From: a virus
Length of the DNA: 33,090 nt
IMG/VR virus record: IMGVR_UViG_3300049442_000202
Span: 1 to 33,090 of that record
Strand: one strand, 5' to 3'
The notes below the pieces were generated by a model, which was given only the letters and a program-made list of their open reading frames with translations, was not told where the DNA came from and did no database searches. Positions 1 through 33,090 of the stretch are shown here, piece after piece (within the stretch, counting starts at the first letter, position 1; each line of letters begins with the position of its first letter). The translations under genes were made by a program, and so were the position numbers.

Positions 1-1
1 G

Positions 2-361
2 CGAACGGGTACGTTCAATCGCACTGCCTCCGACACGCTCACGGTCGCCACGAGCGATACGGCGATCAAGGGCCGATCGGTCACTGTCAGCGACACGCTC
101 ACCACAGCTGACTCGGTTGCACGAACGGGCTCGTTCAACCGCACAGCGTCCGATGCGGTCACCACATCCGACTCGGCCACTGAGTCCACCAGCCGTTCGC
201 GGACTGCATCAGACGCTGTCGTTACAAGTAGTGCGGTCGCGCGGACGGGCAGCTTCCAACGCACAGAAACGGACGCTGTCAGCACAGCCGACGCCGTTAC
301 TCGCACGGGGTCGTTCCATCGAACGGCTGCGGATAGTGTTTCCACTGCCGACGCGATTGTC
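2..361 (+). repeat. Six tandem 60-base (20-residue) units
   Basis: Units begin at 2, 62, 122, 182, 242 and 302 with an exact 60-base period and no insertion or deletion. The best anchor is the (S/T/A)-D-(A/T/S)-(V/L) core, whose first codon lies at 29, 89, 149, 209, 269 and 329. Four units start RTG(S/T)F. Nucleotides have diverged at many positions while the spacing is kept, which suggests selection on the protein repeat. Confidence 0.85.
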
Positions 362-835
362 GCCGTGGTGGCGAACTACTCATTTACCGCACAGGCCATT
401 GTCAAGCGCACAGTAACCGCTACACTGTCCGCTGACGCCGTCCTGTTGCAGGCGCCGACCGCCAGCTTCACAGCTGACGCCGTACAACTGAAGACCGCTC
501 TCACTTCATTCACCGCCGACGCGGTGTTTGGAACAACCCGAACGGCCGGGGTGACGATTGATGCGGTCCTTCTTTCCCCTCAGACGGGTTCGTTTACCGC
601 CGATGCGCTCATCCTCGGCGGGTCGGGCAGCTTCACAGCTGACGCGTTCATCAACCTCAATATTTCGAGAAGCTTCGTTGCCGCGGCCTTCATTCTCGCC
701 GCGCCCACCCAGTTCGAGCCGATCGATGGACTCAACACGGCGGACATGATCGCGGGTCCGTTGGTGGCGGATCTGATCTCGGGTCCCCTCACCGCCGACG
801 TGATCGTTGGTCCGCTGGCGGCCGACCGGCCATGA
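2..835 (+). CDS. Tandem-repeat virion protein, 5' partial (probable tail fibre or surface protein)
   Basis: The frame is open from base 2 to the TGA at 833-835, so the start lies outside the window. Nearly all 277 visible residues are repeats, in three successive blocks: six Ser/Thr/Asp-rich 20-residue units of the RTGSFNRTASDAV kind, eight 14-residue units of the SFTADAVLL kind, and a C-terminal 9-residue array (DLISGPLTA). No catalytic motif, signal peptide or membrane segment is seen. The 14-residue unit recurs in three downstream tail-gene products, which suggests this is also a virion component. Alternating hydrophobic and polar residues would suit a beta-solenoid or fibrous fold; that is inference. 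The BppU-like gene begins 35 bases beyond the stop. The frame is certain; the role is not known. Confidence 0.85.
   Translation, partial: RTGTFNRTASDTLTVATSDTAIKGRSVTVSDTLTTADSVARTGSFNRTASDAVTTSDSATESTSRSRTASDAVVTSSAVARTGSFQRTETDAVSTADAVTRTGSFHRTAADSVSTADAIVAVVANYSFTAQAIVKRTVTATLSADAVLLQAPTASFTADAVQLKTALTSFTADAVFGTTRTAGVTIDAVLLSPQTGSFTADALILGGSGSFTADAFINLNISRSFVAAAFILAAPTQFEPIDGLNTADMIAGPLVADLISGPLTADVIVGPLAADRP
383..715 (+). repeat. Eight tandem 14-residue FTADAV-type units
   Basis: The first codon of the F-T-A-D-A-V core (Phe, or Leu/Val in its place) is at 383, 425, 467, 509, 551, 593, 632 and 674. Six of the seven spacings are exactly 42 bases and one is 39. The same unit recurs with 42-base spacing in the genes at 16734 and 24051, and with irregular spacing in the gene at 23632. 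Confidence 0.85.
743..826 (+). repeat. 9-residue C-terminal array (D-x-I-x-G-P-L-x-A)
   Basis: Asp codons lie at 743, 770, 797 and 824, an exact 27-base period. The three full units read DMIAGPLVA, DLISGPLTA and DVIVGPLAA. It immediately precedes the end of the protein. Confidence 0.85.
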
Positions 836-869
836 GACTGAACGTTCTTGAGCAGATTGAGGTCGACCT

Positions 870-1181
870 GTGACCCTAGTTTTAGTTCAGGGCGATACGG
901 CTCCGGCGATCAACACCACGATCGTCAAGCAGTTGGATCAGTCCGTCGTTGATCTCACAGGCTCTGCCGTGCGCTTCCAGATGCGAAAGCCCGACGACAG
1001 GCGGTTCACCGTCAACGCAATGGCCACGATCGTCAACCCAGCAGCCGGAACGGTGACCTACTCCTGGGCGACGAACGATCTCTCGGTGCCCGGTGAATAC
1101 GTTGTGCAGTGGGAGGTCACCTACCCCGACACCCGGATCCAGACGACGTCACAGGAAACAGTGACCGTCCGACGGCAGTAG
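870..1181 (+). CDS. BppU N-terminal-domain-like baseplate or fibre-attachment protein
   Basis: 103 residues starting at GTG 870, with GAGG 7 bases upstream. The sequence has the layout of the small immunoglobulin-like domain at the N-terminus of lactococcal-type upper baseplate proteins: a start resembling LVQGDTAP, then a V-D-L-T-G strand, an F-Q-M-R-K strand, a G-T-V-T-Y-S-W strand and a closing V-Q-W-E-V-T-Y strand. In known phages this domain joins receptor-binding parts to the virion. Here it is a stand-alone gene between the repeat protein and a beta-helix protein, so an adaptor role is plausible but inferred. The AGGAGGG of the next gene overlaps its stop codon, so the two are probably translated together. 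Confidence 0.7.
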   Translation: MTLVLVQGDTAPAINTTIVKQLDQSVVDLTGSAVRFQMRKPDDRRFTVNAMATIVNPAAGTVTYSWATNDLSVPGEYVVQWEVTYPDTRIQTTSQETVTVRRQ

Positions 1182-1189
1182 GAGGGATC

Positions 1190-2266
1190 ATGGCGACGAC
1201 ACAGACCGATCCCAATAGTGGGACTCACCACAGGCACGGCCTGACGGCGACAGACACACAGATCAAGGGGCTCGCCTCCACAACCTCGCTCGCCACCGAG
1301 GTCTCGGCTCGTGCTCTTGCCGACGGGAAGCTTCAGGCGGCGATCGATGCCCTCACCGCTCGGGTCGCAATTCTTGAGGGTGACGCGGTTCCGCCACCGG
1401 TCATCGTCCCGCCCGACCCAGGGATCCCCGGTCCCATCCCGGTGGGCACGACACCGCCCAAGGCGATGCGAGACATCATCGCGACGGGCGGAGACGCGAC
1501 AGCAGCAACGATCAGTTGGCTCCGCAGCGCGCCGACCCTGGACCTCGACGGGCTCAAGCCGAAGGTCAAGCAGCTCGACATGCTGGGCTGGAAGGACGCG
1601 TCCCTGACCTCGGCAGCTCCTGGCGCACAGATCATTCAGACGACGGCAAGCCTGCCCACGGGCCCCGGTCTCGCCGCCAACCTGTGGTGGCTCCACGGCG
1701 GCTGCGCCAACCTCTCCTTCAGCAAGATCGGCTTCGTGGGCGCGAGCGACGGCAAGCCCGTCACCCACGAGTACAACCACTGCTTCGCTGCCGCGGTCCA
1801 TGGCCTGACGATCACCGACTGCACCATCGACCACTTCGGCGGCGACGGCATCTACTGCGATGGCGACACTCAGTGGACGACGGACGCGAAGATCCTCCGC
1901 AACGTCATCACCTATTGCGGGCGCATGGGCCTCGGTGTCGCGAACGGACTCGAACGGGCAGTCGTCAGCGGCAACACGTTCGATGTGTTCGGCTGGTACG
2001 CGACGATGGATATCGAGCCCAACTGCGCGCCGGTCGGCGGCAAGGCTCCCCTCTTCGCCAACATTGAGTTCTCGGGCAACAAGATCGGGCGCGGCAATGC
2101 CTCCAAGTGGACCTGGGTGGACACGAAGGCGAGTTGCAACGCCGGTGCCTATGGCGCGGTCCTGTCCAACGTCGTGGTCAAGGACAACGTGACCATGTAC
2201 GCGGACACGCCGTGGAACGTGGTCAACAGCTACGGCTCGGTCGTGTCGTTCAGCAACAACCATTGA
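1190..2266 (+). CDS. Tailspike-like protein: coiled coil, proline linker, beta-helix
   Basis: 358 residues from ATG 1190, chosen because GGAGGG sits 4-9 bases upstream; an in-frame start at 1109 would overlap the previous gene by 73 bases. Residues about 25-65 form a heptad-like Leu/Ala helix (probable trimeric coiled coil). A proline-rich linker follows at about 67-88, then a region with Asn/Gly/Val-rich rungs typical of right-handed parallel beta-helices. The rungs around GGDGIY, NVITYCGRMGLGV and VVSGNTFDVF align with the C-terminal part of the gene at 21004. Beta-helix spikes in phages bind or degrade surface polysaccharide. No catalytic acid pair could be assigned, so enzymatic activity is unproven. 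Its position before the capsid genes is unusual. Confidence 0.75.
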   Translation: MATTQTDPNSGTHHRHGLTATDTQIKGLASTTSLATEVSARALADGKLQAAIDALTARVAILEGDAVPPPVIVPPDPGIPGPIPVGTTPPKAMRDIIATGGDATAATISWLRSAPTLDLDGLKPKVKQLDMLGWKDASLTSAAPGAQIIQTTASLPTGPGLAANLWWLHGGCANLSFSKIGFVGASDGKPVTHEYNHCFAAAVHGLTITDCTIDHFGGDGIYCDGDTQWTTDAKILRNVITYCGRMGLGVANGLERAVVSGNTFDVFGWYATMDIEPNCAPVGGKAPLFANIEFSGNKIGRGNASKWTWVDTKASCNAGAYGAVLSNVVVKDNVTMYADTPWNVVNSYGSVVSFSNNH

Positions 2267-2287
2267 CCCAACCCTCGGAGGGATCGA

Positions 2288-3532
2288 GTGGCGAAGGTTC
2301 TTTGGCTCGGCGACGCCGGTTGTCATACCGGTTTCGCTCGGGTCACTCATTCGATTGGCGAGCGTCTCGTCCGTGATTACGGTCACGAGATCCACGTTCT
2401 CGCCTACAACTTTCGCGGTGACGCATGGCCGTCGCTGCTCTATCCGGACCAGCAGTCCTCGCTGAGGCTGTATCGGCCCAATGCGATCAACGCGACCGAC
2501 GTGTGGGGAAAGAGCCGCCACATCGAGATGCTCGCGAAGATCGAACCGGACGTTGTGGTCATGCTCCACGACGCCCAGTTGCTGTTGAACTTGTTGTTCG
2601 AGAACCAGTTCGACAAGGACAACATCTTCATCAAGTACCGGCCGATCATCACCTACATCCCGATCGACAGCTACAACCGGCCTCCGGGCTGGAGCACGCT
2701 GCTGACGAAGACCACCAACGCCGTGGCCATGAGCAAGTTCGGTCAGGAGTCGATGCCTGGCTCACAGCTTGTCTACCACGGCGTGGACACCGATCGCTTC
2801 TATCGAGTCAGCAAGGACCGGCCGATCACCACCAGCTCGGGCATCGTCTGCACGTCCAAGACGGACTGCAAACGGGCGTTCGGCTGGGACCCTGACGACT
2901 TCTGGATCCTGCGCGTGGACAAGAACTCGGGGCGCAAGGATTTTGGCGCAACGATCCGCGCGGTCTGGCCCGTGATGAAGCGGCACAAGAACGTGCACAT
3001 GCATCTGCACACGACGTCAGGCCGGAGCCAAGAGGACGCACTGCTAATCACGGACATGCTCACTCGTGAGCCTGACGTACACGATCGGTTCAGTCTCCCC
3101 GGGCTGCACAACAGCTTCGAGGGCTGGCCCGAGGAGGATCTGGTCGCGCTGTACAACGCAGCCGACCTGTTCGTTTCCACCTCGCGCGGCGAGGGCTATG
3201 GGTTGACGCTGGCCGAGGCCGCAGCGTGCGGTCTCCCCATCGTGGCCCAGAACGTGTCGGCCATCCCCGAGGTTGTGGGACCCGGCGGGATCTTGGTCGA
3301 GCCGCAACGCTTGATCACCACCCCGAACGGCTCGGATCTCTGGCTCGCCGACGTCGATGCCTTCACCGACGCCATCGAGAGGATCTACGGCTCCAGGGGC
3401 GCTCAGCGCGACCTGGGCGAGGCAGCTCGGGCCCACGTTGCTCAGTTCAGCTGGGACGACGCGACCACGTCGTTCAACACCTACATCAACTCTCTCGCGA
3501 CCTGGGAAGAACCCGCGGTCGCAGCCGTATAG
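2288..3532 (+). CDS. GT-B glycosyltransferase (GT1/GT4 group)
   Basis: 414 residues from GTG 2288, preceded by GGAGGGATCGA. The N-terminus GDAGCHTGFARVTHSIGERL resembles the Gly-rich first loop of GT-B enzymes. The C-terminal half has the nucleotide-sugar site: RVDKNSGRKDF near residue 215 supplies the basic pair, and SRGEGYGLTLAEAAACGLP carries the E-x7-E motif (about Glu302 and Glu310), followed by IVAQNVSAIPEVVG. The length is normal for the family. Such enzymes transfer a sugar from a nucleotide donor; the acceptor cannot be read from sequence. It lies in a cluster of virion-surface genes that includes a Ser/Thr-rich repeat protein, so virion glycosylation is a reasonable inference; modification of host surface sugars is the alternative. 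Confidence 0.88.
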   Translation: MAKVLWLGDAGCHTGFARVTHSIGERLVRDYGHEIHVLAYNFRGDAWPSLLYPDQQSSLRLYRPNAINATDVWGKSRHIEMLAKIEPDVVVMLHDAQLLLNLLFENQFDKDNIFIKYRPIITYIPIDSYNRPPGWSTLLTKTTNAVAMSKFGQESMPGSQLVYHGVDTDRFYRVSKDRPITTSSGIVCTSKTDCKRAFGWDPDDFWILRVDKNSGRKDFGATIRAVWPVMKRHKNVHMHLHTTSGRSQEDALLITDMLTREPDVHDRFSLPGLHNSFEGWPEEDLVALYNAADLFVSTSRGEGYGLTLAEAAACGLPIVAQNVSAIPEVVGPGGILVEPQRLITTPNGSDLWLADVDAFTDAIERIYGSRGAQRDLGEAARAHVAQFSWDDATTSFNTYINSLATWEEPAVAAV

Positions 3533-3576
3533 GGCGCTGGAGGCGAAGGCCGACCCAGCTACCCCGAGGAGACCAC

Positions 3577-4890
3577 ATGGACCTCATCCAGACATCAGTT
3601 GATGACGTGCTGGGCGGCAGCACCTTCCAGATCTTCTCGGGGATCTTGAAGTCCAGCCGCAGCTCGGACGGCAAGATGAGGCTCCACGGTGTCGCGTCAT
3701 CGACGACCAAGGACCTCCACGGCGACACGATGGAGCAGTCCGCGCTCGAAGACATGGAGCGCGCCGCCAACAACAACCTCACCATCTTCCTCAACCACAG
3801 CTACGAGGTCCCCGAGGACGTCGCTGGCTCAGTCGAGAGCGCCCGTCTCACCACCCGTGGTGCAGATCATGTGGGCAATCCGAACTACGACCTCGACTTC
3901 GACATCCTCATCAATGACGCCAACCCGCGTGCGGTGAAGGCGTTCGAGGCCATCGAGAAGGGCACGAAGCTCGGTCTCTCGATCGGTGCACTCATCCCCG
4001 ACGGCGGAGCGATCCGCGAGAAGAAGTCGGGCAGCTACCTCATTCAGCACGTCGAGTTGCTGGAGACCAGCCTGGTCGGCATCCCGGCCAACCCGCGCAG
4101 CTGGGTGGAGTACGCAGCCAAGAGCCTCCGGGCCACCGAGAAGGACGCCACCACGGTGCCGATCGGTCAGCCCACGCTCACGCTGGACGGTCCCAACTAC
4201 ACGATCCATGGCACGCTCGACACCAACACCTTCACTCCCTCGACCACAGCGAGCACCACGACCACCTGGGTCGACCAGTGGCCGGACGGTCGCCCCGATC
4301 ATCCGATCGACGACGTGGTCGCTGGGGTCGACGCTGATGTCACCAAGATGCCGGACGCATGTCCGACCTGCGGCAAGGGCCGTGACGGTGGCGGGGACTG
4401 CTCGGACGGTTACCACTCCAACTGGAGCAAGGACGCCGAGCCCGACGTGACCGATGCCCAGGTCACCATCATTCAGATCGATACGGGGGACGGGGACTCA
4501 GCGAGTGATCCCGCTCCTGTCGATAAGCCGCAGGAAGGTCAGTCGACCGATCCCGACGGCGATTACGTCGCCTCCGGTGGCGATGCTGTGACGGCTTCGG
4601 CCGATCCCACGAGCCAGATCCTTGACCTCCTGCGTTCGACCACTGGCGAGTTGGTCGACGCTCGGGCCAAGGTCGCTGAGCTTGGGGTCCAGCTTTCCGC
4701 CCTCCAGAGCGAACGTGACACCGCTCTCAGTGAGCGCGACGCCGTGCTCAAGGGGACGAAGGAGATCCTCGACCAAGTCGCCAATTCACCCCTCGTTCGG
4801 CGAGCGGTAGTTGAAGGCGCCCAACACGAACTGCACACGCGGTTCTCGGGCTACCTGAGCGACGACCTCATCAAAATGTTGGAGAGATAG
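3577..4890 (+). CDS. HK97-type prohead protease with scaffold-like C-terminal extension
   Basis: 437 residues from ATG 3577, preceded by GAGGAGACCAC; upstream in-frame starts lie inside the glycosyltransferase gene. Residues 1-190 are the protease: GVASSTTKDLHGDTM, FLNHSYEVPEDVAGSV with probable catalytic His74, GTKLGLSIGA with probable catalytic Ser135, and ELLETSLVGIPANPRSW closing the domain. This family cleaves scaffold and capsid N-termini during head maturation. The remaining 240 residues include a Thr-rich linker, a Cys cluster (CPTCGKGRDGGGDC), an acidic stretch, and a coiled coil near 365-395 (LVDARAKVAELGVQLSALQS) that could serve as the internal scaffold. The capsid gene follows after 3 bases. 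Confidence 0.88.
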   Translation: MDLIQTSVDDVLGGSTFQIFSGILKSSRSSDGKMRLHGVASSTTKDLHGDTMEQSALEDMERAANNNLTIFLNHSYEVPEDVAGSVESARLTTRGADHVGNPNYDLDFDILINDANPRAVKAFEAIEKGTKLGLSIGALIPDGGAIREKKSGSYLIQHVELLETSLVGIPANPRSWVEYAAKSLRATEKDATTVPIGQPTLTLDGPNYTIHGTLDTNTFTPSTTASTTTTWVDQWPDGRPDHPIDDVVAGVDADVTKMPDACPTCGKGRDGGGDCSDGYHSNWSKDAEPDVTDAQVTIIQIDTGDGDSASDPAPVDKPQEGQSTDPDGDYVASGGDAVTASADPTSQILDLLRSTTGELVDARAKVAELGVQLSALQSERDTALSERDAVLKGTKEILDQVANSPLVRRAVVEGAQHELHTRFSGYLSDDLIKMLER

Positions 4891-4893
4891 GCA

Positions 4894-6219
4894 ATGACCG
4901 AGCCGATGGATATGACCAGCGTCCAAGAGACGCTGGAGGAGATCCGGAAGTCGCTCGCGGCCCTCAACGCCACCCCGTCATCCGCGCCGGTCGCTCCGGT
5001 GACCCGCGGCATCGACGACACGGCGACCCCGGCCCCGGGCAGCAACCGGCAGTTCCTGTCGCGTGGCGACATTGGCGCGCTGCGCCAGAACGTCCGCTAC
5101 AAGGCCAACGGCGAGCTTCGCACGATCCCCGAGATCCACGCGATGCTGGCCTCGCAGTCCGAAGAGCGCAATACCGGTGTGCCGGTCGACCAGTGGCTCA
5201 ACGCGGGCGGCTATGCCACCCAGCAGGCCGCGATGTCGAACCAGCTCATCCAGAAGGCTGTCGACAGCTCGGGCGTGTCCGCGCTGATCCGGCAGGACCT
5301 GGAGCCGATGCTCTACGAGCTGTACGTTCGTGAGTTCCCGGCCTTCGAGCGCTTCGCGCGCGAACCAGCCAATGGTCTCGTGCACGCGTTCAACCAGATC
5401 ACCAGCTTCGGTTCGGCCAAGTTCATGGCCGAGCTGGGTACCGTGACTGACGACCAGTCGACCTACGTCCGCCAGACGACCAACGTGGCCGTGCTTGCGA
5501 CCCGGCGTGGCGTCTCGCTGAAGTCCCAGTTCGCGGTCCTGGCCGGTGGCGCCGGGTACAACCCGGAGTCTCTGGAGCTTCAGGGCGGCCTCCGTGCCAT
5601 GGCCCACGAGCTGCAGAAGGCCATCTTCCAGGGCAACTCGGCCAACTCTGGCGGCACCGCGTCGAGCGACTTCGGTCTCTACGACGCCAACGCTTTCCAG
5701 GGTCTCCGTTGGACGCTCACCACGAGCCGCGTGCAGAACGCCGACCCGACCGCCGGTACCCCCGACGACATGCGGACGGCAATCGATCGCGCCTCCGAGC
5801 AGATCATGGAGCAGGGCGGCCGCGCCAACATCATCTGGTGCCACCCGCACGAGAAGGTCAGCTTCGACCTGCAGCAGGACAAGAACGTCCGGTACATGAA
5901 CTCGTTCGTCGACGTCGCTCCTGGCGTCGTGACGAACGCGGTCAACACCGTGTTCGGCCCCCTGCCGCTCGCGATCGTGCCGGGCGACTCGATCGGCACC
6001 TACAACGCGGCGAACTACTCCAGCAACCTCGTTCGGGACATGTATGTCCTCGACGAGTCGGCCATCTCGCTTCCGTACCTCGGTTCGGAAGGCCCGACGG
6101 TCCTGGAGATCCCCGTGGGTATCTCGGGTCAGCTGACCCGGCTGTACATCGTGTTCGGGATGTGGGGCCTCGCCGTCAAGGCGATCCCGTTCTCGAACAA
6201 GGTGCGCATCAAGCAGTAA
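4894..6219 (+). CDS. Major capsid protein (HK97 fold)
   Basis: 441 residues from ATG 4894, with GGAGAG just upstream inside the end of the protease gene. The N-terminal 60 residues have a short amphipathic helix (VQETLEEIRKSLAALN) and a Pro/Ala linker, consistent with a delta-type assembly domain; the cleavage site cannot be fixed. The body has the expected order: a Phe-rich spine helix (ELYVREFPAFERFAREP), a Gly/Ala-rich middle, and a C-terminal region with VYVLDE-like and VEIPVG-like strands ending FSNKVRIKQ. Location straight after the protease, strongly GC-biased codon choice typical of a highly expressed gene, and a terminator just downstream all support the call. Confidence 0.88.
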   Translation: MTEPMDMTSVQETLEEIRKSLAALNATPSSAPVAPVTRGIDDTATPAPGSNRQFLSRGDIGALRQNVRYKANGELRTIPEIHAMLASQSEERNTGVPVDQWLNAGGYATQQAAMSNQLIQKAVDSSGVSALIRQDLEPMLYELYVREFPAFERFAREPANGLVHAFNQITSFGSAKFMAELGTVTDDQSTYVRQTTNVAVLATRRGVSLKSQFAVLAGGAGYNPESLELQGGLRAMAHELQKAIFQGNSANSGGTASSDFGLYDANAFQGLRWTLTTSRVQNADPTAGTPDDMRTAIDRASEQIMEQGGRANIIWCHPHEKVSFDLQQDKNVRYMNSFVDVAPGVVTNAVNTVFGPLPLAIVPGDSIGTYNAANYSSNLVRDMYVLDESAISLPYLGSEGPTVLEIPVGISGQLTRLYIVFGMWGLAVKAIPFSNKVRIKQ

Positions 6220-6226
6220 CCACCTC

Positions 6227-6265
6227 AGGAGGGCCTGCGGTGGCACCCGTGGGCCCTCCTCTTTT
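6227..6265 (+). terminator. Intrinsic terminator after the capsid gene
   Basis: AGGAGGGCC (6227-6235) and GGCCCTCCT (6252-6260) form a perfect 9-bp stem around a 16-base loop, followed by CTTTT. It starts 8 bases after the capsid stop. It is likely partial, since the next gene starts at 6281 and no separate promoter is obvious, so it would lower downstream expression relative to capsid. Confidence 0.85.
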
Positions 6266-6280
6266 CCGCGGAAGGCTGCG

Positions 6281-7177
6281 ATGTACCTGACGCCCGAACG
6301 TTTTCGTACGATGGGCTTCGGGATCGACCTGTCGGATCCCGAGAGTCCCAACGACATCGAGATCCGCTCCGTGATCCAGCGCGCCACAGCGGCTGTCAAT
6401 ACGTACTGCTGTGTGCCCATGGTTCCGCAGCAGTTCGACTTCCGCGGCGGCACGATCGTTGGCGAGGCCCATGAGTGGTCCGTCAGCGCGTATGACCTGC
6501 CGCGACCGTACCGCTACTGGCCGATCTGCCAGCCGGTCAAGACGGTGGACCAGTTCAGGATCTATGCGACCCCGAACATCTACACCGAGATCGCGACCGC
6601 GGACATGTTCATCAACAACAACCAGAGCTACATCGAGGTCAGCTCCCTGGTGCTCACCCAGTACGGCATCTTCGGTGCTGGGGTGGTCCAGACCCTGATC
6701 GGGATGTACAACCCGGTGGCCAAGGCCAACTACACCTACGGCTGGGAGTTCCCGGTCACGGGCGAGATCCTTGAGCCGACGGACGCTTGGACCTATCGAG
6801 CGCAGAACCAATTCTGGATCGGCGTTCCGGAAGTCCGCCTCAACGGCATCGTTCAGACAGTGGGCTTCACCGTGGACTCCACTGAGGGGACGGTGATTTT
6901 CGCCACGCCGCTCGCTCCGAGCGACCTCGTCACGTGCAGCTATACCTATCCCCTGCCGCCCGCTGTTGCGCAGGCCACGGGGATGATCGCTGCGGACATC
7001 CTGGGCGAACGCCTCTTGGCCGCCAAGGAGATGATCGGCGTGGCGGAAATCACCGCAGGCGAGATCACGATCAGGCGACAGCGCCTGGGCGGATCCTCGA
7101 CCACCGCTTCGATCCCGGCCATCTCGACGTCGAGTCAGCTGCTGCTCTCGCCGTTCATCTTCCAGACAGGACGGTGA
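6281..7177 (+). CDS. Head-tail adaptor (connector) protein
   Basis: 298 residues from ATG 6281, with GGAAGG 6 bases upstream. The N-terminus (MYLTPERFRTMG, then helices to about residue 45) matches the start of neck adaptor proteins of the HK97 gp6/SPP1 gp15 type, which add a ring beneath the portal. The middle is beta-rich (FDFRGGTIVGEAHEW, YIEVSSLVL) and longer than in the minimal family, as is common in actinobacteriophages. The C-terminal helix (AQATGMIAADILGERLLAAK) would pack on the ring. It overlaps the next gene by GTGA. Assignment rests on gene order and general fold signature, not on a unique motif. Confidence 0.7.
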   Translation: MYLTPERFRTMGFGIDLSDPESPNDIEIRSVIQRATAAVNTYCCVPMVPQQFDFRGGTIVGEAHEWSVSAYDLPRPYRYWPICQPVKTVDQFRIYATPNIYTEIATADMFINNNQSYIEVSSLVLTQYGIFGAGVVQTLIGMYNPVAKANYTYGWEFPVTGEILEPTDAWTYRAQNQFWIGVPEVRLNGIVQTVGFTVDSTEGTVIFATPLAPSDLVTCSYTYPLPPAVAQATGMIAADILGERLLAAKEMIGVAEITAGEITIRRQRLGGSSTTASIPAISTSSQLLLSPFIFQTGR

Positions 7178-7557
7178 GCCTGCTGGGGCCGTTGGCAATG
7201 ACGGCCATTCAGAGGATCGGCATCTCCGGGATGATCGACACGGTTCAGATCTTCCGGTTCGTCGAGGACATCGGACTCGACGACTCGGGTGAACCGTACG
7301 GCTCCACGGCCAGCTACCCGACCACACCCACGTCGACCGTCAAGGGATGGCTCGTGGGCACATGGGCCCGCGATCGAAGTCCGGACGTTGGTGACCTCAA
7401 CGCCATCACCGTCTATCGACTCCGGGTCCCGGTTGGAACGGACATCGAGTCTGCCGACCAGGTGGTCATCAAGGGCAACACCTACCTGGTCATCGACGCG
7501 GGCACGGATCAGACCTGGCCCGAGTGGATCACCTGCATCGTTCGGCGGGCCAAGTGA
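7174..7557 (+). CDS. Head closure (stopper) protein
   Basis: 127 residues if translation begins at GTG 7174 (GTGA overlap with the adaptor gene; AGGA a few bases upstream). ATG 7198 is an alternative start giving 119 residues. The core has the small beta-barrel pattern of SPP1 gp16-like stoppers: TVKGWLVGTWARDRSP, ITVYRLRVPVG, ADQVVIKGNTYLVIDAG. These proteins seal the filled head beneath the adaptor ring. Position between the adaptor and the HK97 gp10-like gene fits this order exactly. Confidence 0.68.
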   Translation: MSLLGPLAMTAIQRIGISGMIDTVQIFRFVEDIGLDDSGEPYGSTASYPTTPTSTVKGWLVGTWARDRSPDVGDLNAITVYRLRVPVGTDIESADQVVIKGNTYLVIDAGTDQTWPEWITCIVRRAK

Positions 7558-8381
7558 AGTCGGTCAGGACGGTCAACGTCGGCATCATCTACGACCAGCT
7601 GATCAGGGCCCTCACGGCCGGTGTCAATGAGGTCGCCGAGGTAGCCGAGGAACAGGCGATCAAGGACGCTCCGATTCGCAAAGTCTTCCGGTATGGCCGC
7701 ACACCGCGCAGTGGTCTGCGGATCCAGGGTCGCCAGGAAACCAGAACCCTGAGCGCGTCAGAGGGAAATGCCGAGGCCAGCATTCGACGCAAGCTGGGCC
7801 TTCCGAGCGCATTCCCGACCAAGAGCGTGAACGGCATCGATACGGGCGAGCGCGTCCGTGGCAGTTCGCCTGATCTCAGGACAGCGTTGTTTCCTGGCAA
7901 CTATCGCTCTCGCGATCGGGCAAACGACTATCGCTCGATGAGCCGCCGGACAGCGGGGTTCACACAGGGCGGGATGCACCTGGTCGACATTCACCAGACA
8001 TACGTCAAGGCCGCTTCCGGGAAGCTGGAGCCCGTTTCCACGCCCGTTCCGAACGCGCGAAATGAGTCGGATCTCTCGGCTCGTGGCCTGTATGAACTCA
8101 AGCGTCGCAAGGGCGGCGCGGCCTTCAGTGGCAAGGGCGACGACAAGACCCTTGGTGGCGGTCTCCGCAAATCGATCACGCTGCTTCGCGCAGAACCGGG
8201 GGGCAGGCGTATCAAGGCGATCATCAGCGCCGGTGACGAGGAAGTCGATTACGCGAAATACGTGGAGTTCGGGACCCGTCGTTCCCGTGCTCAGCCGTTT
8301 CTGAGGCCCGCTCTCGCGACTGCGAGGGAGAACCTCATGCCGACCCTGTTGCTTCACCTGAACAACCTCGGCCGGAGGTAG
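7554..8381 (+). CDS. HK97 gp10-like tail completion protein
   Basis: 275 residues from GTG 7554, overlapping the stop of the closure gene as GTGA. The C-terminus carries the family signature DYAKYVEFGTRRSRAQPFLR, followed by a helix of Ala/Leu residues. The N-terminal helix VEEVAEVAEEQA-like region is also typical. The protein is about twice the usual family length because of a basic, low-complexity insert at about residues 45-190. In HK97-type phages this protein works with the tail terminator at the head-tail joint. Confidence 0.78.
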   Translation: MKSVRTVNVGIIYDQLIRALTAGVNEVAEVAEEQAIKDAPIRKVFRYGRTPRSGLRIQGRQETRTLSASEGNAEASIRRKLGLPSAFPTKSVNGIDTGERVRGSSPDLRTALFPGNYRSRDRANDYRSMSRRTAGFTQGGMHLVDIHQTYVKAASGKLEPVSTPVPNARNESDLSARGLYELKRRKGGAAFSGKGDDKTLGGGLRKSITLLRAEPGGRRIKAIISAGDEEVDYAKYVEFGTRRSRAQPFLRPALATARENLMPTLLLHLNNLGRR

Positions 8382-8385
8382 CCGT

Positions 8386-8841
8386 ATGCCGACTGGGACA
8401 TTCTCAGTTGGGGCATATGTCGTCGTCGGCATTACCTCAACAGCAGCGATCCGACGGTCGCTCGTTCAATACCTTCGACTCAGCGCAGCTCTGAAGGCAG
8501 CGCTGACAGGGGGCATCCATGAGGGGTTCGCCCCCACCCAAGCTAACTACCCGTTCCTGACCTATGACCTTATCTACTCGCCGATCCGTCGGCAGTGGGG
8601 AAGTCAGCAGTATCTGAGCGGGTTTGACATCCGGGTTTTCTCGGATGACAGCGTCGTTGCCAGTAACATCGACGCGCTCTTGCTCACCGTGTTGGACGAC
8701 GCTCCACTGGTTGTAGCTGGGCAATCCACCCTGCTCTGCCAACGCATTGCTGACCTCGCAGGTCCAGATGTGGATGGCGAAGGGAGAAAGGTCTATGTGG
8801 TCGGTGGCACTTATGAAGTGTGGACCGATCAGCCCGACTAA
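8386..8841 (+). CDS. Tail terminator protein
   Basis: 151 residues from ATG 8386, with GGAGG overlapping the end of the previous gene. It has an N-terminal helix (IRRSLVQYLRLSAALKAAL), a short loop ending YPFLTYDL, central strands (SGFDIRVFSDDSVVASNIDALLLTVL) and a C-terminal strand GGTYEVWTDQ. This is the alpha-beta layout of lambda gpU/HK97 gp11-like terminators, which cap the tail tube. The position directly before the major tail protein supports it. Confidence 0.68.
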   Translation: MPTGTFSVGAYVVVGITSTAAIRRSLVQYLRLSAALKAALTGGIHEGFAPTQANYPFLTYDLIYSPIRRQWGSQQYLSGFDIRVFSDDSVVASNIDALLLTVLDDAPLVVAGQSTLLCQRIADLAGPDVDGEGRKVYVVGGTYEVWTDQPD

Positions 8842-8859
8842 TCCGGAGGGTCTTTCTAA

Positions 8860-9291
8860 ATGTCGAATGCAGGCACCAAGCTTCACGGCAAGAACGGTGC
8901 CATCTATCTCTACGCGAAGAAGGGCGGGGCGGGCACCCTCAAGGTTGCCGCGAAGGCCGAATGGACCCTGAACCTCGGTCGTGACTACGTCGATGCCACC
9001 ACCTTCGGTGACACCAACAAGACGTACCTCACGGGCCTCAAGGACATCCAGGGCACCTACGCCGGTCTGCTCGACGTGTCGGGCGACGAGCTGGTGAACA
9101 CCGCCAGCTCGGATGCGATCGCGATCTACCTGTACGCGGACGACCGCACCTCGCAGGAGATCCTGATCGCCTACGGCACCGGGTTCATCGATGCGTCGAT
9201 CAACGCGTCGAACACGGACGCAATCCGCACCACCGGAAACTTCCGAGCGGCTGCTTCGTGGACCGTCTTCTCGAACGGCTCGCTGCCGTGA
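8860..9291 (+). CDS. Major tail (tube) protein
   Basis: 143 residues from ATG 8860, with CCGGAGGG about 10 bases upstream. Features of tail-tube proteins: NGAIYLY near the N-terminus, the strand AEWTLNLGRDYVDATTFGDT with the conserved D-x-T-x-F-x-D pattern, TGLKDIQGTYAGLLD, and a C-terminal strand RAAASWTVF. The length is at the short end of the family. Codon use is as GC-biased as in the capsid gene, fitting high expression. It is followed by strong hairpins. Confidence 0.85.
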   Translation: MSNAGTKLHGKNGAIYLYAKKGGAGTLKVAAKAEWTLNLGRDYVDATTFGDTNKTYLTGLKDIQGTYAGLLDVSGDELVNTASSDAIAIYLYADDRTSQEILIAYGTGFIDASINASNTDAIRTTGNFRAAASWTVFSNGSLP

Positions 9292-9294
9292 TCT

Positions 9295-9321
9295 AGGAGC
9301 CCAGGATCGAGTGCTCCTGGG
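9295..9321 (+). promoter_or_regulatory. Two mutually exclusive hairpins after the tail-tube gene
   Basis: AGGAGC (9295-9300) can pair with GCTCCT (9313-9318), and CCCAGGA (9300-9306) can pair with TCCTGGG (9315-9321). The two stems share bases and cannot form together. They begin 4 bases after the tail-tube stop. The arrangement resembles a switch but no function is shown. Confidence 0.5.
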
Positions 9322-9327
9322 GTTCAT

Positions 9328-9363
9328 TGGGATGGCGCACTGATCCCTCCTTGCGCCATCCCA
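9328..9363 (+). terminator. Perfect 12-bp hairpin without U-tract
   Basis: TGGGATGGCGCA (9328-9339) and TGCGCCATCCCA (9352-9363) form a perfect 12-bp stem with a 12-base loop. No T-run follows, so it could be a weak actinobacterial-type terminator, or an mRNA 3' stabiliser that raises tail-tube yield relative to downstream genes. Confidence 0.6.
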
Positions 9364-9394
9364 CCTACCTCGCCTCCGTCTCGGAGAAGGTTTT

Positions 9395-9730
9395 GTGGGC
9401 ATCTTTCAACGCTGGGAAGGGCGCTACGGCGACGTAGACGCACCTTCAATTGGGCTGAAGATTGGGCTGATCGAGTATTGGTCCCTGTCGCGGCGCGAAG
9501 ACACCCCCTCGGGAGTCGAGGAATGGGATCTTCGCGCCGTCTTTTCTTACGTGAACCAGTTCGCATTCGAGCGCCCTGGGATCAACCGTGTCGTGACCAT
9601 CTGGTTGGGAAACCCCCGCCACGGTGGCAAACAGTTCAGGCTCGAAGAAACCGGCGGGAGAACGGACCTCGACGGTAGGAGCCTTCTGATAGAAAGAGTG
9701 AAATTGTGCCTGCCCGAAAAACCGCGCTGA
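9395..9730 (+). CDS. Unknown protein between tail tube and chaperone genes
   Basis: 111 residues from GTG 9395, with GGAGAAGG ending 5 bases upstream. I do not recognise the family. It is a compact, mixed-charge soluble protein with many aromatic residues (FQRWEGRYG, LIEYWSLSRRED, VTIWLGNPRHGGKQFRLEE) and no membrane segment or Cys pair. Its end overlaps the start of the tail assembly chaperone by 25 bases in another frame, so the two are probably translationally coupled. A tail-assembly role is suggested only by position. Confidence 0.72.
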   Translation: MGIFQRWEGRYGDVDAPSIGLKIGLIEYWSLSRREDTPSGVEEWDLRAVFSYVNQFAFERPGINRVVTIWLGNPRHGGKQFRLEETGGRTDLDGRSLLIERVKLCLPEKPR

Positions 9731-10068
9731 ACGAAGAGTTCTACGAGGAAACCGTCACGCTTCGCGGCACCACCTACCGCTTCAGGGAGCTGACCGGTGC
9801 CCAGTACGAGGACTTCGTCAAGATCTGCGAGGGCCCGGATGGGACCTCAGACCTGGGTGCCGTGCTGAAGCTGATGATCCCAGCGTCGATGCTGGAGCCC
9901 AAGCTGACGGCGGACCAGATCATGGCCAAGCCACTGCCCATCTACAACGCCCTCGCCGGGGTCGTGAACCGGATGCACTTTCGCACCGAGCCGGTCGAAG
10001 GGGAGCCGGAGGCTACTGAGGGCGGTGAGACGAAACCGGGAAACGACTCCGAGCCGCAGACCTCCTAG
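9706..10068 (+). CDS. Tail assembly chaperone, short form (gpG-like)
   Basis: 120 residues from GTG 9706, inside the end of the preceding gene. It opens with a strand-rich segment (ETVTLRGTTYRFRELTGAQY) and continues with helices, ending in an acidic tail (EGEPEATEGGETKPGNDSEP). This is the 0-frame product of a G/GT pair of the lambda type, which coats the tape measure protein and helps tail-tube assembly. A GGGAAAC slippery site near its 3' end gives the longer form. Confidence 0.85.
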   Translation: MPARKTALNEEFYEETVTLRGTTYRFRELTGAQYEDFVKICEGPDGTSDLGAVLKLMIPASMLEPKLTADQIMAKPLPIYNALAGVVNRMHFRTEPVEGEPEATEGGETKPGNDSEPQTS

Positions 10069-10298
10069 CTCTTGAGATCTGTCGGCTCCTCCCGGCGTTC
10101 AAACCCCACGAACTGACCGCGCTGCCCAAGCATTATTGGAACGCGCTGGTTGACTACTACTACTTCGTCAACACCCCCCGTGAGAGTGAAGACGACTCCG
10201 ATGGCGCCGTCATCGACTTCGACAAGATGTCGGTCGGTCGACGGGCAACCATGAAGGAGAAATGGGGTCAGGAAGCTTTCAAGGGCGACCCGACCTGA
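9706..10298 (+). CDS. Tail assembly chaperone, -1 frameshift form (gpGT-like)
   Basis: After Asn at codon 10042-10044 the ribosome can slip back one base and read CGA at 10044 onward to TGA 10296-10298. This gives about 197 residues: 113 from the first frame and 84 from the second. The added part (ADLLALEICRLLPAFKPHEL, then HYWNALVDYYYF and an acidic stretch, ending RRATMKEKWGQEAFKGD) has the helical character of T domains, which bind the tail-tube protein. The second frame is open only from 10029 and has no start of its own, so it can be read only by frameshifting. The tape measure gene starts 9 bases later. Confidence 0.85.
10038..10044 (+). promoter_or_regulatory. Programmed -1 frameshift site G_GGA_AAC
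   Basis: The heptamer GGGAAAC sits in the zero frame as G GGA AAC, matching the X XXY YYZ rule. It lies 24 bases before the zero-frame stop codon and 9 bases after the last stop in the -1 frame. A stimulatory structure downstream was not identified by eye. Confidence 0.85.
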
Positions 10299-10307
10299 GG
10301 ACACCCG

Positions 10308-13300
10308 ATGGCGCAGGAAATCGGCGCAATCGAGATCGGCGTTGGCGTCAATGTCAGCAAGCTCACAGCTGAGCTGCAGGCTGTTCAGAAGTCCGTCGAC
10401 AACGCCAAGTTCAAAGAACGTGAGATCACCGTCCGCGTCAAGTTGCAGTCGCCAACTGACGCCGCTATTAAGCGTGTCCAGGAACGGGTTGTCGCGGCTC
10501 TGAACAAGGCGGGCAAGGGGGGTGAGGTCACGCTCACCCCCACGCTCGTCGTGTCCGACATCACGGCCGACAAGTTCATCTCGAACCTCCAGCACAAGAT
10601 CGGCGAGAAGGAAGTCGCCGTTCCGATCGTTGCCGAGATCAACGAGACCGCGATCCGGACCCAGATCCGAGAAGCCATCGGAACGGTCGACATCGGGCTC
10701 ACCTGGCACTGGGAGGGCGACGCGCCCCCAGGTGGTGCTGGTCCCGGTGGGCATGGCAGTGGGCCTGGTCCCACCGGTGGCAACAAGGGTGGCGGTGGTG
10801 GTGGTGGGACCGGTGGCGGCAGCGCTCCCCACACGGGCGGAGGCGGCGCTGGTGCGGGTTCCAAGGCTGGTGCCAAGAGCGCATTCGCGGCATCGACCAG
10901 GATCTGGACCGAGGCCGAGAAGAAGGCGTGGCGCGAGGAATATTCCTGGGACGACTACCAGTCAGCCGAGGCTGCAGGCCTCACGCCTCCGTACACGATC
11001 GATGAGTTCAAGGACATCGTCGCCAAGCGCGGCTCAAAGATCCACCAGGCCGCGAGCCAGGGCAGCTCCGCGCCGCCGCCCGTTAGGCAGACGGCGCCGC
11101 GTGGTGCGAAGGGCAGGTTCGTCAAGGCGCCGCCTGTTCAGCAGGCGCCAGCAACCGGCGCTCCGGCTGAGGCCACCGCCGCCGGATCATTCGCAGGATC
11201 TGCCAAGGTTGAGACAGCGGCCACCGGCGGTGTGTTCGGCGCGGCGCGGAAGCTGCCGCTGGCGGACTCGCAGCGGCCCACACACGCTCCGGTCACTCGG
11301 CCGACCTCGGACCCCACGATCGAGCGTGCGGCCTATCGGCTGTTGAACAGCGTGCCCGGCGGTCTGGAGGACCTGCTCAAGCTGGGCGGCGTCATCAAGA
11401 GCGGCGGCCTCAGCTTCAAGAAGCGGTCGGTCCTGGGCAAGGCGCCCCAGGAGCAGCAGGACCAGATCGTCAAGCTGTTCCAGCAGTATCAGGCGCGAGA
11501 GGGAACGGCTGAGGACACCCCTGATATCGGGCCTCGCCGCACTTCTACGGAGCCTCCGCGCAAGCTCGCGGATACGCCGCTGGGGATCTCCAAGGAAGAG
11601 CACGACCTCAACAACTTCCTCAAGGCGTTGATGTCGCACAACGTCGCCAGTCGGAAGTCCCAGCGCTATCGCGAGTCCGGATCGGTCAAGGCCTTCAAGG
11701 CTGAGGTCGCCCGCCTGGGCGGCGGCGATTCGGGCTTCCTGGAGAAGGTGCTGGGCCCGGCCACCGGGCTGAAGCCGAACATCGGGACAAACCCGCACGG
11801 CATCCCCACGTTGCTGCCGTCTGGGTATCACCAGGAACACGCAGGCGACCCGGCTTACGGGTTGTATCCGTCGCTGCGCGATGCCATGACCTATATGGAG
11901 GACGGGCAAACCGACGTCGCCCGTACCATCGCGCGCCACCACCTGGCCTCAGCCGCTACGACCGATCCGAAGCTCTTTGCCCGGCTGCTGTCGATCAAGA
12001 GGATGCGCGAGACGGACGTCAAGACCGGCGAAGACATCGCGCCGGATCCTCAAAGCGAGGCGTACGCCTCCGCGATGCAGGCGATCTTCGGCGAAGCCAA
12101 CATCGCCGAGGCGCCTCGGCGCGAGCAGCGGGAAAAGATCGAGCGCACGGAGGCCGTCCAGCAGCGCAGCACGCGGCTGGAACCTATCGAACATGCGGCC
12201 CGCGAGGCCGAGATCAAGGCCAAGGAGAGGAGCGGCGGTCGGACTGGGTCCTCGCGCGGCGATCTCACTGAGGATCTGGACAAGGAAGGCCAGCGGAGGC
12301 TCCGCGCCGAGGAGAAGCGGCTCACACACAGAGTTTCACGGCGCGAACATCTGCAGGGCCTGGTCGGGAGGATCGCCAAGAAGCAGGCGCACCCGTTCGG
12401 CGAGATCAGCATCATCCCCGCCCAGCGAGACAAGTTCGGGCAACTGCCCCCGTTTTCCAAGCGTGCCGAGGGGGGACCTCTTCCCTGGGATAAGCACCGA
12501 CAGATCGAACAACAGATCATCGACTTCGAGAAGTACCGAAAATACAACGACAGTAAGTACGGAAAAGGATTTACCGATGAGGCAATCCAGAAGCGTCGGG
12601 CCCAGCAGGAGCTGCTGAAGAGGGGACGCGCCGAAGGCGGCGAGCTGCGCCACACCGGCCTCCTGGGTCGGGCGGGCAACTCCGTCACCATGGTCGGTGA
12701 GCGTGGGCCGGAGCTGCTGGTGCAGGGACAGAACGGCGATGGTGAGGTCGTCCCGACCCACAAGATGAGTTCGTTCTGGAACCGAATGAAGCACGCCGCG
12801 GGCGGCATTGCCTTCCACGGCCCGGGTGGCCGCTATCAGGCTCAGGGCAGTGCTGCTGGGGCAGCTGTTCAGGCTGGGCTCGCGTCATCTCTGGCTGGGG
12901 CGATCCAGCGCGTCTTCGTGGTCAACTGGCCGCATGGCGGCGGCTTCGGGGCAGGCCAGGGGGCAGCCCAGGGGGCACCCGCGAGCGCAACAGCGGGCCA
13001 GGCGTTCACCGCCGCCCAGGCGGCTTCGCTGGGCCAATCGGCGCGCGCTGGTCTCAATCAGGCCGCAGCTTCGAAGAAGACCAAGCCCGAGGCGGATGTT
13101 CCGCTGACCCCGCTTCAGGCTGCGCAGCAGGCCGCCCGAACCCAGGATCTGGTCACAGCCGAACGCCTGAAGCAGAAGGGTCTCGCGGCTCAGATCCAGG
13201 CGTCCATCAAGGAAGCTCCGACCCGCGGTACGCCAACCAGCGTCGGCGAGATCTCGGCCGTCAGTCTCGGTGGCCTGCGAAACGTGATCGGTCGTCGGCG

Positions 13301-15911
13301 GCTCGCCGATGAGGCGACCCAGCGCTCGTCAGCAGCCCTGAACTTGTACTCCAAGGCCCAGGAGAAGCTGGGCATCCTGGTCGAGAAGAGCACCAAGGCT
13401 CAGGATCCCAAGAAGATCGCCGAGTTCACCCAGCGGATCACCGAGCAGCACGAGGCTGTCGACTTTCTGGAAAAGCGGTACGAGAAGCTCTCGGGTGAGG
13501 CAGCCGAACTCGGTAAGAATGTCATCAGCGGTGCCGACAAGCTGAAGATCTTCGGTGCGAACACACTCGGTGTGATCACCGGTACGGTCCTATATTCCGC
13601 CGCCCTGGGGGCTGCTCAGGCTGGTATCACCGCCATGGGCGCAGCTCTCGGCCCCGTTGTCGAGCGGCTGGGTGGGTTCCAGAACGTTTCGGCCAAGATC
13701 ACCGACAGCCTGGCTGATCAGACCCGGGCATCGGGGGGCAATACCAAGGCCACGATCGCGGCAGCCGAAGCTCAGACCGGTCTCTCTGCGGCCACGGCTG
13801 CTCAGATCTCTCCGGCATTGGAGCTGCGAGCCTCGACTGAGGCGGGTAACAAAGCACTCGCCGAGCAGATCGATCTGATCCATACGGCTCAGGCTGTTCA
13901 GAGCCAGAACAAGGGGTTGCCTGGCGGTACGGACAAGGGTCTCTTTGCCACCACTGGTGGTCAATTCGGGACCGATTTTGGTGGTGTGGCGTCCACCTCC
14001 GAGCTGATCACCAACGAATTGAACACGCTGCCCAATGCGGCGGAGCGAGCAGCTCCGCCTCCGGAACGGGCCGCCGGATCCGTCACTCTCGGAGGCAAGA
14101 GCGGAGTCACGATTCCGAACGCCGGGGCTGTTGGCCATAACCCGGCGCTCGACGACTTCAACAAGGCCCTGAATAACGGAACCGATCTTCTCGAAGCCTT
14201 CAATGCGGACGCGCAGAAGGGCGGCGAGTCCGTTCTGAAGCTGTCCGAGGTCTCTCAGGACCAGGCGAATGCGTCGGCGGCTATCGCTGCGCAGTCACCG
14301 GCGCTTCAGGGATTCGCCAAGACGCTGCGTGAGCGTTCGCTCGCTGTCACGGGTGCGGCGAAGCCAGAGGATTTCGCTCGGTTCCTGCAGTCGGTCAACC
14401 TGGGTTCCCAGACCCCCTCCGCGCAACTTCTCATCAATCAGGCGAGTTCACGGCAAATCCCGAATGCCGTTGCCGGGATCAACGCTGAAGAGCAGCAGAT
14501 CACCCTTCCGACTCAGAGCGCACAGCGGGCGCTGGACTTCCTGTCCAACCGTCCGCTGCCGTTCGGTGCTGGCATCGTGCCGGTGGGCAAGGGCGTCGAG
14601 GGTGAGCCTGCGATCGGGCCCGGTGGACCGAGTTCGATCGGCAAGTTCAAGGGTGTCGATCCGGCTGCTGCCCAGTCGTTCAACCAGTACAAGGACGTCG
14701 CCACCAGCGCCCTGAACGCGGTTATCGCGAAGGCCAAGGAGGGCGAGCAGGCACTTACCGAACTCGGCGTTCCTCCCGAGCTTGTAACCGAGATGACCAA
14801 ACTCGGGAAGGAGGCCGCCGGGATCCAGCTGGGGGTGGCTGATCGCCAGGCCAAGCTGGAGGCGTCAGAGTACAGCCACGAGCTGTTCATCCTCAATCGG
14901 AACCTGGCCGATGCTGAGGCCCTGACCGGCAAGCGTGTCGGTCGGGAGGGCGAGCTGGGTCGCCTGCAGCGCGAGAACTTCGACCTGGGCAAGAAGCAGC
15001 AGGCGCTGCAGTTCGAGTCCCAGGCGCTGTCGCTCGCGTTGAGCCAGAAGCAGATCAACTTCCAGCGGGCGCTGGCTGGCTTCCAGGCGCCGGGCGAGAC
15101 CGGCCAGGAGCGAGCCGCGAGGATTGCGGAAGCCAAGGTCGAGGCTGACTACGCCCAGAAGCAGCTGAACATCCAGAAGCAGCTGTTCGCGTTGGGCAAG
15201 ACCGGCTTCAAGGTCAGCGTGCGCCTGTTCGACGTCGAGGCTCAACGCCAGGTTCAGGATCTGAAGTTTGCGCTCGCGGACCTGGGCGCTCAGCACAAGC
15301 TCTCGCTCGACATGAAGTCAGCCGACCAGGCGTTGGCGGCCATCCGCGCTCGCGAGGGCCAGGTGGCCACCGGCATCAGCAACGCGATCGACAAGTCGAA
15401 CAAGTTCGCCTCGGCCCGGATCGCCCAGGCGGTCGACATCGCCAATCAGACCGGTGAGGCGTTCAGCACGATCCTGACGCAGACCGGCGTGACCTGGACC
15501 AAGTTCATCAAGCAGGGCACCACCGCGGCCAATGCCGTCATCAATGCCCTCACACCGCGTCCACAGGGTGAGCACAGCGCAGGCACAACGCAGTCCGGCA
15601 GCCAAAGCAGCGGTATCACCCACAACGGTGCGAACGCGCCGGGCTACTTCGGCACTGTCAGCTCCGCCACGTCGATGATCGTTGGCGAGGCTGGTACCGA
15701 GACCATCGCGGTTCTGCGCAACCCGCGCATCCACTCCCTCCAGAGCCCGACCGGCGGGGGTGGCGGGGGTGGCGCCACGATCGTGATCGACGTCCACGAC
15801 AACAACATCTCGGGCGACAAGGACGAGGAGCGCATCGTCGCTCGCATCAGTCGGGCCGTGGAGCAGTCCATGAACCGCAAGGGCGCACTGCTCAGTCTGC
15901 GGACGGTATAG
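10308..15911 (+). CDS. Tape measure protein
   Basis: 1867 residues from ATG 10308, preceded by GAGGACACCC. It is the longest gene in the window and directly follows the chaperone pair, as expected. The N-terminus (ELQAVQKSVDNAKFKER) is helical; residues about 140-190 are a Gly-rich linker; long helical and coiled-coil stretches follow. A hydrophobic segment near 1080-1120 (LGVITGTVLYSAALGAAQAG) could insert into the host membrane at DNA entry. The tail-tip motif V-G-E-x-G-x-E appears twice, near residue 800 (MVGERGPELLVQG) and near 1795 (MIVGEAGTETIAVL). At roughly 0.15 nm per residue it predicts a tail near 280 nm. No peptidase or lysozyme motif was seen. Confidence 0.95.
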   Translation: MAQEIGAIEIGVGVNVSKLTAELQAVQKSVDNAKFKEREITVRVKLQSPTDAAIKRVQERVVAALNKAGKGGEVTLTPTLVVSDITADKFISNLQHKIGEKEVAVPIVAEINETAIRTQIREAIGTVDIGLTWHWEGDAPPGGAGPGGHGSGPGPTGGNKGGGGGGGTGGGSAPHTGGGGAGAGSKAGAKSAFAASTRIWTEAEKKAWREEYSWDDYQSAEAAGLTPPYTIDEFKDIVAKRGSKIHQAASQGSSAPPPVRQTAPRGAKGRFVKAPPVQQAPATGAPAEATAAGSFAGSAKVETAATGGVFGAARKLPLADSQRPTHAPVTRPTSDPTIERAAYRLLNSVPGGLEDLLKLGGVIKSGGLSFKKRSVLGKAPQEQQDQIVKLFQQYQAREGTAEDTPDIGPRRTSTEPPRKLADTPLGISKEEHDLNNFLKALMSHNVASRKSQRYRESGSVKAFKAEVARLGGGDSGFLEKVLGPATGLKPNIGTNPHGIPTLLPSGYHQEHAGDPAYGLYPSLRDAMTYMEDGQTDVARTIARHHLASAATTDPKLFARLLSIKRMRETDVKTGEDIAPDPQSEAYASAMQAIFGEANIAEAPRREQREKIERTEAVQQRSTRLEPIEHAAREAEIKAKERSGGRTGSSRGDLTEDLDKEGQRRLRAEEKRLTHRVSRREHLQGLVGRIAKKQAHPFGEISIIPAQRDKFGQLPPFSKRAEGGPLPWDKHRQIEQQIIDFEKYRKYNDSKYGKGFTDEAIQKRRAQQELLKRGRAEGGELRHTGLLGRAGNSVTMVGERGPELLVQGQNGDGEVVPTHKMSSFWNRMKHAAGGIAFHGPGGRYQAQGSAAGAAVQAGLASSLAGAIQRVFVVNWPHGGGFGAGQGAAQGAPASATAGQAFTAAQAASLGQSARAGLNQAAASKKTKPEADVPLTPLQAAQQAARTQDLVTAERLKQKGLAAQIQASIKEAPTRGTPTSVGEISAVSLGGLRNVIGRRRLADEATQRSSAALNLYSKAQEKLGILVEKSTKAQDPKKIAEFTQRITEQHEAVDFLEKRYEKLSGEAAELGKNVISGADKLKIFGANTLGVITGTVLYSAALGAAQAGITAMGAALGPVVERLGGFQNVSAKITDSLADQTRASGGNTKATIAAAEAQTGLSAATAAQISPALELRASTEAGNKALAEQIDLIHTAQAVQSQNKGLPGGTDKGLFATTGGQFGTDFGGVASTSELITNELNTLPNAAERAAPPPERAAGSVTLGGKSGVTIPNAGAVGHNPALDDFNKALNNGTDLLEAFNADAQKGGESVLKLSEVSQDQANASAAIAAQSPALQGFAKTLRERSLAVTGAAKPEDFARFLQSVNLGSQTPSAQLLINQASSRQIPNAVAGINAEEQQITLPTQSAQRALDFLSNRPLPFGAGIVPVGKGVEGEPAIGPGGPSSIGKFKGVDPAAAQSFNQYKDVATSALNAVIAKAKEGEQALTELGVPPELVTEMTKLGKEAAGIQLGVADRQAKLEASEYSHELFILNRNLADAEALTGKRVGREGELGRLQRENFDLGKKQQALQFESQALSLALSQKQINFQRALAGFQAPGETGQERAARIAEAKVEADYAQKQLNIQKQLFALGKTGFKVSVRLFDVEAQRQVQDLKFALADLGAQHKLSLDMKSADQALAAIRAREGQVATGISNAIDKSNKFASARIAQAVDIANQTGEAFSTILTQTGVTWTKFIKQGTTAANAVINALTPRPQGEHSAGTTQSGSQSSGITHNGANAPGYFGTVSSATSMIVGEAGTETIAVLRNPRIHSLQSPTGGGGGGGATIVIDVHDNNISGDKDEERIVARISRAVEQSMNRKGALLSLRTV

Positions 15912-15919
15912 GAGAGAAC

Positions 15920-16720
15920 ATGGCCTCGGTGACCCATGCGTTCACCAATCCGAAGAGCGACGGCGGGGACGCCACGATCGTGCGCCCCTCCGATTGGAAT
16001 GCGGCCCACGTTGTCACCGGGCTGGGCAACTTCACTTCGACCATGTCTCGGTTCGAGGACGAGTGCTTCTTCGGCGCGACCGCCGATAAGCACGCAGGTC
16101 AGGTCACCCAGAACGCCTCGGGTACGAGTGCGGTTACGAGTTCCGGTGGCGGGACTTCGGTCGGCAACCATCCGGGCGTCATTCAGTTGAGTAGTGGGAC
16201 CACGACCACTGGGCGCTGCGCCCTGTTCGGCGGTGAGTTCTACATCGCTGGCGGCGTGGTCACCTTTGAGACGGTCGTCGCGCTTCAGCAACTCTCCGAC
16301 GGAACGAACACGTTCACTGCTCGCGCCGGTCTCATGGACACAGCGAACGGTGATGCGGGCGATGGCGTGTACGTTCGGTATACCCACTCCGTCAACAGCG
16401 GCAAGTGGCAGGGTGTCACTCGGGCCTCATCCGTGGAGACGGCGATCGATCTTGGAGCGACGGCGACGTCCATCTCTGGATCGAGTTACTCCGCCGCCTT
16501 CATCCGCCTCGGCTTCGTGATCAACGCGGCGGCGACCTCGGTTCAGTTCTACGTCAACGGCAGCACTGCCGGGTCTCCGGTGACGACGCACATCCCGAGC
16601 AGCGCGCCGTTCCTCTCGATCAACGCGGCGGGTATTGGGAGTAGCGCGGGGACCTCGCCGCTTCGCAACATGCTGCTGGACTACTACTCGCTTCAGTTCG
16701 ACTTCACGTCGTCCCGCTAG
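15920..16720 (+). CDS. Lectin-like minor tail protein
   Basis: 266 residues from ATG 15920, with GGAGAG 4 bases upstream. The N-terminus (HAFTNPKSDGGDATIVRPSD, followed by WNAAH) is a stretch commonly found in phage tail-fibre and receptor-binding proteins. The rest is Ser/Thr/Gly-rich beta structure: a G-V-I-Q-L-S-S-G strand, a GEFYIAGG turn, YVRYTHSVNSGKWQGVTRA, and FIRLGFVINAAATSVQFYVN. This layout suggests a concanavalin/LamG-like jelly roll that binds sugar. It lies between the tape measure gene and the first hub-like gene. Function is inferred from pattern and position. Confidence 0.7.
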   Translation: MASVTHAFTNPKSDGGDATIVRPSDWNAAHVVTGLGNFTSTMSRFEDECFFGATADKHAGQVTQNASGTSAVTSSGGGTSVGNHPGVIQLSSGTTTTGRCALFGGEFYIAGGVVTFETVVALQQLSDGTNTFTARAGLMDTANGDAGDGVYVRYTHSVNSGKWQGVTRASSVETAIDLGATATSISGSSYSAAFIRLGFVINAAATSVQFYVNGSTAGSPVTTHIPSSAPFLSINAAGIGSSAGTSPLRNMLLDYYSLQFDFTSSR

Positions 16721-16733
16721 GGGCTGATCGGCC

Positions 16734-19700
16734 ATGACGACGGCCTTCCAGGGCGACGCTTTTCAGGCCAACGCCTTCCAGATCGATGCCAACACCGTCA
16801 GCGGCTCGTTCACCGCCGACGCCATCTTGCGAGTCCCCGGATCGGGCTCATTCACCGTCAACGCGGTCATCGCTGGCCCCCCCACCACCCTCTGGTTCCG
16901 GCAGGGCCTCACGACGGCTCCTGACCGCTACTGCTCGAATACCAACCGGGCCAACCTCGTCGGGACCAACGTCTCATGGTTCCCACGCAGTCTGCGGACG
17001 ACTCGCATCGGTACCGGCGCCGCGACGTCGGCGAGTTCCAGCACGGTGAATGGGCCGACGGCTGGGGTCTTGGTCGTCGATGGATCATCGGGCAACTCCC
17101 TCGAATGGGTCAGCCCGCCCTTGGCGGCCGACGTGACCATTTCGGGGACGATCACCTTCAACCTCTGGGCGCGCGAGTCCAACGCCAGTGCCAACGTCGC
17201 CATCAACGCCCAGATCGAGCGCCTTGATAGCGTAGGCGCCGTTCAGGACTTGGTCGTCAAGACGGCCCAGACCGCCGAACTTGTCACGACCAGCCCGCCG
17301 ACCACGCCTGACAACTTCACCGCCACTCCGACTTCGACCAACTTCAACAAGGGCGACCGGATCAGGATATTGGTGTTCGGGGGTGACTCCACCTCGAACA
17401 TGGCGAGCGGTTTCACGTTCAACTTCTTCTTCGACCGTTCGGTGGTTGGGACTAACGGAGAGTCGTTCGTCACTTTCACTGAGACGATCACTTTCCAGAC
17501 GACGGACCCCGCCACGACCACCGTCTACTTGACCGACACGGCATCGACCGTGTCCACGGCATCGGTCGATCGAGAGGCATGGACGGCGCGTGGGGCTGGC
17601 GTCCAGACGGATGTCACCAACACGGCAGCGGGGTGGGTAAGTCCCATTCAGGTTACTGATACTGCCGGTGGCACGGTGGTTGACTGGTTCACGAAGCCGT
17701 TGACCGCGTTCACTCTGTCCAGCGCCGTGCTGCTCAATATCCGGGGCACCATCAACAGCCCCAGCAACGCCTCGTGGCGGTTTGAGATCGCTCGGGTCGC
17801 GAACGACGGCTCCTCGCCTACCGTCTGGGGAGCCAACAGCATCATCAATAGTCCGATCGGGTCGGAGGCCGCCCAGCAGTTCTATATCTCGGGCGACGAT
17901 CTCGCGATCACCGCCGGGCAGCGGCTTCGGCTGCGGGCCTACATCGCGCCCAACCAAGACGTGATGGTCACCGGCAAAATCCTGACGTTGTTCTACGCGG
18001 GCACCTCGGGTGGCGCCTCCGGCGACACCTACTTGATCTTCGGTGAGACGCTGACGGAGAACGCCAATACTGTCAGTGGCTCATTCACCGCCGACGCGAT
18101 CCTGCGGGTCCCCGGCGCGGCCTCGTTCACCGCCGACGCGGTTATCGCCGCCGTCACCCCGCCGGTCGTTGGCACCACCGTCGTCATCCGTCTCGGCGGG
18201 GTCGATGTCACCAGCCACGTCATCTTCGCGGACGCGGAGTTCACGCAACAGGCCAATGGACAGCCCGGCTCGGCTCGGCTGCGCCTCCGTGACCTAGGCC
18301 ACACGCTCAGCCCAACTGCAGGCCAGACGCTCACGGTGGATGTGAATGGGCTCCGGGTCTGGGGTGGTTGGGCGCTCCGCGTCTCGCCGGGCTATTTCTT
18401 CGCCGTCGACGACACATCGAACCCGGCGCAGACCGAGCGCGTTTGGATCCTGGAGGGCGTCGACTACAACATCCTGTTCAGCAAGCGGTTCCTGATCAAC
18501 CGGCTGAACCCGACCCAGATGCTGCCGATCTACCCGAAGGACACACCTGATTTCCAGGTCGTGCTCGATGTGGTCCAGCGGTTTCTCGAACTGAACAACG
18601 ACGGGATCAGCACCAGCGGCGTGACCCACGTAGGCACGCCGAACCTCGATGGCGACTTCAGCGCCGGGAACCCGGGTGACTCCTGGGGTACCTCGATGAA
18701 CCTCATCGCAGGGCCGACGGCGGCGGTGTTCTACATCGACCCGAACAAGGTGTTGCAGTTCGTCGACGTTGAGACTGCCACGGCGCCGTTCGCACTCAGC
18801 GACCACCCGGACCACACGACGAGCTTCGGCTATCGCGACATGGAGATCACCAACGACGGGACGAAGCTCGTCAACGACATGATGGTCTGGGGCGCGGGGG
18901 CCCACTCGACGCCGGACACCAGGTTCGTGCGGGTGCAGGACGCAACCTCGATTGCCACGCATGGTCGCTGGCAGCAGGGTGAGTTCACCTCGGCGCTGTT
19001 TACCACCTCGGGCGTCACGCAGCGAGCTGAGAGCTTCGTTTACGGCACCCCGCAGAGCAAGCGTGGTGGCAAGGACGACGCGATCCAGATCAGCTGTGTC
19101 ACCTATCACCCTGGCCTGACCGCGGGCCAGATCATCAACTTCTCGTCCACGGTCTTCGGCTATTCGGACACGCTGCCGATCCGACGTCTGGGGATCCGTT
19201 TCCCGAACCCGACCAGCGTGGAGTTCCGAGTGTTCCTGTCCTACGACATCGACGCTCCGTGGAGCGACTACGAGTTCTGGTTCCCCAGGATCAACTTCCA
19301 GCCCCCGACGGGCGGCGGCATCGGCGGCATCGTCTGGCCGCCGATTGTGCTACCGCCTGTGACGGATTGCTCCGACGACGTCTGCGGGATCACCGACACG
19401 TTCACCCGCACGGTCGCCGAGACCATCCATACGGGGTCGTCTGGCGCTACGGTGGCGGACATCGGGACGAGCGACGCTGGTCGGCACTGGGGTAATCCGA
19501 CGGGGACATTGTTCGGTCTTGGCGCTCTCCTCGGTAACGGGAACATCGGCGTCAGCGTCAATGGCAGTTCGCTGCTGGTGCGGGGATGGGCTACCGCGCT
19601 CGGTGTGCCGCCGGGGTCGATGTCGATGGTGATCCCCGACACAGGATCGTTCACGCCCCTTGCCGTAGATCACACGGCGACCAAGTCCGTCACGTTTTCG

Positions 19701-21002
19701 ATGGACTCATTGCCCGGCCACGCTGGCAACAACACGGTCGCCGACATCTACTTCGACGTGGGCGGCGGGGTCCTCAACAACGATCCGTTCATCTGGATCA
19801 ACGCGATGCCTACCTCGTATCCGATCGGGACGTTCTTCCAGTCCCAACTCTCCTTCGGACCGACGTCGGCCCCTATCGCACAGACGCTGATCCCGAACTC
19901 GTGGTGGCAGGCCGGGGTGACCTACACCTTCACCGTACGCGACAACGGGACGGACACGATCGCCACGATCTCCGATGGAACGACGACGTATACGTCAACG
20001 CACTCCGGGTTCACCAGCGACAACTTGCCTACGGCTGGCTTGGTGGTGAACTACGAGACCGGCCTCGGCGGAGTGTCTGCCGCCGAACAGGTCATCATGA
20101 CGTTCGACAACTTCAATGTTCCCGAGATCACCCGCTGCTCGCAGAACGAGTTCGACAACTTCAACCGCATCGTCGCGAGCGGCTGGGGGACGGCGACGCC
20201 ATCGGGAGCTGTCTGGACGCTGTCGTCGCTGAACGTCAGTACCTCCGTGGGCGGGGCCTACGGCGTGGTGACGATGACCGGGGCAATCGGCGGCGACTTC
20301 GCCCGGTTCGAGACCACGGTTCCGACCGGGATGACCGGCTCATTCGAGGAGGTTGTCGGCTTCTTCGTGAGCCGGGTGTCTTCGGCAGCCGACTCCGATC
20401 AGAGTCTCATCCTGAACCTCGGCTACGACCAGGAAGTGATCCTCCGGATCGGCAACTCGACCGGCGGCTTCGTCCCGGGCGGCATCGTCGTCGGCTCGAC
20501 GTACGCGGCCAAGACCGACTGGACGACGGACCCGTACTTCCTGCGCATGTCGTGGAACGCCGACACGGGCGAGATCAAGGCTCGCGTGTGGTTGCAATCC
20601 GATCCCGAACCGACCTCGTGGCTCGTTACGGCCATTACGTCACCGGGGTCGCTGGCGAGCGTCAAGGTTGAGGCAGACCCGCTCGCCGTTTCGGACTCGA
20701 TCTTCTTGGACTCCATCGACTTCGACTACGACGGCAAGCCCTGCTATCCAGCTGGTCCGCCTCCTGAGCCTGGTCCTGCTGTGGGCGGCGTCATTTGTCA
20801 GCAGTTTGTTGGCGGGGTTCATCAATACACCGTCAGCCAGGCGTACACACCGGGCACGACGAAGGTCTACGTCGACGGGACCTTCCAGGGGCTGAACGTC
20901 GAATACAGCGAGACCGACCCGACGAACGGGATCATCTACTTCGGAGTGGCCCCGGCGCCGCCTGCGACGGTGACGGTCTGCTTCACGGCCACGGTGGGGT
21001 GA
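16734..21002 (+). CDS. Large hub-like minor tail protein with FTADAV repeats and lectin-like modules
   Basis: 1422 residues from ATG 16734. Modules in order: an N-terminal A-F-Q-x-(D/N)-A-F-Q run; two 14-residue FTADAV-type units near residues 26-50; a beta-rich region with two similar domains to about 440; two more units near 451-475; a hub-like module at about 481-860 (VVIRLGGVDVTSHVIFADAE, VWILEGVDYNILFSKRFLIN); a Pro/Gly hinge (GGGIGGIVWPPIVLPP); two jelly-roll-like domains opening DTFTRTV and FDNFNRIV; and a C-terminal module (TKVYVDG, YSETDPTNGIIYF). The hub and C-terminal modules are shared with the next gene. It probably forms part of the tail tip and binds the host surface. No hydrolase motif was seen. 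Confidence 0.85.
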   Translation: MTTAFQGDAFQANAFQIDANTVSGSFTADAILRVPGSGSFTVNAVIAGPPTTLWFRQGLTTAPDRYCSNTNRANLVGTNVSWFPRSLRTTRIGTGAATSASSSTVNGPTAGVLVVDGSSGNSLEWVSPPLAADVTISGTITFNLWARESNASANVAINAQIERLDSVGAVQDLVVKTAQTAELVTTSPPTTPDNFTATPTSTNFNKGDRIRILVFGGDSTSNMASGFTFNFFFDRSVVGTNGESFVTFTETITFQTTDPATTTVYLTDTASTVSTASVDREAWTARGAGVQTDVTNTAAGWVSPIQVTDTAGGTVVDWFTKPLTAFTLSSAVLLNIRGTINSPSNASWRFEIARVANDGSSPTVWGANSIINSPIGSEAAQQFYISGDDLAITAGQRLRLRAYIAPNQDVMVTGKILTLFYAGTSGGASGDTYLIFGETLTENANTVSGSFTADAILRVPGAASFTADAVIAAVTPPVVGTTVVIRLGGVDVTSHVIFADAEFTQQANGQPGSARLRLRDLGHTLSPTAGQTLTVDVNGLRVWGGWALRVSPGYFFAVDDTSNPAQTERVWILEGVDYNILFSKRFLINRLNPTQMLPIYPKDTPDFQVVLDVVQRFLELNNDGISTSGVTHVGTPNLDGDFSAGNPGDSWGTSMNLIAGPTAAVFYIDPNKVLQFVDVETATAPFALSDHPDHTTSFGYRDMEITNDGTKLVNDMMVWGAGAHSTPDTRFVRVQDATSIATHGRWQQGEFTSALFTTSGVTQRAESFVYGTPQSKRGGKDDAIQISCVTYHPGLTAGQIINFSSTVFGYSDTLPIRRLGIRFPNPTSVEFRVFLSYDIDAPWSDYEFWFPRINFQPPTGGGIGGIVWPPIVLPPVTDCSDDVCGITDTFTRTVAETIHTGSSGATVADIGTSDAGRHWGNPTGTLFGLGALLGNGNIGVSVNGSSLLVRGWATALGVPPGSMSMVIPDTGSFTPLAVDHTATKSVTFSMDSLPGHAGNNTVADIYFDVGGGVLNNDPFIWINAMPTSYPIGTFFQSQLSFGPTSAPIAQTLIPNSWWQAGVTYTFTVRDNGTDTIATISDGTTTYTSTHSGFTSDNLPTAGLVVNYETGLGGVSAAEQVIMTFDNFNVPEITRCSQNEFDNFNRIVASGWGTATPSGAVWTLSSLNVSTSVGGAYGVVTMTGAIGGDFARFETTVPTGMTGSFEEVVGFFVSRVSSAADSDQSLILNLGYDQEVILRIGNSTGGFVPGGIVVGSTYAAKTDWTTDPYFLRMSWNADTGEIKARVWLQSDPEPTSWLVTAITSPGSLASVKVEADPLAVSDSIFLDSIDFDYDGKPCYPAGPPPEPGPAVGGVICQQFVGGVHQYTVSQAYTPGTTKVYVDGTFQGLNVEYSETDPTNGIIYFGVAPAPPATVTVCFTATVG
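16809..16892 (+). repeat. Two 14-residue FTADAV-type units (N-terminal pair)
   Basis: Core Phe codons at 16809 and 16851, exactly 42 bases apart (GSFTADAILRVPGSGSFTVN). The DNA is closely related to the pair at 18084-18167 in the same gene. Confidence 0.85.
18084..18167 (+). repeat. Two 14-residue FTADAV-type units (internal pair)
   Basis: Core Phe codons at 18084 and 18126, again exactly 42 bases apart (GSFTADAILRVPGAASFTAD). The pair sits at the junction between the N-terminal beta domains and the hub-like module, and is almost a copy of the pair at 16809. Confidence 0.85.
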
Positions 21003-21003
21003 T

Positions 21004-23622
21004 ATGGGATCCCAGATCATCATCAAGATCGATGGCACCGATATCACCCACCTCGTGTTGTTCGAGTCATGCTCGTTCGACTCGCAGATGGGCGCGTTGC
21101 CGGGAACGTTCGAGTTCACCGTCAAGGACCGCTTCCAGGCGGTCTCGTTCCACACGGGCTCGGAAATCACCCTTGATGTTGATGGCACCCGGCTCTACGG
21201 CGGGTTCGTGACCCAGGTTTCGGAGAAGTTCGCAATCCCGGCTGACCTCACCGCCGTCCCGGCCAGCGTCCAGACGCGACAGTGGGTGCTCCGCGGTGTC
21301 GACTACAACATCCTGTTCGACAAGCGGGTCATGCGGAACACCAGCGACTTCACCCACCACCTGGGAACCTATCCGGCCGGGTCTCACATCGGGGATCTGG
21401 TCAAGGACCCGTTGTGTGCCCACTTCCTCGACATCCCCGCCGGGTTCGACACCACGAGCCTTGTGGACGCAGCGGTAATCGACACGCCGGGTACGGCCTC
21501 GGCGGCGTGGATGGAGCAGGGCACCTTGTGGCGTCAGCAGATGGAGTATTTCGCCCGCTGGGGTGTCGTGTACTACATCAACGCCCAGAAGAAGCTCTAC
21601 GTCAGGGAGGTGGAGGACAGCCTGGCGAGGTGGATGTTCTCCGACAAGCCCAACCGCCTGCCGATCCCGGTGGGATACGGCTACACGCCGCAGATCGGCT
21701 TCCGAGAGGGCGAGTTCACCGAAGACGGCACCCTGATCATCAACGACGCGTTCGTTTGGGGTGGCTCGGAGTGGTCGAACGGCATCGTATTCGCCCGTCG
21801 CGAGAACGCTGCGTCGATCGCCGCTGTTGGGCGCTGGGAGACGGCTGAGACCTACTTTGGTCAGCTCAAGAGCCAGGGTCAGGTCAACGCGCGGGCGAAC
21901 GTGATCGTGGACGGCACGGTGTCGGGTACCAGCGGCTCGACCACACGCGGCTACGTCAACCCGCAGAAGATGGCCAAGGTCACCTGGTTCTCTCATATCG
22001 TCCCCAGGGACCCGAACCTGAGCAACGCACGATCGCATCTGCGCCCGGGCGACATCACCACATTCGTCATGTACACCCTCGGGGCTGACACGGCCCACCC
22101 GCTGGTCATGGATCTGCCGCTGCGGTCGGTGACGATCACGTTCCCGAGTCTGGACACCGATGGGTCTGCCTGGGTCCAGTTCGAGGGCACGTTCGGTCTG
22201 CAGCTCTCTGATCCCTGGTGGCTGTGGAAGTACCTGCGGGACCGGAACCCCCAGATCCCGGCGGCGCCGATTGCTGTCAGCACGACCCCGAGCGACCCGA
22301 ACCCGTACGGCACCACCGGCCAATACAACCTGGTCCCAGCGCCCGATGGGTCGAACAAGGTCTTCTACCTGGAGAACGGACTTGCCTACCTCAACGGCTC
22401 GACCGAGATCTACGTCAACGGTCTCCGGTATTTTCAGCCGAGCAACTACACCGAGTCCGACCCAACCAACGGCCAGATCACGTTCGTCGTTGCCCCGGCG
22501 AACACCGACGTCCTCCGAGCCGTCGCCATCCTGGCTGGCAGTAGCGGCACGCCGCCGACCGGGAGTAGTGGCGGCAGCGATCCGGTCTCGGGCGGGCCGG
22601 GGGCATCTGTCCCGCCGCCGGTGACGCATGAGTACAGCGGAACCGGCTCAGGGTTGCAGGCGTTCCTCAACGGTGTCCCAGATGGCGCCGTGGTTGGTCT
22701 GGTCGCGAACACCACATACAACCTGGGCACCAACGGGCAGATCGTGCTCGACACGCGCCGGATCAGCATGAACATGCGCGAGGCCACGATCTTCCGTCCG
22801 AACCGTGGCAACACGCCGATTATTCAGCTTCAGGCTGGATGCCATGACTTTGCGTGGTACAACGGCACGATCCTGGGCGTGAAGCCGAACGATCACAAAT
22901 GGGACTCGACCTACGAGCACGAGCACGGCATCAGCCTGGGCGGCGTCTACAACTTCGAGTTCAGCAACATCAAGATCCGGAACGTCGGCGGTGACGGGCT
23001 GTACATGGGCGGCAGCACGTTCAGCAACAAGTGGACCTCTGACGGTCGATTCCATTCCGGCTCTGTGACCAACTGCGGGCGAAATCTCTGGTCACTCACG
23101 GATGGTGTCGAACGAGTGGTTGTCGATTACAACAACATCACCGACTCCTGCTACTACGTGGTCGACTTCGAGCCCAACGGATACTTCATCGACGGGCGTC
23201 CAGCTGGCGCCAACAACTGCCGGTTCAGCGACAACGTTCTGACTGGACACGTATACGGTGATCACGTTTCTGACAACTCTCAGACGGCAGGATATGCATT
23301 CGCCTGCACCGGATCCTCGATCTCCGGACCGTACGGTGGCCCAATCCCGTTGAATGGATTTGTCTTCGCTCGCAACACGCTCACGACTGCCCCGATGAAG
23401 TGCGGCTCGTTCAACAACAACATCACCGTGTCGAACATCCAGATCATCAACAACACGTCGGGTGGCGGGTTTGTTGACGACGCGGATTTCGACAACTGCG
23501 TCTCACTTTCGGGCGTGACCAACGTCACCATCACGGGGAACACGCAGCCCATTCTCTCCGGTCACTTCATCAACCTGTCCGGTTGCTCTGGGACCCTCGT
23601 CACCTCGCCGAACACGAACTAG
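21004..23622 (+). CDS. Hub-like minor tail protein with C-terminal beta-helix
   Basis: 872 residues from ATG 21004, one base after the previous stop. Residues 1-420 are the hub-like module (IIIKIDGTDITHLVLFESCS, WVLRGVDYNILFDKRVMRN), paralogous to residues 481-860 of the preceding protein. Residues about 440-510 repeat the small module (TEIYVNG, YTESDPTNGQITF). A Gly/Ser/Pro linker (GTPPTGSSGGSDPVSGG) follows, then a beta-helix from about 545 to the end with rungs such as FEFSNIKIRNVGGDGLYMGG, VVVDYNNITD and VTNVTITGNTQ. The beta-helix is related to that of the gene at 1190. The whole reads as a tail-tip protein that carries its own spike. Confidence 0.85.
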   Translation: MGSQIIIKIDGTDITHLVLFESCSFDSQMGALPGTFEFTVKDRFQAVSFHTGSEITLDVDGTRLYGGFVTQVSEKFAIPADLTAVPASVQTRQWVLRGVDYNILFDKRVMRNTSDFTHHLGTYPAGSHIGDLVKDPLCAHFLDIPAGFDTTSLVDAAVIDTPGTASAAWMEQGTLWRQQMEYFARWGVVYYINAQKKLYVREVEDSLARWMFSDKPNRLPIPVGYGYTPQIGFREGEFTEDGTLIINDAFVWGGSEWSNGIVFARRENAASIAAVGRWETAETYFGQLKSQGQVNARANVIVDGTVSGTSGSTTRGYVNPQKMAKVTWFSHIVPRDPNLSNARSHLRPGDITTFVMYTLGADTAHPLVMDLPLRSVTITFPSLDTDGSAWVQFEGTFGLQLSDPWWLWKYLRDRNPQIPAAPIAVSTTPSDPNPYGTTGQYNLVPAPDGSNKVFYLENGLAYLNGSTEIYVNGLRYFQPSNYTESDPTNGQITFVVAPANTDVLRAVAILAGSSGTPPTGSSGGSDPVSGGPGASVPPPVTHEYSGTGSGLQAFLNGVPDGAVVGLVANTTYNLGTNGQIVLDTRRISMNMREATIFRPNRGNTPIIQLQAGCHDFAWYNGTILGVKPNDHKWDSTYEHEHGISLGGVYNFEFSNIKIRNVGGDGLYMGGSTFSNKWTSDGRFHSGSVTNCGRNLWSLTDGVERVVVDYNNITDSCYYVVDFEPNGYFIDGRPAGANNCRFSDNVLTGHVYGDHVSDNSQTAGYAFACTGSSISGPYGGPIPLNGFVFARNTLTTAPMKCGSFNNNITVSNIQIINNTSGGGFVDDADFDNCVSLSGVTNVTITGNTQPILSGHFINLSGCSGTLVTSPNTN

Positions 23623-23631
23623 GGGCGCGTC

Positions 23632-24054
23632 ATGCCCTCCAGCACCTTCGCCATAGATGCTGTTCTTGCCAGCAGGGGGTTCACCGCCGACGCGGTGATC
23701 CTGGGCAACCGGCTGCGTCACGACAGGACGCTGGATCACAACGGCGTCCAGCCCTCCAGTTCGGTGACGCTATCGACGGCCATCGGACCGTATCCGGCCG
23801 GGACCACGGTTGAGGCGGTGCTGATTGACTTCGCTGCTCGACTGACCATTCTGGACTCGGCAAATCGATCGTTCGGTGTGTTCACGGCCAGCGCCCTGAT
23901 TGCTGCCCACTTCTCGGCAGACGCCATCATCAAGGGTGTCCCGACCGGGTCGTTCACCGTCGACGCGATCCTGGGTCGTGCGTTCACTGCCAACGCGGTG
24001 ATCAAAGACGGCGGCATCGCCAACAGCCTCACCGCGGATGCGTTCATCGTATGA
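23632..24054 (+). CDS. FTADAV-repeat protein of the tail-fibre cluster
   Basis: 140 residues from ATG 23632 (GGGGCG upstream, a weak site). Repeat units flank a short central segment (TIGPY-like turn, then VEAVLIDFAARLTILDSANR, which looks helical). Core codons at 23647, 23680, 23881, 23911, 23953, 23983 and 24028 give spacings of 11, 10, 14, 10 and 15 residues within the two blocks, so the period is irregular here. No other domain is seen. The central segment V-x-A-V-L-I-D-F-A-A-R-L resembles helices at the start of short fibre proteins. It overlaps the next gene as ATGA, so the two products are probably made together. Confidence 0.8.
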   Translation: MPSSTFAIDAVLASRGFTADAVILGNRLRHDRTLDHNGVQPSSSVTLSTAIGPYPAGTTVEAVLIDFAARLTILDSANRSFGVFTASALIAAHFSADAIIKGVPTGSFTVDAILGRAFTANAVIKDGGIANSLTADAFIV

Positions 24055-24998
24055 GCCGACCCACGCACGATCGGACCGATCTGCATTACGGAACTGAGGA
24101 CGATCTCGTTCAGCTGCTGTCCGCTGCCGTCGGATCGATCTCAGCAGGCTCTAGCTTGCACTCGGCGCTGGAGTACATCCACAACGAGATCTTGTTCTTC
24201 GAGAACCCGCCGCCGCCAGGTCCCGCCAACCAGATCTTCTTCGACGACTTCAACCGAGTCGTGACCCGGGGCCTCGGTGGCCAGTGGTCACTGAACCCAT
24301 ACGATTTCCACGGAAGTTTCACTGAGGACATCAAGACGTCGGTCAATGGCTTCAACGTCGTTGTGCCCGCTGCGAACTTCTGGGAGGCGTGGACCGGGTT
24401 CCCTCTTCCGGCCACCGGTGAGCTGTACTTCGATTTCTACGTGCCGTCGTCATGGACGAATCCCAGCGGTCGACCAACGTATGGGATCGCGCTGGATAGG
24501 TCGGATTACGTCGGCTTCTATGCCATTGCGCGACCGGATGGCGTGAGTTTCTGGGTGTACCAGTTCGAGAGCGACACCCCATACGTTCTGACGCCCACCC
24601 CATCAACCTGGTATCGAGTCCATGGTCGGTGGGATGGCTCGTTCGTCAACCTGAATGTCTGGAGACGGATCGATCCAGAGCCAGCTGGCTGGCAATACAC
24701 CGATACACAGCGGTTTCTGCCATACAACCCAGCCACTGACGATGCCCCGTTCCTGGATCTCTACTACTTCCCCGCCGTCGATATCGGTGGTGTGGACAAC
24801 ATCCGGATCATCACGACCGAGTCTCACTGGGTCGGTTTCGGGGGCTTCCAGGTCAACTCCGTCATCAAGAAGACCGCCTCCGGATCGCTGAGCGCGAACT
24901 CGATCCTCAGAGGCAACATCTCCGGCTCGAAGACCGCTGACGCGGTGATCAAGCGGAACACCACAGGTTCGTTTACCGCCGACGCGGTCATCGCATAG
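24051..24998 (+). CDS. Minor tail protein: jelly-roll-like domain plus FTADAV repeats
   Basis: 315 residues from ATG 24051, overlapping the previous stop as ATGA. Residues 1-50 are helical (LVQLLSAAVGSISAGSSLHS). Residues about 60-260 form a beta-sandwich-like domain opening IFFDDFNRVVTRGLGGQWSL, the same D-x-F-N-R opening seen twice in the protein at 16734, with a W-x-R-V-H-G-R-W strand typical of LamG-like folds. The last 50 residues are four 14-residue repeat units. The combination suggests a sugar-binding tip attached through the repeat. Biochemical function is not shown. Confidence 0.78.
   Translation: MSRPTHDRTDLHYGTEDDLVQLLSAAVGSISAGSSLHSALEYIHNEILFFENPPPPGPANQIFFDDFNRVVTRGLGGQWSLNPYDFHGSFTEDIKTSVNGFNVVVPAANFWEAWTGFPLPATGELYFDFYVPSSWTNPSGRPTYGIALDRSDYVGFYAIARPDGVSFWVYQFESDTPYVLTPTPSTWYRVHGRWDGSFVNLNVWRRIDPEPAGWQYTDTQRFLPYNPATDDAPFLDLYYFPAVDIGGVDNIRIITTESHWVGFGGFQVNSVIKKTASGSLSANSILRGNISGSKTADAVIKRNTTGSFTADAVIA
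24846..24995 (+). repeat. Four 14-residue FTADAV-type units at a C-terminus
   Basis: Core codons at 24846, 24888, 24930 and 24972, all exactly 42 bases apart (GFQVNSVI, GSLSANSIL, GSKTADAVI, GSFTADAVI). The protein ends right after the last unit. Confidence 0.85.
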
Positions 24999-25010
24999 GA
25001 GGGTAGGGAA

Positions 25011-25832
25011 ATGACGTATCGACCGAAGTTCGTCAAGCAGTTCAATGATCCAACGACCACCCTCGATTGGTTCAACTGCACGATGGCGTCGGGGGCGATG
25101 GGGCTTGACTTCGACACCCTGGGTCACATCCGGGTGCTCGGTGGTCAGCTGCGGGCGGTGTCCGGAGACTACAAGGGCGGCACGGGCCTCGGTGATCCGG
25201 GCCTGACGCGGGCCTGGGATCACTACCACCAGGTGCTCCATGTTGGGAGCGGTGGCCACTGGGACGACGTGATGCACGCCCTCAAGGCACACCGCGGTGT
25301 GATCCTCCAGGGTCTGTATGGGGCGTTGCCCAAGGCGTACCACAGCCCCCTCAACAGCGGGACCTTCGAAGGCCCGCACGCGGTCTACCTGAACCCGGAG
25401 TTCAAGAGCACCGAGCTGCTGATGGGGGATCCCCTGAACGACAAGTTCATCTGGGTCCCCCAGATCGCCCTGGAGCGATACGCCAACGCCCTGGGCTCAC
25501 GCGAATACGGTGCGTCGCATCCGCAGAAGGTCTTCTACGCGGCATCCGATGCACACGTCCCGGTTGTCCCGCCCGTCACCGACCCGGTGCCGTACAAGCA
25601 CAAGGTCAAGGTCACCGCGTCACCGACGCTGAACGTCCGCAGTGGCCCGTCGGCTGGGACTCCGACGGTATCGCCCGACCTGAAGAACGGGACGATCGTG
25701 ACGACCACGCAGCTCCGCCGCAGCGGCGGCCGCTACGTGATCAACGGGACAGTTCGCACGGACTGGCTCGGGTTCATTCGTGACGGGAAGACCGTCTGGA
25801 TCGCTCGTGGGTACACGGTCCTCGTGTCCTAG
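25011..25832 (+). CDS. Endolysin: C39-like peptidase plus SH3 domain
   Basis: 273 residues from ATG 25011, with GGAGGG about 7 bases upstream. The N-terminal domain looks like a papain-fold C39-type peptidase: Cys23 in WFNCTMASGAMGLDFDTLG, His123 in GPHAVYLNP and Asp140 in LMGDPLND would form the triad. This type of domain is common in endolysins of actinobacterial phages, where it cuts peptidoglycan peptides. A Pro/Val linker near 185-195 leads to a bacterial SH3-type wall-binding domain (VTASPTLNVRSGPSAGTPTV to RGYTVLVS). There is no signal peptide, so export would depend on a holin. It opens the lysis cassette. Confidence 0.82.
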   Translation: MTYRPKFVKQFNDPTTTLDWFNCTMASGAMGLDFDTLGHIRVLGGQLRAVSGDYKGGTGLGDPGLTRAWDHYHQVLHVGSGGHWDDVMHALKAHRGVILQGLYGALPKAYHSPLNSGTFEGPHAVYLNPEFKSTELLMGDPLNDKFIWVPQIALERYANALGSREYGASHPQKVFYAASDAHVPVVPPVTDPVPYKHKVKVTASPTLNVRSGPSAGTPTVSPDLKNGTIVTTTQLRRSGGRYVINGTVRTDWLGFIRDGKTVWIARGYTVLVS

Positions 25833-25851
25833 AGCACGCAGGGAGGTAGAA

Positions 25852-26121
25852 ATGATCCTGGGAAGGCCCGCAAACCTCATCCTCGGCGCGTTCACTGCTG
25901 TGTTCAATGTGATCGTTTTGGGTGCTGCGACCCAGGGCGTTCTGCTTGAGCCTGGTCTGGTGGCGGCGATCAACCTTGCCGCTGCTGCTGTGATCACAGC
26001 GATCGCTAACCAGCCACCCACCATTGCGGAGGGATCGAACTACACGGTCGTGACGTCGGACGCAACGCCCAACGTCAAGAAGGTGGCGAACCGGACCCCG
26101 TCGCCCGCCCCGAAGCCGTGA
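25852..26121 (+). CDS. Holin-like membrane protein
   Basis: 89 residues from ATG 25852, chosen for GGGAGG 5 bases upstream; an in-frame start at 25780 would lie within the endolysin gene. Two probable transmembrane helices: about 8-28 (NLILGAFTAVFNVIVLGAAT) and 34-53 (GLVAAINLAAAAVITAIANQ). A soluble, Lys/Pro-rich tail follows (KKVANRTPSPAPKP). Size, two helices, charged tail and position straight after the endolysin fit a class II-type holin. It overlaps the zinc-ribbon gene as GTGA. Confidence 0.75.
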   Translation: MILGRPANLILGAFTAVFNVIVLGAATQGVLLEPGLVAAINLAAAAVITAIANQPPTIAEGSNYTVVTSDATPNVKKVANRTPSPAPKP

Positions 26122-26306
26122 CATCTGGGGTGCGACCGAAGGCTCGGCGCACAGCTGAGACATTTGGTGGCCCACTGCGCTGTCCGAAGTGTCCCGAGAA
26201 GGACTACTACGGCTGGTTGTGGCTACCCAACCTGAAGTCGCACCCCTGTCCCAACTGCGGGACCAGACTAATCTCTGTTCCAAAACGTAGAAAAGGAGCT
26301 GCTTGA
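26118..26306 (+). CDS. Small zinc-ribbon protein
   Basis: 62 residues from GTG 26118, sharing GTGA with the holin-like gene. It has two C-x2-C knuckles: Cys22/Cys25 (RCPKCPEKDY) and Cys44/Cys47 (HPCPNCGTR), 18 residues apart, which is a zinc-ribbon spacing. Both ends are basic (RPKARR, PKRRKGAA), so nucleic-acid binding is possible. It is an odd member of a lysis cassette and its role there is unknown. Confidence 0.75.
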   Translation: MTSGVRPKARRTAETFGGPLRCPKCPEKDYYGWLWLPNLKSHPCPNCGTRLISVPKRRKGAA

Positions 26307-26327
26307 GGGAGGCAGGGGGAGCGCGAT

Positions 26328-26549
26328 GTGCCTCGGCAGACTGCAGACCTGATCGCTCTGATCCTGGCCGTCGTTGTGGCAATTGTTGTGATCGCGACGT
26401 CGTTCGCCACGTTGTTCGTGGTGATCACGCAGCCCACCCAGGATGTGACCCGCGCTGCGAACGCGGTTGGCCGCATCATCAGCGTGATCATCGCGGTGCT
26501 CGTCGGATATATGGCAGGGCGACATGAAGGGGGACACGGTGGTGAGTGA
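26328..26549 (+). CDS. Second holin-like membrane protein
   Basis: 73 residues from GTG 26328, with AGGGGGAG about 6 bases upstream. Transmembrane helices at about 7-33 (ADLIALILAVVVAIVVIATS, extending through FATLFVVI) and 48-63 (RIISVIIAVLVGYMAG), with a short charged tail (RHEGGHGGE). It could be a second holin, an antiholin, or an unrelated membrane protein. Its 3' end overlaps the next gene. Confidence 0.72.
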   Translation: MPRQTADLIALILAVVVAIVVIATSFATLFVVITQPTQDVTRAANAVGRIISVIIAVLVGYMAGRHEGGHGGE

Positions 26550-26991
26550 TCACATTCTTGCCGAGAAACTGGGTGCCTTCATCAAGCTGGAGGCCGAGCG
26601 ATGGCGGGCCCACAAGCACGCGCACGAATCGCTTGCCCAGTCGCTCGCCGAATACAAGTCCGCCGCGAACGAATGGCGGAGCACACTCAATGACATCCGC
26701 TTGGCCGGTGTCACCCGTCCCGAGTACATCGCCGAGCACAAGGCACTGGAGGCTCGTGTCACGGCCCTGATGGACCGCATGGAGGCCAACGATCAGGCGG
26801 GTGAGGCCAAGGGTGAGGCGGTACATCGGGCACTGGAGCAGCGCATCAACACAACTGACAATGCGTTGAGCACCGCAGCCACCGAGCGACAGGCGACGTA
26901 TCGCCTGTTCGGACAGGCGCGCAACCTCATCCTCGTCATCTTCACCGTGATGGCCGGGATTATCGGTTTGCTGGTGTATTTGCGGGCCTAG
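26524..26991 (+). CDS. Coiled-coil protein with C-terminal membrane anchor
   Basis: 155 residues if begun at ATG 26524. GTG 26539 or 26542 has a better ribosome site (GGGGG at 26529-26533) and would give about 149-150 residues. A long helical, charged region (EYIAEHKALEARVTALMDRM and neighbours) ends in one transmembrane helix (NLILVIFTVMAGIIGLLVYL) at the very C-terminus. This N-out-of-membrane, tail-anchored layout is found in lysis-cassette accessory proteins and some holins. Its stop codon TAG at 26989-26991 abuts the stop of the minus-strand gene. Confidence 0.78.
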   Translation: MKGDTVVSDHILAEKLGAFIKLEAERWRAHKHAHESLAQSLAEYKSAANEWRSTLNDIRLAGVTRPEYIAEHKALEARVTALMDRMEANDQAGEAKGEAVHRALEQRINTTDNALSTAATERQATYRLFGQARNLILVIFTVMAGIIGLLVYLRA

Positions 26992-27603
26992 CTACCAGGT
27001 GATGGTCACATGGGACTGGTTGGGTATCGAAGTCCACGTCGAGTGATACACGTCGATCACATGGTCGCCGCCACACGCGCACCAATCGATCAGGCGGACC
27101 CGGACCCCGTTGACGAACACGTACCGGCCCCGCCAGTGGCCCAGGGCCCGCCTGAGCTCCGGGCCCGCCGCCGCGTACTTCCCGCCCGCCGGGTAGCCGC
27201 TCGCGCACCGGCTCGGGTACGCTGGCCAGCAGTACCAGGTCGCAACACCGGTTACCCGTCCGTCACCGGAGCGACCGCGAGGAGGGATCAACCGTGGAGA
27301 GTGCTGTGTCTCAGTACGTGGTCTTGGTTGGGCTATTCGGGGTGGGCGTTGGGTTGGCGCTCGGCGCGGTGGCAGTGGCCATGGCTGATCGATGGCGATC
27401 AGGGGGCGAGCTGTTGGTGTCGCAGGATCAGCCGACCGAACTTCCACAGACTGATCCATACGTGACAGAACAGCAGTAAAATCGGCCGCTGGGATGGCTC
27501 GGTAGGTCGTCGGGGGGTCGGCTTTCGAGACCCCAACCAGCAACCAGAGCGCTCCTATCGCCAGCAGAAATGCCCGGCGGTAGGGGCGTTTTTTGGTCCC
27601 CAT
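26992..27603 (-). CDS. Secreted double-psi beta-barrel (RlpA-like) protein
   Basis: 203 residues from ATG 27603. Residues 1-28 are a signal peptide: basic KKRPYRR, hydrophobic AFLLAIGALWLLVGV, then SKADP. Residues about 40-110 are a Pro/Arg-rich linker. Residues 114-203 are a double-psi beta-barrel: GVATWYC, a Gly-rich turn with SRCASGYPAGGKYAAAGPEL, the strand GRYVFVNGVRVRLIDWCACG, and HVIDVYHSTW, matching the family pattern of a strand, a Cys-rich turn and an I-D-(L/V) closing element. Cys125, 133, 175 and 177 may form disulfides. This fold occurs in wall-binding or wall-cleaving exported proteins. As an early-strand gene it may alter the host envelope or exclude other phages; that is inference. 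Confidence 0.82.
   Translation of the reverse strand: MGTKKRPYRRAFLLAIGALWLLVGVSKADPPTTYRAIPAADFTAVLSRMDQSVEVRSADPATPTARPLIAIDQPWPLPPRRAPTQRPPRIAQPRPRTETQHSPRLIPPRGRSGDGRVTGVATWYCWPAYPSRCASGYPAGGKYAAAGPELRRALGHWRGRYVFVNGVRVRLIDWCACGGDHVIDVYHSTWTSIPNQSHVTITW
27294..27479 (+). CDS. Small membrane protein encoded antisense to the double-psi barrel gene
   Basis: 61 residues from GTG 27294. AGGAGGG at 27280-27286 lies 7 bases upstream, as good a ribosome site as any in the window. One transmembrane helix at about 8-30 (YVVLVGLFGVGVGLALGAVA) is followed by a basic stop-transfer segment (DRWRSGG) and a polar tail. It lies wholly inside the minus-strand gene 26992-27603, exactly over the low-complexity linker of that protein. 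A canonical plus-strand terminator 70 bases downstream implies that the plus transcript reaches this far. It may be the last gene of the lysis cassette. The alternative is a chance frame. Confidence 0.6.
   Translation: MESAVSQYVVLVGLFGVGVGLALGAVAVAMADRWRSGGELLVSQDQPTELPQTDPYVTEQQ
27550..27594 (+). terminator. Intrinsic terminator of the plus-strand (late) operon, inside an antisense gene
   Basis: CGCTCCTATCGCC (27550-27562) pairs with GGCGGTAGGGGCG (27576-27588) over 13 bp with two G-U pairs, then TTTTTT at 27589-27594. The orientation of the T-run makes it a plus-strand terminator. It lies within the signal-peptide codons of the minus-strand gene and about 600 bases beyond the point where the two operons meet. 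Confidence 0.85.
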
Positions 27604-27610
27604 GGACCAA
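27593..27610 (-). promoter_or_regulatory. Hairpin with a start codon in its loop
   Basis: TTGGTCC and GGACCAA form a perfect 7-bp stem with a 4-base loop. On the minus strand the loop is ATGG, so the ATG of the double-psi barrel gene sits in the loop. Such a hairpin could limit initiation or serve as an operator-like dyad. It also follows directly on the T-run of the plus-strand terminator. Confidence 0.55.
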
Positions 27611-27635
27611 CCCTAGCCGCTAGTCCACCCATATG

Positions 27636-28076
27636 TCAAATGCTGAACCAGTGAGCCGCCTTGTCTACGCCGCCGATCAGGAGCATCAGCGCGGCGTCGG
27701 TGTCGTATCGCTCGGGCTTGTTATTCCTGATCGCGCGCATGTTCAGCCAGTCGATGGTCTCGGGGAAAGGAATACCGAGGATCGCGGTGCGGTACACAAC
27801 TTCGTACTCACGCGGTGCGAACTTTCGGAGTTTACGGAATGCGCGGGTGGCTTTGACTCTGGGTTCGCGGTGTTCCGCCCACCGCCGGTCGTTGGTCTGA
27901 TTGGAGGCCCCGTCGAGCCAGCGGGCGAAATCCTGATGCCATTGCGGGGCTCCGCCGCCATCAGTATCCCTGGAGTGGATCCTCAGTGGGACCTCTTCGT
28001 TCCAGTAGCCCGCTAGCTCGCGCATGGTCTTGAACGTCTCCGTCAAGACCTCCGAGGGGATGGAAACGGTCGCCAC
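27636..28076 (-). CDS. Unknown protein with possible helix-turn-helix
   Basis: 146 residues from GTG 28076, with GGGAGG about 6 bases upstream. Not firmly recognised. Residues about 75-125 (FRKLRKFAPREYEVVYRTAI, then PETIDWLNMRAIRNN) have the spacing of a sigma-70 region 4-like helix-turn-helix: a P-R-E-Y-E-V start, a short helix, a turn and a second helix with basic residues. The end ALMLLIGGVDKAAHWF is hydrophobic but too short to be called a membrane helix with confidence. A transcription regulator is possible but unproven. Confidence 0.75.
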   Translation of the reverse strand: MATVSIPSEVLTETFKTMRELAGYWNEEVPLRIHSRDTDGGGAPQWHQDFARWLDGASNQTNDRRWAEHREPRVKATRAFRKLRKFAPREYEVVYRTAILGIPFPETIDWLNMRAIRNNKPERYDTDAALMLLIGGVDKAAHWFSI

Positions 28077-28115
28077 TCAGACCTCCCATCCCGCGGGCGG
28101 CCTGAGTATGCCAGA

Positions 28116-28247
28116 TCAGAACTTTGCGTATAGCAGCGCGGCGCAGATCAAGATGGCAGCCCAGCACGCGAGGTCTCGTCCTCGGCCTTGGACTTCGCCG
28201 ACGATGGCAACCACGAGACCGGCGATCACGAGAGCCTGGTAGATCAT
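28116..28247 (-). CDS. 43-residue membrane protein
   Basis: ATG at 28247 to TGA at 28116-28118. GGGAGG lies 8 bases upstream, and the start overlaps the stop of the preceding gene as ATGA. The protein is MIYQALVIAGLVVAIVGEVQ, a short basic loop (GRGRD), then LACWAAILICAALLYAKF: two membrane-spanning helices with a tight loop. Small double-helix proteins of this kind are common in early phage operons but I cannot assign a role. Confidence 0.78.
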   Translation of the reverse strand: MIYQALVIAGLVVAIVGEVQGRGRDLACWAAILICAALLYAKF

Positions 28248-28759
28248 TCGTCATCCTCCCACTCACCGATACGTTCGAACTCGCCGTATCGGCGAACTTG
28301 CCAGGCGTACACCCTCCGCCTTCTGGCCAGTGCGGCGTCGACAACATGTCCGGTGCCGCCCGGCATCGACTCGTCCTCGAAGAAGGCCTCCACCTGATCA
28401 GCGGCGCTGATCAGTTCGTAGTCGCGGTCGTACGTCGCGCCACGGCTGCCCGGCTCAGGCTGGAACCATTCAACTGTCAACCCACGCCGTTTGGCCAGTT
28501 CGGCGGCGGTCATGTCTATCGCAGATGTGTTTCGTTTGTCCATCGGTTGGCGCAACAGAATGATGACGTCCGCTGGCAGTTCAGTAAGCCGACGATCGAA
28601 TGCCTGACCGAACGCGAGCGGGCTCAGTGAGTGTGAGGCGACGACAGCAACCCGTCGGGGTCCGAGATCTCCGACTCCGACGGCTGTTCGGCCACCTCTT
28701 CGATAGTCACCACCACCATGGGTGGCTGTTTCGAGTTCACGGTCTTCGAAGTTACGCAT
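28244..28759 (-). CDS. SLOG/LOG-like nucleotide-binding protein
   Basis: 171 residues if begun at ATG 28759, the only ATG, GTG or TTG in frame before the conserved core. The core starts near residue 37 (RRVAVVASHSLSPLAF) and has Rossmann-type features: a first strand, VIILLR, AAELAKRRGLTVEWF, YDRDYELISAADQVEAFF, and the Gly-rich GGTGHVVDAAL. This matches SLOG-superfamily proteins, which bind nucleotides or nucleotide-derived ligands. The start is odd: it lies 136 bases inside the RusA gene, with no clear ribosome site, so the first 36 residues may not be real. It overlaps the 43-residue membrane gene as ATGA. Confidence 0.68.
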   Translation of the reverse strand: MRNFEDRELETATHGGGDYRRGGRTAVGVGDLGPRRVAVVASHSLSPLAFGQAFDRRLTELPADVIILLRQPMDKRNTSAIDMTAAELAKRRGLTVEWFQPEPGSRGATYDRDYELISAADQVEAFFEDESMPGGTGHVVDAALARRRRVYAWQVRRYGEFERIGEWEDDE

Positions 28760-29094
28760 GGCAGGAACCAGAAATCATCAACGTTCAGCGCCATGGCAAG
28801 GGCATCGTTGAGCGCCTTCATGGCGTTGTCGCAGTCCATCCGGCGGGTCAGGTAGAAACGGTAGGTCAGACGGATCCAGCCCCCATCGTGCTGCCAGCCG
28901 GATGGCTTCGCTGCCCTGGTGCGCCACACGGCCAGTTGTTGGTAGTCCGTCACGTTCTGTTTCTTCGCCAAGCCAATCCTGACCACCTGACGCCCCTCGG
29001 CTGAGAGGATCGGCTGGCCGAACGAGTCCCGCATCGGCTTTTTGATCGGTCGATAGCTGTGGTTCATCGAGGGCGGTTGGCCCTCGATGGTCAC
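28624..29094 (-). CDS. rusA: RusA-like Holliday junction resolvase
   Basis: 156 residues from GTG 29094, chosen because it forms a GTGA overlap with the HNH gene; TTG 29130 is an upstream alternative. Family features: G-Q-P-P-S-M-N-H-S-Y at residues 5-14, and the metal-binding RRMDCDNAMKALNDAL with Asp87, Asp89 and Asp97, followed by VDDFWF. RusA enzymes cut four-way junctions, which fits the ERF recombinase encoded on the same strand. The last 20 residues are a variable acidic tail that overlaps the next gene in another frame. Confidence 0.88.
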   Translation of the reverse strand: MTIEGQPPSMNHSYRPIKKPMRDSFGQPILSAEGRQVVRIGLAKKQNVTDYQQLAVWRTRAAKPSGWQHDGGWIRLTYRFYLTRRMDCDNAMKALNDALAMALNVDDFWFLPCVTSKTVNSKQPPMVVVTIEEVAEQPSESEISDPDGLLSSPHTH

Positions 29095-29513
29095 CGAGAA
29101 GCGCACGCGTGGCTTTTCCTGGCGGAACAACTACGAGAACAGAGACGGGCCCGTCCGGCTTGATACTCCGCCCACCGGGGCTTGAAGCGCTTACCGCAGA
29201 TTTCACAGGCCACCTCCAGCGTTCGGCTCTGTTCGAGCTGCTCGGGGGTTTTTGTGTACTTTGAACGGTTGCACGTGAGGCACGATCTTACGATATTGAA
29301 GAACTGGTTCGGGCCTCCACGGTCGAATGGCACGACGTGATCGAAGGTGCCAACCTCCAAGGTGATACCGCAGTAGTGACAGGTCGAGCTGCTGCGCTCC
29401 ACCATCCACAGGTCGTGGGCTCGGATCTTGCCGAAACTCCCAGCGCGCTCCGCCCGACGGTTCATTGAACTCGCCAATCGGACCAGCCGTCGCCATTCCG
29501 AGGTTTGGGTCAT
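29091..29513 (-). CDS. HNH endonuclease with a second Cys cluster
   Basis: 140 residues from ATG 29513, which shares TGATG with the stop of the preceding HNH gene; an in-frame upstream start would overlap it by 76 bases. HNH core: Cys45/Cys48 (CHYCG), Asp58-His59 (TFDHVVPFDRGG), Asn73 and Cys78/Cys81 (CLTCNRSK). A second cluster at Cys103/106/125/129 (CEICGKRF, LCSRSCSARK) looks like another zinc finger, which may help bind DNA. HNH enzymes nick or cut DNA; near phage packaging genes they often act with terminase, but here the gene lies among recombination genes. Confidence 0.85.
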   Translation of the reverse strand: MTQTSEWRRLVRLASSMNRRAERAGSFGKIRAHDLWMVERSSSTCHYCGITLEVGTFDHVVPFDRGGPNQFFNIVRSCLTCNRSKYTKTPEQLEQSRTLEVACEICGKRFKPRWAEYQAGRARLCSRSCSARKSHACASR

Positions 29514-29887
29514 CAGTTGCCCACCAGCCCTCGCTCCACGAGCGACCGTAGATACCAGCGGAGAAGCTGTCGATTGGCGGTGTTCCACTGGTGTCCGGCT
29601 CGGGCGCCGTCTTCGGTGTGGCCTTGGCAGAGCGAAACCAGATGTGCCGGGTCACTCGGTGCCCTCACGCCCATCCGCTGCTCGTCTTTGATGTGGTCCA
29701 AGGTCAAGCGACCCCAGCACGGACCCGATGTGATGGGGGACAGAAATGACGCGACGCATCCCGCCGTCGTCGACACCGCCCGCAGCTTCCCTCCCCGCAG
29801 CTCCCACTGATGCAGATCCCGACCGAGCACCAGTAGTCGCAGCTCCGGGGTGACCGGATCCTTGTGTCCGGGCGAGCGGTTTTTCAT
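29513..29887 (-). CDS. HNH endonuclease-like protein
   Basis: 124 residues from ATG 29887, with GAGGG 5 bases upstream. It contains a divergent HNH core: Cys44 and Cys57 on the first knuckle, RLTLDHIKDEQRMG with Asp64-His65, HLVSLCQGH with Cys87 and His90, and QWNTANRQLLRWYL. This form is common in actinobacteriophages. It is adjacent to a second, differently organised HNH gene and is overlapped on the same strand by the end of the previous gene. Confidence 0.8.
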   Translation of the reverse strand: MKNRSPGHKDPVTPELRLLVLGRDLHQWELRGGKLRAVSTTAGCVASFLSPITSGPCWGRLTLDHIKDEQRMGVRAPSDPAHLVSLCQGHTEDGARAGHQWNTANRQLLRWYLRSLVERGLVGN

Positions 29888-30212
29888 CTGCCCTCACGAC
29901 CGCCATGGAATGGGCGGCTTTCCAGAAGTATCCCACGGGGTTCGTACGGGACATTTGCGCGGCCCGCTGAGCACAAACCAGGTATGCCATCGCGCAGTCG
30001 GATGGGTCGTAGGCACAGTGCTCGGAGCTGTACGGGTTGAGCGTTTTGCAGTGCCGCGTGCGCCAGATCTTGCGCAGGTCGCCGAACTTTGGCCGGAACC
30101 CGAACGATGCCCAGGTGGTCGCGATCCTGGGGTCGACCTGCTCACGGGCAAACTCCGTCGCAACGACGCACGGGTGGGATTTGGGGGGAGTAGACTTCGC
30201 TGGTCCAGTCAT
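29652..30212 (-). CDS. Cys-rich unknown protein (end uncertain)
   Basis: 186 residues from ATG 30212, with GGGGAG 6 bases upstream. I do not recognise a named family. Residues 1-110 look like a real folded domain: TWASFGFRPKFGDLRKIWRT, then a Cys/His cluster (HCKTLNPYSSEHCAYDPSDC, C80) and a helix ending FWKAAHSMAVVRADEKPL. From residue about 109 the frame overlaps the HNH gene for 236 bases and becomes Gly/Ala/Arg-rich, which looks like a shadow reading. The true product may therefore be little more than the first half with an unselected tail, or a base may have been gained or lost. First gene after the non-coding block. Confidence 0.68.
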   Translation of the reverse strand: MTGPAKSTPPKSHPCVVATEFAREQVDPRIATTWASFGFRPKFGDLRKIWRTRHCKTLNPYSSEHCAYDPSDCAMAYLVCAQRAAQMSRTNPVGYFWKAAHSMAVVRADEKPLARTQGSGHPGAATTGARSGSASVGAAGREAAGGVDDGGMRRVISVPHHIGSVLGSLDLGPHQRRAADGREGTE

Positions 30213-30302
30213 TTGGACTCCCCAAAGAGGTGCGGTCGGGGCCCCGTCAAGAACCCCGACCAAACCGATGAACGAGCCGCTGACCCAGCTCGCTCAGACA
30301 TA

Positions 30303-30333
30303 ACTCTACCAGGATCCCGAGGACTTTTGTCCA
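30303..30333 (-). promoter_or_regulatory. Candidate promoter for the HNH/RusA gene group
   Basis: On the minus strand: TGGACA (30333-30328), a 19-base spacer, then TAGAGT (30308-30303) preceded by TGG, an extended -10 form. The -35 matches consensus at 5 of 6 bases, the -10 at 4 of 6. Transcription would run toward the gene starting at 30212. The -35 overlaps a DnaA-box-like site. Confidence 0.45.
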
Positions 30334-30346
30334 CAGGTGGTCCACA
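30327..30346 (+). other. Two tandem DnaA-box-like sites (possible replication origin)
   Basis: TTGTCCACA at 30327-30335 is the form of DnaA box preferred in Streptomyces and related high-GC hosts. TGGTCCACA at 30338-30346 is a one-mismatch copy starting 11 bases later, about one helical turn. A weaker inverted copy (TTTTCCACC, 30357-30349) lies alongside. They are in the non-coding block. Confidence 0.45.
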
Positions 30347-30570
30347 GCGGTGGAAAACAGCCGTAAATCCCAGGCTAGGCAACGAGCCGAACGGGTGATT
30401 CGAGGGTCGATCGAGCCGCACGAGAGGTGCGGGATCCCCTCGGAGAAACACCTACGAACCCCCGTCCTGTGCCCGGTAAGGGCAGCGGCAGCTGGTGTGG
30501 GGCGTCCACGACGGCAGACCCGACCCTGAGTACCAGCTGAACACGTGCTGAGCGACGCCGAATGTCCGAT

Positions 30571-30605
30571 GGCACGCACCGTCCCCCGCAAGGGGGCGGT
30601 GTGCC
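30571..30605 (+). terminator. Strong hairpin with GCAA tetraloop
   Basis: GGCA-(CG)-CACCG-(T)-CCCCC pairs with GGGGG-CGGTG-TGCC around a GCAA loop: 14 bp with two small bulges. It lies 47 bases downstream of the stop of the minus-strand gene at 30652, so on that strand it could end the ERF operon, although no U-run follows. The GNRA loop appears only when read on the plus strand, so an RNA on that strand is also possible. Confidence 0.5.
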
Positions 30606-30651
30606 TCGCTTCTACCTCGTCCTCTGGCATATGGGAGTTGAGGACGCTGGG

Positions 30652-30798
30652 TCAAGGTAGTAACCGGGCCAGCAGGAACGCGGTGTAGCCGAACCCGAAG
30701 ATGGCCCACGGGGGACCACCGAGGAACCCGGTGATCAGGGAGATCGCCACGCCCATGATCAGGTTGGCGGCCAGGTCGACCTTTTCCTTGTGAGTCAC
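30652..30798 (-). CDS. Small membrane protein
   Basis: 48 residues from GTG 30798, sharing GTGA with the stop of the previous gene; ATG 30810 would add 4 residues. After a charged start (THKEKVD) there are two hydrophobic segments, NLIMGVAISLITGFLGG and WAIFGFGYTAFLLARLL, separated by PP. Too small to assign. Last gene of the ERF group before the non-coding block. Confidence 0.65.
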   Translation of the reverse strand: MTHKEKVDLAANLIMGVAISLITGFLGGPPWAIFGFGYTAFLLARLLP

Positions 30799-30995
30799 CG
30801 CACCGACCATCCGCAGTGCGGACACCGGTACCCCTCGTCCCAATCGAATAATTCCGCGCGCATCGCTCCGAGCGTGGCGATCGTGTTGTCGATCCAGTCC
30901 TGGGCCTCTTTGTGGGTCTGGCACCGACGATGGACGTGGTCAGGACGCTGAGCTGCGTATCGCTCGTCGCTGACGTAGATCGTCACGATCGTCAT
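30795..30995 (-). CDS. Small protein with two Cys/His pairs
   Basis: 66 residues from ATG 30995, in an ATGA overlap with the previous gene. It has Cys25-x2-His28 (RRCQTHKE) and Cys58-x2-Cys61 (YRCPHCGWSVR) flanking an amphipathic helix (AQDWIDNTIATLGAMRAELF). The pairs could bind one zinc ion, but the 29-residue gap is long for a classical ribbon. No function is assigned. Confidence 0.7.
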   Translation of the reverse strand: MTIVTIYVSDERYAAQRPDHVHRRCQTHKEAQDWIDNTIATLGAMRAELFDWDEGYRCPHCGWSVR

Positions 30996-31558
30996 TTCTG
31001 GTCCGCGGGCATGGTGATCGGGATCGGGCCCCTGTTGGGCACAATTCCCCAGCCGCCGCAGCCCTGGCACGGGCCCTTTTTGTTGTACGGGTCCTTGTGC
31101 AACGAGTGCTTGTTGGTGCCGAACCGCGCCTTGATCGTCCGCGATCGGCATCTCGGGCAGACTGCAACCGCCCCGAAGTCGATCTTGCTGGGCATCTCGG
31201 TGAACCGGTACTCCGATGCCTCTGGCGTCTCCGGCTCGTTCTTGATGATCTCGGGCTCCGCGGGCGTGTAGTCCCAGCTGCCGTCAGCTCCCTGCTTCAC
31301 CGCATCGTGGAGCGATCCGCGTGACGGGCTGACCGTCTGCTCGATGACGAGCCTGTACTGCCAGATGTCGCGGTCAGGGTTCGGGTGCCGCCGCTGCTGG
31401 ATCCGGTGACCTTCGCTGCGCAGCTCCCGCAGGCGCTTCAGGCCCTCGGAGCCGCCGACGCGCTCGTTGGCAAGATCGGGCCCGTCAACCCAGCTGTTCG
31501 CGTTCCGCCGCAGGACCCACAGCACCTGGTCCTTCCGGGTGAGGTTCTCCGTATTCAT
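30992..31558 (-). CDS. Winged-helix and zinc-ribbon protein (probable DNA-binding)
   Basis: 188 residues from ATG 31558. Residues 5-72 have a winged helix-turn-helix layout: RKDQVLWVLRRNANSWVDGP, then DLANERVGGSEGLKRLRELR as recognition helix, and a wing with RIQQRRHP and IWQYRLV. After an acidic linker there is a zinc-ribbon-like pair, Cys134/Cys137 (VCPRCRSR) and Cys164/Cys167 (PCQGCGGWG). The combination suggests a DNA-binding regulator or replication accessory protein. Its start lies 74 bases inside the preceding gene. Confidence 0.78.
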   Translation of the reverse strand: MNTENLTRKDQVLWVLRRNANSWVDGPDLANERVGGSEGLKRLRELRSEGHRIQQRRHPNPDRDIWQYRLVIEQTVSPSRGSLHDAVKQGADGSWDYTPAEPEIIKNEPETPEASEYRFTEMPSKIDFGAVAVCPRCRSRTIKARFGTNKHSLHKDPYNKKGPCQGCGGWGIVPNRGPIPITMPADQK

Positions 31559-31787
31559 GCAGCACCCATCCCATCTCCTCTGCCGTGCGCATCAGTTCGG
31601 CCTTGATGTGATCGATCTGGGTGAGCTGCCGCTGGTAGTCGGTCAGCGGCAGGCCCTCCTGCTTGGCGAGATACCGTCGGTGGATCAGCTCTCCGTGGGC
31701 CCTCCAGGCCCAGTCCCAAACGAGACGGGCCTGGGGTTCCCTGAGCCTGATCCGGCCCGACGGTTCAGCCGTACCCGTTGCCTTCAT
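31485..31787 (-). CDS. Unknown helical protein
   Basis: 100 residues from ATG 31787, inside the last 23 bases of the ERF gene. Not recognised. The core is helical and charged (WRAHGELIHRRYLAKQEG, QLTQIDHIKAELMRTAEEMG), ending in a Pro/Gly-rich tail that overlaps the winged-helix gene. Ribosome site weak, so translation is probably coupled to the ERF gene. A partner of the recombinase is possible only by position. Confidence 0.65.
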   Translation of the reverse strand: MKATGTAEPSGRIRLREPQARLVWDWAWRAHGELIHRRYLAKQEGLPLTDYQRQLTQIDHIKAELMRTAEEMGWVLHEYGEPHPEGPGAVGPAAEREQLG

Positions 31788-32682
31788 TGCGCATCTGTAC
31801 GTCAACTTCGGCGTGACGGAGATCCAGGTACTGGATCAGTTTGCTGGCGTCGTCGGGCTCGATCTCACGCAGCGCGGCGAGGATGGTCTCGGACTGCTTC
31901 GTCTCGTCGTCGGGGAGCACGATCTCGATACCCAGCTCGGAGTTGATCATCTCGACCACCTCCGTTCGGCTCATGTCCAGCTCCTTGCTGGCCTCAGCGA
32001 TCTTTCGCAGCTGTACCGGCGATGCCTTCGTGGAGTGCGCACCGCGCGTGACGTTGCCGCGGGTGCCGGTTGAGACGCGCGGAGCCTGGCGGGGGCCCGA
32101 CGATGCGGTGCGCTCATCGACCCGGGTGTCCGACTCGGGATCGTCGCCGGTCTCGATCTTGAACAGCTTCATCAGGGCGTACTTCTGGCTGCCGGTGATG
32201 GCCTTGTACACGCCCTTGTCGCCCTTGTCCGCGCCGTGGCCCGGCATCCGGAACGAGAACGACTCCTTCCCGTCGGACACGGTGTACTTGATGATGACCT
32301 CGGTGATCGGGTTCTCCGTGTCCTGGCGGTAGAGCTTCACCTTCACCACGTCGGGGATGATCGCGATGCCCGCAGCGGACAGGTATTGGCGAACCGCCCC
32401 GACGAGGTCGCCCTCTGTCACGTAGTGGTACTTGTGGAAGGCGTTGTAGCCCTTCTTGGGGATTGTCCCGACGTGGCCGGTGATGCGGGCAATCTTCTGC
32501 TGGAGGGTGAGGCCCTCCCAATCCTCGTTGAAGATCTGCAGGCTGGCGGCGACGAGATCCGTCTCGTGGCTCATTCCCGCTGGTGCTTCGATGGTTTCGA
32601 CCTCTTCCAGGTCAGCTCCGGGTGCTGGGCTCGGGTCTGGTCTGGTCGTCACTGGTGTCGAGGTCGTTCCGGCTCTGGTCAT
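31765..32682 (-). CDS. erf: ERF-family single-strand annealing protein
   Basis: 305 residues from ATG 32682, with AAGGAG 6 bases upstream. Residues about 45-190 are the ERF domain: LTLQQKIARITGHVGTIPKK, then YNAFHKYHYVTEGDLV, and the C-terminal signature GDKGVYKAITGSQKYALMK with TGDDPESD. ERF proteins anneal complementary single strands during phage recombination and genome circularisation or repair. A Thr/Ser/Arg-rich linker leads to a helical C-terminal domain (about 226-300; VQLRKIAEASKELDMSRTEV) that may bind DNA or partner proteins. No exonuclease partner is in the window; RusA is encoded 2.7 kb further along the same strand. Confidence 0.92.
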   Translation of the reverse strand: MTRAGTTSTPVTTRPDPSPAPGADLEEVETIEAPAGMSHETDLVAASLQIFNEDWEGLTLQQKIARITGHVGTIPKKGYNAFHKYHYVTEGDLVGAVRQYLSAAGIAIIPDVVKVKLYRQDTENPITEVIIKYTVSDGKESFSFRMPGHGADKGDKGVYKAITGSQKYALMKLFKIETGDDPESDTRVDERTASSGPRQAPRVSTGTRGNVTRGAHSTKASPVQLRKIAEASKELDMSRTEVVEMINSELGIEIVLPDDETKQSETILAALREIEPDDASKLIQYLDLRHAEVDVQMRNEGNGYG

Positions 32683-32695
32683 TGAGGCTCCTTTG

Positions 32696-33090
32696 TCACG
32701 CCAACGAGCAGTTGACGAAGGTCACGCCCGGAGGGTTCGCGCCCATGGCGCTGTAGAACCCGCCCGAGTTGGTTGACACGATGTCCTTGAACACGATGTT
32801 GCTCGCGCCGACGGACTCGAAGCGGATGGCGAGACCGTTGGCGTTGGTGATCGTGGCGCCGTCAAACAGCCAGTCATGGACGGGCGGCACCCACAGGATG
32901 ATCGCCTGCTGAACGGTCGGCTCTCCTCTTCCCCGGTTGCCGACGTACTTGAGGCGTCGGATGGTGACGTTGTAGGCGTTGACGAGGCCGTTGTCGGCGT
33001 GATCCATGTGGACGGCCGAGGCGAGGCCCATGGCCGCTGACGCATCCACGTCGAGGTCCTCGATCAGGATGTCGTGGCAGCCGCCGCGAG
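32696..33090 (-). CDS. Beta-helix protein, 5' partial, on the recombination-gene strand
   Basis: Open from the window edge to TGA at 32696-32698, 130 residues visible; the start lies outside the window. Repeating rungs with Asn/Val/Ile ladders are seen: HDILIEDLDVDAS, VNAYNVTIRRLKYVGNRG, LFDGATITNANGLAIRFESV and SNIVFKDIVSTNSGGFYSAM. This is the pattern of right-handed parallel beta-helices such as pectate-lyase-like folds. It ends VTFVNCSLA. Unlike the other beta-helix genes it is not on the late strand, and it lies only 13 bases upstream of the ERF start. It might be a spike, a depolymerase or an unrelated beta-helix enzyme. Confidence 0.78.
   Translation of the reverse strand, partial: RGGCHDILIEDLDVDASAAMGLASAVHMDHADNGLVNAYNVTIRRLKYVGNRGRGEPTVQQAIILWVPPVHDWLFDGATITNANGLAIRFESVGASNIVFKDIVSTNSGGFYSAMGANPPGVTFVNCSLA

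Follow-up and report, generated by a model that had tools for sequence, protein, structure and literature searches.

What kind of protein changes the length of its repeat unit twice along one chain? The question is raised by the first open reading frame of a 33,090-base stretch of viral DNA (hereafter the window), which is the entire IMG/VR virus record IMGVR_UViG_3300049442_000202. This frame, at positions 2-835 on the plus strand, is open at the 5' edge of the record, and an earlier note had read its visible part as six 60-base units, eight of 42 bases (one of 39) and then units of 27 bases, giving tandem arrays with exact periods of 20, 14 and 9 residues. Our analysis agrees with that reading. 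The six 20-residue units occupy positions 5-364 (+), and autocorrelation together with the sequence places the eight 14-residue units (14, 14, 14, 14, 14, 14, 13 and 14 residues) at 374-706 (+). The 9-residue array, about 3.5 units of the L-x-x-A-D-x-I-x-G type, lies at 728-832 (+) and forms the C-terminal end of the protein; TRF reports 738-826 at period 27. The autocorrelation of the window protein peaks at 20/40, 14/28/42 and 9/18, above shuffled sequences throughout. The mean BLOSUM62 score is 1.98-2.51 for the 20-mer array against a shuffle maximum of about 0.36±0.10, and 0.79-1.07 for the 14-mer array against about -0.01±0.11; the 9-mer array scores 2.09 against 0.28±0.41, a weaker signal because the segment is short.

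Since the window is the whole record, the missing 5' end of the gene lies outside it. It was recovered in a scan of viral contigs on L003 (IMGVR_UViG_3300046740_000391, 68,639 bases), a longer contig of the window's own virus, which overlaps the window over 6,832 bases with 0 mismatches within the stretch compared. The complete gene, L003:2464-6834, encodes 1,456 residues and is 100% identical to the window protein, which represents the last 277 residues, or the final 19%, of the full-length product. What the recovered part adds upstream is a set of lectin-like domains and a longer 20-mer array. Lectin-type domains, with short RTASDTLT-like pieces between them, lie within residues 1-960. The 20-mers (one unit of 18 residues) follow at 961-1300, beginning about 210 residues upstream of the six units seen in the window, and the 14-mers run from about 1304 to 1414, with the 9-mers closing the chain. 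Laminin_G_3 (PF13385) matches L003:2464-6831 in two stretches (Pfam, E=5.9e-38), so the protein carries the domain by which LamG/ConA-type fibres are recognized. Several LamG-type PHROG families also match the complete protein, two of them named virion structural protein. One family of that name, PHROG 701 (6,136 positions), spans residues 717-1313 with E=5.1e-7.

The arrays themselves proved to be unfamiliar to the libraries. Neither Pfam nor NCBIfam nor the PHROGs gave a convincing profile match over them; the stray matches inside the arrays belong to unrelated families, mostly without a stretch that passes on its own, and PHROG 12240 (of unknown function) covers part of the 20-mers of another array contig, L005, with E=4.9e-6. 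The PDB holds no sequence match to either repeat profile, a tblastn search of 50,697 phage genomes with the window protein came back empty, and the repeat strings do not occur in the literature searched. The earlier statement that no named family has this layout thus still holds after searches of Pfam, NCBIfam, PHROG and PDB. The major capsid protein (window 4894-6216) was likewise without a tblastn match in these 50,697 genomes, and no isolate of the lineage appears to have been sequenced; nor was it matched in 396 Streptomyces-phylum and 385 Mesorhizobium-class genomes, a result of little weight, as the set includes no genome known to match. While modular phage fibres are already known as a function class, the repeat families, the fixed order of the arrays and the register between them appear to be new.

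To define the units, we searched IMG/VR with a pattern of three A-D-A cores spaced 42 bases apart, which matched 67 stretches; a strict filter kept 47 ORFs with 1,134 units. Most matches to a short DNA pattern for FTADAVI were isolated and due to chance, and spaced patterns were used for the searches instead; in bacterial genomes, none of the loci returned by the FTADAVI pattern passed the array filter. The consensus was drawn from 531 units chosen by their two neighbours alone, so that the unit itself was unselected. It reads G-S-F-T-A-D-A-V-I-(R/K)-(R/K)-T-Q-(S/T), with D or N at position 6 in 91% and A or S at position 7 in 97% of these units. Positions 10-14 are mostly R/K, R/K/A, T, Q and S/T, and Gly is found only at position 1 (41%). 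The 20-mer units, pooled from L003 and two further contigs, L295 and L297 (n=62), have R6 in 98%, D/E10 in 99%, D16 in 93% and R20 in 83%, the usual relation being D/E-x5-D, which divides the unit into steps of 6 and 14. The 20-mer pattern matched at least 120 stretches in IMG/VR, many of them real and of other flavours. These include VSETATGTDAV-type and ADTVGITD(TL)-type arrays with the D/E-x5-D pattern (e.g., L362, L365, L378, L397, L405 and L415); such differently composed 20-residue arrays are widespread in environmental phage contigs and are not named by the family libraries searched.

The 14-residue repeat is not confined to the array gene. A 1,422-residue baseplate/tail-type protein (16734-21002, +) has short 14-mer stretches, by core spacing, near its N-terminus and around residue 460; the sequence of a 140-residue protein (23632-24054, +) contains several 14-mer-like units; and the C-terminus of a 315-residue protein (24051-24998) carries 14-mer units at 24843-24995 (+) that match the window array with E=4e-6 and 39% identity. 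With three further proteins of the same phage carrying it, the repeat is a module common to several virion-type genes of one genome. A candidate homology with Aeromonas phage BUCT552 (L243) was rejected, as the longer 14-mer query had matched the strand opposite the annotated gene. The BUCT552 tail protein QVW27843.1 does end in a 14-residue array (LAPYNLRSTVQAEL), a different and unrelated one, so a period of 14 may have more than one origin among the tail proteins of phages.

Are the exact periods simply the trace of recent duplication? The earlier note had argued that the periods persist while the nucleotides diverge and that the protein spacing seems to be selected, and both points are upheld. 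In the window, the 20-mer units are 50% and the 14-mer units 44% identical in DNA, and codon position 3 differs at 64-73% of sites, a divergence too large for the periods to stem mainly from recent duplication of DNA. The units of L295 are 67% identical to each other in protein and only 34% at codon position 3; compared with the units of other proteins, the figures are 36-38% and 27-30%. Across 20 arrays, the use of the same codon exceeds a synonymous within-array shuffle by only 0.02. With synonymous sites near saturation and amino acids kept, it is selection on the protein that holds the periods and the likeness of the units, and the arrays appear mostly not to be recent DNA duplications. 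Duplication is nonetheless still happening, as a handful of closely similar units show (up to 95% in a further contig, L441). Scrambling of codons to avoid DNA repeats was considered as well and is ruled out by the slight excess, rather than deficit, of shared codons. It is worth recording that the 20-mer units of L295, L003, L297 and L441 are far more alike within than between proteins at almost random synonymous sites; this likeness persists without DNA homogenization.

The composition of the units allows a reading without any fold. The arrays could be flexible Ser/Thr-rich stalks, possibly glycosylated, that space the lectin domains, in which case the exact period would come from sites that recur, such as those for glycosylation or for phase-sensitive binding. 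Ser and Thr make up 39-41% of the 20-mers of L003 and L295, and large hydrophobics are few in the 20-mer arrays (13-24%). In the 20-mers of L297, however, Ser and Thr amount to only 24%. In the 14-mers, large hydrophobics account for 29-32% of residues, and the placing of F, A, A, V and I is strict. Moreover, L295 and L297 each have 27 consecutive 20-residue units without an indel, which is unusual for a disordered linker; the motif spacings in these gapless arrays are exactly 20 in 26 of 29 and 25 of 28 cases.

The order of the arrays and the way they are joined speak to the same issue. The order 20-mers, 14-mers, 9-mers is found in L003 and in the proteins of three other uncultured phages, L295 (1,087 residues), L297 (860 residues) and L441 (1,334 residues), and no example of 14-mers before 20-mers was seen among the array proteins examined. 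In L441, the 9-mer signal lies within shuffles (0.89 vs. 1.00), the units, one of 11 residues, being visible by eye; we also read a LamG-like insert inside its 20-mer array, which has no Pfam match. Within a 20-mer array, D16 and the next D10 are 14 residues apart, and at the 20-to-14 junction the distance from the last D16 to the first Asp of the 14-mers is 14 residues in L003 and 15 in L295, L297 and L441, close in all four. At the 14-to-9 junction, the first hydrophobic residue of the 9-mers tends to fall at +11 from the last 14-mer Asp, the position that the Phe of a next 14-mer would occupy. Among the 19 offsets compared, this one scores best in 12 of 26 tails, against about 1.4 expected by chance; in another contig, L453, it is also seen by eye, the script having picked the wrong core, and the window protein's own junction departs from it (best offset 13). 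The core that the earlier note had seen in all three arrays is thus shared, and it tends to carry through the junctions in register. As the junctions are mostly in register, the 20-mer can be written as 14+6 residues and the 9-mer as 14-5, around a shared (F/I)-x-A-D strand. The three unit lengths would then be one strand with connecting segments of different length, a relation that we infer from spacing. In-register junctions suggest structural continuity, which argues against the flexible stalk.

Structure prediction gives a less decisive picture. The 20-mers and 14-mers were aligned separately, one alignment (A2) covering the 20-mer array and the other (A3) the 14-mer and 9-mer part. The AlphaFold2 monomer for A3 has a pLDDT of 64.8 and a pTM of 0.42 and shows two short strands per unit, the first 50 residues reaching a pLDDT of 71-80; that for A2 (pLDDT 54.2, pTM 0.39) has one 4-residue and one 9-residue strand per unit. 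The monomer models proposed in the earlier note as a check thus yielded periodic strands, but at a confidence (pLDDT 65 and 54) too low to settle the fold. Foldseek found nothing significant against the PDB (best E 0.81, TM 0.21) or the BFVD (best E 0.021, TM 0.14). Such low-confidence monomers are what may be expected of a fibre that folds only as an oligomer, and equally of a flexible stalk, which they favour to that extent. The solenoid of the earlier note would, as a monomer, be a beta-solenoid with coils of 20, then 14, then 9 residues. It draws some support from the presence of two strands per unit in both models and from the weak best PDB matches, which are mostly beta-helix proteins. 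Against it, those matches have E values of at least 0.8 and TM scores of about 0.2, no confident single-chain solenoid was predicted despite alignments of in-register homologues, and coils of 9 or 14 residues would be short for a single-chain solenoid core; we regard the solenoid as very unlikely. Of the proposal that the arrays are successive segments of one solenoid or fibre with changing pitch, the shared core and the in-register junctions therefore stand, while the solenoid and the change of pitch stay hypothetical, the monomers being of low confidence and Foldseek giving nothing significant.

A further line of evidence comes from the neighbouring genes. The next gene (870-1181, +) encodes a 103-residue protein resembling BppU_N, an Ig-like ring/anchor domain (PF10651, E=3.6e-9), with a score of 36.9 bits against a Pfam gathering threshold of 23.1; the L295 copy scores 24.4. 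It is followed by a right-handed beta-helix protein (1190-2266, +; PF13229, E=3.6e-10) and a glycosyltransferase (2288-3532, +; phrog_2170, E=1.4e-30). A truncated ORF at the right edge of the window (32696-33088, -) resembles, by eye, a beta-helix protein. A 13-codon ORF (MRLNVLEQIEVDL) at 832-873 overlaps the array gene at its stop codon and the BppU_N-like gene at its GTG start, which is suggestive of translational coupling. A fusion of the BppU_N domain to the array protein was sought in L005 and was not supported; in the window the domain is a separate gene. To see how general the arrangement is, IMG/VR was scanned with an alignment (A4) of the BppU_N-like family, built from neighbours of arrays found earlier plus Halorubrum tailed virus 25, the repeats being left unused. 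The 28 loci returned include the window's own virus, one near-identical pair (L437 and L438) and the array contigs that had contributed to A4, the new contigs being the cleaner test. A 14-mer array was found at this place in all 28 contigs. In 25 it immediately precedes the BppU_N-like gene, in L439 and L450 one or two small genes intervene, and in L454 (the same contig as L121) only its C-terminus is visible, at the contig edge. Of 25 testable tails, 19 end in a 9-residue array (lag 9 above the 95% level of shuffles). Two small genes upstream of the array (smallB and up305) are common to L003, L295/L453, L297/L460 and L458. Downstream, the glycosyltransferase is present at all 28 loci; on contigs that extend far enough, genes for the protease, the major capsid protein and the adaptor come after it.

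The nearby glycosyltransferase hints at glycosylation of the fibre or of some other virion protein. Together with the glycosylated capsid proteins reported for F1 mycobacteriophages (PMC11256854), its presence at every locus also speaks for a glycosylated flexible stalk, which we nevertheless consider unlikely given the gapless, in-register arrays. The position of the locus raises a different point, that of where on the virion the protein would sit. In TP901-1, the N-terminal domain of BppU forms a ring around the distal tail protein and carries the receptor-binding proteins (PMC10747895), and in the ring of mycobacteriophage Claus the corresponding domain is Ig-like (preprint PMC13252515). 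Here, the array gene adjoins the head genes and is distant from those of the tail. Attachment at the neck is therefore conceivable, the protein then being a collar or whisker fibre like the lactococcal neck passage structure rather than a tail-tip fibre. Lactococcal neck passage proteins are elongated and end in carbohydrate-binding modules, and their collar has been proposed as a ring comparable to that of the BppU N-terminus (PMC10747895). The locus lies directly upstream of the protease and capsid genes, and the LamG and BppU_N genes of Halorubrum tailed virus 25 precede its terminase and portal genes. Gene order is, however, weak evidence of position, and the BppU proteins of the cited papers sit at the distal tail. 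A neck position is possible, though on the doubtful side, and it is compatible with the explanation that we prefer.

That explanation draws on the role of the BppU ring, the neck passage ring and the gene order of Halorubrum tailed virus 25, from which the protein is read as a virion fibre that would bind glycans and work alongside the BppU_N-like protein. It seems probable that the window ORF is the C-terminal shaft of a large modular virion fibre of an uncultured tailed-phage lineage, with the BppU_N-like protein as its partner. The Concanavalin-A/LamG-type domains would probably bind surface glycans, and would be joined to and spaced by beta-rich arrays of 20-mers, 14-mers and 9-mers. These arrays may be variants of one element in which an (F/I/L)-x-A-D strand recurs in register as the unit shortens from 20 to 14 to 9; a thin beta fibre of intertwined chains (a trimer) is their most likely form, ahead of a monomeric solenoid. 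Such a fibre would probably act together with the adjacent stand-alone BppU_N-like protein, whose fold is that of the fibre-holding tail ring in other siphophages. The Ser/Thr-rich shaft, or some other virion protein, may be a substrate of the neighbouring glycosyltransferase. A bolder idea, which we put forward tentatively and hold less likely to be right, is that of a new class of viral beta fibre, in which a single register-keeping strand is reused in the 20-, 14- and 9-residue repeats and the chain changes its rise per repeat twice along a continuous shaft, in fixed order, across a lineage.

If the arrays do fold as one fibre, nature would have supplied a series of beta-shaft segments whose step lengths are strictly defined. 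One could learn from it how fibre folds tolerate a change of period, and use it in building protein fibres. The work also names a likely attachment locus (repeat fibre, BppU_N-like protein and glycosyltransferase) of an uncultured phage lineage. The two repeat profiles, for the 14-mer and the 20-mer, are absent from current family libraries and would annotate many hypothetical giant phage genes.

Among the known systems, the triple beta-spiral of the adenovirus fibre forms a thin shaft in which beta repeats of roughly 15 residues lead to binding domains. The array protein would resemble it as a thin beta-repeat shaft together with binding-type domains; its period of 14 is confirmed, and the low-confidence model (pLDDT 64.8) has two strands per unit. 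It differs in that its units are exactly 14 (or 20, or 9) residues, the conserved Gly/Pro turn inside the unit is absent, the binding-type domains are found within the arrays or on their N-terminal side, and a trimer is only proposed. The triple-stranded beta-helix of T4 gp5, with its VxGxxxxx octapeptide repeat (PMC4576200), offers a similarly short and strict repeat, in which one ladder position is N/D and others are charged; there, however, the period is 8 with VxG, while the arrays have 20, 14 and 9 with (F/I)-x-A-D and show no sequence match to it. A single-chain beta-solenoid would be recognized by confident stacked coils and a structural match, and what was obtained is a pLDDT of 54-65 and a Foldseek E of 0.81. 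The BACON repeats of crAssphage (PMC6949934) are also tandem repeats in a phage protein, but are whole domains of a named carbohydrate-binding family rather than units of 9-20 residues. The LamG-repeat fibres of polinton-like viruses (Laminin_G_3, PF13385; PMC12220804) are likewise large modular attachment-type proteins with lectin domains; collagen, S74 chaperone and other modules are found there, and uncharacterized 20/14/9 arrays serve as spacers here. With the BppU/baseplate ring of siphophages (PF10651; PMC10747895, PMC13252515), the locus shares a neighbour gene that matches BppU_N above the curated cut-off, although here it is a stand-alone 103-residue protein beside capsid genes, unfused to a fibre or carbohydrate module. 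The likeness in gene order is found in an archaeal virus, Halorubrum tailed virus 25 (L430). While its LamG protein gp7 is without a 14- or 20-residue array of this kind, the gp7 gene is directly followed by a BppU_N gene, in the same order as here, and the product of the latter, gp8, is 42% identical to the window's BppU_N-like protein over 79%.
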